Below are positions 1 to 64,000 of a stretch of DNA of 64,000 bases, in pieces. The notes beneath the pieces were generated by a model that searched no databases, was not told the DNA's origin, and saw only the letters and a program-made list of their open reading frames with translations. The stretch spans positions 35,729 through 99,728 of the forward strand of contig JADHYV010000067.1 in assembly GCA_027604705.1 (NCBI GenBank). The letters are read 5' to 3'. This DNA is from Allomyces arbusculus (Eukaryota > Blastocladiomycota > Blastocladiomycetes > Blastocladiales > Blastocladiaceae). Position 1 is the stretch's first letter, and each line of letters starts with the position of its first letter. The position numbers and the translations under genes were made by a program.

Positions 1-705
1 TGCCCGTCGCGTACTGGCCCGACTCGGGCAGCTCGATGCCGTGCTCGGCCGAGACTGACGCCGCAAAGAAGTCGTGCGGGATGGCCGTCATGACACCTAT
101 TCGCAAGAAATCAGGCGGTGAGGCGAGTGAGTCATGGTTCGAGCGGCAAGCCCGGTCCAAGTCAGGTTCGCCACATGCGGGGCTTGCCGGGTGCGCCGAG
201 CAGCACGCGGACGCCCCGGAAGCGCCGCGTCAAGCCATGCAAGCCGGGACGCGTGCGTCACTCTCTTTCGGCCGGAAATGTGCTCACGAGGCCCGCGCAA
301 TCCAGGGACTGCCACTGCACGCGCGCCAAACGTGGAAAGCAGTCCGAACAAGAGAGACAACACGCGTGCCGTGCTCACCCCCTCGGCACCCGTTCGCGGC
401 GAGAGACAGAGTCCGCGCGCGAGAACGACTGAGAGCGACCGGAAGTGCTCGCAACACGCGCGCGCACCTGGCTGCCCGCACACAAGGAGAAAGAAAAACG
501 CACCGGCACCGTCACCGTCGCGAATGTCGGCGCCCGACGCGCCGCGGTGCGTCATGTTGCACAGCAGGTACCGCGCGTCGGCGACCACCTTGTGCGAGGC
601 CTCGCCCTTGACCGACACAATAAACCCGACGCCACACGCGTCCTTTTCGGCCTCGGCGCCGCCGTAGAGGCCCTGCTTGGGCGGAATCGCGTCGGCCCAG
701 CTCAT
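1..705 (-). CDS. GLT1: Glutamate synthase, N-terminal part (runs off the left edge)
   Basis: Two exons are visible: 705-504 and 96-1, separated by a 407-nt intron (97-503, donor GTGCGT, acceptor ATAG). Joined, they give a class II glutamine amidotransferase start. The segment DACGVGFIVSVKG carries the family's catalytic Cys, exposed after removal of a short propeptide. It is followed by CNMTHRGASGAD and GDGAGVMTAIPHDFF, all standard for the large subunit or fungal fused form of glutamate synthase. The enzyme makes glutamate from glutamine and 2-oxoglutarate using reduced pyridine nucleotide. The start at 705 is chosen because it leaves a short propeptide before the Cys, as in relatives; the frame stays open upstream to 816 but without an ATG. 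Only about 100 residues lie in the window, so NADH-type fused architecture is inferred. Confidence 0.93.
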
Positions 706-2320
706 GATGGAACAAGATGGAGATGGATGGGCGGGGTCGCGAAAAACGGCCGCTCGACTCGACGAGGGTCCGGGGTGGGGTTTGGTGGGGTTGGGGGTGA
801 TGGATGAACTTGACACAGTGGTCGTGCGACAGACGGCGAAGCGCGGCGCGTAAACTGCTGCACACGGATTGGTTGTCCCTGGAACGAGAGAACGGCGTCG
901 AGCTCAAACGGCGTCGACGAGAACGAGACGAGAAGGGTGGTTGGAGCGCCGCGACCCGGTGGTAATGGTACAGGGAGACGGCGTGGTCGAGTGTCCAGCA
1001 CAAGGGCGCCGCGCGGGGGGAATGAAGAGATGTGGAGCGGGCGGTCGCAGCAAGCGTGGAGCGTCGTCGGCCAGGCTCGTGAGCGGGCGGGCGGGCAGGG
1101 GAGAGCGGGAGGAGCAAGCCGAGTCGAGAGCGGGCGCGGGGGCGTCGCTTTTATAGGAGAGAGGAGCGGAGGGGAGGAGAGATGAATGACTGAGGAGGCC
1201 GAGCGCGGGTCCGGAACGCTCCGACGCGAGCAGGCCTCCCGTACGCACAACGGCGCGGATGGGCGGGCGGGAGGCAGGCGCGCGTTGCGGCCGCTTGAGC
1301 GCGTGTGCGTTTGTGTGCGTGAACGGCGACAGCGACGCGCGCTCGCGGCGGGCAGGGGCAGCGGCAGCGATGGACCGACACGATGAAGGGCCGCGACGTC
1401 ACAGTGGGGCAACCCATGATCAGCCGAAGGCTCCCGCACGTTCGAATCACCATCACCAAGGCAGGCCCCGGCCCCGTTCGGCTCCCATGCCGATCGAAAT
1501 TGATCAGGCACGGCGTCGCACCAGAGGACCGCATGCAGGAAAGGGCAACCGCTTGGTTCGGTGCCAGGCGCCCAGCGGCTCGTTTCATTTGCAGCAAGTG
1601 TGCAATCGCCAATCCTTGGACCTTGTTCATTGCCTTGCTGCCTTCAATTTCAATCCTCGCTGGTCTCGTGAATGGGTCTCCATCATTGATAACGGCGACG
1701 ACGGCGACTATCGGACCACGATGCGCTCCCTCGTGAGCTGAAGGTTCGGAAATTGAAAGCTGTGTGCGCGCAGGCCGTGCAGCGCACTGTCCGGCATTCA
1801 CGTGCGAATTGTTGCTTTTCTCTCGTTGCCCGCCTTGTCCAAACGCGTACGCCCGGCACGCGCGCATCACTCTCCTGCTTTTCGACGCCCGAACCGCTTT
1901 CAACGCCGTGACCGAGCCGGTGGTTCTTTCCAGCGGTCACCAGTTTGAGAATCGAGAAACACTGTGCCAGTTGTCAGCTTGCAGCACCAACGGGTCGCTG
2001 CCAAACTTGAAGCGCGACGTACTCGCGACAGGCCTGTCAAACCAACGTTTCCGACGCGTCCGCACAATGAGCGTGTCAGGCCCGGACCGAGATGGACGGC
2101 GACCCAGCACGGCCGACGCTGGCCGGGCAGACGGCCATGAACATCGCGCCGCTTGGGATGATCAGGGACCCGAACGGAGACGACCAAAGGCAGGAACGCG
2201 AACCGGGCCGGCCCGCTCCACGTCCATCCTCATCCAAGGCAAAAATGCCGACGCCAATGCCATCAAAACCGCAATCAAATAGAACAGAAATACAAACACG
2301 CCCACCCATCTACACCACAC
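706..2320. other. Gene-free stretch upstream of GLT1
   Basis: About 1.6 kb between the GLT1 start and the UTP22 stop. Open frames here are short, mutually overlapping and show no recognisable domain or steady codon bias. It probably holds the GLT1 promoter and leader and the UTP22 3' end. A TATA-like site on the minus strand lies at 1149-1155. Confidence 0.6.
1149..1155 (-). promoter_or_regulatory. TATA-like box for GLT1
   Basis: Minus strand reads TATAAAA, about 445 nt upstream of the chosen GLT1 ATG. If used, it implies a leader of roughly 400 nt, possibly with a leader intron. It is a sequence match only. Confidence 0.35.
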
Positions 2321-5300
2321 TTACGCGCTCGCCACATGCAACACCTCCTCGCGCTGCACCGTGACCCGCGCAACCAACCCCTCCCCAAGACGCGCGAGTT
2401 CCGCGGCCACGGCCTCGACGTTCACCTGCACCATGACCTGCTGCCGCTTCTTCGCAGCGGCGCCATCCACGTCCATCTCATCCTCATCCTCCACGGCGGG
2501 TGGCAACACGCGCGGATTCACGACCGACGCGTTCCCGACGGCCCACCGGCGCGGGACCAGCTGCATCGGGTCCAGGACCACGCCCACGACATCTCCGTCT
2601 ACGTCATTGAAAAACACGCGTGCCAACGTCCCGACATGTTTGGTCACGTCGCGCAGGTACATGTCCACCGGATCGAACCCTTGGTGGACCGGCCGCGCGC
2701 GGCCGGGGACGACGTATTCGTTCACGATCTCGCGCTTGAGCGTGATGAGAATGTCGTGGTCGTGCGCGGTCGCCGAGAGGACCGGGCGCAGGTCGGTCGG
2801 CGGGAGAGGAGTACTGGGGGTTTGGAGGTATCCGAGTGCGGCCTTGGCGACTTGCCGGAACCGGCGCATGGCCACGATTTCGATAACGTGCCGCTTGTGC
2901 TCGGACGCGATCACGACGGTGCCGTCAGCGGGCGGTGGCGCAATGACGGTCGCCGAATCCTTGCTCTCGGCGTCCTCGTCCTCGTCGAGCTTGGCCGCGG
3001 CCTGCCGCGTCTTCACGACCAGCGCTTGCTTCCAATCGTGCCGCGTCACCAACTCCAACACCCGTACGAGCGCGAGCGCGGGGGACACTGGCACATTCGG
3101 ATACGCCCGCTCGAGTACCGTAAACACCTGCGCGACCAACACCTCCACGGCCTGGTCATGTACGTGGTACCCCAACATATGCCGGGCCACAAACAGCTTT
3201 ACCAGACGCACCGAGTCGGCAAACCCGCTATGCGCAAGCGCCAACTGGTGCACGTCCTGAGCGTGCTTGATATCCGCGACCAGGGCCGCACCCCCACGCG
3301 GTTTCAAGAACATCGTGAACTGGTGTCCCGCAAACACCAAATCGAGCGAGAGGGGCGAGGTCACGACCCGTGCGACGACATCGTGCGGGGTCAGGAGCTG
3401 CGCGTACCGCACGAGGAACAGCGTCATCATATGGTAGAGAGCCTGCGGTTCCGAGGGCCATTTCCCCGAGGATTCGAGCTCGAGAACAAACAATGCCGGA
3501 CGCCGGTGCGTGGCGATCGCGGTCTGGGTCAGTTCCGGTGCGACGGGCAAGACGGCGGCGACGGGTAACGGCGCGTCGTCCAAGCCGAACAGGATCGTTT
3601 CCAACTTACGGAACGCCTGATCGACGGGCATGTCGGCCACGTGTGTGCCCGCACTCGCCTTGACGACGCTCTTCAACATCTTCACGGCCGGGCGAGACGT
3701 CCAGTGCGTGGGGCCGACCTGCATGTGCCGTTGCACGACATAGTCGACGACTTCCGCGACAACTGAGTGCGCCGGTTTCGTCCAGGTCACGGACTCGCGA
3801 ATCGTGCCGTCCGGGAACCGCCGCAGTTCGGCCTTCGTGCCCCAGACGCGGCGGAAATCGCGCGCGCCCGACTCGTCGTCGGCCGGAGACGGACCCACGT
3901 CGACGGACCGCGCATAGTGGTCTGCGTGGTAGATCAGACCAACCGTGATCGTATCCGGCACAGGCGCGTGCGGCGTATCGGTGATCGGCCACGTGGACGT
4001 GTGGGTCGGGAGAGCGGACGCGACGTGCACGCGGTCAGTCAATGCACGCGTGAGCAGACGCGGGACGGCGCGGGTCAGGAAATGCGCGGCGTGCGGGAAG
4101 TCGAGCCGCACGCGCGGGTTGTAGAAGGCCGGTGGGTTACTAGGCACGGGGATCGAGATGAGGTGGTCGTACTTGCTGCATGCGTGGATGGCCGCGGTCA
4201 GGAAGAGCGACGGGAAGTCGCCGCGCTCGGCGAGTCGGCATGCGTGCGCGAGTTCCATTTTGAGCTAAATCAGGTGGAGTAAAGGGGGGCGTTGGTAATT
4301 AGCCGGAAGGCAAGTCGGACGCCGCACGAGTTGAGAGAAACGTACCAGGACCGCGTCGGTGCGCGTCGCCCAGGACGCCAAATTAACGCCGTTCTGGTCG
4401 ACGACGGCCACGTCCACACCGGCAAACTCGTCGGCGCTCACGGCCGCGTTCGGCGCGCCGAGCACGAGCGGCGTCGTCCAGTCATGGTTGGCCAGGTAAA
4501 ACACGACCATGCGGAAAATATGACATGCGCGCAAATCGCGGCCGACTTGCCCCTGATGCACAAGTGCTGCGGCCGCATAGACGAGCGGGAACGCCCACAT
4601 GTTCAAATTGCGCTGCTCGCACCAGACTTTGAGCAACCGCATCGCGTCATTCAATGACGGCGCCTTGACTGCAGCCGTGTGCAGCGTGTGCAGGTGCGTG
4701 AGCACGTGCATGTCGGCCAAGATCGCGGCGTTGTAGGCAGGCGTGGCCGGGAACTCGCCGACAATGGGCGAGTCATCTGCGGGGCGCACGTTGTTACGGG
4801 TCGGGGCGAGCTTGTCGGTGCGGAACAGGTCGGATGCGATGGTTGGGCGCATCACGATGCGCGCGGTGACCTTTTTGCCGGCAGGGAAGGCGACGTGCAG
4901 GACGGGCTTGCGCACGTCGTGGTGGTCGTAGGCAAAAGAAAGCGATTCCTTGCCCTTGAGGATCGGCTGGAGGAGCGAGGCGACGTGTGCGAGGTAGAAG
5001 GCGCGCTTGTAAAAGTAGCGGTAGTTTGTGTGGTCTTTTGGTTGGAACAGGTTCTGTGACAGGACAGGGAGCATGATGAGCGACACGGTCTGCACTGGCA
5101 ACGGTAACGACAAGACGAATTCGTACGCTTGGCATTTGCACGGCCAAGTCGAGGTTGTAGCCGTCCCGACGCTTGATCAGAGCGCCTTTCTTCTCGCCAC
5201 CCACCAAGAAACTGCCAACCACATCAATGCGTGCCGGTGCCGTATAGGCAAACGCGTACTGCACGTCCTTGCCGAGATCCACGGTCCACGGCCAGGCGAT

Positions 5301-5741
5301 CCGGGCCTTGCGCAAGTGCGTCTGCGCTTGCGCGTGCGAGAACGGGCCGAGTGGTTTAGATGCTTCGAGCGCCGTCTTGATGCGCACGAGCAGGTCGCGC
5401 GCGGCAGGCGGAACGTCAACGGCGACTTCAGCGAGCAGCGAGTCGACTTGCAGGTCAAAGACCGAGTCCATTCGCAGCAGGTCGGTGATCTTGACGTGCG
5501 GCTGGTTGCTTGCCTTCTTGGATTTGGACGGCGAGGTGGGCGCGGCCGAGGAGTCGGTGCCGTCAAAGATCATGGCCATGGGGTCGTCGTCGCGTGCTGG
5601 GTTGGGCGTGGATTCGTCGTCGCCATCGTCGCTCATGGCGTCGAGTTCGTCGTGGTCGGAGCCATCATGGCTGTCGTCCGAGTCGGAAAAAGCTTGCATG
5701 GCAACGTCGTCGTCGACGTAGTCAGCGCCGGGGAGCGACAT
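2321..5741 (-). CDS. UTP22: U3 snoRNP / SSU processome protein Utp22 (NOL6, Nrap family)
   Basis: Three exons: 5741-5127, 5053-4346 and 4264-2321, with introns of 73 and 81 nt, giving 1,088 aa, close to the family's usual 1,100-1,200. The first 60 residues are acidic and Asp/Ser rich. Nrap family landmarks follow: YNLDLAVQMPSNLFQPKDH runs across the first splice junction into TNYRYFYKRAFYLAHVA, the most conserved block of Nrap/Utp22. The middle has WTTPLVLGAPNAAVSADEF, and the third exon has DFRRVWGTKAELRRFPDG and SVTWTKPAHSV. These proteins have tandem inactive nucleotidyltransferase-like folds and act in the nucleolus in early 18S pre-rRNA processing as part of the UTP-C module. The start at 5741 is the first ATG and faces the divergent casein kinase gene. 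Confidence 0.93.
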
Positions 5742-6304
5742 GGTAGTGGTCGGACGGTGGATTTGGGGCTGGTCACGGTCGCGTCGTCGCGCCGTTGCTG
5801 CTCTTGCTGCTTGGTGTCGAGGTTGGTGATGCGGCGGCAGCGATCAGACGGGTGGTGTGGATGAGGTCACGCACAGTCACCTGGGCTGTTGCCAGAGTGC
5901 GGTGTGCCGTTGCCACTTTCTCTGAGCAGAGAACGCAGGCCGTCGTCACGTTCGTCGTTCGCGGTCGCATCTCGCACGCACAGTCGGCAAGCTCTGCTTT
6001 CTTTCGCCCACACGCACTCTGGCCAGTCCCTCCCCGCTCTCGAGACTGGCAGCGGCTCCTCCACCACCCCACACTCGACAAGCGGCCGCCCGCATACCAA
6101 CCGCCGCCGCCCGCCCGATCACCGCGCCCCGCTCGCGACACGCCGTTGTCGCGCGCGCTCTGTGCATTCGTCCGGCCATCCAACCGACCGACCGACCGAC
6201 CGACGACTCGGCGCAACCGCAACCACACCCGGCCCACCCCACTCCAGTCGGGTCCATCTCGCCCCTACTTCTTGATCAGTACAAAGCCGACCTCGCCCGC
6301 CATC
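5742..6304. promoter_or_regulatory. Divergent promoter region, UTP22 / casein kinase 1
   Basis: 563 nt separate the two start codons, so both promoters must lie here. I see no clear TATA box. The stretch just before the kinase start is pyrimidine and CCG rich and holds an ACCG microsatellite at 6183-6202. Confidence 0.5.
6183..6202. repeat. ACCG tetranucleotide microsatellite (5 units)
   Basis: Five perfect ACCG units in the presumed leader of the casein kinase gene. Confidence 0.9.
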
Positions 6305-7976
6305 ATGCTGTGCGTTGTGCCCCCGCCCGTGGCCGTCCGTGGCGCCTAGTGTGCTGATTCCGCGCGCGCCCTTGCACTCGTCATCCTCCAGTATCGGCAA
6401 CAAGTACCGCATTGGTCGCAAGATCGGGGCAGGGTCCTTTGGCGACATTTACCTCGGTACGTTCACCGTGTGCGCGCTCTTGTTCCGTGCGTCGTGCTGT
6501 GGTCCCACGTCGTCCTGACACCCCTTTGTTCTTTGCCAACCCTCACCAGGCACCAACATCATGAACGGCGAGGAAGTCGCCATCAAGCTCGAGAACGTCA
6601 AGGCCAAGCACCCGCAGCTCGAGTACGAGGCGCGCGTCTACCGCGCGTTGGCCGGCGGCGTCGGTATTCCGTTTGTGCGCTACTTTGGCACCGAGGACGA
6701 GTACAACGCTATGGTCATTGACTTGATGGGGCCGTCGCTCGAGGACCTCTTTAACTTTTGCAAGCGCAAGTTCTCGCTCAAGACCGTCTTGCTGCTCGCC
6801 GACCAGCTGGTACCGTGTCTTTCGCTCTCGCGTGGGTGTGTGGGTGGCGTCTGGCTGCGCGGTGGCGGCCCGCTCACTGATTCCTTGGTGTTCGCGCGCG
6901 CCGTTTTGCTCACGCATCTCGTTCGTGCCTGATTTTTAAATTTGTAGCTCTCGCGTGTCGAGTACATTCATTCCAAGAACTTCATCCACCGGTACGTTTC
7001 ACGCAGCAAGTGCGCGCAAGTGCGAGTGCGCGCGAGCGGCAAGGTTTCAGATGCTGGCCGTGCCGCTGGCACACCTGCCTGATCCGCTTCCGATTTGCTC
7101 ACTTCCACCGCTTTCTACTTGCGACCATATCAACAGAGACATCAAGCCCGATAACTTTCTGATGGGTCTCGGCCGCCGCGGCAACCTGGTGAATGTGATC
7201 GATTTCGGCCTCGCCAAGAAGTACCGCGACCCGCGCACGCATCTGCACATCCCCTACCGCGAGAACAAGAACCTGACGGGCACGGCGCGGTACGCGTCGA
7301 TCAACACGCACTTGGGCGTGGAGCAGTCGCGGCGCGACGATCTCGAGTCGCTGGGCTACGTGCTCATGTACTTTTGCCGCGGGTCGTTGCCGTGGCAAGG
7401 GCTGAAAGCCGCGACCAAGAAGCAAAAGTACGACCGCATCATGGAAAAGAAAATGACGACGCCGTCTGAAGTCTTGGCGCGCGGGTACCCGAACGAGTTT
7501 GCGATCTACTTGAATTATTGCCGGTCGCTGCGGTTCGACGATCGCCCGGATTACTCGTACCTGCGCCGTCTCTTCCGCGAGTTGTTTGTCCGCGAGGGTT
7601 ACAGCTACGACTATGTGTTTGACTGGACTGTGCTCAAGTTTGTGCGTATTGCCCGTGGTCGTTTGTTTGCTTTGTTTGATGACGTGTTGACCTTACCGCC
7701 GGGCTCCGTCTAGGAGTCGAGCAAGGGTGAGGGCGGTGACGCGACAGCCGGTGCGGCCGCTGACGGCGCCAACGCGGCCCTGGCGGGCCCATCGGGCAAC
7801 CCGCTGCGGGGCACGCCGCCGGGGGCGAGTACGCCGCTGAGTACGTTTTTCTTTTTTTTCCAAGCATGCGCTCTGCGACCTGTCCACTCACCATTCTCTC
7901 TCACACATTTGTAGACAACTCGGCGGGCGATCTGTCGCGGATGCCGCCAGCGCCCGCGGGTGGGCCGCGGGTCTAA
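6305..7976 (+). CDS. HRR25: Casein kinase 1, delta/epsilon (Hrr25/Hhp1) type
   Basis: Seven exons: 6305-6309, 6392-6456, 6550-6809, 6948-6991, 7137-7641, 7714-7840 and 7915-7976, giving 355 aa. The first coding exon is only 5 nt (ATG CT). Joining it to exon 2 gives a start [20 protein letters not shown], as in CK1 delta relatives. Kinase landmarks in order: glycine loop IGAGSFG, catalytic Lys in [22 protein letters not shown] (across an intron), [11 protein letters not shown] in place of the usual DFG context, and the CK1-specific [18 protein letters not shown] and [15 protein letters not shown]. The tail after [14 protein letters not shown] is short, about 65 residues rich in Gly/Ala/Pro. 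CK1 enzymes are constitutively active Ser/Thr kinases acting in trafficking, DNA repair and division. The first exon is the least certain part. Confidence 0.93.
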
Positions 7977-8648
7977 GCTTGGACTCGATCCCGGCACGCT
8001 CGGGGGCGCGACATCGCCGTCAAACTAAGATGCCAACGAGTCGGTTCACGGTGCGCTATGGTGACACGTTGCGGACGAGAGGACACGTGGGGTGGGAGAG
8101 CAACCCGTCGGGAGAGCAACCCGTCATTTGTTTTGTTGTTTTGAATCGCTCTCCTCCCATGGTCCTTCTCCCGGGACATCTATCACTTGTTTCTGTTGGA
8201 ACACACGCGTGCGGCTCGTTTTTTTTGTTGTTTGTTGTTGTGATTGGCGGTTTGGGCGGTGGGTTGCGCGGAGGCCCGGGGTGCGCGGCGATCGGTGATG
8301 AAGTTGATGAGAATGAAGTTTCTGAGCAGGATGGCTGGCTTGTGTCGCGTCCGTTGTCATTTGCGTTTGATGATTCGAGGATGTGGAAGTCGTTAGCATT
8401 TTTCATGTCGTCTTGTGCCTTCGCTGTCGCCTGTCAGCGAGAAATGCGAGCGCATACCCTAGGTTTCGTCGAGATTAACATTTGACGTGGATGCTCGTCA
8501 TGACCATCTTCTCGCGCTCATCCTCTGCAAACACTGGCAAAAACTCTTGCAAGCAACTTCATCCACGGCAGCATCAACGACGATCGACCTTGCCATTTTC
8601 CGCAACAGCTGCAACAATAACCAGCACCTGCATCTAGCTGCAACCACC
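7977..8648. other. Gene-free stretch between CK1 and the hydrolase array
   Basis: The longest open frame (7979-8485, +) has no recognisable domain and is probably chance. The right part is the upstream region of hydrolase copy 1 and includes the TGACGTGG element at 8483-8490. Confidence 0.5.
8483..8490 (+). promoter_or_regulatory. TGACGTGG element, hydrolase copy 1
   Basis: TGACGTGG lies about 160 nt upstream of the hydrolase ATG. The same octamer, with similar flanks reading roughly CGYCCRTCATNACCAT, recurs before copies 2 and 3. It resembles a CRE/bZIP site, but binding is inference. Confidence 0.45.
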
Positions 8649-9663
8649 ATGATCACGCTCCCGGTCCTCGAGGAACCCGTGCTCGCCGACTTGCCCGTCA
8701 ACGACATCCCCTCTGCCACCACCGCCGGCGTTCAAACCCGGAAGCCCATCCAACTACAAGCGCGCATCTTCCATGGCCGCGGATCCAGCAGCGCCGTCTC
8801 GCAAGACTGGGGCGTCATGTTCGTGCCCCACTCTCTCCGCACCCGCTGTTACTGCAGCTGACGGCCAACTCGACTGAACTCCAGCATTTCGCACCCGTAC
8901 GGCCGGCTCGGCGGCGACCTGCACAACAATGTCGTGCGCGAACTCTCTGCCGCAATCGCTACCCACGTCGGCATTCCCGTGCTGCGATACAATATGCGCG
9001 GCGTCAGCAAGAGTTCCGGATGGACGTCGTGGTCGGCGCACGCCGAGGCCGATGACTTGGTTGCGCTGATGCATTGGTGGTCCGCGCAAACCGGTGATTT
9101 TGTGTATCAGGATACGGGCGCGCGGGTGGCAACGTCACGGCCGACCAAGTTTATCTTGGTTGTACGCACTGCCGCATCCCGTTCTGTGTGTGCGCAATGG
9201 AGTGTATGAACTGACGAGCGACGACGACGACCTACAGGGTTACTCGTACGGCTCGCTCATCTCCCTTCCCGCCGCACGCACCTGCCCAAACGTCCACGCC
9301 CTCGTCGCGGTCTCTCCCCCCTCGCGCGTCGTCCCGCTGTTGACGGCATTCTGGTCTGGCCCGTTCGTTTCGCGCCCGCTCCCCGCAACGTTACCGAAAC
9401 TGTTTGTTTTCGGGGACCAGGACCAGTTTTCCAGCGTGCAACACATGGTGCGGTTCACGGGCACGGTCTGCGGCGTCGAGAGCGTGCCGGTCGAGACGCA
9501 CTCGAGGGAAAGTGGAGAGGATAGGACGCGCGTGCGCGCTGTGAATGGGCGCACGGTGGTGGTCCCTGGCGCTGATCATTTTTGGTTTGACGAGGAAGGC
9601 GCGGTGGTCGAGTTGGTGGTTCCGTTTGTCGCGTCGGTTGTGGAGGGGGAACATGCAACCTGA
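8649..9663 (+). CDS. Alpha/beta hydrolase, COG2945-like, array copy 1
   Basis: Frames are consistent with exons 8649-8824, 8885-9161 and 9238-9663, giving 292 aa. The second intron (9162-9237, GTACGC...CAG) is clear. The first is not: the only junction that keeps frame is GT/GCCCCA to CTCCAG, a GC-AG intron with poor consensus, so a frameshift is an alternative. Hydrolase signs: SHPYGRLGGDLHNNVV (oxyanion-loop region), VLRYNMRGVSKSSG, the nucleophile elbow GYSYGS (Ser about residue 154), acid-residue loop LFVFGDQDQFSS, and catalytic His in VPGADHFWFDEEG. COG2945-type proteins are small soluble hydrolases of unknown substrate. It is the best-preserved of four tandem copies and the only one keeping the Ser, Asp and His motifs in one nearly continuous model. 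Confidence 0.7.
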
Positions 9664-10270
9664 TTGCGCTCCCGTGTTCAGTCTCTCTCGGTCCGTCGCA
9701 AAACCAGCCACTCACATTGATTTCCTCCAAAACGTCCCCGACGGTCCCTGTCGCAGGGGACCTGCATGCTGCAGCATCGATCCCGGCGCGATCCGTTTGG
9801 GAGGACGACCCATCATGTTGAAGAAAGGGCGCACGTGTGTGCGCGCTTGACTTTGCTCGAGAATGACGAGGGCGCTGATGCGAGCACTTGGCAGCAGTAT
9901 GGCAGGGCCAGCGCCTGATCAATGCCTGATCACTCCAGGCAGTACAAGCACTCTGCGCCATGACCCACGTCCCATATCTCGACAGCAACTTGGCTAGATC
10001 GGGAGATCCAGGCCGTACCGTGCTCCTCGTGACTGTCACGGCCAGTTGCCCTATGGATGAATACCTTCACTTCTAAGAAAGCATCAACACGAATGCGCGC
10101 TTGAGCAGTTCGTCGTTTGTGCGAGAGCATGAAGTTGGGATTGGTACGTGGTATGATGTGACGTGGACGCCCATCATTGCCATCCTTCCGCGGCTTGACA
10201 TCCAGCCAACCATTCCAGTCCCCGACTTCCCTCAACAGCTGCAACAAGCCAACGCCATCTTGCTGCAATC
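9664..10270. other. Spacer between hydrolase copies 1 and 2
   Basis: The first 40-50 nt still resemble the sequence after copy 2, then similarity is lost. Unlike the later units, no Ssh4-like gene lies here. The right part contains the TGACGTGG element at 10159-10166. Confidence 0.5.
10159..10166 (+). promoter_or_regulatory. TGACGTGG element, hydrolase copy 2
   Basis: Same octamer and flanks as at 8483-8490, about 105 nt before the position matching the start codon of copy 1. It is retained although the downstream copy is broken. Confidence 0.45.
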
Positions 10271-11276
10271 ATTACGATTCTGCTCTCGGTCCTCGAGGAA
10301 CCTGTGCTCGCCGGCGTGCCCGCCGGCGGAGCGTACCCCGCCACCACAATTACCAGCAGCGCTCAAGCTCGGCAAACCGTCAAACTGCAGGCCCACATTC
10401 CACGGCTTCAGACCTAGCAGCTCTGTCCGGCAAAATTGGTGTGCCATGGCCGTGCCTCTCCACCCCCTTACACTATTTCACTGCATGCGGCTGGCGCCCA
10501 ACCCGGCCTAACCTCAGCTGTTCGCATCACTACGACCGGCTCGGCGGTGCAAAACAAAGTCGTGCGCGAACTCTCCGCCGCAATTCTGATTACGACTCAC
10601 GTTGGTATTCCCGTGCTGCGATACAGCATGCGCGGCGCGGGCAAGAGTGGCGGGTGGACGTCGTGGTCGGCGCCCACCGAGGCCGATGACTTGGTGCGGT
10701 CCACGCAAAGCGGCGAGTTTGTGGGCCGGAATACGGGGGCAAGGGTGGTGAGGTTATGGCCGTCTAAGTTCATTCTCGTCGGCCAATTGCTGGAATCCAT
10801 CCCATACGCGTGCAATGTGTTGGCCGGCACGCGATGACGACCCACAGGGTTACTCGTACGGCTCGCTCTTCTCGCTTCCCACCCCACGCACCTGTCCGAA
10901 CGTCCTCTCCCTCGTCGCGATCTTGCCACTGTCGCGCGTGATTCCGCTCCTGACGACTTTCTGGTCCGTCCATCTGCTGCCGGCAGCGTTGTCGAAACTG
11001 CTTGTTTTCGGGGATGGAGCCCGGTTTTGCAGCATGCAGCACATGGTGCGGTTCACGGGCACGGTATGTCGTATGTGGTGTCGAGAACGTGCCGGCCGAG
11101 GTGCATACCGCGGCACCGAGGGAGGGTGGGGAGGATAGGACGCGCGAGCTCGCGGTAAATGACCGAACGGTGGTCGTCCCGGGCACCGACCATTTTTGGT
11201 TCGACGGGAAAGGCACGGAGGTCGAGTTGATGGTCCCGTTTGTTGAGTCGTCGTGGAGGGGGAACATGCGGCCTGA
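10271..11276 (+). pseudogene. Alpha/beta hydrolase, array copy 2, degraded
   Basis: It aligns to copy 1 along its whole length. The start ATG is now ATT (10271). At the LGGDLHNN block about 5 nt are missing, shifting the frame. After GTVC an insertion of about 7 nt shifts it again. The acid loop reads FGDGARF instead of FGDQDQF, losing the second Asp. GYSYGS is kept (spliced exon beginning at about 10851) and so is VPGTDHFWFDGKG. An in-frame TGA at 11274-11276 matches the copy 1 stop. With a lost start, two frameshifts and a changed acid residue it is very probably non-functional. Confidence 0.75.
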
Positions 11277-11345
11277 CTCTGCTCACTTTGTCGGTCCAAA
11301 TCGGCCCCGTTGCAATCTGCTCTCTTTTTACATTATGATTCCTCT

Positions 11346-12260
11346 TCACGACCATCTCGTTGACGACCCGGTCTTCGTGCTGTACGGCGGTGGTGGAGCT
11401 CCGTCCTCGTCCTGTTCCTCATCTTTGGGCGGCGCCAACGTCGCTGGCGACGGCACACCCGCTGCATCCACCAGCATGTACCCTGACCCGGTCTCGCTCG
11501 ACTCGGTCCACCGCCACCACTGCACTTTTCCCCGTTGCTCACACAGACCCTCCACTTCAGTTGTCGCCGACGCGTCCGTGGCAATCCACCGTACTTGCCC
11601 GCCGTCACACGTTCGTACGTACTCATCCTCGCGCTCATTCACGACCGTGGGCACCACCGTGCGCGGCAGCCTCCACGCGCACGCGCGGCGCGCACCCACC
11701 CTCTCCTCTCTCGCCCAGCGCGCACGAACCGCCTCCACCCATGTCCAACTCCACACCCACGCTACCACCGCCCACCACGCGCGCCTCGCCCACTCATCCC
11801 AAGTCGCCACTGGGTCCGCTTCTTCCAACTTCACTTTGATCACGATTCCCGCCAGAAATAGCCCAAACACGATAAGCGGACTCAGTACTCCGATCCAGAG
11901 TGCCGCGTCCGCGAACGGGTTCTGCGGGATGGGAGGGCATGTTGGGCCATAGTAGATGGCGTTTTCGTGAGGCGGGGAGATGGTGATGAACGTGCAGTTG
12001 CGCAGCGCATCGGGCGAGGTGGGCGCGGCAGCGATTGACTTGCGGTCCCAGTACCCGGGCGCACCGGTCGGGCCGATGAGGGGGTGCGCGGGGGAACCTG
12101 TCGGGGGAAGGGGGGTGTTGGTTGGGATAGCGGAGGTGGGTTGCATGGGTGTGAATCAGTGGGGTTGGAACGAACCGAAGATGCGTGAGTCCCACGACTC
12201 GAGGTCGGGGTCGCGTGCGGTCAAGTGCGCTGCTGCGGCATCGCTGGTTGGGGACGCCAT
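11346..12260 (-). CDS. Short Ssh4/Ear1-like membrane protein with PPxY, array copy 1 (no SPRY core)
   Basis: Two exons: 12260-12176 and 12097-11346, with a 78-nt phase 1 intron (donor GTTCGT), giving 278 aa. The N-terminal part has GSPAHPLIGPTGAPGYWDR and an NCT glycosylation sequon, with a second Cys in GPTCPP. One membrane segment follows (LSPLIVFGLFLAGIVIKV). The cytosolic part has WDEWARRAWWAV, then VQWWRWTESSETGSGYML, and ends with PPPPY about 14 residues from the C-terminus. The full-length relative at 25713-27119 has the same intron, the same blocks and the same PY motif, but also about 180 residues of SPRY domain that are absent here. In yeast, Ssh4/Ear1 recruit the Rsp5 ubiquitin ligase to membrane cargo through PPxY; that role here is inference. 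It converges on hydrolase copy 2. Confidence 0.8.
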
Positions 12261-12410
12261 GGTGCAAAACGACGCGCGCTTTGGCTTCTTGACTGCTCGC
12301 GAGCTTGGTTGGGAAGTATCGATGGTGTTTTTTTCTGATGACAGGCGTGGACCGTGGTCCGAATGGACCGCTGATTCAAAGAGAGCGACAACCAGCGCCC
12401 GCGTCCTGGG

Positions 12411-12423
12411 TATATCTATGAGC
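12411..12423 (-). promoter_or_regulatory. GCTCATAGATATA promoter element of Ssh4-like copy 1
   Basis: Minus strand reads GCTCATAGATATA, about 150 nt upstream of the ATG. It is TATA-like, and its GCTCATA core recurs before every member of this family in the window. Confidence 0.55.
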
Positions 12424-12463
12424 GACTCGCACATGCCGCCCTTTCAAGACGTGCCTCAACGCC

Positions 12464-12612
12464 GGCTGCATGGCATGGGCAGCACCTCTACCAGGCTTCA
12501 TCGCTCAACATCAAAACGGCACTAGTCCCTGGGCACGTTACATAGAGCTCAGGAAGGCGCTGCTGCGGCGGGCTGTGTGCCCTGGACGCGTTGTTCTCGC
12601 TGCGAAAGCGGA
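12464..12612. repeat. Conserved intergenic block, copy A1
   Basis: Begins GGCTGCATGGCATGGGCAGC and continues with similarity through about 150 nt to blocks at 14944 and 16661. It lies beyond the Ssh4-like promoter. No frame is preserved among the copies, so it is treated as noncoding repeat-unit DNA. Confidence 0.75.
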
Positions 12613-13107
12613 TCACTGGCCGCGCGACATGCTCGACCACGTCACCTCGACAACGATCTGGTATAAATCACAACATGAGCACGCAACCTAAGATGGCATC
12701 TGTAATCAATGACACTTGGTCTTAACGACCGTAAGTTGCCCAAGACGTGTGAAAGCATCAACAAAGTATCGACTGGACTGCGCGTCTGTGCTCGTGCGGA
12801 TAGCGTTCTTGCCGTTCCTGCCGCGCCGGTGTGCGCTGCAGTTCCCATCTGCCCCGAATGAGGATAGTCCGACACGTCGCGTCTTTTACAGGTCTGTTTG
12901 CTTCGTTCGTGCGAGAGGATACCGAGCAGGAAAGAAAATACCCCCTGCAACTCTGTGACGTGGTCGCCCGTCATCACCATCCTTGCGTAGTTCACCACAC
13001 TCCACCTTCCCAACTGCAGCGTTATCGCTTCATCACCTCCACCCAGCACAATTCCCGACTTCCCTCACTCGTTGCAACAATTCCCAACACCATCTTGCTG
13101 CATCAAC
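12613..13107. other. Spacer before hydrolase copy 3
   Basis: About 500 nt without a credible gene. The right half matches the region upstream of hydrolase copies 1 and 2, including TGACGTGG at 12956-12963 and a shared stretch around ACTTCCCTCA. Confidence 0.5.
12956..12963 (+). promoter_or_regulatory. TGACGTGG element, hydrolase copy 3
   Basis: Third occurrence of the octamer, about 145 nt upstream of the ATG of copy 3, with the flank TCGCCCGTCATCACCATCCT matching the copy 2 flank. Confidence 0.45.
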
Positions 13108-13747
13108 ATGTTTTTGCTCTTGGTCCTCGCAGAGTTCATGCTGGCTGACCTGCCCGCCGCTGCCGTCCCCGCCGCCACCACAACCGCGGCATCCAAGTCC
13201 ATCAAAGAATCAAGCTGCATGCATGCGCGTCGGACCCAGTAGCACCGTCCCGGAAAAAAAGGACGTCCTGCTCTTCACCTGCCTCGCTCGACTCTCGCCA
13301 GTGCCTCGCTCCGTTGCGGCTGTCGGGCAACCGCCCGGCCCATGCGAGCCAGCTTGGCGGCGACCTGCACAACAATGCCGCGTGCGAATTCGCCGCCGCG
13401 ATTGCGACGCACTGTGTGTGTCCGTGCTGGGCGTGGGCAAGAGTGACGAGTGGCCGGCGCCCATCGAGGCAGCAGATGTGATGAGTGGTCGGTAGCAGAG
13501 TGGACTGGATCCAGGGGCGAATGGTGGAGAGGGCTTAGTATGTGGCGTCAAGAACGTGCCGGTCGAAACGCACTCCGCGGCATCGAGGTAGGGTGGAGAG
13601 GAGAGGATGTGCGTTCACGCGGTCAATGGCTGAGCGGTTGTCGCCCTGGGCGCCGACCACTTTGGTTCGACGAGGAGGAGGAGGCGGTGGCCGAGTTATA
13701 ATGATCCCGTTTATCCAGTCGGGCGTGAAGGGGAACATGGGATTTGA
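13108..13747 (+). pseudogene. Alpha/beta hydrolase, array copy 3, internally deleted
   Basis: It keeps an ATG, a QLGGDLHNNA block and the start of the next region, then jumps directly to the block matching GVKNVPVETHS and a degraded LGADHF. The piece holding the nucleophile elbow GYSYGS and the acid loop, several hundred nt, is missing. In-frame stops follow the VKNVPVETHSAAS segment. It is a relic. Confidence 0.75.
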
Positions 13748-13815
13748 TTCCTGCTCACTGTCGGTCCATATCAGCCCCATTGCAAACTGTTCTCATTTCA
13801 CAACACGATGCTTCT

Positions 13816-14692
13816 TCACGACCATCTCGCTGACGACCCCACCGTGTACGGCGGCGGTGCGCCGTCCTTGTCGTGTTCCTCGTTCCTACATTTTTCGTCG
13901 TCGGGCGGCGCCAGCGCTGCGGGCGCCGGTCCATGCGCGTCTGCCATATCCACCAGCATGTATCCGGACCCGTTCTCGTTCGCCGTCCACTGCCACCACT
14001 GCACATTGCCCCGTTGCTCATTCTCGCTCTCCGTGACCGCTGACGCATGCGCATCCGGCACGGAGATCCACCTCACCTGCGCACCATTATCCACCTGCAC
14101 ATTTTCACCCGTGGGGTCATCCACGACCGTGCGCTCCACCCTCCTCACCCTCGGCACGCGCGCACGGAACGCACTCACCCATCTCCAGCTCCACACCCAC
14201 CGCGACACCGCCCTCCAGGCGCGCCTTGCCCAGCCGCTCCACGTCACTTGCGGCTCCGCATTCAACTTATCCTTGATCGCGAAAACGCCCAGAAACAGCC
14301 CAAACACGACAAACGGCGCCAACAGTCCGAACCAGAATCCCGGGTCGGCGAATGGGTTGCGCGGTGCGGGCGGACACGTCGGACCATAGTAAATGGCCGT
14401 GTCGTGCGTTGGCGTGAGCGTAATAAACGTGCAGTTGCGCAGGGCGTCTGCGGAAGAGGGTGCGGCGGCAATTGACGCGCGGTCCCAGTACCCGGGCGCG
14501 CCGGTTGGGCCTATGAGAGGGTGGGCGGGGGAGCCTGGCGCGATCATGAAAGAGCGGCGCATCGCGTCAATGCATGCGTGTCGGACAGGCGCAGAGGTGC
14601 GGGAACGGACCGAAAACGTCAGCGCCCCACGAGTCGAGGCCGCGTGCGGTCAACTGCGCGGCATTGTCAGTGTCGCTGGTCGGGGACACCAT
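13816..14692 (-). CDS. Short Ssh4/Ear1-like membrane protein with PPxY, array copy 2
   Basis: Two exons: 14692-14611 and 14534-13816, with a 76-nt phase 1 intron (donor GTCCGT), giving 266 aa. It has the same order as copy 1: LTARGLDSWGADVF in exon 1, GSPAHPLIGPTGAPGYWDR, NCT sequon, Cys in GPTCPP, membrane segment (LLAPFVVFGLFLGVFAIK), WARRAWRAVSRWVWSWRW, NVQWWQWTANENGSGYML, and PPPY near the C-terminus. The SPRY core is absent at the same place as in copy 1. The reading frame is intact, so it is probably a live gene. It converges on hydrolase copy 3. Confidence 0.8.
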
Positions 14693-14885
14693 GGAGCGAG
14701 GCGATGCGGTCGACACGACGCTCTTGGTATTTGACTCTGCAGGCCGAGCGTGCACGACGTGATTTGGCTCCTTGACAGCTTGAGCTGAGAGTAGTTGCGA
14801 ATGATGGGATTGCCTGCTGCTCTGGCCTGGACCGTAGTCCGGGCGGGCCTTGATGTCAGGAGAGCGACAACCAGCGCCCTCGCTC

Positions 14886-14898
14886 GATATCTATGAGC
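14886..14898 (-). promoter_or_regulatory. GCTCATAGATATC promoter element of Ssh4-like copy 2
   Basis: Minus strand reads GCTCATAGATATC, about 190 nt upstream of the ATG and preceded by the same GGAGAGCGACAACCAGCGCC context as copy 1. Confidence 0.5.
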
Positions 14899-14943
14899 AG
14901 CCGGCGTGCCGAAGTCACGAACTCGTTAAGACCATGTCAACGC

Positions 14944-15100
14944 GGCTGCATGGCATGGGCAGCACCTCAACCAGGAGCTTCGTCGCCACCCGACAAAAAC
15001 ATCGTATGTCCCTGGGCACGCTCCAGCTTCAGGACGGTGCTGCTGCGGAGGGCGGCGCGCTTGGACGCGCTGTTGTCTCTGGAGAACTGCGCGGGCGGCC
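14944..15100. repeat. Conserved intergenic block, copy A2
   Basis: Begins GGCTGCATGGCATGGGCAGC, identical to A1 over its first 20+ nt, and stays similar through the GGTGCTGCTGCGGAGGG segment. Confidence 0.75.
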
Positions 15101-15320
15101 AGTACCTATCCTGACGCGAACTTGACACCGCAGGCTATTGTTCGCTCACGCGACCTTTCTATTGCCTGGGTGGACACACGCACGTTTTCCAGCTGTTGAT
15201 GGCCAGCTCGAACGCCGTTTCCCTGTGCCTCGTCTGGAGCGACGCAATGACGCATTGTGTCCATGGATGGCGCCATGCAGGCTTCCCAGTTTCCCGCCCT
15301 CGAACAAACTGGGATCAAAA

Positions 15321-15436
15321 GTGGGTAGAGAGGGGAGGACGTGTGTGGGCGCCGTGAATAAATGGACAGTGGTCGTGCTGGATGCCTCCTAATTTTTGGA
15401 TTGAAGAGGAGGGGTTGGTCGATGGCGGTCCTGTAA
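15321..15436 (+). pseudogene. Alpha/beta hydrolase, array copy 4, 3' remnant only
   Basis: Only the C-terminal block survives: a region matching RTRVRAVNGRTVVVPGADHF of copy 1 reads CVGAVNKWTVVVLDAS and then, in another frame, NFWIEEEGLV. No nucleophile region is left. Confidence 0.55.
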
Positions 15437-15462
15437 CACACGACCAGATTGCTTTCACCTTT

Positions 15463-16393
15463 TCAATGTATTGGTCCCTGTATCCAATCCCAAAGGTTCC
15501 CATTTTCACTCCATGGCTTTTTCTCACGCCCATCTCGGTGACGCACCTCTGCATTGTACGGCGGTGGAGCGCGGTCCACGTCCTGCTCGTCATCCGTGGG
15601 CGACGCCAACGTCGCAGGCTCTGGCCCGCCCTTATCGCTCTGTGCTGTTTCCACCAGCACGTACCCGGACCCAGTCCCGTCCGGCGCGGTCCACCACCAT
15701 CGCCGCCACCACTGCTTTTTGTCCCGTTGCTCATGCGGGCCCTCGCTTTCCGTGACCACCGATGCATCCGCAGTCGGCCTGGCGCTCCGCCACACCTTTC
15801 CACCAAAACACGTCCGCACATGCTCGCCCCTGCCCACCGCCGAATCGCGTTCCATGCTCACTTTCCTCGCCACCCGCGCCCAGAGTTTGCAAGTCCGGCT
15901 CCCCACCCACTTGCTGGCCGCCCTCCACGCACGCCTTGTCCACCTGCCCAAGGTCACATGCGGCTCTACATCCATGAGAAGCTTGATCATGAGCCCCGCC
16001 AGAAACAGGCCAAACACGACAATCAGGCCCACCAGTCCTTTTCATAGTTCCGGGTAGGCCAGCGGGTTGCGTGGTGCGGGCGGAAATGTCGGGCCGTAGT
16101 AGATGGCCGTGTCGTGGCTGGGAGTGAGCGTGATGAATGTGCAGTTGCGCACCTCATCGGGCGAAGTGGGCGCGGCAGCAATCGACTCACGGTCCCAGTA
16201 CCCAGGCGCGCCGTTCGGGCCGATGAGGGGGTGAGCAGGGGAGCCTGGCGGTGGAGTGGTGCGGTGAGGGTGATGAGCGTCGGGAGAAGGAATGTGAGGA
16301 TGTGGGACGGTCGGACCGAAGATGTCAGTCCCACGACTCGAGGCCGCGCGCGGTCAAGTCCGTGGCGGCAGAGCCGCCAGTCGGGGACGTCAT
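15463..16393 (-). pseudogene. Short Ssh4/Ear1-like protein, array copy 3, disrupted
   Basis: Exon 1 starts at 16393 and matches the other copies (MTSPTGG..., LTARGLESWD), but about 2 nt are missing just before the splice site (near 16325), putting a TGA in frame. Exon 2 (about 16247-15463) keeps GSPAHPLIGPNGAPGYWDR, the NCT sequon, the membrane segment and APPPY. A second lesion is a TGA at 16044-16042, where copies 1 and 2 have a Trp codon at the start of the membrane segment. The C-terminal tail after PPPY is longer than in the intact copies. Two independent lesions make function unlikely. Confidence 0.8.
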
Positions 16394-16603
16394 GGCGACA
16401 CGCGACACGGTCTGGTGGACAGGACGGTCTTGGTGCTCGGATCTGTGGCTTGGTAGTGCAGGACGTGCTTGGGCCGCTTGACAGCCAGTGAGAGTGGCTG
16501 CGAAATATCGATTGTGATTTTTGCTGGTACGACGGACCTGAACAGCGGTCCGAGCGCGTCATTGATTCAAGGAGAGCGACAGCGAAAGTCGTCGCATCCT
16601 GGA

Positions 16604-16613
16604 CATATATGAG
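16604..16613 (-). promoter_or_regulatory. GCTCATATAT promoter element of Ssh4-like copy 3
   Basis: Minus strand reads GCTCATATATG, about 215 nt upstream of the disrupted copy, with the GGAGAGCGACA context conserved. Confidence 0.5.
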
Positions 16614-16660
16614 CTACCACCGCGCAGCGCTCCAAAGTCGCGCCTTCTTCTCAGGACGCA

Positions 16661-16820
16661 CGGCAGTGGCATGGCATGGGCACCTCAGCCGCTCCATCGC
16701 CAAACGACAAAATGGCACCAGTCCCTGGGCGTCTTACAACTTCACGAGGGCGCTGCTGCGGAGGGCGACGCGTGTGCGCTGGGACGCGCTGTTCTCGTTG
16801 GGGAACCTGCAGGCGGCAGG
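16661..16820. repeat. Conserved intergenic block, copy A3
   Basis: Begins GTGGCATGGCATGGG and follows A1/A2 through CCAGTCCCTGGGCG and GGCGCTGCTGCGGAGGG. Further similarity to the region after A2 continues to about 17000 (TCTGGAGCGACG shared with 15232-15243), marking the right end of the array. Confidence 0.7.
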
Positions 16821-17010
16821 ATCTGCTTTTCTCGATGCAGTCTGACGCGCCAGGCGCCGCTGCACGCGACGCACTGTGGCTGTTCGCCCACGAGATCGTC
16901 ATACTTGGGCTGGGTGGAAACATGCACTTTCTCTGGTCGATGATGGCCGGCTCGCGTTTCTCTCCCTATCCAGACCTCATCTGGAGCGACGTGATAACGT
17001 ATTACGTCCA

Positions 17011-19516
17011 TCGTGTCGATTTGTTGGGGAGGCGATGTAGGTTGCTCCAGACAAGATGGAGGTTTCTTTTATTGCACGTCCATGTTCTTGTTTTCGCGTT
17101 CGCAGATCAATTTGGCCATTTCGGGTCGGCCTGCAGCAACCATCTGGTTGCTTTACCAAATATCGGGGAGTATCACAAGGCTTGCATATATAACGCGGAT
17201 GGTTTGGAGATCAAGTGCTAAGCGATGGTCACTGGGCTCACGCAAGTGCACCCGTCTCCTAATCTAGTGGGCTTGATGCGGCCGCAAAGGGACAGGAGAG
17301 AAAGACTGTCCAAGACTGCCAGGTTCTTTGGCGGCTTGTGAATTGCTCATCTCTACATTCGACTGTCGATGCTGTCACATGCACTCGCAATATCAGCGCG
17401 ACGGAGGTCGCAGCATTGGCGGCCGCGGGCGAAGACATGTAGAACCCGCGCTTCAAGATAGTCTGCTACCCAGAAAAGCACCAAGCCAGGGCATGAGCAG
17501 CCATGACGCTGAAATATCGCCCACTTGGTCGCGCGACATTTCGTGACTGCTTCTGGTGCTGAAAGGAGCACACGTCTCCATCCGTATTGTTGACAAGAAC
17601 GTCAACTCAAATGAGCAGAGATGTCAGCCACGGAGCGGGCGCTGTTGTAGACCCGCGACTCTGACGAAGCTGGCGCCACGTCAGTCTGACACGCCTACTG
17701 CTTGCACCCACCACACCGGCATCCTATTGCCTCCCCCCGTTCGGACAGAGCCTCATCAAAAGCTGATTACTCGGGTCGTTTGACATCGTTCAAGTCTTGG
17801 TGACAGCCCAGTGCAACCAGACTGCGCCAAGACCGTTGCCAGCCAACACCGACAGCTGCAGGAGTGCACATTGCAGCAGGGCTAGCAGGTTTATCAACGT
17901 CGTTTTCAGATATCTTCGCGCCTTCAGAGTGGAAAGTCAAGCATCAGCGCGCCAAGTCCATGACCAACAACGACACCACCACGACATGCCTCTTTGACAT
18001 GGCGGCTGCACCACACTTCAGCCATCGCGCAAACACGGGCGCATGTACGGTGGCACCCTTGCCATCCTCACCAACACATGACTAGATGCTCACCGCGATG
18101 TCATCAAGTTTGGTTTGAGGGCTGTCCTGCTGCGTCTTTCTCCAACTCAAATGCGCACGTGCCGTTTGGGCGTAAATCGGGTTGTGATATTCTGCGTAAG
18201 CTGCAAACACACGTCCCTGCACCATCACAACCCTCTGCTTGACATGGCAACTTGATGCAAACTCTCATGCATGCACCTCCAAGCCTGCCTTTGCGCACGA
18301 CGCCGCGTAAAAAGTGGACTTGTGTGCCGTGTCACTGCTGCCGTTGCTGACAGCGCGCGTGCGAAGACTCTCGACCAACGGCCAGTCGTCACCCTCAAGC
18401 CTACCCATTGCCGACTGCGGCTCTCTTCTCCATAATTCGAAACGACCTTGATTGCCAGTCTTGCTTGCCAGTTGCTGGGTCCCATGATGAGTCGCATTGC
18501 GCGTAGGCGCGTGCAAGCGTGCGCAGTTCTCCCAGCAACTCATTGTCGCAACTGTGCGCGCGCACGCGCGCAAAGGCAGCGTCGTCTCTTCCGCTCGGCG
18601 AAACGGGCCGGATAATCGGCCTTGGTCGCCTTGGCAATGCACGAGAACCTCGCGCGCGTGTTGCTGGTGTATCGCACGAGGGTCAACCAATGGCCCATCC
18701 TTACTCACCTTTTCGTGGCATCTCCGGCATGCTCGCCCGTGGTCTCCTCGGTCCGGCCGGTACGCTTGCGCACCACCCGTGGTGCTGGCCCGCTCGCACG
18801 CTGGCTCCTGTCCCGCCGCAGCTCTCGATATCGTCGTTGGTACATTAGCTGGCACTAATCGGGCCGTACGTAACTCCCGCGCGTCTCTCGCATCACCATC
18901 TGATGGCCAACGTGGATTGTTTCAACCTGAAACCGGCACGCGGGCGTGGTTCTGGAACCTGAACTCGGATCCATGAGTCAAGTTGGTCGCGTGCGCCGCT
19001 CGTTGAGCCGTTCGTGGCCCCGGAAAGTGTGCACAGGGATTGAGCAATTCTCGTCGAGTTTGCCCGGCACAAGTCAAACAACGGGAGGCCAATGCACCCG
19101 CGCGCGTGGCGTACGCTTCAAGGGGATCACCCGGACGTTGACGCGGCGCTGTCGCCGAGTCCGCACGAAAAACGAAGGAAAGACGATCCACGCCAACGAT
19201 TCACATTGCCCGTTGGCTGGCCCCACATCGCCTTTTGCCGCTGCTGCTCCTCCCCATAAAGCCCGGCCGCCCGCCCGCTGCAGGTCCTGCTCCTGATCCT
19301 CGCTCTCTTCGACCTCCACTCCGCGCCTGCCTCACTGGCCGCTGCTCATCGTCGCCAGCGCCGTTTCCAACGTCGTCCGCCGCGATTTCCGCTGCTATTT
19401 TGCTCGCAAGCGCCCGTAACCCGAAGCAACAGTAGCAGCAACAACACGCTCGAAAGCCTGCACGCCAGCTGCATTGCTCATTCTCGAACGGACCCGGCCG
19501 CTTCTCGCTGGCCAAG
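17011..19516. other. Gene-poor 2.5-kb stretch
   Basis: Base composition is less GC-rich than in the genes. Open frames, including 196 aa at 18265-18855 (-), have no recognisable domain, are overlapped on the other strand, and lack the C/G-ending codon pattern of real exons here. No RNA gene was recognised. The end nearest 19517 should hold the ABC transporter promoter. Confidence 0.5.
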
Positions 19517-22500
19517 ATGGTCGATCAACCACTCGCCTTTTGCGCTGGTGCCGAGGATGCATGGGTTCGTGGCCTCGCTTGCAGCGCATGAGCTTGCACC
19601 TTTCGAGTCGATGCTAATCCGATTCGATACGAATGATTGTAGGGACCTGCATCGTCAAATCGACACCAAGACATGACGCTTTGTTTCCAAGAAACGTACG
19701 CATCATTTCGAGAGCGTACCGCTGTCCTCGCATTTGCGCTTGATCTTGAACTGATCGCTTTTCGTTTTCCCACCTCACAGCGTCATCGGACCCGTCGTCA
19801 ATGGCTTATTCTTGCTGTTCGCGATAAATCGGCTCCCCAGGTTATTGCGCAAGCCACGACATTCTGGCTCAATCAACGTGTGGGTCGCGCGCGGTAAGCA
19901 GGTTCGTGTCGGTGGCATCCACACGCATTCCGCGCTCCTTCCATGCAGCTCACCCACGTTCCGCCATTTTCAGTTTGTCGCGTTCCCGGCGCTCGTCGTT
20001 CTCTCGCTCGTCGCGCTCATCACGAGTGGCACCCACGCCGGCGCATTTACCTCGACCGTGCTCAACTGGCTGCTCGTGACCATCAGCACAATTGTGGCGT
20101 TTGTCCTGATCACGCTGGAGCAGTCGCGGTCGCGCACGCCCTCGTCGCTCGTCTGCCTCTATGGATTCTTCCATGCGATCGCGGTCGCATGGCGGTTGCG
20201 CGCCCTCACGACTATTGACGACGTGGCGCCGGCGTCGTCGGGCCTGACGATTGCGTACCTGGTTGTGCTCATTGTTGCGATCGCTCTCGAAGCCGCGTCG
20301 ACGTTCTCGTCGGACCCGACGGCGACGGTTCATGACGTATGTTTTCCTTGTGGGCCGCTTTTACCTCGGAACGAGACCGCAGCTCACCCGCCGTCTTGCA
20401 TCCGCGCAAAATAGCCGATGGCCAGCCCCGAGCACCTCGCCAACATATTTTCGAAGATCACGTTCACATGGACGTACGGCATCCTCAAAATCGGCGTCAG
20501 AAAATTTCTTGATCTCGATGACTTGTGGACGGTGCCCGAGGACCACACGGCGCACGCGAGCCACGTCATGCTCGCTGCCGAAATCGAAAAGCGCAAGGGC
20601 AAGCGGCACGCACTGTTTGGAGCGCTCATGGCCTGCTTTGGCTCACGCGTGTTCAAGGTGTTCTTTGGCCTGATTGTCGTGCAAGTCTTCAACTTTTTCG
20701 TGCCGCTGCTCGTCGAGCAACTGATTGGCTATGTCGGCCAGTGGAACGCGGGCAAGGTCGGCGTCACGAAAGCTGACGGGATCCTGATTGCGGTCGGGTG
20801 GTTGGCGATTGCCATCGTGTCGGCGTTCCTCTACAACTTGTCGTTCTTCATTTGCTTCCGCGCCGAAATTGCGCTGCGCGCCGCACTCATGGCGACGATT
20901 TACCGCAAGTCGATGCGGATTCCGGCGCACGCGCGTGATTCGACGGGTGCTATTGGTACGTTTTCCCGCCGGTGTACTCCACGACCTGGATCGTCCAACT
21001 AACCGCTATTTCGCGCGACAGTGAACCATATGCAAGTCGATGCAGCGGCAATTGGCATGATGGTCTTCCACGTGCCGAACACGGCGATTGTCCCCGTCCA
21101 GGTCGTCGCCTACCTGATCCTGCTCTATGTCAAGGTCGGCATTGCCGCCCTGATCGCGTTCGGTCTCGTTCTCGGCGCTGCGTTCATCATGAGCGCCCTC
21201 GCCAAGTACACGCTCGTCTACCAGAAGTCGAAACTCAACGCCATGGACGAGCGCATTCGGCTCACGTCCGAAGTGCTCAAGGGCATCAAGACCATCAAGC
21301 TGTTTGGGTGGAGCCAGTTTTTCCAGGACCGGATCGTTGGCGTGCGCGCGCGCGAGCTGCATTCGCTTAAGCAGGTCAACGCCATGTCCTCGTACCAGGC
21401 GTCGTTCAGTACGCTGGTCCCGTCGCTGCTCGCGTTTGCCACTTTCGCGCTGTTCACGGCCATCTCGTCGAAGCCGCTGACGCCCCAGCTCGTCTTTGTC
21501 GCGCTCTCGGTTCTCAATCTCCTCGGCGCGCCCATCGTACGTTCTTGTTGCGAGATTGCGCGGGATTCTTGATCCACATCCTTGCAGTACTCACAAAAGT
21601 GCCTGACTATAGATGGCAATCGTCTGGTCGTTCGGTCCGATTATGCAGGGTGTCGCCGGGTACCAGCGCGTGCGCCGGTTCCTCGACCACCATGAGCTCG
21701 ACCTCGACGCAGTAACTGTGCGCCCACACACCGAGGGCGTCGACGTGGCTCTCGAGATCAAGGACGGCTTCTTTTACTGGGACGGCGAGGGCGACGATAA
21801 AGCCGACCCGCCATCGGACCTCGACCAGTGTGTGCTCAAGAACATCAACCTGACGGTGCGCAAGGGCACGTCCGTCGCCATTGTCGCGCCCGTCGGCCAG
21901 GGCAAGACAACGCTCGTCTCGGCCATGCTCGGCGAAGTGTATCGCGCGCGCGGGTCGGTGTCGCGGTTCGGGTCCGTCGCCATGGTCGCACAAGTGCCGT
22001 GGATTGTGAACGCAACGGTGCGCGACAACATCACGTTTGGCCATGTGTTCAATCAGGCGTGGTATGACCAGGTCGTGGACGCGTGCTCGCTGCGCCGCGA
22101 TTTCACCGTGCTCGACTACGGTGACAAAACGATGGTGCGTTTGTGTTGTGACATCTTCACCCGCTTTGACGTTGTGGATTTCCCTGAACCTGACCCACGA
22201 TTCGCACACCCTGTAGATTGGCGAAAAGGGGATTAACTTGTCGGGCGGGCAGCGCGCGCGTATCGCGTGCGCGCGCGCGCTCTACTCCAAGGCCGATATT
22301 TTCATTTTCGACGACCCGCTCTCGGCCGTCGATGCGCACGTCGACCGGCACATGTTCAACAACATTCTGGGCCCCAACGGGTTGCTCAAGGACAAGACGC
22401 GCATTCTCGTCACGCACGCCGTGCACCATCTTGCCGAACTCGACCACCTCGTGCTGCTCGACCATGGCCGCATTGTCGAGTCGGGTACCTACACTGAGCT

Positions 22501-24618
22501 CGCGGCCAACACCGACCCGGACAGCATGTTCAACCAGCTGGTCGCGGCGTTCAACGCCAAGAGGCACCATGGTAACGGAGAGGAAGGGTTGTCGGACGAG
22601 GACGATGCGTCTTCGTCGGGTCTGGATGGGGATGTGGTGCACAACCGCCGCGATTCGGCGTCGGCTGTGTCGATTTCTGCCGCGGCGCATGCCAAGGACC
22701 TCGAGGCCAAGGAGGAGTTGGACGACGGCACGCTGGCCCCGCTTCTGGCAGCGTCGACCAAGAACGTGAAAAAGAAGGCCGCGAGTGTGCATCCCAAGGA
22801 CGACGAGGACGAGAATGAGGAAGGCATGGAGCGCGGCAGTGTCGGCCGTGAGGTCTACATGACCTATATCGACTTTTGCGGTCGGTGGGCGTTTGTCATC
22901 AACGCTCTGCTCTCGGCGCTGTCGATTGGGCTCACGCTCGGCACGCAGTACGTGCTCGGCGCGTGGTCGGCGGACCCAAGTGCCTCGACGTGGAAGTGGC
23001 TCTCGATCTACGCGGGCATGACAGTGGCCAATTCGATCTTGACGGGCTTCGCCTTCTATTACTTCTTTGCGGTCATTGCGATCAAGTGCTCGGAACGCAC
23101 ATCCACGACGCTGCTCGCGCGTCTGTTGCGTCTGCCGCAGGCAATGTTCGATGTGACGCCCGTGGGCCGCATTCTCAACCGCGTTTCCAAGGACCAGGAT
23201 TCGGTCGACACGATGCTGCCGCCGCAAGTGCACCACTACTTTTTCGCGCTCCTCCAGCTGCTCTCGATTCTCATCTCAATTGCTGTGGCCACGCCCTGGT
23301 TCCTGGTCCTGGTCCTGCCGCTGTCGGGCCTGTTCTACGTGATCCAGCGTACCTTCCTCTCGGCGTCGCGCGAATTGCAGCGGCTCACGTCGGTGACGCG
23401 GTCGCCTGTCTACCAGCTGTTTTCCGAGTCGCTCGAGGGCCTGCTCTCGATTCGCGCGTTTGCCGTGCAGGACCGGTTCTGCGACGACATTGATGCCAAG
23501 ATCGATCTCAGCAACAAGGCGCTCTACACGCAGGTCGCGCTGAACCGCTGGCTCGGACTCGTCTTGCAAATGATCTCGGCGATTATCATGTTTGGTGCTG
23601 CGCTGTTTGCCGCGCTCGCGCCGGAGCGCGGCACGACGTTGATTGGCGTCTCGGTCACGTTTGCGCAGCAGTTGACGTGGATGTTGATTCAGCTCGTGCG
23701 CATTTACTGTGATATCGGTATGCTCATGCTTGACACTCTCCACGTTGCCGCACCGGGAACCTAATCATGCGATGTGCCCATCCTTTAGAAACCAACATCG
23801 TCTCGGTCGAGCGCATCCGCGAATACGCCGAGATGCCGCCCGAGGCCGCCGAGCACACGGACCTGGCGTTGCCCGCCGACTGGCCAACTACCGGCAAGAT
23901 CGAGTTTGACCACTACTCGACGCGGTACCGGCCTGGGCTCGACCTCGTCCTGCGCAATCTGTCGCTGTCGATTCAGGGCGGTGAGAAGATTGGGATCGTT
24001 GGTCGTACCGGCGCTGGCAAATCGTCAGCAACGCTCGCATTGTTCCGCATCATCGAGGCGGCCGAGGGCGCCATCAAAATTGACGGCGTCGATATCTCGC
24101 AGCTCGGGCTGCAGGATTTGCGAACGCGGCTGACGGTGCTCCCCCAAGAACCCGTCATTTTTGAGGGCACGGTCCGCGAGAACCTCGACCCGCTCGGGAC
24201 CAAGTCGGACGCCGACATGTGGGCCGCGCTCGCCGCCGCACACTTGAAGCCGGCCATTGAGGAATTGGGCGATGGGCTCGACTCGCCGATCAAGGCCGGG
24301 TCACTGTCGGTCGGCCAGTCGCAACTGCTGTGCCTGGCGCGCGCGATCTTGCGCAAGACGCGCGTGCTCGCCCTAGATGAAGCATCAGCGTCGGTCGACC
24401 ACCGTACCGACGAGTACGTGCAGGAAACGATTCGCACGGCATTTAAGGAGTGCACGGTGTTGACGATTGCGCACCGTGTGGCCACCGTCATGGACTACGA
24501 CCGGATCCTCGTTCTGGATCATGGCCAAGTGTCCGAGTTTGATTCGCCCGAGAGGTTATTGGCCAACCCGTCGTCCATGTTTTATGGGCTGGCCAAGGAG
24601 AGCGGGCTTGTTGCGTAA
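19517..24618 (+). CDS. ABCC-type (MRP) ABC transporter, complete
   Basis: Nine exons: 19517-19564, 19643-19695, 19781-19901, 19974-20336, 20415-20955, 21022-21536, 21613-22134, 22217-23717 and 23789-24618, giving 1,497 aa, typical of full MRPs. The N-terminus carries the extra membrane domain TMD0: the small exons join to DMTLCFQETVIGPVVNGLFL, like the D-T-CF motif of MRP1, followed by several hydrophobic helices. NBD1 has Walker A APVGQGKTT (about residue 639), signature LSGGQRARIA and Walker B IFIFDDPLSAVD. NBD2 has GRTGAGKSS (about 1300), signature LSVGQSQLL and ALDEASASVD. The Asp after Walker B in NBD1 and the weak NBD2 signature are usual for this subfamily. MRPs export glutathione conjugates and other organic anions at the plasma or vacuolar membrane; the substrate here cannot be read. 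Confidence 0.93.
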
Positions 24619-25551
24619 CCAGCAAGCACCGCGTGGTGGGAAGAGGTGGGCGTGCAACTTTTGATCTTTAGATGGGGTGGGAAAACAAGAGTGAAAGAAG
24701 GGAACCATCCATATGCAAATAGCAATCGACAACGTTTTTTGCTTCAATTTGACTCGCAGCTAGTTCTCGTGTGAAGCGGCCCACCCACTTGCAAAAACCA
24801 AACCGAGATTCAATCCGGCTTTACGGAGCCCCACTTCTCCATCCTGTCGCACGAGGATTCTTGTCCAAGTTAGCATACCAACATCCTGAACCCATTGCTT
24901 CCCGCTTTATGGAGCAAGAGAGGACCAGTAGATTTATTTTTTGGGTCAGTCAGACATTTATTTTCCTCCCAGTCTGTCCCCCGCATCGTGTCCACCAACG
25001 GCTTGACCAATGTCCGCAAGGTTGCTCAAATGGCGGCAAGCTGCACTGTCCTGATCTGCTCCGTCCGTGGTGCAGAAAGAACATGTCAACCGCTTGATTG
25101 CCTTTTCTGTCTGCGCCCTTCGTGATTTCTGTCGCAGAGTGACCGCCGAGTATATGACGCGCAACATCCTTGATTGCCGCCCAATGAATCGGCGTCATGC
25201 CCGCAGCACGTTTTCCAGATTGTCTCATGCGAGGGCAAGAGTAACGGTTGCGTGCGTGTTGAGTGCCTTGCAAAACGTGTTTGTGCACCCAGGCAGCCAC
25301 AGTCTCTTGTCTTGAACAATGGGAGGTAATGTCAGTAGGTATCAATGCTGCGGCATGCAGTTCCATAGAGACAACGATGCATCCCACCGCTCGCGCCGCA
25401 GCAGCGCTCTCTTGAACCTGCCCAGGGACCGGCATCGTTTTGCTCCCCTGCAAGAGATGGGGGCCCTGGTTGAGCTTCTCTCCACGACATGCGGCTGCGG
25501 CGATGCTCGACGCGCGTCTTGAGGGAGAGAAACTGCCGTCGCGTGTCAGTC
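24619..25551. other. Spacer between ABC transporter and Ssh4-like gene
   Basis: About 930 nt. On the minus strand at roughly 25115-25215, AGMTPIHWAAIKDVARHIL resembles one ankyrin repeat, but the frame breaks on both sides, so it may be a decayed fragment or chance. Nothing else is recognised. Confidence 0.35.
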
Positions 25552-25565
25552 GCTCATAAATTAAA
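25552..25565 (+). promoter_or_regulatory. GCTCATAAATTAAA promoter element of full-length Ssh4-like gene
   Basis: TATA-like site 148-161 nt upstream of the ATG. Its GCTCATA core is shared with the three array copies although the genes lie 9-13 kb apart. Confidence 0.55.
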
Positions 25566-25712
25566 CCAAAAGGATGCCCGTTGTCGCTCCGCTCGCTTTG
25601 GATCATCGACCCACCCATTCCACACTTTCGCGCGACCTTCAAGCCAGCCATAGCACGTCGTGCCTTCTCCCACGCGCCAAAATTGCCTTGACCATCGCCT
25701 CGACCAACAATC

Positions 25713-27119
25713 ATGGCATCCCCGTCCGGCGACACGCCCACGGCTGCGCGATTGATTGCCCGCGGCGTCGATTCGTGGGACGCCGACACTTTTGGTCCGT
25801 TTTTGAATGTTATTGCGCTCCACACCTGTCTGGCGCGCAGACTGACACTGCCCCTCTGTTTCGCGATAGGCTCGCCCAGCAAACCTCTCATCGGTCCTGC
25901 GGGTGTGCCCGGATACTGGGACCGCGCCTCGATCGCCGCGAGCGACAATGCACCACCCGGCGCGATTCGCAACTGCACGTTCGTGACGTACTCGTCGACG
26001 ACACGCAACACCACCATGTACTTTGGGGCCTCATGCCCGTTCTCGCCGCATAAACCGTTCGGCGACTCACCTTGGGTCGAGGCCGTCGTGGGCGTTGCTC
26101 TCTCCCTTGCCGGGTGTGCTCTTGTCATTGGCTGTTTCGTGGTCAAGAGCAAGCTGGAGCGGGAACCCGATGTCACCATGCAAGAATGGGCGCGGCGCGC
26201 CTGGGCCGCGGTTGCAAAGTGGGTGCGGATGCGGGCGTCCAAGGAAGGGCGGGTGGAGCTCGCTCTCTCGGCGCGTGGGGACAAGTACATGCGCGCGCAC
26301 CCGCAGAATGAGGTGGAGTGGACGCCCGCGCTGATCGCGTCGCTCATGGACGTGTCGGTGCTCACGGAAATGGATATCCCGCCCGAAAATCTGGACAAGG
26401 TGCAGGTCGCACGCGGGGAGATAGAGACCCGGATCGAATTTTTCCCGCAGCGCCGTGTCGTGCCGTCGCCCAAGTGCCACGAGCGGGCGCGCAATGGTGA
26501 TGTGGTCGTGTTCACCAAGCTGCCGATCCCCTGGGTGCCCCCATCTGTCGTGGCGCCTGACATTTTACGGCACTTTCTTTACTTCGAGCTTTCCATCACC
26601 GCCTTGGCGCCTTCCACCACTGTCGCCGTCGGTCTCGCTCGTCGCCCGTTCCCGCCCTTCCGACTTCCCGGGCGAAACGCTGGGTCGATTGGATACCACT
26701 CGTCCTCTGGGCTCGTGCACAACCGCCAGTCGGAACCTGCCTTCTTCTATTGGCTTCCCAGGACTAGTCATGCGTTGCAGTACGGCCTGGGGGATGTGGT
26801 TGGGGTCGGGGTCTCTGGGGGGAAAGTGTATTTCGCGCACAATGGCGAGCTCGCGTTGGTGCAGGAAATGATGGCAGAGCCGGGCATGCATGTCGCGATT
26901 GGCGCGACAGGGCCGTGCACGGTCAGCTTGCATTGGCACGGGCCGTGGCGTTGGAGCGAGGCGAACGAGAAGGGGTACAATTATGTGCACGAAAACGGAT
27001 CGCAGCTGCTCGCGAGCGAGCAGGAGCCTGCATCGCTAGGACCGCTCAAAGATGGTGAAGATGCCCCACCGCCGTATAGCCGGGAAGCTGAGTCGTCGTC
27101 GTTCTCGAGGCGACCTTGA
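25713..27119 (+). CDS. SSH4: Ssh4/Ear1-like membrane protein: TM + SPRY + PPxY
   Basis: Two exons: 25713-25794 and 25870-27119, with a 75-nt phase 1 intron, giving 443 aa. It has an N-terminal segment with an NCT sequon and two Cys (residues about 28-90), one membrane helix at about 97-119, a basic cytosolic linker, and a SPRY domain at about 265-390. SPRY signs include LYFELSI, VGLARRPFPPFRLPG, SIGYHSSSGLVHN and LGDVVGVGVSGGKVYF. PPPY is at 427-430. The order TM-SPRY-PPxY is that of yeast Ssh4 and Ear1, adaptors that bring Rsp5 to endosomal or vacuolar membrane proteins; the PPPFRLPG...SIGYHS block is the most diagnostic part. It is the parent-type gene of the SPRY-less copies at 11-16 kb. 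A further intron before the SPRY domain (about 26530-26580) cannot be excluded. Confidence 0.85.
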   Translation: MASPSGDTPTAARLIARGVDSWDADTFGPFLNVIALHTCLARRLTLPLCFAIGSPSKPLIGPAGVPGYWDRASIAASDNAPPGAIRNCTFVTYSSTTRNTTMYFGASCPFSPHKPFGDSPWVEAVVGVALSLAGCALVIGCFVVKSKLEREPDVTMQEWARRAWAAVAKWVRMRASKEGRVELALSARGDKYMRAHPQNEVEWTPALIASLMDVSVLTEMDIPPENLDKVQVARGEIETRIEFFPQRRVVPSPKCHERARNGDVVVFTKLPIPWVPPSVVAPDILRHFLYFELSITALAPSTTVAVGLARRPFPPFRLPGRNAGSIGYHSSSGLVHNRQSEPAFFYWLPRTSHALQYGLGDVVGVGVSGGKVYFAHNGELALVQEMMAEPGMHVAIGATGPCTVSLHWHGPWRWSEANEKGYNYVHENGSQLLASEQEPASLGPLKDGEDAPPPYSREAESSSFSRRP

Positions 27120-27180
27120 GGGGTCACGATTCTGAAGTGAATGGGAAAAGCTGGCATTGTGTTATGTGTGATCAATGTCG

Positions 27181-27324
27181 TCAGCAGGCCGTGCGATCCA
27201 TGTTCAAGAGGCCCTCTTTGACATGGCCCCGTGTGGAGGTTTGGAGAGACTCGTCCTTGGCTTGGAGAGCGGCGTCGTTGCGCGCGCGCAGGTCGACGAG
27301 AATTTGGAGGTCGGGTAGAGGCAT
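27181..27324 (-). CDS. Possible small protein, 47 aa (or 3' end of an unmodelled gene)
   Basis: From the ATG at 27324 the frame reads MPLPDLQILVDLRARNDAAL and ends shortly after GLLNMDR. Codons end mostly in C or G, as in real exons here, and the frame stays open upstream to 27411. No family is recognised and no upstream exon could be joined. It may be chance. Confidence 0.25.
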   Translation of the reverse strand: MPLPDLQILVDLRARNDAALQAKDESLQTSTRGHVKEGLLNMDRTAC

Positions 27325-27537
27325 GATGGACGGCGGCACGGCCCGCGTGGGGGTCGGGATGGGGGCGGTGGATTGTGCGGCACGTGCAGCGTTGGTGGGC
27401 TGGGACGGCACCGGTGCGGGCGTCGGGCACGAGGAGAGGAGAGGAGACGCTTCAGGCGGTCAGCCGTAGTTTTAGAGCGTGGGAGGAGGTGCTGTGCGTG
27501 GTCGGCCGTGGTGGTGTTTTGGTGGTGTGGGCTCGCA

Positions 27538-27573
27538 AGATCTCAGAAATGTTCCAGATCTCAGAAATGTTCC
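27538..27573. repeat. 18-bp perfect tandem duplication
   Basis: Two perfect copies of AGATCTCAGAAATGTTCC. Each contains GAA and TTC triplets but not at heat-shock-element spacing. Confidence 0.9.
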
Positions 27574-28180
27574 AACGAGACACGAAGCAATGAGATCGAC
27601 GTGGTCCGCGCCAGATGCACGCCAAGCCTGCCAGGCAACATGCGAACCAGACCATGTCGTCTTTGTTGACAAGTCAGCTCGCTTGATACCTCCTCACTTC
27701 CACATCTGCCCACCGACGTAGAAATAGCGAAGGCCGGCAAGACCAATCTCTTCACCACGAGGTGAGGAACTGTTCAATCCTGGGGGCCGGTCATCATCAT
27801 TACGTTCGATGTGAAGTGTGACAGAACCAAATTCTATGGCTTGTGAAATGACCGACGTGTTTTTGTTGGGCCTCGCGATTGCAAAAGTTGTTTCTATCTG
27901 GCCAAGGCAGTCAAAGACGGGCACATGCCTGACCGAGCCTGACCATTTCGAAAGAAAAAAAAACAAACCGTGACAAGTCGCGCCATCCAATCATCGTGAT
28001 CATAGCTCGGAGTTCCGTCCAAACGTTCCTTCGGTTATTTGTCCAGGGTCTTCATCATGAATTCTCCGCTCGCGAATGAGTGAGAAATGAAAGGAGCTCG
28101 TGACAAACTGATCATTTCGCGCAAGCACACCGAAAATTGTACATTTACATGATGAACACGCCATATAAGACCGACGGCGA

Positions 28181-29362
28181 TCATGCCAACCAGCTCCAAT
28201 CGTCAGGATCGCCCTTGCTCTCCGCACTTGCCGGCTTCGGAGCCGGAGCGGGCCTTGGCGGTCGTGCATCCGGTCCTGCACGCGCCGCATCGTCGCCCAT
28301 CGCATTTGTCGGTTCCGAGTCCGCCGTCGCAACATCCCCATACCCCTCGTCCACATCCACCTCAACCGCATCTGCCGGCGCAACATTCACCCTCCCCTTC
28401 GCTGCCGCCATTCCCCTCTCCACCCCTTCTGTTGCCCTCGCCTCGGCCTCCTCCCGCTCCTTCTTCAACTTGGCCTTCCTTGCTGTCGCCTGCGCATGGC
28501 GCCACGCGACCTTCACGTCCGCCCGAGACCGATCCATTTCCTCGGCGCGTTCTGCGTCGGGCACGTACTTTGACCGCAAAATGCGTTTCACGGCCTCGTA
28601 CCCGATCCCGTACGCGCGCGCGAGTTTCGCGGGCGAGAATTGCACCGGGTCCTGCGCGTGCAGGAACCGGATCCGGTCCATGGCGGACCGGGGGAGCTTT
28701 TTGCGCGGGTCCCAGCGGTCGGGGGCGGGAGTGGGTGGCGGTGGCGGGGGGTGCCAACGCGAGGAGGTGGGCGGAGGTCTCCTGGTCGGGTCGGAAATCC
28801 TCGGCGAGGCGTCGCCATTTTGGTCGCCGCGGCTGCGCTCGGGTGGAGAGCGCGGTGCGCGTGGACCGCCAAACGGTGCGCGTGGACCGCCAAACGGTGC
28901 AGAACCGGATCGTGGTGGTGCGCCCGGTCGTGGCGGTGCGAGTTCGGCCAGGTCGAGGTCGATCCCGAGCGACGCGAGGACAGATGCAGGGTTGCGCGCA
29001 GGCTTCTTATTATTGGTATCGCTACTGGCCGCGGATTTCTTTTTGAGCAGGTCGAGCGGCGACGAGTGCGCGACGAGGCGACGCGGTGGAGCGTCCGGGG
29101 TAGACGTGGAATTGGATGGTGCGGCCGGGGGAGACGCCGAATTCGACGGTGCAGCGGCACCAGGTGCGCCGTTCTTGTCGTCATGGCTGCTGCTTTGGCT
29201 GCTACTTGATCGTGCGGCCGCAAATCCGGTGGAGATGGTAGCGGCGGGACGGCACACGCGCGTGGTCACGGCCCAGATGGCGGCGGCCAGGTGGTGGAGG
29301 CGTGGGCGCGGCCATGGCACGGCGTGCGCGACGGTGGTGGCGCGCGACGCGGCGCGATACAT
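28181..29362 (-). CDS. RRG9: Mitochondrial Rrg9 / neugrin-family protein
   Basis: Single exon of 393 aa starting MYRAASRATTVAHAVPWPRP, an Arg-rich, acid-free leader typical of mitochondrial import. A long low-complexity Pro/Ser/Arg region follows, with an in-frame 21-nt duplication (28855-28896) that doubles the segment RAPFGGP. The diagnostic domain is DPRKKLPRSAMDRIRFLHAQ, then FSPAKLARAYGIGYEAVKRI and LRSKYVPDAE, at about residues 215-275. It matches the neugrin/Rrg9 domain, a short helical region predicted to bind nucleic acid. Yeast Rrg9 is needed for respiratory growth and mitochondrial genome maintenance; mammalian neugrin takes part in 16S mitoribosomal RNA assembly. The C-terminal third is Lys/Glu then Ala/Pro rich and specific to this lineage. 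Confidence 0.85.
   Translation of the reverse strand: MYRAASRATTVAHAVPWPRPRLHHLAAAIWAVTTRVCRPAATISTGFAAARSSSSQSSSHDDKNGAPGAAAPSNSASPPAAPSNSTSTPDAPPRRLVAHSSPLDLLKKKSAASSDTNNKKPARNPASVLASLGIDLDLAELAPPRPGAPPRSGSAPFGGPRAPFGGPRAPRSPPERSRGDQNGDASPRISDPTRRPPPTSSRWHPPPPPPTPAPDRWDPRKKLPRSAMDRIRFLHAQDPVQFSPAKLARAYGIGYEAVKRILRSKYVPDAERAEEMDRSRADVKVAWRHAQATARKAKLKKEREEAEARATEGVERGMAAAKGRVNVAPADAVEVDVDEGYGDVATADSEPTNAMGDDAARAGPDARPPRPAPAPKPASAESKGDPDDWSWLA
28855..28896. repeat. 21-nt in-frame duplication inside RRG9
   Basis: Two identical 21-nt units (GTGCGCGTGGACCGCCAAACG) adding seven residues to the disordered region of the protein. Confidence 0.9.
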
Positions 29363-29815
29363 GGCGCCGTTGGTCGTAGAGGGGTGGCCACACGGTGTCG
29401 ATGTCGTGTTATTGCTGCACTTGCAAATGCTCTTGCTCGTGGTGTAGTTGGTTGTTGTTGTGAGCGACTGTGATCAGCGTGATCACAACACGACCGTGCC
29501 GCATCTGCGCGTCTGTCACGCGCGCGAGCGTGACACGTCGCAATACCGCAGCTGGGCCGCGAGACGCGTCGCGCCGCTGCGGGACGGCGAGCAACGTCGT
29601 TCATTGCGTCGCTGCCGGCATCCCGGGCCTCATGAGCGGAGCGACGGCGACGCCAGACCTTCGCCGCTCCGAGCAGCGGAGCCCTGACGCACACACCGAC
29701 GATGTGCAGGCGAGGCCCAACGCGAAATGGCGAAACCAGGAACCAAGAAACAAACAAGATCCATTTATCCAACCCACGATGCAAAATCACGCGATGCCAA
29801 AAACCACCCGTCCAC
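29363..29815. other. Spacer between RRG9 and ankyrin gene
   Basis: About 450 nt holding the RRG9 promoter and the ankyrin gene 3' end. No clear TATA or gene. A TGATCAGCGTGATCA near-palindrome lies at about 29471-29485. Confidence 0.45.
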
Positions 29816-32800
29816 CTAATCAAACGACGGCGACGGCGGCGCCCCAGCATCCCCACCACCCGTGCGCCGCACCGCAACACCACGCACTACACGCGGCCCC
29901 GTAGGGGTCGGTGTGGCCGCCGTGGACTGCACCGACGGGTACATGCCCCCATCACCGCCCGACGAATCCTCCTCCTCCTCCTCTTCCTCGTCCTCGTTGC
30001 CATCCTCCTCCTCGGTCTCCTCCACCTCCTGATCTTCCTCTTCCTCGTCGTCCTTCTCGTCATCCTCGGTCGGCAACGGCGCCGTCCCCGTCCACCACGC
30101 GGCTGTCCACTGTGCGACCGCTCTCGGCACCGACAACATCACATCCAGCACCCCGGACCCAATCACACCACGACTCGCACGGTCCGCGATCCGTTGCCGC
30201 CGGCGCGCGGCCAACTCGGATGCGGGAATCCGGCGCCGCGGCGACGCCACCACGCCGCCATCCGCACCGCGCGCGCGTTTTGCCGCGCGCTCTTCAACGA
30301 AATCGTCGTCATCGTATTCAGGCACGTTCGCAGCCGAGGCCGACGGGGTCGCATCCATATCGTCCGTCTCGTTCCCGCCGTCGGAACCGGGCGTTGCCGC
30401 ACCGACACGCACGGGCATCGAGCTGTTTCGGCGCAACAGCGACGGCCGTGTGCGCGCGCGCTTGACGCCCGCTGTCGTGGCCGTCATTGGCGTTTGCGGC
30501 GGCGGCGGCGGCGGCACATCCACGTCCGCTGCCTCCCCACGGCCCGACCGCCGCCTGAACGCGGCCCTCGCCGCGGCACGATCATGTCCGGACGCGCCCG
30601 CGTGCGACCGCACCGCCAACCCGAGCGCGCGGTACTCGTCCCTCACTTCCTCGACGCGCTCGGAGCTCAGATGCGGTGCGACCGCGGCAAACGCGCGCTG
30701 CACCAAATCCTCGAGCTGCGCGTGCCGTGCCTTCTCCTTCGCAACCAGCGCATCCAAAGCGCCCATATCGGCCGCACACTGCTCGACTTCCCCGACCCGC
30801 CGCGCATTGAACGCGCGCTCGCGCCGCCGCGAGACATCGTTCAAGTCCTTCGTATGGTCGGCGATATTCTTTTTGCACTTGACGAGCGCGTCCAATAATC
30901 GCACATGCAATGCGGCGTGGCCCGCGGGGATTGCCGCGTGCAGCGCGACCGCTTCGCCCTGCAGCGCGTTCACGCCCGTGGCGACCGTCGCTTGGGTGGC
31001 CGCAAACGCTTCAGAGACGGCTTGTGCGGCCAGTTGTGCGGCGCGTGCGTGCGCGCGGACAACGCCGAGACATGCACCGACCGCCGCGTGCGCGGCCATG
31101 GCTTCGGCGGCTTTCCGGTCGGTATACCAGTCGAGCATTTGCGCAACGACCGCGTGCGGGGCGTCGTCGTTGGTCCCGGCGCGGGCGCCGCGCATGGAGA
31201 GGAAAAGCGCGCAGAATTCGAGCAGCCAGGGGGCGCCGGGCGGGGCGTCGTCGTCGTCTTGGTCGTCGCGCGCGGGGTTGCCGGCGGCGGCGGCGGCGGC
31301 GGCGGTGCGGCGCGGGTTACCTTGTCCGGCGACGACGAGCCGCGCGGTCCAGTCGTCGCGCAAGTCCGTGACCGCCTGGCGGACCCGGTCGCGCACAGCC
31401 TGTAACGCGTCGAGCCGCGCCTGCAACCCGCGGTCCTGCTCGCGCACCTGGATCGCGATCGCGGCCGCGTCCTCGTCCGCACACGTCGCGGCGGACTCAA
31501 TCTCGCTCAGCAATTTCCGGTGCCTGGCGAGCGCGACCTCGACGCGCCGCTTCAAGTCCCCGCGCCGTTGCACCAGTTCGAGCGATTTCGTGAACCAGTG
31601 CGTCTCTGCCGTAATCGCGGCCAAGTAATTCTTATCGCTCGTGAGCTGCGTAAACCGTTTCCAGTCCTTCGCCGCGTCCGTATCCATGGCGCGCAAATGC
31701 ATGTCGTCGCGCTGCAACTGCGCGACCGTCCGCGCGCCGTCGACCACCGGGTCGACAAACTTGGCCAAGTGGGTCCGGAACGCTGCCAGAGACCGCGCCA
31801 AGTCCATTTGCGGAGTGCCCGCTGCGGCGGCCGCGACTTCGCGCAGGGTCGCGATGGTCGTGGCTAGGGCGTCCATCCCCGCTCCGATCCGCAGAGATTC
31901 GAGCGCACCGATGGCCGACTCGATCCGTGGGCTTGCGTCGTACCGCGCGGCAAGGAAAGCGCCGGCGTCAGAGGACGCGTATGTGCGCACGTCCGCGGCG
32001 GCACCGAGGTGCGAGTCGAGCGCGGCTTGCAGGACGCGCGCGGCGTCGGTGCGTGACGCGCACTGAATTGGTGGGCGCGGGTACGGCCAGGTGCTGTCGT
32101 CCGAGTCGTCGTGGGTCGCCGCCGAACCGGAGGCGGAGGGAATTTCGTCGTCAGAGGAACCCGCGAGGATCTTGGTCGTGTCGCCTTCGATCGTCACCAC
32201 GGCGGCGGCGGGAACGGGCGGTGCGGCAGAGGCAGCACCGGCGGAGGTCCATGGCTGCGCCGTGGTGGCCGTGAGGTGCGCGTGCGCCTTGCGCCACTTG
32301 TCGACCTCCTCATCGACGCGCGCCTGCACCATGGCCGCAATCCGCGCGCCGTCGAATGCGGCGTTCAACGCATCCACCCACGTCTCGGGAGCATCGGCGA
32401 CCCCCATTGTCGCCACCGCGCGGACCCCTTCCTGGAGCAACATCACCGCATGTTCCACGCGCCGGTTTTGTAACGCCACATCCACGAGCGACTCGCCCGC
32501 GGCCGTGCGGAACGCGCGCGCCGCGTCGGTTCCCGTCAGTTCCAGAACGTGCGCTACGGCCGCGAGGTCGTCGGCCTGCGCGACCGCCCACGCCAACGGG
32601 GTCCACCCTTCCGCGTCCGTCTGCATGAAATCGGCGCCATTTGCAACCAACACATCAAGCACATCGACGCGCGCCATCTGCGCCGCCGCGTGCGCCGGGG
32701 CCATCCCTTCCCTCCCCACCTGCCGGACATCCGCGCCGTGCTCGACCAGCGCACGCACGACGTCCACATGCCCGTCGTATGCGGCAATATGCAGCGCGCC

Positions 32801-33733
32801 CCACCGCTCAGGCCCCATCTCGTTCGGATCGGCCATCCCGGTCGCCAGCACCACCCGCACCCGGTCCGGGTCCGCGTACTTGGCGGCAATCTGCAACGGC
32901 GTCCACCCATCGCGGTCGCGCGCAGCGATCGTGGCGGGCGGGAACTTGGACACGAGTTCCGCCAGAAGCGACGGGTCGCGGCCCGCCGACCGGATGCACG
33001 CGACGAGCATGTCCGTCGGGGACGCCTCGGCCCCGGCGGTCGTGGGGACGAGCGTCGGGTCCGCACCCGCGTCGAGTAACGCGCGGACAATGTCCGGCGC
33101 GAACCGGCGCCGCGATTCGAGCGCGCGCGCAATGGGCGTGAACCCAGCGGCGTCGCGCTCGTGCACGAGCGCCGCGCGCGCGCGCGGGTGCGCGCAGAGT
33201 AACGTCACGATGGCCGGGTGCCGTGCGGAAACGGCCAAGTGGAGCGCGGTCGAGCCGCTGGTGGGCGCGCGTAAGTGCCATGGAGCGTCGGGGCCGTCAC
33301 CGCCAGAAGTTTTGAGCAGGTGGTCGACTGCGTGAATGTCGCCGCGGGCCACGGCCGCGAGGAAGGGCGGGAGGTCTGCGGGGATGGTGGAGGTGGTCGA
33401 GGCGGTGGAAGCGACTGACGGCGAGCGCGGGCGGCGCCGTGTGGACTGCGGGGTCGCGGTCGAGGGCGCGGGAGCGGCGGCCGCGGTGGCGCGGGGACCG
33501 GTGCGCGCGGGCTTGCTGGAGGTGCTAGCACTCGACGAGTCGGTGGTGGGCGGTTGGGTGACAAGAGTCGACTCGTCGGCCAGAGAAGTGGCAGCCGCGG
33601 AAGCAGCAGCAGCACGAGCTCGCTGGCGCGCACGGCGCTCAGCGGCGGGGATGCGGCGGCCCGACAAGGCGGGCGGTTCATTACTACCGCCGGTGCCGCT
33701 GGCGTGCGGCGGGTCGTGGTCGTTGGCAGTCAT
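29816..33733 (-). CDS. Large ankyrin-repeat protein with helical middle and acidic tail
   Basis: Single exon of 1,305 aa from the first ATG at 33733; the frame is open to 33835 without another ATG. After a low-complexity Ala/Ser/Thr/Arg region come about eight ankyrin repeats (roughly residues 115-445), e.g. GSTALHLAVSARHPAIVTLL, DGWTPLQIAAKYADPDRVRV, WGALHIAAYDGHVDVVRALV and EGWTPLAWAVAQ. The middle (about 600-1,080) is Ala-rich and helical with coiled-coil character. A basic segment SLLRRNSSMPVRVG precedes an acidic run (EEEDQEVEETEEED). The motif RRIPAAE/RRIPASE, followed by an Arg-rich stretch, occurs near both ends. I do not recognise an orthologue. Ankyrin repeats imply protein binding; location and partners are unknown. 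Confidence 0.8.
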   Translation of the reverse strand: MTANDHDPPHASGTGGSNEPPALSGRRIPAAERRARQRARAAAASAAATSLADESTLVTQPPTTDSSSASTSSKPARTGPRATAAAAPAPSTATPQSTRRRPRSPSVASTASTTSTIPADLPPFLAAVARGDIHAVDHLLKTSGGDGPDAPWHLRAPTSGSTALHLAVSARHPAIVTLLCAHPRARAALVHERDAAGFTPIARALESRRRFAPDIVRALLDAGADPTLVPTTAGAEASPTDMLVACIRSAGRDPSLLAELVSKFPPATIAARDRDGWTPLQIAAKYADPDRVRVVLATGMADPNEMGPERWGALHIAAYDGHVDVVRALVEHGADVRQVGREGMAPAHAAAQMARVDVLDVLVANGADFMQTDAEGWTPLAWAVAQADDLAAVAHVLELTGTDAARAFRTAAGESLVDVALQNRRVEHAVMLLQEGVRAVATMGVADAPETWVDALNAAFDGARIAAMVQARVDEEVDKWRKAHAHLTATTAQPWTSAGAASAAPPVPAAAVVTIEGDTTKILAGSSDDEIPSASGSAATHDDSDDSTWPYPRPPIQCASRTDAARVLQAALDSHLGAAADVRTYASSDAGAFLAARYDASPRIESAIGALESLRIGAGMDALATTIATLREVAAAAAGTPQMDLARSLAAFRTHLAKFVDPVVDGARTVAQLQRDDMHLRAMDTDAAKDWKRFTQLTSDKNYLAAITAETHWFTKSLELVQRRGDLKRRVEVALARHRKLLSEIESAATCADEDAAAIAIQVREQDRGLQARLDALQAVRDRVRQAVTDLRDDWTARLVVAGQGNPRRTAAAAAAAGNPARDDQDDDDAPPGAPWLLEFCALFLSMRGARAGTNDDAPHAVVAQMLDWYTDRKAAEAMAAHAAVGACLGVVRAHARAAQLAAQAVSEAFAATQATVATGVNALQGEAVALHAAIPAGHAALHVRLLDALVKCKKNIADHTKDLNDVSRRRERAFNARRVGEVEQCAADMGALDALVAKEKARHAQLEDLVQRAFAAVAPHLSSERVEEVRDEYRALGLAVRSHAGASGHDRAAARAAFRRRSGRGEAADVDVPPPPPPQTPMTATTAGVKRARTRPSLLRRNSSMPVRVGAATPGSDGGNETDDMDATPSASAANVPEYDDDDFVEERAAKRARGADGGVVASPRRRIPASELAARRRQRIADRASRGVIGSGVLDVMLSVPRAVAQWTAAWWTGTAPLPTEDDEKDDEEEEDQEVEETEEEDGNEDEEEEEEEDSSGGDGGMYPSVQSTAATPTPTGPRVVRGVAVRRTGGGDAGAPPSPSFD

Positions 33734-34370
33734 AGTGCCAGCCGGATTCGATGCTTGGTTTGCTCGCGTATATGCGGTTGTGGGGAGCGGAATTCGAGTC
33801 GTATGCGGCTGGTGCGGCGGCAGAGAGTGCAGCAAGTGCCGAGCAGTGTCGGCGTCGGCAGCAGCGTCGGTGTCGTCGTCGGGAACGGCCGCAGCAGCGT
33901 CGAGGAGATGCTGGAGGAGGACCAGTCAGCGCAGGTCCGTGACGGCGACGGTGGTCGTCCGGCGGTCGTCTTTCGTGGGCACGGGCTGCCGATCGACCTG
34001 ACAGCCGTCTGACACAGATGCACCTGTGTCACGAACAGCGAACAGCGCGCTTTGCGCGCACGCCGTTTCAGTTTTCGCCATAGCTGATTCATGACTTTCG
34101 CCGCTGCACCGCCACTCCGCGCCACGCCGACGCCACAGGCGCGCATCCGCGCGCGGCGCTGCACGGTGCATGCCGGGGCAACTGCCTGGCCGCTCCTCCA
34201 CCTGGCCGACTTCAGCACCCACGTCAAACCACCGACGACAAAAACGACGCACTCTCGCTCTCTGCTCCCGCTCTCCGCGCTCATCCAGGCTCTCTTCGCA
34301 CTCTCCACACTCTGCTCGCAACCTGCTCCGACCGTGCGCAACCGTCCGCACCACGACCACCACCACCAAG
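33734..34370. promoter_or_regulatory. Divergent promoter region, ankyrin gene / Opy2-like gene
   Basis: 637 nt between the two start codons. No strong TATA box. The last 150 nt before 34371 are rich in CTC and CACC, as expected for a leader. Confidence 0.4.
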
Positions 34371-34919
34371 ATGCACCGTTCCGCCCCGCTCGCCGCGCTC
34401 ACCGCGCTACTGCTCGTCCTCATCGCTGCGGCCCCGGCCCCCGCCAACGCCGCCAACTGCGTCGTCTGCATCCAAATGGTCCCAACTTGCCCAAGCTGCG
34501 AGGGCACCAATCAAGTTTGCGCCAAGTCGGTCCAGTCGTGCAACTCCTGCGCTGAGGCCAAGTGCTTCTCCAAGGACGCGATCCCGGCCGGGTTTACCGC
34601 CGTGCTCGACGGCATCATCGATGCGGTCGCTGCCAATGGGACCACGTCGGCGTCGGCCACCAAGAGCGCAAGCACGAGTACGTCGTCGTCGGCGACTACT
34701 GCTGCGAGCGGCTCTACCGCGCTCACGTCGCCCACCGCGACCGTAGCGTCGACGGCCGCAACGACCGATGCCGCGTCGACGACGACGTCCGCGGCCTCAG
34801 CTTCCGCGACGCCCACGGCTGTGGGGATGGGCTCTGGTGCGATCGTCGCTGCTGCCGACGGGTCGGCTGCCGTGGCCCTTGGTGCCGCGCTGGTTGCTGG
34901 ATTTGCTGCGCTCGCGTAA
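34371..34919 (+). CDS. Secreted Opy2-type Cys-domain protein, probably GPI-anchored
   Basis: Single exon of 182 aa. It has a signal peptide (MHRSAPLAALTALLLVLIAA...), then a compact eight-Cys segment at about residues 29-64: CVVCIQMVPTCPSCEG, QVCAKSVQSCNSC and AEAKC. The spacing C-x2-C...C-x2-C...C...C-x2-C...C matches the N-terminal domain of fungal Opy2, the membrane anchor of Ste50 in the yeast osmosensing (HOG) branch. The rest is Ser/Thr/Ala rich (likely O-mannosylated stalk) and ends in a hydrophobic stretch (AVALGAALVAGFAALA) with no cytosolic tail. So this protein would be GPI-anchored rather than a signalling anchor like Opy2. It is the first of three similar small surface-protein genes in a row. 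Confidence 0.7.
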   Translation: MHRSAPLAALTALLLVLIAAAPAPANAANCVVCIQMVPTCPSCEGTNQVCAKSVQSCNSCAEAKCFSKDAIPAGFTAVLDGIIDAVAANGTTSASATKSASTSTSSSATTAASGSTALTSPTATVASTAATTDAASTTTSAASASATPTAVGMGSGAIVAAADGSAAVALGAALVAGFAALA

Positions 34920-34972
34920 GGTCGTGGTTCCGTTTGCCTGATCCGGTTTGATCAGGTCGCGGCTCCGTCGGG

Positions 34973-35030
34973 TTTTTTTTGTTTTTTTTTTGTTTTGTTT
35001 TTTTTTTTGTTTTTTTTGTTTGTTTTTTTT
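34973..35030 (+). repeat. Interrupted poly-T tract
   Basis: About 58 nt of T runs broken by single G residues, 55 nt after the stop codon of the Opy2-like gene. It stands out in a region of otherwise high GC. Confidence 0.9.
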
Positions 35031-36135
35031 CTTGATTGCTGGTCATTCGCGTGTTGTTTTTTTGCTGGCGTCCGTGTCTGTTTTTGTCGACCACCACCCC
35101 ACTCGACCACCACCCCACCACCTTCGATCTAAATGTGCATAGTGTTGCCCTCCCGCGGCCCTGGCGGCCACCTTCGTGAAATTTTGTTGTTGCTGTTGCT
35201 TTTGCTGGAACGAATGCATCTTCTCTTGCTGTGCCGACTCGACAGCTGTCACAGAGCGAGAGTGTGAGCGCCAATCCTTGTTTTCCATGCGTCGACGGGT
35301 CGCGCATGTCGCCGCTGTCGGGAGCAGCAGACCGGCTGCCACCACATTCGATCGCCCTCACCATCTGCCCCAACCAACCAACCTGAAGAGCCTGCATGCC
35401 GCCGCATGCAACGCGCTGAGATCTGTCCGTGCCGAGCTTGGCTGTGGCGGCGCCGCCGTCACTCAAAATTACGTTTCTCTTGTCCGGTGCGTCCTTGGTG
35501 CTTGGTGTCCCCGTGCTTGGCCATCCTCACCTTCCTCCGCCGGGCCCGACACAAGCGTCTTGCCGCGATTCGGGCGTGGAAGAGGGTGGAGAAGTCGACC
35601 GCGCTTCGCGCCGCATCGCGTTCGGGGCCGGCGTCGGCGCGCTCCTGTCGTTCCGAACAGAGGAAGATGAGGGAGTAGCACGGGACGTGGGGGGGGAGAG
35701 TTGCTGTGACGAGCGCGGGCAGGCGCGGTTCCGCTCATCCCCATGACGCCAGCGGTCCGCATCGCTCGGGCCAAGAACCGTTGTTTGCCGGGCCAGGGAT
35801 GGTGATCTCGCGGTGATGAGACGGCAAGTGGTGGAGAATGCGCCCGACCGAAGAGCATCCTCGGCCCAAATCACCGTGCCAAGGCGCGCACAAGAACCGC
35901 CACCGGCCTGCAATGTGATGCGAACTCTGGAGTGCTGCCGCCACAGCAGCCTTGGCGAAGGCACAATCGCGCGCGCACCCGATTCGAATTTGGGCGAAGG
36001 TGCTCTCACCAGCTTCCATTGCTATCACAGCACCAAACACAACACAGCGCGTGTGCGCCGTGCGACCGACGCGCGCACCGGTGCGCGCATGCTCCTTGGC
36101 CGTTCCTTGCAAGCAGCAGCAGCGTGACGGACGGG

Positions 36136-36142
36136 TATAAAA
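36136..36142 (+). promoter_or_regulatory. TATA box of surface-protein gene 2
   Basis: TATAAAA, 112-118 nt upstream of the ATG at 36254, in GC-rich surroundings and followed by a CACC/CTC-rich leader. Confidence 0.65.
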
Positions 36143-36253
36143 TCCGTGCCATTCCCGCACTCTTCCACCACCACCCCCGCTCGTCCTCATCCTTGCTCTG
36201 CTGTCGCTCGTCGTCCCCAAGCCTGCCTCGCACCAGTTCATCCACCACCAACC

Positions 36254-36742
36254 ATGCCGTCGCTCAACCGTCTCGCCCACCTCGCCGCCGCGCTCGTCGC
36301 CCTCATCCTCGTTCTTGGCACCGCCACGCCGGCGACGGCCTCGCCGCGGCCGCAAGACGCGGGCGCTGCGATCCCGACCGGCGTGATCAACGCCGTGTCC
36401 TCGGCATTGTCGTCGATTCTCGGCACCGCGATCGACGCGCCCACCGCGACGTCGGGGTCGGCCTCGGCCACGGGTTCGGCGACCGCGACGGCGACGAGCG
36501 CAACGAACTCGGCCGCTGCGGCCACGAGCACGGCCGCTTCGAGCGCCAGCAGCGCGGCGGCGTCGGTATCCGCGACAAGCGCCGACGCGGCGACCACGAC
36601 GACCTCCGATTCGGCTGGCGCGACGCCTACGGCCACGACCTCGACGACGACCACTACGGCTGCGGGCGCGAGTGCTGCTGAGCCGCGGTTCGTGTATGCG
36701 GTCGCCGGGGTTGCCGCGGCGGCGGCGGCCGTGTTTGCGTGA
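36254..36742 (+). CDS. Small secreted Ala/Ser/Thr-rich protein, probably GPI-anchored
   Basis: Single exon of 162 aa. It has a signal peptide (residues 1 to about 28, ending near ATASPRP), a short segment AAIPTGVINAVSSALSSILG, then about 90 residues almost wholly Ala, Ser and Thr, and a C-terminal hydrophobic tail (FVYAVAGVAAAAAAVFA). This is the general plan of fungal GPI cell-wall proteins, with the stalk a likely O-mannosylation substrate. It has no Cys domain. Order and spacing match genes 1 and 3 of the cluster. No enzymatic function is suggested. Confidence 0.7.
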   Translation: MPSLNRLAHLAAALVALILVLGTATPATASPRPQDAGAAIPTGVINAVSSALSSILGTAIDAPTATSGSASATGSATATATSATNSAAAATSTAASSASSAAASVSATSADAATTTTSDSAGATPTATTSTTTTTAAGASAAEPRFVYAVAGVAAAAAAVFA

Positions 36743-37599
36743 AGGAAACCCAAGCAAGGTCGTTAGAAGGCGATTGTGCTGTCCAGCGCGGACGGTGGTT
36801 TTGCCCAAGTGACGGAGTTGCTGCCAAATTTTGCACCAATACATGTTCCAAGTTTGTCTGTGACCCTCCGCAGCTCGTAGCTGCTTCCACGTCGTCCAAT
36901 GCCGATCAGGATGGGCCGTGGTGGTGGTGGTGGTGGTGGTGGTAGTGGTGGTGGTAGTGGTGGTGGTGGTAGTGGTGGTGGTGGTGGTGGGTGGCGGGAT
37001 GAGGGCATTCAGGCACAGCTCGTCCCGTCGCCGCCCTCTCGTCGGCCAAGAGGATGGCATCCAGGATGGATGACCCAGCCGCGGGTCTTCTTCGTGTTGC
37101 CCATCATCGTTCGCGCGCTCGTCGGCCATGCCGGACGCGGACTCGGACTCGGTTGTTCATGGGCGCGCCGCGCCCACGGAAGCGGGAAGCGCCAAGGACA
37201 TGCTGCGCGTCGGCTGCGGCGGCGCCGCTGCACAGGTGCATCGAGGAGAGGCGGTGGGGTGGGTGCAGCGTGCGACGAAGAGGACGGCGACAGGACGGCG
37301 TGGCCGTGCGCGACGGCGGCGGGCCGTGCGGACGACGCCGATGCGACGCGGCGCGTGTTTGCGGGTGGGCGGTGGGTGGTGTGGCGGGGTGGGCCGCGCG
37401 CAGGGACGCGCCGCGCTCGGCGCTGCCGCGCGCCCGCTCTGCCGCCGCGCTCCCGCGGTCCCACAGGCGGCTGGCAGCAGCGGATGGCGTGGGCAGCCGA
37501 GCGGTCGCCCCCGCAACCGCTCCCGCCCGGCGCCCCCTCGCCACGCATCCCGCGCACGCAGCGGACGGCCCGCCCGCCGCGCGACGCTCCTGCCGCGAG
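36743..37599. other. Spacer between surface-protein genes 2 and 3
   Basis: Holds a GGT/AGT microsatellite. The long overlapping open frames on both strands (e.g. 37054-38433, +) are Arg/Ala/Pro strings explained by very high GC and are not taken as genes. Confidence 0.5.
36918..36990. repeat. (GTG)n microsatellite with AGT interruptions
   Basis: About 73 nt of GTG/GGT repeats with regularly placed TAG triplets. Confidence 0.9.
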
Positions 37600-37606
37600 T
37601 ATATAA
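37600..37606 (+). promoter_or_regulatory. TATA box of surface-protein gene 3
   Basis: TATATAA, about 160 nt upstream of the ATG at 37766, followed by a pyrimidine-rich (TCTCTCC) leader. Confidence 0.65.
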
Positions 37607-37765
37607 GCAGCAGCGCGCGCCCGCGCCCGTCTCGTCTCTCCTCTCCCCTCTCTCCCCTCGCTGTCGTTCTCCTCCGTCGATCCCATCCATACCCGCGCGT
37701 GCCTCGGTCTACCGCACGCATTCCCTCCACCAAGAAACCCATCCCGCCGTCACCACACAACCACC

Positions 37766-38251
37766 ATGCACTTCTCCCCGGCCCCGCTCGCCCTCGTCGC
37801 CGCGACCCTCCTCGCCGCCGTCTCCGCACAAGCGCCGCCCGCGACCCCCGGCAACGTCGCGATCCCCTCGAACCTGCCGTCGCCACCGAACGGCGCCGTG
37901 CCCGTGCTCCCGTCCAACATCCCCCCCTCGGTCATTGCAAGCATCGCGTCGAACCTGCCGACCGGCGCGTTTGCGACTCCGGGCGCCAACGGCGCGCTCC
38001 CGACCGAACTGGCGACCATGCTGAGCTCGGCGATCGCGCAGGCGTCGTCGACGGCCAACGCCGCCGCAAACGCCAGGTCGACGATCACCACCATGTCGGG
38101 CACCGCGACGACGGCGACTGGGAGCACGACGGTCACGATCGCGCCGTCGGCCACGGCCAAGGCCGACGGGTCGAGCGCGGAACCCAAGTGGAAGGTGAAT
38201 GTCGTGCAGGGGGCCGTGGTCGTTGCGGCGGCGGCGGCGCTGGTGCTGTAA
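37766..38251 (+). CDS. Small secreted protein, probably GPI-anchored
   Basis: Single exon of 161 aa. The signal peptide MHFSPAPLALVAATLLAAVSA is followed by a Pro-rich segment with two related stretches (VAIPSNLPSPPNG and VLPSNIPPSVIASIASNLP), then a Thr/Ala/Ser stalk and a hydrophobic C-terminus (VVQGAVVVAAAAALVL) after a short charged stretch. It shares layout with the two genes upstream but little sequence, so the three are alike in kind rather than obvious recent duplicates. Likely a wall or surface protein. Confidence 0.7.
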   Translation: MHFSPAPLALVAATLLAAVSAQAPPATPGNVAIPSNLPSPPNGAVPVLPSNIPPSVIASIASNLPTGAFATPGANGALPTELATMLSSAIAQASSTANAAANARSTITTMSGTATTATGSTTVTIAPSATAKADGSSAEPKWKVNVVQGAVVVAAAAALVL

Positions 38252-39000
38252 GGAGAGTAGGTAGGCTCGACGAAGCGTTGCGGTGGCGGCCGGGGATCCG
38301 GTCAGGTCAGATCAAGAGGCGCGTCGCACCCGCCGACCTGTCGCTCAAGTGCAATGACGCGTCGTGCACCTCAACGCTGTCGTGTACGACCAAGTCGCGT
38401 CGTCGTCGTCTGTCCAAGCGATCAAGGCCGTGATCACCATCCGTCCCCCGCTCCCTGCTCTTGTTCTTTCGCGTACTGTTTGATCTTCGTTTCGCGTCGC
38501 GCGTCGTGTCTCGTTCTGTTTGCCGTGCTGTACTTGCCCCCAGCTGGGTCGCGCGGACGTGCCCGTCTGCGCATGCATCCCCTCCGGCTTGCTGCCCTCT
38601 CTCTCTCTCTCTCTCCTCTCTCTCCACCGCATCGTATTGTTCGATCTCATCATCCGTGTGTATTTCGCATTTGCGTTCACCTTCGTTTGTTCGTTTCCCA
38701 CCGGCGTTTCGTGCTCCCACCCGTGGACCGTCGACGTCCGTGTTGGCGCGTGTCCTCCCACCACCTGCAATCCCGCAATATATTGTGCCGTCTGCTTTGC
38801 GTGTCGTGCTGTCGGTGTTTTTGTTGGTGTGCTGCACGAGAGCGAGCTGAGCGTCGCGTCGGTCGTGATCAGGGCACTGCGCTCCCGGGCTCCAAACAAT
38901 CCAAGCTGGCACGACACGCGATTCAACGACCGACCGCACCATCGCCGAACCACCTCGACGGGCGCGCAACTGCCCGCAACGCACTGCACGACCAACAGCC
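38252..39000. other. Spacer before RSAD1
   Basis: About 750 nt. Contains a CT-dinucleotide tract at 38597-38624. Overlapping open frames on both strands show no domain. It serves as the 3' region of the surface-protein gene and the promoter of RSAD1. Confidence 0.45.
38597..38624. repeat. (CT)n microsatellite
   Basis: About 28 nt of nearly pure CT repeat. Confidence 0.85.
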
Positions 39001-40762
39001 ATGCTCCACCCCCGGCTGCGACCCGCACGCCTCCGCGCCGCCATCAGCGTCCTGCCGCGGCCAGCCCGCGTTATCGCCCGCGCGCTCGCCACCACCACCT
39101 CTGCCTCCACCACGCCCACGTCCCGCGACCCGCCCGCCGGCATCTACATCCACTTCCCGTACTGCACGCACCGGTGCACCTACTGCGCGTTCAACGTCTA
39201 CGCGCACCCACCTGCGGGCGCGCCGCCGCCGCTCGTCGAGGCCTACGTGAAAGAACTCACGCACGCGCTGACCGAAGAAGTGCCCGGGCGCACGTGGGAC
39301 ATCAAGTCGGTGTATTTTGGTGGCGGGACGCCGTCGTTGGCGCCGCTGGGTGCGTTTTGGGAGAGAGTCGGGGGGTGGGTGGGTGGGGGGGGGGGGGGAG
39401 GAGGTGCCTTGATGGGACACGGAGCGCTGACGCACGTCGGATCTGGTCGGACTGGGTCTAGAATTCTTTGAGCGCACGCTCGCCGCGATCCACCAGCACG
39501 CCACCTCGGTCGCTCCGGACGCCGAGATCACGGTCGAGGCCAACCCGTCGGTACGTACGCCCTGCCCCCCTCCCCCCCCCCCCTCCCTCCATCCCTCCCT
39601 CTTTTCGCACCCGCTCACGAGACGCGCGCTTCGACGACGGCAGGACATCACGCTCGACAAGTTACACGCCTGGCGCGCGCACGGCGTGAACCGGCTCTCG
39701 ATTGGCGTGCAGGCGCTCGACGACGCGACGTTGCGCCTCTTCGAGCGCGACCATACTGCGCAGCAGGCGTTACGCGCGGTGGAGCTGGCGAAAAAAGTGT
39801 TTCCGGATCGCATTTCTCTGGATTTCATTTGGGGAAGGCCGGGCCAGTCGGTGCGGTCGTGGAAGAATGAGTTGCGGGTCCGTACGTTGCACGTTGGGGA
39901 AGCGAAGAAGAAAGGGGGGGGGGGGGGGGATGGGGGTGCTGACGATTAGGTGGGAGGGTAGCGGATTTTGGGGATTGCCGATGGCCACTTGTCGCTGTAC
40001 CAGTTGACGCTTGAGCGCGGCACGCGGTCCGTTTTGGATTTCATCAGTTGAGACGTGCGTGCCGACATGAACTGACCTTGCGCGCGAATCCACACGCTGC
40101 AGCCTCGTCCGCGCACTCAACACCGACGAAGACTTACCCGCAATGCCGTCCGACGACGAGCTCGCCGACATGTACGAGGCGACGGTCCAGGTCCGTCCCT
40201 CCCCTTCTTCACCCGCGCAGCGCGACGGCAAGCTGATGGCCGTTTTCGAGTGACGGCGGCGTAGATCACGGCCGCACACGACGTCCACCAATACGAAGTC
40301 TCGAGTTTTGCGCGGTCCCACGCGAACAAGGCCGTGCACAATTCGGGTTACTGGCGCGGGCACGAGTACATTGGGGTCGGGCCCGGCGCACACGGGTGTA
40401 TCGCGCGCCGTGGACCCGGGACGCGCGACAAGACCTACCGCATCATGTCCCCCTCGGCATGGGCGGCCACCTGCCACGCGTCGGGCCACGGGATGTTGAA
40501 GCGCGCGAAAATGACTAGGCGCGCAGTGGCCGAGGAGAGGGTCGTGTTGGGGCTGCGGATGGTGCGGGACGGGTTGGTGATGGATGAGGACGTCAAGGAG
40601 GTGTTGGACGGCGAGCAGGTGGAGAAGATGGTGGCGGACGGGTTCTTGGAGTGGACGGAAAATGGGGTCAGGTGTACGAGGAAAGGGTTGGCGGTCGTGG
40701 ATGCGGTCGTGCCACGGGTGTTGCGCCCAGAGGAGGGGGTGGGGGAGCGAGTGCTGCAGTAG
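39001..40762 (+). CDS. RSAD1: Mitochondrial HemW-type radical SAM protein (RSAD1)
   Basis: Six exons: 39001-39349, 39462-39550, 39644-39877, 39962-40026, 40103-40190 and 40265-40762, giving 440 aa (human RSAD1 is of similar size). The N-terminus is Arg/Ala/Thr rich, consistent with mitochondrial import. The radical SAM cluster motif is FPYCTHRCTYCAFNVY (CxxxCxxC), followed by KSVYFGGGTPS, ITVEANPS, NRLSIGVQALDDATLRLFER, SLDFIWGRPGQS, HLSLYQLTLERGTR, HQYEVSSFARS and YIGVGPGAHG. These follow the HemN/HemW order, but the CxxxCxYC context is that of HemW, a haem-binding chaperone thought to deliver haem to respiratory proteins, rather than coproporphyrinogen oxidase. Introns 1-3 contain long G or C homopolymers. 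Confidence 0.9.
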
Positions 40763-41140
40763 CAGAGAGGGTGGATGGGGGGGGGAGAAGGTGGCACATC
40801 GCATTACCTCGTATAAATCGGCCCTTGATAGCGAGAAACTCGACGTGACAGGAGTGCGAATGCGTGCTGATCACTGGGAAATTCGTCCAGGAGTGCGCGG
40901 GATCAGGACAACTTGGCCTCTCGAGCCTTGACAGCAGAGGGCGGCTGTGCGCCCACGAAGACAATTTGAACAGACACCGAGAAACGGAATTGAGATTGCT
41001 AGAATACGGCTACATGTACAAACTGAAATATTAACCAACGTGATCCCGTCTTGGGGACCCCCCGCGTCTACAAATACCTACTTATCTACAAAAAACCCAA
41101 AACCAAAAAAATTCGCGACGCGCCCAGCGAATCGACCTCC
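40763..41140. other. Convergent 3' region, RSAD1 / class C GPCR
   Basis: 378 nt between two stop codons, more AT-rich towards 41000-41110. No gene seen. Confidence 0.5.
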
Positions 41141-44100
41141 TTACTTTGGTGCCGGCGCCATGTCCTTGATCGCCGCCGCCCACGCCGCGTTTCCGTCACG
41201 CCCGCCCATCGCCGGCCCGCTGCGACCGATCATGGACGCCGTTGGCGCGTTCATCGACTGCTGCATGCGCATCGTGCTCAACGGACCTGACATGGGGCCG
41301 CCCGTCACGTTGCTTGTGCCATTACCGCGGCTCGATCCGCCACCGGACTTGGAGAAGACGAGGCAGTGCACGCTACACACCAAGGATCGGCAGTCAGCAT
41401 TTCCAACCCCGACAAGTCAAAAAACGGGTGGAAAAGAGAGGAAATACCTCAGGGCTTTCACCCATTTCTGTTTGTCGTCGTTCTTAGCGAACTGAATGAC
41501 GAAACTCTTACTGTCCGCCCTCAACTCGAGACACAACGGATAACTGGGCGGATCCGGATCAAACTGGAGGCTCCGGAGCTTGAATAGCGTTCCCTGCTCC
41601 GTGTTATTCGTCAAACGCGTGATTCCGAGGAACCTGGTGGAGTCCGAAGTCAGATCAAGTCGAGATTAGCGACGTTGCGCGCGTCGCGCTCGTGAACACG
41701 TACCCTTCAAGCGCGAACAGCGTAATCCGGTTCGTGTGCCACGTCTCAAAAAGCTTGTTGGCAACCTACATCAGCGTACGAGGAGGTCAGTTGTCGGAAC
41801 GTCAAGTGGGATCAATTGACCATGCGCGGCCAAATGTGAGATAACGCCGTACCTTGACAGGGTATTTGCCGGACATGGTCGACATTTTGCCGGGCATGTG
41901 CTCGGCCGAGGACGTGCCATCGTTCGACGACCCATTGTCGCCCGAGTAACTCATCTTCACGCCCGACCCCTTGGCCGCCTTCTTGCTCTCCATGTAGGGC
42001 ACGAGCGCGATGCGGCCGACGAGCGCGGCAAACGAGAAGCCCGCGGCGTACATGACGACAAAGGTCTTGATGAACCAGGCGGCGAGCGCAAACGACTAGA
42101 CGGAAAAAAATCCACGAAGGTGAGCAAATCGCGCCAAACCGCAAGTCGGACACGTAGGAGTCAAAGCAGCGCACCTCGGTCGCGAGGTACAAGAACGGCG
42201 TGACAACAACACCGCACAAGAAAATATTCTGCGCCGTGTAGGCGATAAACTTGGACTCGCGGAACAGACTGTAGGCCTTGCGCGTGTGGAACGCGAGCAC
42301 CGTCACGAGACCGAGCAGCAACGCGTTGTAGACGAGCGTGATCGTTTGGAAGAGCGTGTCGAGCGTTGCGTTGCGCGACGCGCACTTGTACGAGACCGAC
42401 GTGGCCGTGGCCATGAGCGTGGGCTCGAGCGGGGCCACGAGCGTCCATGCCGCGGAAATGCCGGTCTGGATGAGCAGGATCGCAATGCACCCGAGAAAAA
42501 GACGCGTGTCGCTGAGCTTGTTCAGCTTGGCGAGTTGACGGTTGTCTATCGGGGAACAGGAAGGGTGTCAGTTGCTGCGATCAGCGCAAATGAGGGGGTG
42601 GAGAAGAGTGACGTACCAAAGACCTTGAAGATGCGGTACGCCTTGGCCGCGACGGCCGACAAGACGAGCTGCAGGCCAATCACAAACATCCACGTCTGCA
42701 AGTTGCACGTCAACGTGGAGGGAATGCCGATCCACAAGAAAATCGTCGCGAGCACCATGACGATCCCGACCGAGATCTGCAGCAAAAAAAACAATGCCAT
42801 TGACTTGACCGACGCGTGCTCGCGCTGCGTGACGAGGTAGACCGTGGAGGCAATCACGATCAAGATCAGGAGCGCGTCGATGCCCATGATAATGATTCCG
42901 CCAATGGAATTGTACGTGACGTAGGCGAGCATCGAGCTGGGCCGGTCCGGCGGAATCGACGAAGACCCGCCGAAAAACTTGACGGCCGTCGACGATGCTG
43001 TCAACGACGCCGACGCCGTGGCCGCGAGCGTGTAGACCACGTTCGACTGGCCATTCCACAGGTTGCGGAGAGTGTAGTCGGCAATCCGGTCGGCGTTCTC
43101 GTCAAAGCTCACTGCGCCCGAAACACCATCCAACTTGTCGACAAAGTCCTTGATTGTCATCGACGACGGGTACGCGCGCTGGTTCACCTTGTCGACGCCA
43201 ATCGACCCGGCCAGCTTGACAATCCCGCGCGCCATGGTCTGCAAACAGTCGGCGAACAAGGTCGCCGTCGCGGCCAATCCTTGCCGCCCGGGGTACTTGG
43301 CCTGGTACGCCGACCAAAACGCCTGAAACTGCGGTCCTTGCGTCGTCGGGAACGCCACGAGCACGCCATTGCTGTTCTCGCGGTCCGTGTCCGAGTACTT
43401 GTTTCCCTGCGCGTAAAGCGTGTCGGCCAAGTCGTTCACGCCGTCACTGCCAATCCAACTATGTACGTTGTGGGTGGTAGCACGTCAGAATTTGCGTCGA
43501 ATCACCGTTCCACGACCGTCAAATCGAATCAAGAACAGCGTACACCCAGTCGGCAGCGATCATACCACGCGCGCGCGCCTGGCGGGCAATCGGAATGAAG
43601 TCTGCAGTCGTGCCGAGAAACACGACAATGCGCGTGCCCGACGACTGGATCGCGTCGAGCTCGTGAGTGTAATCGGCCTGCACGTCCGACGTCGTGAACG
43701 ATTGCGAGGTCGTGATGGTAATTTCTTGGTTGACGGCCTCGTTTGAGAAAGTGGTCTACGACGTTTCGGGTAGCGCATTAGGCTAGCGCGTTAGAATACG
43801 TGACTTGATTCCCGGTTCGAAGTCGCCGAATGCAATCAAGAAAACGCCGTACCATGATGCCCTGACCGTACGAGTCACCGGCAAACATAATCGCGACCGA
43901 GTGCCAGCCCATGAGCCGCACGAACCGGGCAATGAACGCGCCCTGAACCGAGTCCGGCTATTGCAGCAGGGAAAACACACTCGCAGTCAGCAAGATGACC
44001 AACCAAATCACAGGGACCCAATCAACAAAATCAACGTACTGGAATCGTGCGGTAAAAGTAGCGGTACTCCTGCTTGTTCGAGAGCGTCGGCGAGGTCGCA

Positions 44101-44608
44101 CTGCCCGAACACTGCCACATTTGAAACTGATTGGCCGCGAGGGCCATAGGGATCGTAATTGTCGACCCCTTTTCGCCAATCAGGCCGACAGCGCCGTCCT
44201 TGGCCGCGTCAAAGACCGACTTGACGGCAGGCGCCAGCGACTTGCCTGTGTCCTTGAAGTCGAGCTGGAACGTGTGGTTGCCATTGGCGCCGGCCCACGC
44301 GTTTACTTGGTCGAGCGCCACCTTGAGCGACTCTTCGATGCTGACGACGGTACCGGACGTGACTGCGCGCGGGAACGAGCGGGTGGGGAAGATTGTTGAG
44401 GGGATGAACGTGCGAAAAACAGACGCAGAGCAAGCCGGAAAAATGCAAACGTACCCTTGTTCTCGGTCTCTGGCAACGAAACGACAATCTTGAACGTGCC
44501 GCCCGCAGCTAGGACGGGCAGCGTAACTGCCGCGAGGACCAGGAACAGAGCGACGCCAGCCAAGCCGGCGGCGGCCACGTATCGTGGCGAGCTGCCGGAA
44601 AACCGCAT
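41141..44608 (-). CDS. Class C (GABA-B-type) GPCR with C-terminal PH-like domain
   Basis: Ten exons: 44608-44455, 44362-44040, 43957-43853, 43755-43544, 43458-42617, 42545-42175, 42095-41853, 41765-41704, 41633-41448 and 41372-41141, giving 909 aa. It has a signal peptide (to about residue 35), then a periplasmic-binding/Venus-flytrap ligand domain (about 45-420) with VGLIGEKGSTITIPMALAA, MGWHSVAIMFAGDSYGQG and WVWIGSDGVNDLADTLY. Seven membrane segments run from about residue 448 to 715, with Cys before TM3 (LTCNLQTWMFVIGLQLVLS) and, after TM3, AKAYRIFKVFDNRQLAKLNK, as in GABA-B-like receptors. Exons 7-9 then encode KLFETWHTNRITLFALEG and, after the splice, IQFAKNDDKQKWVKALR, which fits a PH domain with its invariant C-terminal Trp. 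Ligand unknown; probably a plasma-membrane receptor signalling through G proteins and phosphoinositide binding (inference). Confidence 0.87.
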
Positions 44609-45395
44609 GGCGAGCGAAGGTATGCTGAAGAGATAGCGCGCCGTGGAGCAGTTGGCCGTGGTTGAGCTTGCAAAGAGCCGGTCCGGTCCCAAGTCTATAT
44701 CAGTCTATCTTGGCCGGGGTCGAAGGTGGAGGGAAAGGTCCAAGGGACGGTGAAGATAAAGGCGATGAGATGTGCCGAGAGAGGAAGGCTGGTCGGGGGA
44801 CATCAAGGGGACCGACTCTTACCTCGGCCCCGCCGCTGTCTCCAACAAGATTGCGCCGTCATTCATGATCACTCCAACGTCGAAGCCGAGGCCGACGGGA
44901 ATGGCGGGCGGGCGGGCGATGCGCGCGGCGACGCCGGATGAGCAATGTTGTTCTCGAACTGGATGGGCCGCATCAAGCAACGCAGCGCAACGGCCAAGGC
45001 AGCAACTCGTGGCCCAGCGTCGAATATTGATATTCATCATCGTCGCTTGGTTGCGCACGGCGACAACTTGCTCATAGTCATCAGGTCCTGTCAGTGCGTC
45101 GCGAGTTTAGCCTCGGGTCGCACAGTTCGCCACAGCGAAGAAAGAGGCGACGCCGGCAACGCACGGTTTGGCGCAGCGATCGCTCGATTTGATATTTTAT
45201 AGAGCCCCATGTGATCGCGTCCTTGCGGCTGGCAAAAATATACCTGAACACAAAACCGCACAAAACCCCCGGCACAAGCACACACAGCTGATTGTTCTTC
45301 CTGCCTTCTCGCTTGTCTCGCTTGTTCATGAACAAAAATCGCTTTGTGCGACGGTTCCAAACGGGCGCACGGCGTGGCCCATCCGCCCATGCTCG
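44609..45395. other. Spacer between GPCR and CTU1
   Basis: About 790 nt. It contains the GPCR promoter; the plus strand at 44694-44702 reads TCTATATCA, a weak TATA candidate about 90 nt from the ATG. The rest is CTU1 3' sequence. No gene recognised. Confidence 0.45.
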
Positions 45396-46911
45396 TCACA
45401 GCTCCATGAGCGCACCGCGTGACGCCAACCTGGGCGAGTCGTCGTTGGCGACACCAACTCCCCTTGCGGTCGCAGCGGCGGCTGCGGCACTGCGGGTGGA
45501 GAGGGCGGTCGATGGTTCGCTGCTGTTAACGCCAGCCGCCGGCGGCGGTGGCGGTGGCGACGCCGCCGAGGTGGGCGACGCCCGTGCACTGGCGGCCTCG
45601 AGCCGGACATTGGCCATGTGCTCAATCGTGCGCCCGAGTGTTTCAGGGCTCGTGGCCTCCTGCAGGTTGTGGCGGCGGCGCTATATATTTCACCAGTCTT
45701 GACGCGTCAGTCCAACCCAATCCCTCCACTGACCGAGCGCTGAATCGCCACCAAACGCAACGTACCAACCGATCAGTCTTGCCGATCCCGAGCTGCGGCA
45801 AACCTCGGTTCAGTCCCTCGAGCAGGACACACGCCTTGCACACGCGCTGCGACGACATGTACCCGCACCGCTCGCACTCGCCGGCGTCGCGCTGCACGGG
45901 CTTCTCGCCGCGCGCGAGTGCCACCGGCGCCGGCTTCGCCGATGGTGGGTCCGAGGGCGCGGAAAAGGCCTCGCCTGAGTGGATAATGTCGAGGATCGCC
46001 GAGGGTCGAATAGCTTCGAGGTCCTTGAGGAACGTGCGCGCGTACCCGCGGTAGGCCTGTGGCGCGTAGATGCATTCGGTGGAAAAGTAATCGAGGTTCT
46101 TGAAGTAGGCGTACCTGCGGAAACGTATCGGGGAGGGTCAGCGGAGAGCACGAGGGAGTGAATCAGATGGAAATGGGCACGAACATGACAATTTCCTTCT
46201 CGTACGTGTACTTGAAGGGCTTGCTGCGCTTGATGGTGCCGTCGTTGTTGTTGAGGATCGCCGTGCATCGCTGCAGCCGTGCAAAGTCGCCGCGCAAGAC
46301 TGGAAAGACACCATCGCGTCAGTTTTGCTCGCAGATCGTCACCGCACAAGGCACCACACTGCAACCGCAAACGTACTGTTCATCAGCACCGTCTCAGCAA
46401 TATCGTCTGCGTTATGCCCCGTCACAATGTGATCCACGCCCAGCAACACGGCCCCTCGATCGAGCGCCTGCCGGCGAAACACGCCGCAAAACGTGCAATT
46501 ATTCTTGAGCCCGACCTGTGCGACAATCTCGTCCATGGTCCACCCGTACAAGTCACCATACGACACGATCTTCAGCGGCAGGCCGTACTGGACCTGGTTG
46601 CGCTGCACCGTCGCGAGCGAATCGTCGCGATAACCTGTGATTCCTTCGTCGACCGAGAGCAACACCAGGTCGAGCCCATAGTCGTAGCGCTGGTTGAGCA
46701 AGTGCAGCACATGCGCGAGCACGGTCGAGTCCTTGCCGCCGGACGCGCCAATGGCCACTTTTTCGCCGCGACAGAAAAGATGGTTTGTCGTGATGGTCTC
46801 GTGAATTTCGGTTTCAAAGGCCAGGTAGAAGCAGGCCTTGCACACGGATTCGCCCGTCTTGGGGCGCTTGAGCGCGGCGCGCGCCGTCGTGCATCGCTGG
46901 CACGCTGGCAT
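45396..46911 (-). CDS. CTU1: Cytoplasmic tRNA 2-thiolation protein 1 (Ncs6/CTU1)
   Basis: Four exons: 46911-46377, 46299-46185, 46114-45766 and 45659-45396, giving 420 aa. The N-terminal zinc site [14 protein letters not shown] and [12 protein letters not shown] is followed by the PP-loop ATPase motif [16 protein letters not shown], then [52 protein letters not shown] (across two introns), [19 protein letters not shown] and the C-terminal zinc site [20 protein letters not shown]. With Ctu2 and the Urm1 relay the enzyme makes the 2-thio group of mcm5s2U34 in cytosolic tRNAs. After the usual end ([10 protein letters not shown]) the fourth exon adds about 88 residues ([18 protein letters not shown] then Ala/Pro-rich), a lineage-specific tail. 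If that exon is not spliced in, the frame would instead end at 45643. Confidence 0.92.
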
Positions 46912-47242
46912 CGTGAGTTTGGTCGAGTATTCTTTGTATTGCAGCTAGTGGTCGCGCTTGGATGAGCGTTGGTGAGGCCGAAATTGACACCGGTGCAATC
47001 TGGCCACAAATTACGAATATCCGTTGTCGACGGGCAAAGGGGAAGGCGGCACGACAACCGATCACATGGTCTCGCACCGACCTGCGCGCAACGTCTCGCA
47101 CTTCCTGCTCGTCGAGTTGCTCGCCGACCTCACAACCTGCTGGGCACGCACGCCGCTCCGTTCAGCACGACACCGCCTTTGATTTTGCGCAACCAACCGT
47201 CTCCACCGCCAATCACCCGTTCCAGCACCCATCTGCACAACT
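46912..47242. promoter_or_regulatory. Divergent promoter region, CTU1 / WKF-domain gene
   Basis: 331 nt between the start codons; both promoters must lie here. No clear TATA. Confidence 0.45.
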
Positions 47243-48076
47243 ATGGCCGACCCTGCCGCACCAAACAAGAAGCGATCGCGCGCCGCCTCGGATCAACCTA
47301 CTTCAACAACCGCCGCGGCACCGTCGAAGCGACCGAAAAAGAAGCTCTCGATGCGCGTCAACGCCGCCTACGCCGAGCTCGAGAGCAGGCCCGCCAAGCC
47401 CACGCACACAGTCTTCAACGACGACGGCGAGGTCGAGGATGACAAGCCTGAACGCCCCGCCAAGTCCGCCGGTGCCGAAGGAGGGGATGCGGATGGTGAT
47501 GACGACGATGCCGGCGACGCGCCGCCGCGCAAGAGGTCTAAGAAGAAGAAGAAGGGCAAGAGTAAGAAGGGGTCGGCGGCGGTGACGAAGCGCCGTGATC
47601 CTGGTCCGTAGTTGTCTCCATTCTCCCCGTTTCGAAACTACCAAATCTAAATTCTTATTGCTCGCTTTTCATTAGACGACGAGCGCGATGAGGTCGTCGC
47701 CTACCTGCACGAATGGAAGGCCAACCGCGCGGCGTGGCGGTTCAACAAGAACAAGCAAGTGTGGCTGCTCAAGCACCTTTACACGCGCAACAAAATCCCG
47801 GATTCGGCGTTTGCGATTGCCGTTGAGTACCTCGAGGACCTGCGCGGTGTCGCACGCACGCGCGCGTTTGACGAGGCCAAGCGGATTGTTGAAAATGACG
47901 GGCGGGATCCGCAGATTGCACCGGACAACGCGGCGGCCGACGGGGCCAGCGATGACGTGGAAAAGGAGGAGAAGGACGAGGACGAGGAAGCGGCCGAGGA
48001 GGAGGCCGAAGACGACGACGAGATGGCCACGTGGCGGCTTTCGCGCGCCGCCGAGTTGATGCGGATGCTCGGATAG
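47243..48076 (+). CDS. WKF-domain (C7orf50-like) nucleolar protein
   Basis: Two exons: 47243-47603 and 47676-48076 (donor GTCCGT), giving 253 aa. The first half is Lys-rich with several nuclear-localisation-like runs (SKRPKKKLS, RKRSKKKKKGKSKKG). Exon 2 encodes the WKF domain: VVAYLHEWKANRAAWRFNKN, KQVWLLKHLYTRNKIPDSAF and AVEYLEDLRGVARTRAFDEA. The domain is named for its W-K-F signature and is found in human C7orf50 and fungal relatives that localise to the nucleolus; a role in ribosome biogenesis is suspected but not established. The C-terminal 60 residues are very acidic, ending MATWRLSRAAELMRMLG. It is the divergent neighbour of CTU1. Confidence 0.78.
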
Positions 48077-48300
48077 ATTGTGTGAGTGAGGGGTGTGAAA
48101 TGAATCTGGTTGTGCTTTCTGTGCTTGTCTCATTTTGCTGCTGCCAGCGTGCTCAATTTCTCGTTCAAACCGTTTTGATGGCCAAATCCTGTCCACCAGC
48201 GTCAATAAATACAGTCTTGTCATACACACAACGCCGCGAGGTCCGCTTCCCCTCCCTTCCTCCCTAGTCCGTCCATCCAGTCCTCCCAAGTACCTCCCCA
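48077..48300. other. Convergent 3' region, WKF gene / adenylyl cyclase
   Basis: 224 nt between two stop codons; includes AATAAATACA at 48205-48214, a possible polyadenylation signal on the plus strand. Confidence 0.45.
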
Positions 48301-51300
48301 CTAGACCGGCGCTCCCGGCATGGACGACGCTGATGTCCCCGACACCGTCAGCGACTGCCCGTAGACAGGCGCGCCGCGATTACTTGTCAGATACCCTGGT
48401 CTCGCAATGTCTGGCGGTGCCGATCTCGAACTGAACCGCGTGGTCGGTAATACCGCGACCGCCCCTGTTGCCGGCGCGCTCGATCCTTGAGCCCCTCCGG
48501 CCACTGCTCCTGTTGCCGTTTCCGTGGCAAGGGCGACCACAAACGGGGCGACCCCCCTCGCCGGGTCCGCGTACTGTTTCGCCTTGGCCGTCAACACAGC
48601 GACCAGCCACGGGGTCACACCCGGGGCCGTGAATGACGTGGCACTCACCGTCGCATTGGGCGTGCGTGCCGTCCGCGGTGCCGCGGCGGTCGCTTCCGCC
48701 AAGACAGCGGCCGAGGACGTGGTCACGTTGATGGTGATCGGTGCAGCCATAGGTTTCGCTGCGGTCGCCGTGGCATTCGCCACAACCTTATCCCACATCG
48801 CACACGCCGGGAGGACGCGGCCAGCAAGAACCAAATCAAGTCCCATCGCAAACGCTGCGAGCCACTGCGCCCACGCGACGGTCCCGAACGCGCCTTTCAC
48901 CGCTTGCGTGATCGCGCGCAGCAGTTTGCTGAGCAAAGCACGTGGCGCGAGGAGCGGGAGCGAGTCGGACTCGTACGCAGTGGCCACGAGGTGCAGGAGC
49001 CCGGCGATCGCGATAAGGCACGAGTAGTCGTTGGTCGTCAGCGTCGGCAGCATTGTGAGGAGGGCAGACATCGGGTCGCTCAATGCCACGGTCGCCGACC
49101 GTGCCGCCGCGGCTGCATCGCTCACGAGTTCCTGGTGACTCGTGGGAAGGTTTGCCGGCGTCGCTGCAAACACGGCGGCAGCAGCGGCGGTAGCGGCAGC
49201 AGTAGTGGCCGCGGCCACGGCCGAAGGGTTGCTGAATGCGGCGGTCGCGCCGGCGGGGACGCTAATACTCGTGCCGTTGGCCACGAACCCGGACCCGCCG
49301 CCGCCCGTGCGCGAAACTTGCCGTGTCCGCCAGTACCCGGACTCGAGCGTGATCCAGGCCATGAGCACGTGCGCCATGCGTGAGCGCAGCGCGCTGGGTT
49401 CCGCGTTCATGTGAAGCGCGCGTTGGCGGAGCTCGTGGACGTGCAGCGCGAATGGCGGGTCGATTTGGATCTGCTTGGAGCCCTTGAGTGTCACGTCTGT
49501 CATCGGTCATGGGAGGAAACATCAGTCAGAGCCATCACGATGCCAACACTAAGACTCAAGGACGTACCAAACAGGAAAATGACCGCGAGCGCAAAGAACC
49601 GTCCCTCCCACGACCGATCCTTGCACCGTGTCCACATATCGCTCGCATTCGCCTTGCACTCCGTGTGGTTCCCAAGCAACAAGTCCATGAGCAAGTGTAG
49701 TTTCCGTGCCGCAATCGTCGCCGCCAAGTTGCATTCGTTGCCCATCTTGACGACTTGCAGGCACTGGTTGCGCGCGGCCTCAATCTGCCCAAGCAAGAAC
49801 CCGACCGCGGCCGCACTCGCATGAATCAGGCACTGGTCCTCGAGCGACATGACGGGTCCATGTTCCGGCGGCACGCCTGAGTACGTGGCCAAGCCAATAC
49901 TCGACCGGTGCCCGATCCCGATCCCGTGCGCGGCCAGCAGCGGTGTCGGTGCCGAGACCGGCGCCGCAGCCGTGCCCTCGGTCAGCGGCTTCGGCCCCCC
50001 ACTCAATTTCCGGCCCGGGTTATTCGGATCGGCAACCATCATCCCACCCGGCCCACTCGCCTTCCGCTGCGACCCGACCGAGACAATCGACCCGGTGCGT
50101 ACGACCGCGTGCGACTCGGCCGCGACCGGGGGTGCTGTGAGAGCCGCGTGCCGCGCAACCGCCCACTGAATGCACTTGACCGACTTGCTGCGGTTCTGCT
50201 TGGTCGCGTACGTCGTGTACCCCGCGAGGGCCACGAGCGTCGCGGTCGTTGGGTCGGCGGGCATCGCGCGCGAGCTCAGATTGGCCGCGCGCCACATCAT
50301 GTATCGCCACTTGCGCAGCTGGTCTGTGCCCCAATACAGTTCGGCCAGCGACATGAAGACGGACCGCACGCGGAAGAGGCGGTCGAGGTCCGAGTCGGGC
50401 GGCGGTTTCGTGGACACTTGCTTGCGCCCGGCGCCGCCGGCCACTTTAATCAGGGCGGGCGCGGTGGGCGGTTGCAGCCGCAGGTACTCGATCCAGGCGG
50501 ACCATTCTTGCGCGAGGTACCGTTCCGGGAGCGGGTATCCAAGCAGCGCGAGCGCCGTTTTCAGCGCCACTTCCGCAAGGACGGTCTGCCGCGTCGCCAG
50601 GTAGGCATCGCCGAGTTCCTTGTGCCACCGTGCCTGGTCGAAATTCGTGTAGACGCGGTCGACGCCCGGAATCACGATCCGGCCAATGACATCGTCCTTG
50701 GTCAGCAACCCGCACTCGGCCATGGTCGCAATCAGCGCGCGCAGGTCCTCGTAGTGCCGAATCGCCTCTTGCACGGCGTGCGCGGCAAACTTCAAGTGCG
50801 CGATTTGCTCGAGGTATATGAGTTTCTTTTCGAGCATGCCGTCGACCTTGGAGTAGTGATCAAACACCTTGAGCACCAAATGGATCGACGACGCCGGAAT
50901 CCCCGCGCCCGCGCCCTGCAACGTGGACGAATGATGTCCACCGGTTCCAGCGGCCGACGCCGCATTCGTGCTCGCGAGCAGCTGGTTCTCAAAAAACCGT
51001 GCGAAGTTGAGGTGCAGCGTCTGCCGTTGCGACGCGAGCATCGTCGAGTAAATACTGTCGCGAATTACGGCGTTCTTGAACGAAATCATGGCATTCGGCA
51101 TAACGGTCGTCGGAATCACTAGGAACCCGTACTTGTCCTGCGCGTGAATGTCGCCGACCATTGTCTCCGTCTCGGCGAGCCGGCTCGCCGACTCCATGGC
51201 CGGTTTCGGCGGGAGCGGCACAGGCGCGGGCGCGGCCGAGGCGGGCGGCATCTGCGACGGCGATGGCGAAAGCCCGGCCTTCGGCGTGGTCGTCTTGGCG

Positions 51301-54300
51301 TCCATGACGTGCTCCCACTCGACAAAGTCGAGCACGTCCTGCACCATGAAATGCTGCCCAAGGACCGACGCGATCTTGAGAAACAGCTGGTACATGGGGT
51401 CGAGCCGGTCGAATTGCGAGACAATGATCGAGTGCAGGTCCGAGCCGGGCACAATGTGGTCGAGCTTGTACATGGGGTTCAGCGACAGCACGCCCGTCTT
51501 GGAAATGTCATAGCACTTCTTGTCGCGCAGCGTCATGATCAGCGCGCTGACAAACAGCGGATTGCCGCCGGAAATCTCGTGCATCTTGCCAACGAGTCGC
51601 TGGTCGACGGCCACGATCATGCGCGGCGGGTTCGCAGGCGCGGCGGACGGCACTTGCAAACCGTTGGCGTTCGTCATCGACGTGGTTGCCGACGTCTCAC
51701 CCGGGTCCGACGCAACTGTCGTCGTGCCATGATGCCCGTTATGCGGCAGCATTCCCGACGGCGAACTGCGCATCCCGAGCAATCGGTTGAGCGTGAGCAC
51801 CATAAACTGCGCCATTTCCGGGATCGTGAACCCGCCGAGTCTGATAGTCGTCGCGTTCGCCTGCAACGACGTGAAGAACGCGACATCGGCCTCGGACAAG
51901 TGCTTGACGGTTCTCGTGAGCAGCACAAACACGGCGCGCGGGCACGCCTCCATCAATTCGCGCGTCACTTCCCACGACGGCCGGTCGAGGAAATGCACGT
52001 CCGAGAGCAGCACCATGACGCGCGTGCGGTCCGTGACGTAGTTGAGCAGTTGGGCCAGCGTGTTCGCCAGCTCAAACGGACTCGACCCGCCAGTACTAAC
52101 TGACTCGACCGCCGTCGACATGGACGTGTCGGCGCCCGACTGCACTTCGTCCGGGAACACGGTGGCCAGGAAATGCACGCATTTCGCCTGCGTGAGCCCG
52201 CGAATTTGCAGCATCGCCCGCGCCGCTTCCTGGAACCATTCAGACGCGCCGGCGATCGCCGGGCCCATTTCGAGCCGCGAACCCGAGTGTCTGTCCTCGG
52301 TGTTGTGCGGCGGCGGACGGGCGGGGGAACCGAGCGAGCCGTGCGACGTGGAAACGGCCCCGGGACGGCGGAACGATTCGGTCGACGAGTGCAGGGCCCA
52401 GATGCTCTGCTTGGCGCAATCAAGCAGGTCGCGCGTCGACGACGCGCCGAGCGGAGGGACGCTACTGGACGGCACGAACCGGCCGGAATTGTCGAGCTGC
52501 GAGGCCGTGTTGATGAGGAGTTGCACGAGATCGCGCACGATGCCGCGGTACGGGAAGTAGGGCGTCGCTTGCTCCGACTCGACACAGGGTGCGACGCTAC
52601 GTCAAGAATTGAAACGTCAGCACACGGCAGCGCGCAACACTCGGACACCGGCAGGCGCGGAAGACCGACGTACCAAATGTTGTAGTCGCGCTTGACGGCC
52701 TCTCGCTGAATCATGGTCCCGAACGTCGACACGCCAATCCCACTCTCGCCCTCGACGACCAACGTGCACCCCGTCGCGCCATCTACGTGCCGGTCGAGCA
52801 TCCCGATCACAATCCCCAACTCCTTGATGCGTCCAATCAGCATGTTGTTCCCCTCGAGCCCGCTGCCGTCCAGGGCAATCACGTTCCCCGATGGCGCACG
52901 CGTACGATTTCTCACGTTGATGCTGTCCTCGGCATTTGCGGCCTCGCCGAGGGCGGCGCCACCGGCCGACGAGTCGGGCGAGATGGGTGACGCGCAGTGC
53001 CGCACTGGCTGGTAGACGTTGATCGGGTTGGCCTTGCCCTTGACGACAGCTTGGCCGAGATCGACAAAGTCGAATTCGCGCATGCAGAGCACGTAGGTGC
53101 GCTCGTCGCACACGAGCGAGTTTTTGGCCGCAGGTAGGCCCATGAGTCGCGCTGCCATGTTAATTGAGTCGCCCATCTACACACGTCCGTGAAATCAAAA
53201 CGTCAGATCCGAAAGGAAAGCACATACGGCCGAGACAGCACGTACCAGCGCATACTCGGTACGCAGCGAGTTGCCGACACCGCCAATCGACACGACGCCC
53301 GTCGACACACCGACCGAAAACTTTTCAAACAGCTTGCGGAACTCAACGACAATCTCCATGGCCGCGCGCAGCCCGAGCACGGCATCGTCCTTGTGCGCGA
53401 GCGGCGGGAGCCCGAAAAACGCCAGAATCACAGCACCCTTGTCATCGACATGGAACTGGCGCAGGATCCCCTCGCGCCGCTTGAGCGCGACCTGGACCTC
53501 AGTCATGGCCCCCTGGCACCGGGCCAGCGCGTCCTTGAGCGCGACCTTGGCATCGGCCTCGAGCCGTTTCAAGACCTGCCTTGACGCCGCCAACGCCGTG
53601 GACGCATCGGCATACTGCGTCTCGAGATCACGAATCGTAGATTCCATTTCGGTCACGACATCGGGCGTCGCCTGCGGCGCGACCTGCGTGTCTCGCGCGG
53701 CCAAGATATCGCGTCGGATCTGGACAAGGTTTTCCTCTTGCTCGTTGATGAACCCTTCCTGCTCCTTGATCGCGTCCTCGACGGCCTCGACGGGCGCAAA
53801 CGACAGCGACCCGATCTTGATGAACACGGTCGTGACTTGCCGCAACTCGTTGAGCGACATCAAGTGCGCGACGCCTTGGTTCAGCTGGAACGGGCTCGCG
53901 GCCTGCAAGTCGTTGGCGAGCTTGAACAATGCCGACTGGTTGATATACTGCCGGTACCCGTCGATCCCCTCGGGCCGCGGGTCGCCCGAGAGTTGCACGT
54001 CCCAGAGGTCCATGAACCCGTTGTTTTCGTTGGCTTCGCCGGGTGGCAAAATGTAGTTGATGGCCGACGGTTCGAGGCCGTTGACAATGTAGCACTTCTT
54101 AGTGTCGTAGGACTCGAGGTGCACGCGGCCGAGATTCACGCAGTGCTTAAACCACTCGAAGGCCTTTTTGGAGAGCGCGACTTGCCCAGGTTTGGCCAGG
54201 TCGAGCACGATCGCGAGTTGTTCCATGGCGTCGCCCACGACAAAGTGCTCCCACCGGCCCGGGTCGCCGCCGACGTGAATGTCGTAGATCTTTCCGGCGC

Positions 54301-56250
54301 CTAGGTGCCCAAGTCCGCCGCGGTCGGTCAGTTTACCCTTCTCCACCGACTGACGCACACGTCAGTCAACCGAGACCAACGTACCGATCCCCAAATGAAT
54401 CTTGAGCTCACGCTCCTCAAACATCGCGACCCCACCATTCGCTGATCGCGTGACGCCCGACGTGATACTCCCATCCAGCACGACGGCGCCACCGCCGGTC
54501 CCCGGCATCGGGATCTTGACCTTGTAGTTTTTGAGCTTGCCGAGCAAATCAAAGCAGCATTCGGCGGCCTGTACGACGAGCCGTCCGCGGCGCTGCAAGA
54601 GCGCGCGGTTCAAGCACTCCTGTACTTTTTCGGGGTCCCAGTTCGGATGCTGGCGGCGAATCGTGGCCTCGCCGTCCTCAAGCCACGCGGCCGAGGGTTC
54701 CGTGTGCTTCCAGTAGAAGATGACGGCGTCGCCGACAAACTTGACGATGTCGCCGCCGTGCACGGAAATGATTTGGATGATCTACAGCCAGAACAAAGCG
54801 GTCAATCCTCTGCACTCGTCACGTTCAAATCAACAGGGCGGTACGTACTTTGTCGAGGAAATCCTTCATGATATTCGCCATCAGCTCGGTTCCTTCGGCG
54901 CCACGGTCGGCCAACGCAGATGTCAGCGACGAGTACCCGCTCACATCGCACATGACGACGGCGCCCCACCCTTCCAGCGCGACAGGGCTCATTTGCTTGA
55001 CGACGTCGTGCGCGGCCGCGGCCGCGGCGGCAACAGCGCCACTGGCCGACGTGCTGGTGCGTCCGCTCGCGAGCGCCGACGACGGGTACATGGTGCTCCC
55101 GGGCCGCGTGCCTAAGATCGCAGTCAGTTTCTCGGCCAGGAAGTTGAGGGGGTAACGCATGTAACGTACCTTGCGCACCCGTCACCACCGACCGGCGCCG
55201 CGACAAAGCGTGACTCCCTTTCTCGGCTGCATGTGCCGTCGCCCCATTCGCGGCGGCGGCGGCCGCCGCCGCCTGCGACTGCGCGAGCGTTTCCTGCGAC
55301 CCGATCATCCCGCCGTCCTCGCCATCCTCCTCCAATCCATTCTCGTCGGCCTCCTGCGTGACCGGCGGCAACGATGGGCTCTGTGCCATCCCGTCACCAT
55401 TCGCGACCGCCGCGGCCGCAATCGCCAGCGGCGGCCCACCACGCGCGACTAGTTGGTCGACGTAGTCGCGAATATGCTTGGAAACGAAATTCGGCACGAG
55501 TTTATCGAACGGGGACCCTTTGGCTCCCGCGGCGGCCGCGGCCGCTGCCAAGGCCGCTGAGGGACCGAATGGGCGCGGGGCCGCCGGATTCGCGGTCACT
55601 GCCGTGGGCGAAGCGACAGACGAGGTGGGGCACGACGGCAGTGGCGGAAGCGAGTCGTCGACAGGCACCACGGCGAGCGGTTTCACGGACCCGGTGCCGG
55701 ACCCGGTGCTCGACTGCGACGCGCGGCGTGGGCGCAGGTTCGTGGAACGCAGAAGACTGAACCGGCGGCCGGCAGGGGGCGGCGGCATGGGGCCGGTCCC
55801 GGCGATCCCGCCCGCGGACGAGAACGAGGCCGAGGTCGCGGGGGACGTCATGGACGCCATACTGCGCGAAGAGAGGGCGCCGGTGAGCGCATTCGGCGGG
55901 GAACCAAGCAGTTGCGTGGATGCAGGGGTGCCCGAGAGCGAGTCCCGCGTGGAGCCGGGCGCCGCCGGAAGGTCGTCGAGCGGGGGGATGGGCGGAAGCG
56001 CCGAGGGCGCGCCGTCGCCGTCGATGAAGTCGTCGTTGGGTTCCGAGAGCGGGGTCGCGGGAAACGGGTCGGCGTCGCGCAGGCCGACGAGAGGGGCCGT
56101 GGGCGGCGGTGCCAGCGCGGCCGCAGCCGGATCGGCGCCGGTGGACGGCATGGCGAGCGAGGACGCGGGTGCGGAAGGTACCGGCGCCTGCGCCGGGTCG
56201 GTCAGCGGGTCCATGGCCGGCGTGTGGTCGTGGTGCGCGCGATCATGCAT
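48301..56250 (-). CDS. Soluble-type (sAC-like) adenylyl cyclase: C1-C2-NTPase-helical repeat
   Basis: Seven exons: 56250-55170, 55111-54849, 54781-54385, 54300-53246, 53176-52674, 52596-49568 and 49496-48301, giving 2,507 aa. The first 360 residues are Pro/Ala/Ser rich. C1 (about 410-650) has AVVMCDVSGYSSLTSALADR and SVHGGDIVKFVGDAVIFYW, with both metal-binding Asp. C2 (about 735-960) has RQVTTVFIKIGSLSF, where the first metal Asp is lost as usual for sAC C2. A long coiled-coil insert follows, then the sAC hallmark FHVDDKGAVILAFFGLPPLAHKDDA and GNSLRTEYAL/MGDSINMAAR. The STAND-like NTPase has GESGIGVST (about 1075) where Walker A Lys should be, and VMVLLSDVHFLDRPS as Walker B. The rest is helical, TPR-like, with an Ala/Thr-rich C-terminal region. 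sAC enzymes make cAMP, often stimulated by bicarbonate. The start may alternatively be the in-frame ATG at 56214. Confidence 0.9.
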
Positions 56251-57543
56251 GCGCGCGCGGCAAAGTGAAGGTCAACGTCGGCGCCGAATCGAAAACTTGG
56301 AAATGGTGATTGCCGTTGATGCTGCAACAAGTAGCCGAGCAGCAGATCGACTTGGGGCATCCAGAGCGTGGCGCGACAGCGTGGTAACGGCCAAGAGCAC
56401 CGTGCACGGCACGACTCTGCGCCAAACTGGGTGCACGGACGGCCACGCCCCTGGATATATGCTGATATAGCAGCAGCGGCCTGAATGCTGCAAGTTGGCG
56501 CCGGCAAAAGTGAGGTGTGCGAGGGGGGCGGTGGTGGGCGATGCGGCATTTGGTAACGCAAGCTTGCGGCCCCGTGCGTCTGCCGGGGCTCGAACGGAGG
56601 GCCGCTGCCAACCGATTTACGGATGATGACAAGCAAATGACATTTATCCACGCCCAGTGGTAACCGCATGCGGCTGCCGACTTTCAGGCCCGCTCCAAGA
56701 TGGTGGATGCCGTGCAAATGAAACGCGGCAACGAACGAACAGGTCCAGTCGATACCCTGCTGCGACAGATCAAAACCCTGGCGCCAGGCAGCGTACCGTC
56801 GCGTCAGGGGTTCGATGGATTGGGGTCCCGAACTGCATCCTCGGCACCTGCACTTGCTTCCATCGCGGCGCTAGCGGGTGGCAGTTTTGTTCAGTACGGT
56901 ATTGTGCAGTACAGTGTTGTGCACGCGCACGCAACCATCTCGCCCGCACGGGTCATTTGCGGCGATCACACACTTGGGCGCAGAGCTGTGGGTACTAATG
57001 CCATGGAGTTCGGTCATCTCGTCTCTTTTCAGAGCGGGGCAGAACCGCGTCTGACAGGCAAGATCGGTCAGGGTGCTTGCCATGGCCCGGCGGCTCACGA
57101 GTGTTGTCGCCGAGCTGCTGCATGGAGAAACATGTCGGAGGACGTCAACAAGACTCGGACGCGATCTCGTAATGCAGCTAGCGACCTGCTTTCTTGTCTA
57201 CCTTCTCCATAGGATTCCACCATGGAAGAATGCGCAGGCAGGGGTTCTATCCCCGGGCCAATTCGACATGTCTGGCCACCTCGCTGAATGTGGTCGTGCT
57301 CAACTCTTTGCGGCCCGGCTTCCAAAGACCCGGCATCAACAGCAATCAACAATGCAGCTCTCAACCTCGCCAAGCTCCTGCCCAGTAACCCCACAACGAC
57401 ACCACACGTCCCGCGCACTGACCCACGACGCGCCCATGTACCACATCAACAGCCTCGTCGACGATAGGCAACGCGTCGCCGTGTGGCCATTCCAGTAACT
57501 GCGCACGAACCTCGAGTTTGCATAGGGCTCAGGCTGCGGCAAC
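56251..57543. other. Gene-free stretch upstream of the cyclase
   Basis: About 1.3 kb. Open frames are short and domainless. GGGGTTCTATCCCCG at 57240-57254 resembles a tRNA T-arm, but no tRNA fold could be built around it. Confidence 0.45.
56454..56470 (-). promoter_or_regulatory. TATA-like region of the adenylyl cyclase gene
   Basis: Minus strand holds CTATATCAGCATATATCC, two TATA-like words about 205-220 nt upstream of the cyclase ATG. Sequence match only. Confidence 0.35.
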
Positions 57544-58154
57544 GTGGCGCTGATACTGGGCGACGCCGTGTATGCTGCGGCAGTGGACGCGACGCAGCGC
57601 GTGATGAGGTCTACGACTTGCCGTTACGGTTCGTGTTCCACCTCGAACTGTTCCACGTCGCGCCCGACCACGCGCCGCAGCTCGACAACGCGCAAGGACG
57701 CAGCAAGACACCATACTTCGCGCTGTGTGAAATCGAGGGGCGGCACCCGAGCGCGTCGGTGCCGAACCTGATCGAGCTGATGATCGGGACCTCGTTTGCG
57801 CAGGTCGAGTTCCGGTTCGGTGCCGGTCTCGAGTACGTGGTCCCGCTGATCCCGACGGGGCCGCGTGTGGGGGACCTGTTCATCCCGCTGCGCGCCAACT
57901 GCACAGTCGTGACGATGCCCGCGCCCGCCACGTTCCCGATCTCGAAATTGAAGTACGTGCCGCTTGCGCGCTCGGGGCTCGTGTACCTCGGGTACGACGC
58001 AGATACGTTGTGCATGGCCGCGTGGATGCTAGCGACGGGCGGGTCGAGCAAGTCGATCGTGCAGAGGTTGTTTGACGCGGAGCGGTGGTTTACCCGGCAT
58101 GTAGTGTACGTGTCGCTGGATGATGACGCCAAAACGGCGCAGGAGCGTCGTTGA
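57544..58154 (+). CDS. Unrecognised protein-coding segment, about 180 residues, start unresolved
   Basis: From about 57612 to the stop at 58154 one frame has strong C/G-ending codon bias and protein-like composition: RFVFHLELFHVAPDHAPQL, TPYFALCEIEGRHPSASVPN, GAGLEYVVPLIPTGPRVGDL and RSGLVYLGYDADTLCMAAWM. Upstream, at 57544-57606, a different frame looks coding (ALILGDAVYAAAVDATQRV), which suggests a missed short intron or a frameshift between them. Open upstream sequence in the main frame (to 57483) is Arg/Cys rich and unlike the rest. I recognise no family. It may be a complete small gene, the last exon of a larger one, or a pseudogene. Confidence 0.45.
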
Positions 58155-59347
58155 GTTGTTTCGGTTGCCGAGATTGGGTTGGTCTTGTTTGTGTTTTTGT
58201 GACCCCTCCCCCGCCTACCCACACACCGTCCTTTTGAGACCACTCTCGCCATCCTGTTCGGGGCTCTGTTTTATGCTCGCTAATCGACTTCATTGATAAT
58301 TATTCCGTGGAACGTGCAAAAGAGGCTGCATCTGCTGGTGGTGGCAGCAGTGGCAAAGTACGCGTGACGCTGGCATGCGTCGCCGTGGCGACTTGATGGC
58401 CGGGACAGGTGTCGTTGTCAAGTGTTGATTATGCATGCGTGCGCGCAACCGTGGTCGTGAATACCACGCGAGCGGCAGCACAGGCGAGCTGTGGGGTGGA
58501 GAAGAACAGGGCAGAGGGGGACATGCTGTGGACTGTGCGGCGCGGATCGAGGAGGGCGTTGATGATTGGTCATGATGGGTGGAGCGCGTCGTTGATGGTT
58601 GGTTAGTTCAAAGCAATCGAGTGTCCTGTTGGAGGGAAGGATAGGGCATGGATTGGTTCGGAGCGGTTGCGAATCAGCGTCGACGCGCGCCAATAAAAGG
58701 AAACAGAAGCACCCCGTGAAGAACACCACATTTTCCTTCGATGAGCACGCGTTCCCACGGACGGTGCCTGATACACGTGCAGCCGAGAAGGACGTGGGCA
58801 CTGGTTTTGGAGAGCATCCCTAGTGGTGCTCTGTCATGCTCACCTGGCACTTGCATTCCTTCGGCTGATCGAGAGCCGCAGGGCGTCGATGGAAACTAGC
58901 TGGCGTGGAAGGCGCGGAGGCATGATCCAGAGTCAAAGCTCAGAGGAATTTGGATGCTGCAACTCCACATGGAGCAAAATGCAAACAATATTGGTCCCGT
59001 TGCTCACGGTCAAGTACCCGTCTTGAAAAGAGTCCACGCTGAGCTGTCTCTGTTTCGCCAACAGCAGCCATCACCGCACTCATCATTGCGGCCGCACTCA
59101 CCCCCACTGGGTCCGCATTACCGGTGCCACACTGTGCCTGCCGCCCGGGACCCACGTCTTACCTCCCAAACAAACCCCATGTCTGGATTCCTGCATCCAC
59201 CCGCACGACAAGGTCCTCTCGCGCACAATCATTGCGTCATTCCATCCGCAGCTGCGCGACCACCACCGACCCGGCGTCTGTCACCGCGACTACGGCCCTA
59301 AATACCCAAATCCACCAAAACGTCAGGCTTCCCCGCTTTCCCCGTCT
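58155..59347. other. Gene-free stretch between two converging genes
   Basis: About 1.2 kb. Only short overlapping open frames; no domain, repeat or RNA gene recognised. Confidence 0.5.
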
Positions 59348-60980
59348 TCACCCCACCTCGACGTACCTCGGCCTGTTCTCCGCCCGCCACCCGGCGACCG
59401 CAACCCCCCTGACACACTCCCCCGCCTCGAGTTTCACATGCACCCCGCGCGCGTTCGGTGCAGCCGGCACGACCGCGTCATCCAACCTCTCCGCCAACTC
59501 CATCCAATCAGCGGACGGGACATCTGGCCTTGGCAAATCGACCGTGGCGGCGAGCGCGCGCTCAATGTGCCAGACATGGATGGCGCCCGCGGCGGACCCG
59601 ACGGCGATCAGGTCGTCGCAGACGTCGAGTTTGAAGAACCAGTGGTTCGGGGTCGGGTACGTGAGCCGGAAGACGGGGGTCGTGCGTGGCCCGCGTTCCT
59701 AGGGACGGCGCGGAGAAACCGTCAGTTAGGTCTTCAAAGACGCGACCGTGCTCGAGTCTGAGTCCGAGGATCAGCGCGCGGACCTTGGTCTCGGCAAACA
59801 ACCGCGGCACCTGCCCCTCCCCCTCCCTCTTCATATCCACCCCCTCCTCCTCGCCATCCCCGAGCCGCCACATCAAGATCTCCCCCTCGACCGACTTGGT
59901 CCACACCCACGGCACTCCCGATCCCTCCCTCGCGACCCGCACCCCGTCCACGAAATTTGCGTGCGGCCACTGCGTCGACCGCGCGGGCCCGGCGACCGCG
60001 ACGGGTTCTGCCCTGCGCGCGAGAATCTCGGCCGGCGGCACGCGCCAGAACTTGACGGCGTTATCGGCCGCGCCCGACACGAGCCAGGAGCCTCGCGCAG
60101 ACCAGTCCTGGAAATCCAAATGGTCAGAAACCCGAACGGGATCAACGAGGGGCACGTGCGGTACGGACCAGATCGAGCACCTGCTGCGCGTGTCCCGCGA
60201 CGCCACCCAACACCGCGAGCGTCGTGCCGCGCGCGATATCGAGAATCCGGATTGAGCAGTCCTTGGACGCGCACGCGGCCCAGGACCAGCGTGTCGGGTG
60301 CGTGCGGATCGCGTTGATGTCCTACCCATCACACCACGCGTCAGCCACCCCCTTCTGCAAACCCCGCTCGGAACGGCCTTTGTCGGTCGTGTACGTACGT
60401 TCCCCGCACACGGGACCACAGCCACGACCCGTCGCTGGTGCACGTTCACGACCGTCACGCACGCGCCGATCCCACCGGCGGTACAGAGCAAGTCGCCCGC
60501 TCTGCCGAGGTGCGTGGCTGACTGTGCGACGGTCGTCGCGACGGCATAGAAGTACTCGATGTCCGCGTCGGGGTTGGACGAGGCGCGCGGGCGTTTGTTG
60601 GACGCGGTGGGTGCGCGCGGCTGGACGGCAAACTGGATGCGCGACTCGGTTTTGAAGGCTGTGGTTTCGACGAGCAGGAACCAGAGCTATCCGGCGCGGA
60701 GAGGGATGCTGTCACTTCAGGGCCATGGCTGCCATCCCAAATCGCGATAAACTGGCGGTGAGGTATGCACCTTGCGTCCGGCGAGCGCGAACAGGTCGAC
60801 CTGCGCGTCATTCTCGCGCGTGGCTTTGGGCAAGTACGGGCACCAGTGCACGGCGTAGATGGGTTCGGTGCTCGCCTACTGCAGCCATTCATGGTTTCGA
60901 GTCGGGATCAGCACGGCGGTCCGGCCGGAATGGATGCTGGCTGGTGAGACCTTGATTTGCTCGATTAAGTCGAGGAACAT
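59348..60980 (-). CDS. EED: Polycomb group WD40 protein EED/ESC
   Basis: Six exons: 60980-60951, 60875-60771, 60686-60399, 60321-60169, 60107-59784 and 59698-59348, giving 416 aa (human EED is 441). WD blocks follow EED in order: EPIYAVHWCPYLP, IEYFYAVATTVAQSATHLGR with AGGIGACVTVVNVHQRRVV, DINAIRTHPTRW...ACASKDCSIRILDIARGT, LAVLGGVAGHAQQVLDLDWS (EED has a near-identical GGVEGHRDEVLS block), WLVSGAADNAVKFWRVP, and WPHANFVDGVRVAREG with WTKSVEGEILMWR, matching the EED segment NYVDCVRW...LSKS. EED is the H3K27me3-reading core subunit of PRC2. The 10-codon first exon is uncertain. No partner PRC2 gene is in the window. Confidence 0.82.
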
Positions 60981-61254
60981 GGCTTGGATGGACGATCGAG
61001 CGTGGAGGGGTAAGTTGCAGCAAGTCGCGCCCAGCGAAATCTGGCTGACGTCGCGACAAAAGCGGATCAAGCTGCAAGAGCGAGGGAGCAAGAACGGCAA
61101 GCAAACACGGCTCAACCGTGACCAGCAAGAGCAGAGCACCAAAACCACGCTAAGAATATAAAAATTTTCGCCCGAAACTAATGTAGATACACGCGCTCCT
61201 TCATCTCGTCCTCTTCCACAACACGCAAAACCGAATCCTCCTCCACGGCATCGT
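60981..61254. other. Short spacer, EED 5' / MIA40 3'
   Basis: 274 nt. It holds the EED promoter and MIA40 terminator; nothing else seen. Confidence 0.4.
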
Positions 61255-61707
61255 CTACTCGGCATTCGCGACCGGCGCGGCCGGGTCCGCACTCGTCCTC
61301 TTCTCGCCCTGTTCGCTCATCTCAGCAGCGACCGGCGCGGCATGATCCTCCCCCCCTGTCGGCTCCAGCACCGGCTCGTCGTTCTCATCCTTGAGTTCCT
61401 CGGCATACACGTCCGGGTGCAACTTGAAGCAATCCTGCATTGCGTGAAATTTCTCGACACAGTCGACGCCCTTGGGTTCGGCTTCCGAGTGCACGAAACA
61501 CGAGAAAGCCTCGCGGAATTCCGGACCGCACGGGCCATAGGCCATGCCGCCGAGACACGGGCAGTCCCAGTTGATTTCGCCCTTGTCGTTGACGGCGCCG
61601 GCCGAGGAGGAGTCGGAGGCATCGGGTTGCGGCGTGGGCTCGACAAAGATGATGGTGTCCTTGTCGTCCTCGACGTGCGTCGTCGTGGCGCCGAATCCGA
61701 ATGGCAT
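61255..61707 (-). CDS. MIA40: Mitochondrial intermembrane-space oxidoreductase Mia40/CHCHD4
   Basis: Single exon of 150 aa from the ATG at 61707. The frame is open far upstream (to 62265), but that part is Arg/Pro-rich and unlike the family. Redox-active CPC in [16 protein letters not shown], then twin CX9[12 protein letters not shown] and [11 protein letters not shown], with the hydrophobic cleft residues between. The C-terminal tail is acidic. It lacks the N-terminal presequence and membrane anchor of yeast Mia40, so it resembles the short soluble animal CHCHD4. It oxidises incoming small Cys-motif proteins and is recycled by Erv1. Confidence 0.93.
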
Positions 61708-62577
61708 TGTGGTCGGTTGAGTTGGTTTGGGGAGGGGCGCGGGCGGCAGGGATGGCAGGCGGGTGCGCGCGCGAGCAGGTCGATGGCGCGGGCCGGTGCG
61801 GATGCGGGCGGGGTGTTGCTGGCGGCGTTGAGCGTGCGGGCCGGGGGGCGGGTCGTGTGCAGCGGGTGCGGTGCTGGCGACGACGGCGCGGGCAGTCGGT
61901 CGTGGTGGCGATGGGTTTGGTGGTCGATGGAGAACGGAGTCTGCGCAAGTCGGCCGATCGCAACGGTGTGTCAGCAGCAGCGCGGCGGTGGTCAACAGTT
62001 CGCGGATTTCGGCGGTGATCAGAGCACGTGCCGTCACGCGCGCGGGAGACAGCTGTTTCCACCGCACGCGCCAGGCCGCCTCGTCGCTCCGCCGAGTCTT
62101 TGATCGCCCGAAACGCGCGGATCGAGCCCGCGCCAGCAGCACACCAACCAGCACCGCGGGCATCGCCGGCAGGCGGCCGGTCGCACGCTGAGCAGCCCCA
62201 AAGCTACAAGCGTGCACGCGCCGCAACGCGGCCGGCAGACGGCGGCCGACCGCGCCGTCGATCATGTCTCAGCCGCGCGGGCCCGCGTGAGCCGCGTTGC
62301 GCTGCCTCGACGCTTGACGTGGGCCGAGCCTGGCCTGGCCGCTCAGCTGCTTGCCCGCCCCGCTTGCGCAAGCGCCCTCGTCGATCGCGCTGGACGGCCG
62401 CCCCGCGCCGCGCGGCTCGTGCCCGTCGCGGTTCAAAAGCGGCCGCCGCCGTTGGTCCCTTCTCTCGCGTGTGCATCGAAGGGACCATCACGCGTCGGAT
62501 CAACCAAATCATCCCCATCTCTCCATCCCCATATCTACCTCCGCATCTCCACCGCGCACCGCGCACCACGTACCGCC
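61708..62577. promoter_or_regulatory. Divergent region, MIA40 / HAM1-like gene
   Basis: 870 nt between the two start codons, very GC rich. No TATA box recognised. Overlapping open frames on both strands are Arg/Ala/Pro strings and are not taken as genes. Confidence 0.4.
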
Positions 62578-64000
62578 ATGACCGACCGCACCCGCACCGA
62601 CCCGCCGCTCACGACCTACGCACCGGCCGTGCCCGCGCCCGCACTGGCCGGCGCCGCACCGCGCCTCGACATCACGTCCGAGACCTCCGGCTCCGGCGAC
62701 CCCGGCACGACGCACGTCGCCGTGCGCACGGGCGCGGCCACCACGGCCGCCCCGACAGCCTCCGCGGCCACGGCGGCCATCCAGGCCACAACCGGCACAG
62801 GCGGGACGCAGGTCGACACGAGTCCGCTGCGCACGTGGGCGGCCGAGACGATTGGCAAGACGTTGGCCGCGACCGATTTACCGACGACCGAGCAGATCAC
62901 CGAGAATCTGGCGGCGGTGCGCGACTCGGCGCTCTTGCACGAGGCGAAACAGTTGCCGCTGTCGCGCGCAGGCGCTGCGGCCGTCGAGCACGTAGAAAAG
63001 TTGCTGGCGTCGACCGAGGATTTGGTCGCCGCCAAGTCGAAGCACGATGAGGTGCAGCAGATGTTGCGGCATGGCGCGCTGGCCGCGCAGAAGGTCAAGG
63101 GTATGTTCCATTGATGGCCTGGCGACGGTTCGTTGTGTTCTCGTTGTACGTGATGTCGGCCCTGACCTCCATGGGCCCCGCACCGGACAATTTTTTAGAA
63201 TCGTCGGCGATTTCCGAGTCGATTGCCAAAACATTTGGCGAGGCGACGACGGCCGCCGAAGACACGGCATCGATTGCGTCGCGCGAGTCGGCCACGTCGT
63301 CTGCCGCAATGCTCGCGCAGCAGTTCATGCACAAGATGTTTGACGTGACGCGGCGGCTCGTCGCCTCGTCCGAGTTCCGATCGCTGTTGCAGGACATTGC
63401 GGGTACCGTCGGCGACTTCCTCTCGGCGGCCGCGCTGTCGCAATTGCACGGTGCCGCCGGCGCTCTCCAGGAGGGCGAGACCGACGACGACCGCAAGGCG
63501 CGCGCCGAGGCCGAGCAGGCGAAAGACAAGGCCGAGCAGGTCAAGGACGCAGTCGCGAAACTCAAGGAACCCGCGCGGCGGCTGCTGGCGCGGGTCCGCG
63601 ACCAGCCCGAGTTCCAGGCCGGGATCCGGGACGTCATTGACCTGTTCGCTTTGGTCCGGGACCGCGCGATGCTTCTCGCCGAGCAGCAGAAGCAAGGGGC
63701 GCAGGCGGCCGCCGAGTCGGTGGCCGAGAACGTGGCCGAAACCGCCGAGGACCGCGAAGTGCAGTACCATGCCGAGCAGGCGGCCGAGAAGGCGCAGCAG
63801 CTGATTGCCAATTTCGGTGGCACGCTCGACCCCCTGCGTGACGCGACGCACCGGTTGTTGGATGCGCTCAACAAGAAGCGGCCCGAGGTCGACCAATTGG
63901 TGGACGAGATGCGTGACTGGGCGAGCGACCCGGGCGACGAGAAGAAGGCGCAGGCGGTTTACGACCGCGTGCGCCATTTGCTCGCGCTCGTCAAGCCCGA
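62578..64000 (+). CDS. HAM1-like N-terminal-domain protein (runs off the right edge)
   Basis: Two exons: 62578-63100 and 63199 to the window end, joined by a 98-nt intron (donor GTATGT, acceptor TTTAG). 441 residues are visible. After a Thr/Ala/Pro-rich start, LPTTEQITENLAAVRDSALL, LPLSRAGAAAVEHVEKLL and KSKHDEVQQML fit the conserved start of fungal HAM1-like proteins (STEQ...NLR, LS.aGr.L, K..D.iQ). Exon 2 is long helical sequence with repeated units of the type LLARVRDQPEFQAGIRDVID and TLDPLRDATHRLLDALNKKR. Related fungal proteins continue into a BPI-like lipid-binding C-terminal domain, which would lie outside the window. Function is not established. Assignment is from pattern memory only. 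Confidence 0.65.

Follow-up and report, generated by a model that had tools for sequence, protein, structure and literature searches.

Two intact SPRY-less paralogues of a putative Ear1/Ssh4-like ubiquitin-ligase adaptor in a tandem array of Allomyces arbusculus

Ear1 and Ssh4 consist of an ectodomain, a transmembrane segment (TM), a SPRY domain and a PY motif, in that order, and NDFIP1/2 are PY-motif membrane adaptors of Nedd4. Ear1 and Ssh4 are described as SPRY-containing adaptors of Rsp5 that reside in membranes, and in 2009 the question of substrate recognition by adaptors of this type was described as open (PMC2810449). A later review reports the cargo Smf1 as independent of the adaptors and describes Bsd2 and Sna3 as PY-motif adaptors of Rsp5 (PMC9105457). 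Commissureless (Comm) targets Robo for degradation, and Comm and two PRRG proteins are described as having no signal sequences; some activities of Comm and Rcr1 are reported to be ligase-independent, so these proteins are not simple models for comparison (PMC5578492). No description of a SPRY-less Ssh4/Ear1 paralogue was found in the literature searched, which lay mostly outside subscription journals.

The window analysed here, 64,000 nucleotides of the A. arbusculus genome (contig JADHYV010000067.1, positions 35,729 to 99,728), contains a SPRY-bearing gene, F67, and a tandem array with three SPRY-less relatives, S1, S2 and S3 (Table 1). F67 had been read from the sequence as Ssh4/Ear1-like; the order ectodomain, TM, SPRY and PY motif was indeed found, whereas the kinship itself is an argument from architecture. 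The paralogues of F67 show this order less fully. S1 and S2 share the ectodomain, TM and PY motif with Ear1/Ssh4 and differ in having no SPRY domain, which is present above the Pfam cut-off in F67 and four paralogues. They are also short TM proteins with PY motifs, like Commissureless, PRRG4 and Rcr1-2; however, no sequence relation to these was found, S1 and S2 derive from a SPRY protein, and the outside part of Comm is described as containing no Cys (PMC5578492), whereas that of S1 and S2 has a Cys pair. The likeness to NDFIP1/2, Sna3 and Bsd2 is that of putative PY-motif adaptors of Rsp5/Nedd4, and the differences are the single hydrophobic stretch of S1 and S2, their Cys-pair ectodomain and the lack of a Pfam match. 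Pfam contains NDFIP and Rcr models; at E up to 1, S1 and S2 matched 0 Pfam families, with none for NDFIP, Rcr or Comm/PRRG.

The nearest solved SPRY domains to the family are those of SPRYD3 and RanBP9/10 (profile of seven sequences, E 1.2e-15 to 2.6e-13), and this match spans the SPRY domain only, whereas the TM and PY architecture lies outside it. The F67 intron contains no in-frame stop, so the unspliced frame is likewise open, and the Pfam SPRY match at residues 290-379 of that frame corresponds to 238-327 of exon 2. The match is barely above the cut-off (27.4 vs 26.3 bits), and a genome-wide SPRY search, which was not exhaustive, listed neither this weak domain nor any match on C67. AlphaFold yielded poor models of F67 and S2 (mean pLDDT 46.1 and 43.6, respectively); in the predicted F67 fold, the SPRY domains of RanBP10/RanBP9 are still the top matches.

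The array genes lie on the minus strand, with the S3 ATG at 16393 and the S1 stop at 11346, as the sequence-only reading had placed them. The phase-1 intron that it assigned to S1, S2, S3 and F67 occupies an identical position in all four (78, 76, 72 and 75 nt, GT..AG), and the GSPxxPLIGPxGxPGYWDR block, the NCT sequon, the hydrophobic stretch and PPPY likewise recur in each. An intron at the matching place was also read in C3:828143, with the donor GTAAGG. The array donors, GTTCGT, GTCCGT and GTCCGA, are unusual, which counts against the explanation preferred below. The TM was assigned by hydropathy only, with 19-residue maxima of 2.61 in S1 (from residue 69), 2.48 in S2 (69) and 2.53 in F67 (74), and PPPY stands at exon-2 residues 236, 227 and 400, respectively. 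In S1 and S2, the NCT sequon lies ahead of the TM and lysines lie C-terminal of it; the flanking charges suggest which side is cytosolic. Beyond the predicted membrane anchor and the PY motif, no other domain was recognised in S1 or S2. Inspection of S1 exon 1 by eye revealed no evident signal peptide. Identity between the array copies is 0.78-0.81 in exon 1, 0.40-0.56 in the intron, 0.72-0.74 in exon 2, 0.69-0.70 in the upstream blocks and 0.74 in the 3' flank of S1 and S2. Since the upstream blocks and the 3' flank are nearly as similar as exon 2, overall identity alone reveals no protein-level signal.

Table 1. Features of the array and of the SPRY-bearing relative (positions in the window).
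Feature	Position	Strand	Description
Second alpha/beta-hydrolase-like gene copy	10227..11284	+	72% identical to the 8597-9671 copy; converges on S1
S1 gene	12260-11346	-	SPRY-less, intact
S1 exon 2	11346..12097	-	Intact; codes for the NCT-containing ectodomain, TM, Trp-rich juxtamembrane segment and PPPY-bearing tail, SPRY being absent
S1 phase-1 intron	12098..12175	-	78 nt, GTTCGT..CAG
S1 exon 1	12176..12260	-	MASPTSDAAAAHLTARDPDLESWDSRIF + first base of Gly
Upstream block common to array units	12275..12602	-	Units share about 70% identity; further copies near 14694-15087 and 16464-16800
Three remnants of third hydrolase copy	13073..13739	+	Match 368/1075 bp of the first copy
S2 gene	14692-13816	-	SPRY-less, intact
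S2 exon 2	13816..14534	-	Parts as in S1; intact, PPPY, no SPRY
S2 phase-1 intron	14535..14610	-	76 nt, GTCCGT..CAG
S2 exon 1	14611..14692	-	MVSPTSDTDNAAQLTARGLDSWGADVF + first base of Gly
S3	15463..16393	-	Third SPRY-less copy, broken; PPPY codons remain
F67 exon 1	25713..25794	+	SPRY-bearing relative (gene 25713-27119)
F67 intron	25795..25869	+	75 nt, GTCCGT..TAG
F67 exon 2	25870..27119	+	Ectodomain, TM, SPRY (exon-2 residues 238-327), PPPY at residue 400

Residues 180-359 of F67 exon 2 (180 residues, including the whole Pfam SPRY match) are absent from S1, S2 and S3. The segment C-terminal of this gap resembles F67 better than 2000 of 2000 shuffles in S1 and S2 each; the flank preceding SPRY does so in S1 (2000/2000), but not in S2 alone (1278/2000 shuffles as good). 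In the translated frame, to which the shuffle test was confined, no counterpart of the F67 SPRY was found in S1 (356/500 shuffles as good) or S2 (497/500). Since F67-like sequence flanks the gap at either end, SPRY was lost, which bears out the proposed removal of about 180 residues with retention of anchor and PPPY. The comparison indicates that about 180 residues, SPRY among them, disappeared from an ancestor in which ectodomain and TM were followed by SPRY and a C-terminal PPPY, and the outcome is seen in three tandem copies. The possibility that a SPRY exon lies concealed in an intron or in another frame was rejected: the SPRY of F67 lies inside one open exon, the short frames cross the junction, and the non-exhaustive genome-wide SPRY search gave no match on C67. 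The SPRY-less form was also rejected as the ancestral one, given the five members that carry SPRY, deep paralogues on C2 and C74 among them, and the F67-homologous sequence flanking the gap in the short copies.

The dN/dS below 1 expected for the first two copies was obtained, with a pairwise S1-S2 value of 0.33 (bootstrap 0.23-0.46); both shifted forward frames give values > 1. Branch omega is 0.19 for S1 (p 3e-7 against 1) and 0.39 for S2, where the rejection of 1 is modest (p 0.015). Over the three copies, exon 2 gives an omega of 0.30 (2dlnL 70.6) in a comparison without stops, whereas the upstream blocks show no consistent coding signal, their omega lying at 0.85-1.27 and 2dlnL never exceeding 1.2 in any of the six frames. 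Single-frame ratios call for caution, because one reverse frame of exon 2 has an omega of 0.38, with stops, and pairwise ratios of 0.39 and 0.42 occur between upstream blocks u1 and u2 in one frame per strand, also with stops. Between S1 and S2, omega is 0.07 in the ectodomain (2dlnL 51.2), 0.29 in the TM and juxtamembrane segment (2dlnL 7.3) and 0.31 in the tail with PPPY (2dlnL 9.2, 1 rejected); in the linker it is 0.49 and 1 is not rejected (2dlnL 2.3). Exon 2 is open over 250 codons in S1 and 239 in S2 at a divergence of about 0.74 synonymous changes per site, the three copies being about equidistant. These data indicate that S1 and S2 are intact genes under purifying selection and that the ectodomain is their most constrained part.

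S3, presented in the sequence-only reading as one of three copies, is no equal member beside the intact S1 and S2: a 2-nt frameshift disrupts its exon 1, an in-frame TGA (16044-16042) falls within the TM, and Phe takes the place of the ectodomain Cys. The frameshift and the TGA deprive it of the intact frame of a functional protein-coding gene. S3 is dead, and the array is therefore not maintained as a whole, which also counts against the explanation preferred below. As for the neighbouring hydrolases, one frame of the first copy (8597-9671) matches Pfam under the cut-off (18.5 vs 26.3 bits).

A nucleotide pattern for GPxGxxGYW, which members without the exact motif would escape, was found at 10 places in this genome and at 0 in a backward-read control. 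Nine are family members, all with the GPxGxxGYW core; the tenth, C107:1865, was judged a chance match, as nothing more of the block follows. S1, S2 and S3 stand apart from the six remaining members, with ultrafast bootstrap support of 100% for exon 2 and 83% for its first 130 residues. SPRY is absent in four of the nine (S1, S2, S3 and C74:9894), and the PY motif is missing from exon 2 in two, the SPRY-bearing C3:828143 and C74:9894. The loss of SPRY is therefore not confined to the array, and it took place at least twice. Since C74:9894 has neither SPRY nor an in-frame PY motif, SPRY loss is possible outside an adaptor role. About 170 nt past the C74:9894 stop, another frame (L031 frame 7679-8473) reads PPPPY beside a C run; we take this as chance, though it may belong to an extra spliced exon. 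Upstream of the C74 members and C2, signal-peptide-like, Ser/Gly-rich reading frames can be noted by eye. The ectodomain, of about 55 residues, has no convincing match among solved structures (one match, E 0.062).

The reading we prefer, with belief and doubt about equal, is that S1 and S2 would be functional, SPRY-less paralogues of an adaptor that is anchored in the membrane and serves a WW-HECT ligase (Rsp5/Nedd4-type), with the cargo chosen by their ectodomain or TM. They would be inserted N-out and C-in, either into the plasma membrane or into an endomembrane. PPxY is a short motif, and the cytosolic PPPY, a predicted WW ligand, would bind the WW domains of a ligase encoded in the genome. 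At least two loci combine WW and HECT, C2:673258-675225 (3 WW) and C2:813340-811765 (2 WW), and either could be the partner. Cargo would be chosen by the ectodomain or TM instead of SPRY, held through lateral contact, ubiquitylated and sent to the vacuole. Such a mechanism would be akin to that of Rcr1, Commissureless/PRRG4 or NDFIP, but reached via domain loss from an Ssh4/Ear1-like protein.

Of the options offered by the sequence-only reading, namely competition for the ligase, decoy action and a cargo specificity of their own in the ectodomain, the distribution of constraint favours the last over a decoy. As decoys or buffers, S1 and S2 would tie up the ligase's WW domains at a membrane while offering no cargo, dampening F67 and the other SPRY-bearing adaptors. 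The retention of TM and PPPY after SPRY was gone fits this role, and PY adaptors are described in a review as competitors for Rsp5 (PMC9105457); however, a decoy needs just an anchor and a PY motif, yet the strongest constraint falls on the ectodomain (0.07 vs 0.31 in the tail). The tail is constrained too and the ectodomain could serve for placement, but we consider a decoy role distinctly unlikely.

Strong ectodomain constraint would equally be expected of a surface or lumenal protein for adhesion, matrix or sensing, in which SPRY and PY regulate only its own turnover and are freely lost. The core common to all nine members, the patchy SPRY and PY motif and the signal-peptide-like upstream frames agree with this. 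On the other hand, S1-S3 keep PPPY despite a diverging tail, which between S1 and S2 rejects an omega of 1, five members retain SPRY, and the ectodomain is small and without a convincing structural counterpart; we find this explanation unlikely. It is very improbable that S1 and S2 share the fate of S3 and persist as recent pseudogenes or drifting duplicates without present function. The broken S3, the decayed hydrolase copies of the array and the about equal distances of the three copies would suit such drift, but both frames have stayed open at considerable synonymous divergence and branch omega rejects 1 for S1 and S2 alike.

A broader proposal, which we advance tentatively and with more doubt than belief, is that the family is built around the ectodomain, not around SPRY, and that cytosolic modules were lost stepwise: SPRY and PY in C74:9894, SPRY in S1-S3 and PY in C3:828143. 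S1 and S2 may then represent a new class of ectodomain-directed ligase recruiters, whose choice of the membrane protein to be ubiquitylated would be set by a ligand or partner on the outside. Within one genome there is a natural series of the full form, a SPRY-less form with PY, a form with SPRY and without PY, and a form of ectodomain and TM only.

The three tandem short paralogues S1, S2 and S3 have a common gene organization: exon 1 is short, the intron after it lies in phase 1 and spans 72–78 nt, and exon 2 starts with the GSPAHPLIGPxGAPGYWDR block. This model is supported by the higher between-copy identity of exon 1 (0.78–0.81) than of the intron (0.40–0.56), the region borders being approximate to a few bases. 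The intron occupies the same position in F67, the SPRY-bearing relative in the window, and, by reading, in the C3:828143 paralogue (donor GTAAGG). The F67 intron (25795–25869) keeps the frame and contains no stop; therefore, its retention would add 25 residues ahead of the ectodomain block. In exon 2 of S1 and S2, the transmembrane segment (TM) is followed by a Trp-rich juxtamembrane segment, AWWAVVAWVWSWTWV in S1 and AWRAVSRWVWSWRWV in S2, which is perhaps an in-plane helix; its F67 counterpart is shorter.

Features of the array, family members and other loci (unprefixed positions refer to the window)
Feature	Location	Strand	Description
S1	ATG 12260, stop 11346	minus	array at 11.3–16.4 kb; PY motif without SPRY
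S2	ATG 14692, stop 13816	minus	array at 11.3–16.4 kb; PY motif without SPRY
S3	ATG 16393, stop 15463	minus	array at 11.3–16.4 kb; PY motif without SPRY; broken
F67	25713–27119	plus	SPRY and PY motif (PPPY)
Family member	C74:4348		SPRY and PY motif (LPAY)
Family member	C74:7219		SPRY and PY motif (LPPY)
Family member	C2:413861		SPRY and PY motif (LPTY)
Family member	C3:828143 (excerpt L032 1644–2861)		full-length paralogue; SPRY 34 bits; no PPxY/LPxY anywhere in exon 2
Family member	C74:9894–10427 (excerpt L031 7395–7928)		neither SPRY nor PY motif in frame; exon 2 of 178 codons
Alpha/beta-hydrolase-like gene	8597–9671		interleaved with short genes
Second hydrolase-like copy	10227–11284		72% identical; interleaved with short genes
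Third hydrolase-like copy	13073–13739		remnants; interleaved with short genes
Upstream blocks	12275–12602, 14694–15087, 16464–16800		about 70% identical between units, a higher identity than that of the introns
WW and HECT matches	C2:673258–675225		three WW
WW and HECT matches	C2:813340–811765		two WW
Rhodopsin adjoining guanylate cyclase	C7:515350–516887		same strand
Rhodopsin adjoining guanylate cyclase	C15:369892–371433		same strand

A Pfam SPRY match was found in exon 2 of F67 (residues 238–327; 27.4 bits versus a cut-off of 26.3). A seven-member family profile, S1 and S2 included, retrieved SPRYD3 (E 1.2e-15) and RanBP10/9 (8.4e-15 to 2.6e-13) from the PDB, and RanBP10/RanBP9 SPRY structures ranked first in a search with the predicted F67 model (E 5.2e-9), which is poor overall (mean pLDDT 46.1). 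S1 and S2 match no Pfam family at E up to 1. Their alignment to F67 has a gap of 180 residues (F67 residues 180–359). The part after the gap is similar to F67 (score 91 for S1 and 60 for S2; shuffle means 26.8 and 26.3; 0/2000 shuffles as good in each case), as is the pre-gap part of S1 (score 46, shuffle mean 18.6, 0/2000), while that of S2 alone does not match F67 above chance (1278/2000). A shuffle test revealed no SPRY counterpart in S1 (356/500 shuffles as good) or S2 (497/500). On a plain reading of these alignments, the S1/S2 form is the product of an internal loss inside one exon.

The sequence-only reading proposed a check for dN/dS below 1 in S1 and S2, and such values were obtained. 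Pairwise values are 0.33 for S1–S2 (bootstrap 0.23–0.46), 0.34 for S1–S3 and 0.49 for S2–S3, whereas the two shifted forward frames gave 1.04–1.96. In a branch test (codon model, star tree of S1, S2, S3 and F67; 235 columns), omega was 0.19 for S1 (p 3e-7 versus 1), 0.39 for S2 (p 0.015) and 0.42 for S3 (p 0.004). Exon 2 of the three copies in its own frame showed omega 0.30 (2dlnL 70.6), and the three upstream blocks, used as a control in all six frames, 0.85–1.27 (2dlnL at most 1.2). Reverse frame -1 of exon 2 also gave 0.38, with stops, which we interpret as mirroring the codon pattern. Between upstream blocks u1 and u2, values of 0.39 (frame +1) and 0.42 (frame -1) were obtained, with stops; the remaining two pairs gave 0.55, 0.92, 0.73 and 0.97 in these frames. 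No consistent coding signal was found in the six frames of these blocks; they are possible shared promoters.

When F67 is included in the tree, the ectodomain has an omega of 0.13 (64 columns), the TM and juxtamembrane region 0.31 (52), the linker 0.25 (54) and the tail 0.45 (65); for S1, S2 and S3, the respective values are 0.09, 0.38, 0.31 and 0.43. For S1–S2 only, they are 0.07 (2dlnL versus 1, 51.2), 0.29 (7.3), 0.49 and 0.31 (9.2), omega 1 not being significantly rejected for the linker (2.3). The three copies form one group with ultrafast bootstrap support of 100% for exon 2 and 83% for its first 130 residues. As the loss is common to S1 and S2, and these two group with S3, purifying selection acted on the SPRY-less form, unless SPRY was lost separately in each copy or sequence was exchanged between copies.

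The sequence-only reading of the short copies holds for S1 and S2; S3 is not an equal member, since it carries a 2-nt frameshift in exon 1, a TGA at 16044–16042 in the TM, and a Cys to Phe substitution in the ectodomain. These lesions may represent an assembly error. The S3 branch is not significantly relaxed relative to the others in the star-tree codon model (p 0.15), so its breakage was late. The hydrolase-like neighbours are decaying and provide a yardstick for the short genes; 368 of 1075 bp of the third copy are left, in three pieces.

Protein searches and the GPxGxxGYW pattern (ten places, one judged chance) revealed at least nine family members in the genome (25.9 Mb in 197 contigs; the window is C67:35729–99728, GC 62.7%), these counts being lower bounds. 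C3:828143 is the converse loss, with PY gone and SPRY kept. C74:9894 is the third tandem gene on its contig and contains the family ectodomain and TM, with an acidic stretch ahead of the TM; PPPPY occurs downstream in another frame. It groups with the C74/C2 members at 100% in both trees. Thus, at least two SPRY losses have occurred if its reading frame is complete, and it is perhaps an independent SPRY-less form. Where selection is concerned, its ectodomain comparisons are near saturation. Elsewhere in the genome, rhodopsin adjoins guanylate cyclase at two loci, and further guanylate cyclase matches occur beyond them. Fusions between rhodopsin and guanylate cyclase are reported (PMC9616733) from Blastocladiomycota, Sanchytriomycota and four orders of Chytridiomycota, and the genome is taken to be that of a zoosporic fungus.

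PPxY or LPxY is the motif recognized by Rsp5 WW domains, and Ear1/Ssh4 are SPRY-containing adaptors in the endosomal membrane (PMC2810449). Two loci each combine WW and HECT matches on the same strand in a stretch of some 2 kb. S1 and S2, having PPPY and a membrane anchor, would recruit a WW–HECT ligase, and their cargo choice would be directed by the ectodomain or TM. Because the ectodomain is constrained, such cargo choice is more likely than a bare decoy role, in which the copies occupy ligase WW domains without presenting cargo. Comm, PRRG4 and Rcr1, short TM PY proteins, are comparable in this respect; part of the activities of Comm and Rcr1 is reported to be ligase-independent (PMC5578492). 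Alternatively, the main function may reside in the ectodomain, with the cytosolic modules merely regulating turnover. S1 and S2 are not counted as Ssh4/Ear1 members, since SPRY was tested and is absent; they are better described as descendants of an Ssh4/Ear1-like protein. Literature searches found no description of a SPRY-less Ssh4/Ear1-like form, and that of S1 and S2 is a newly seen variant among membrane PY adaptors.
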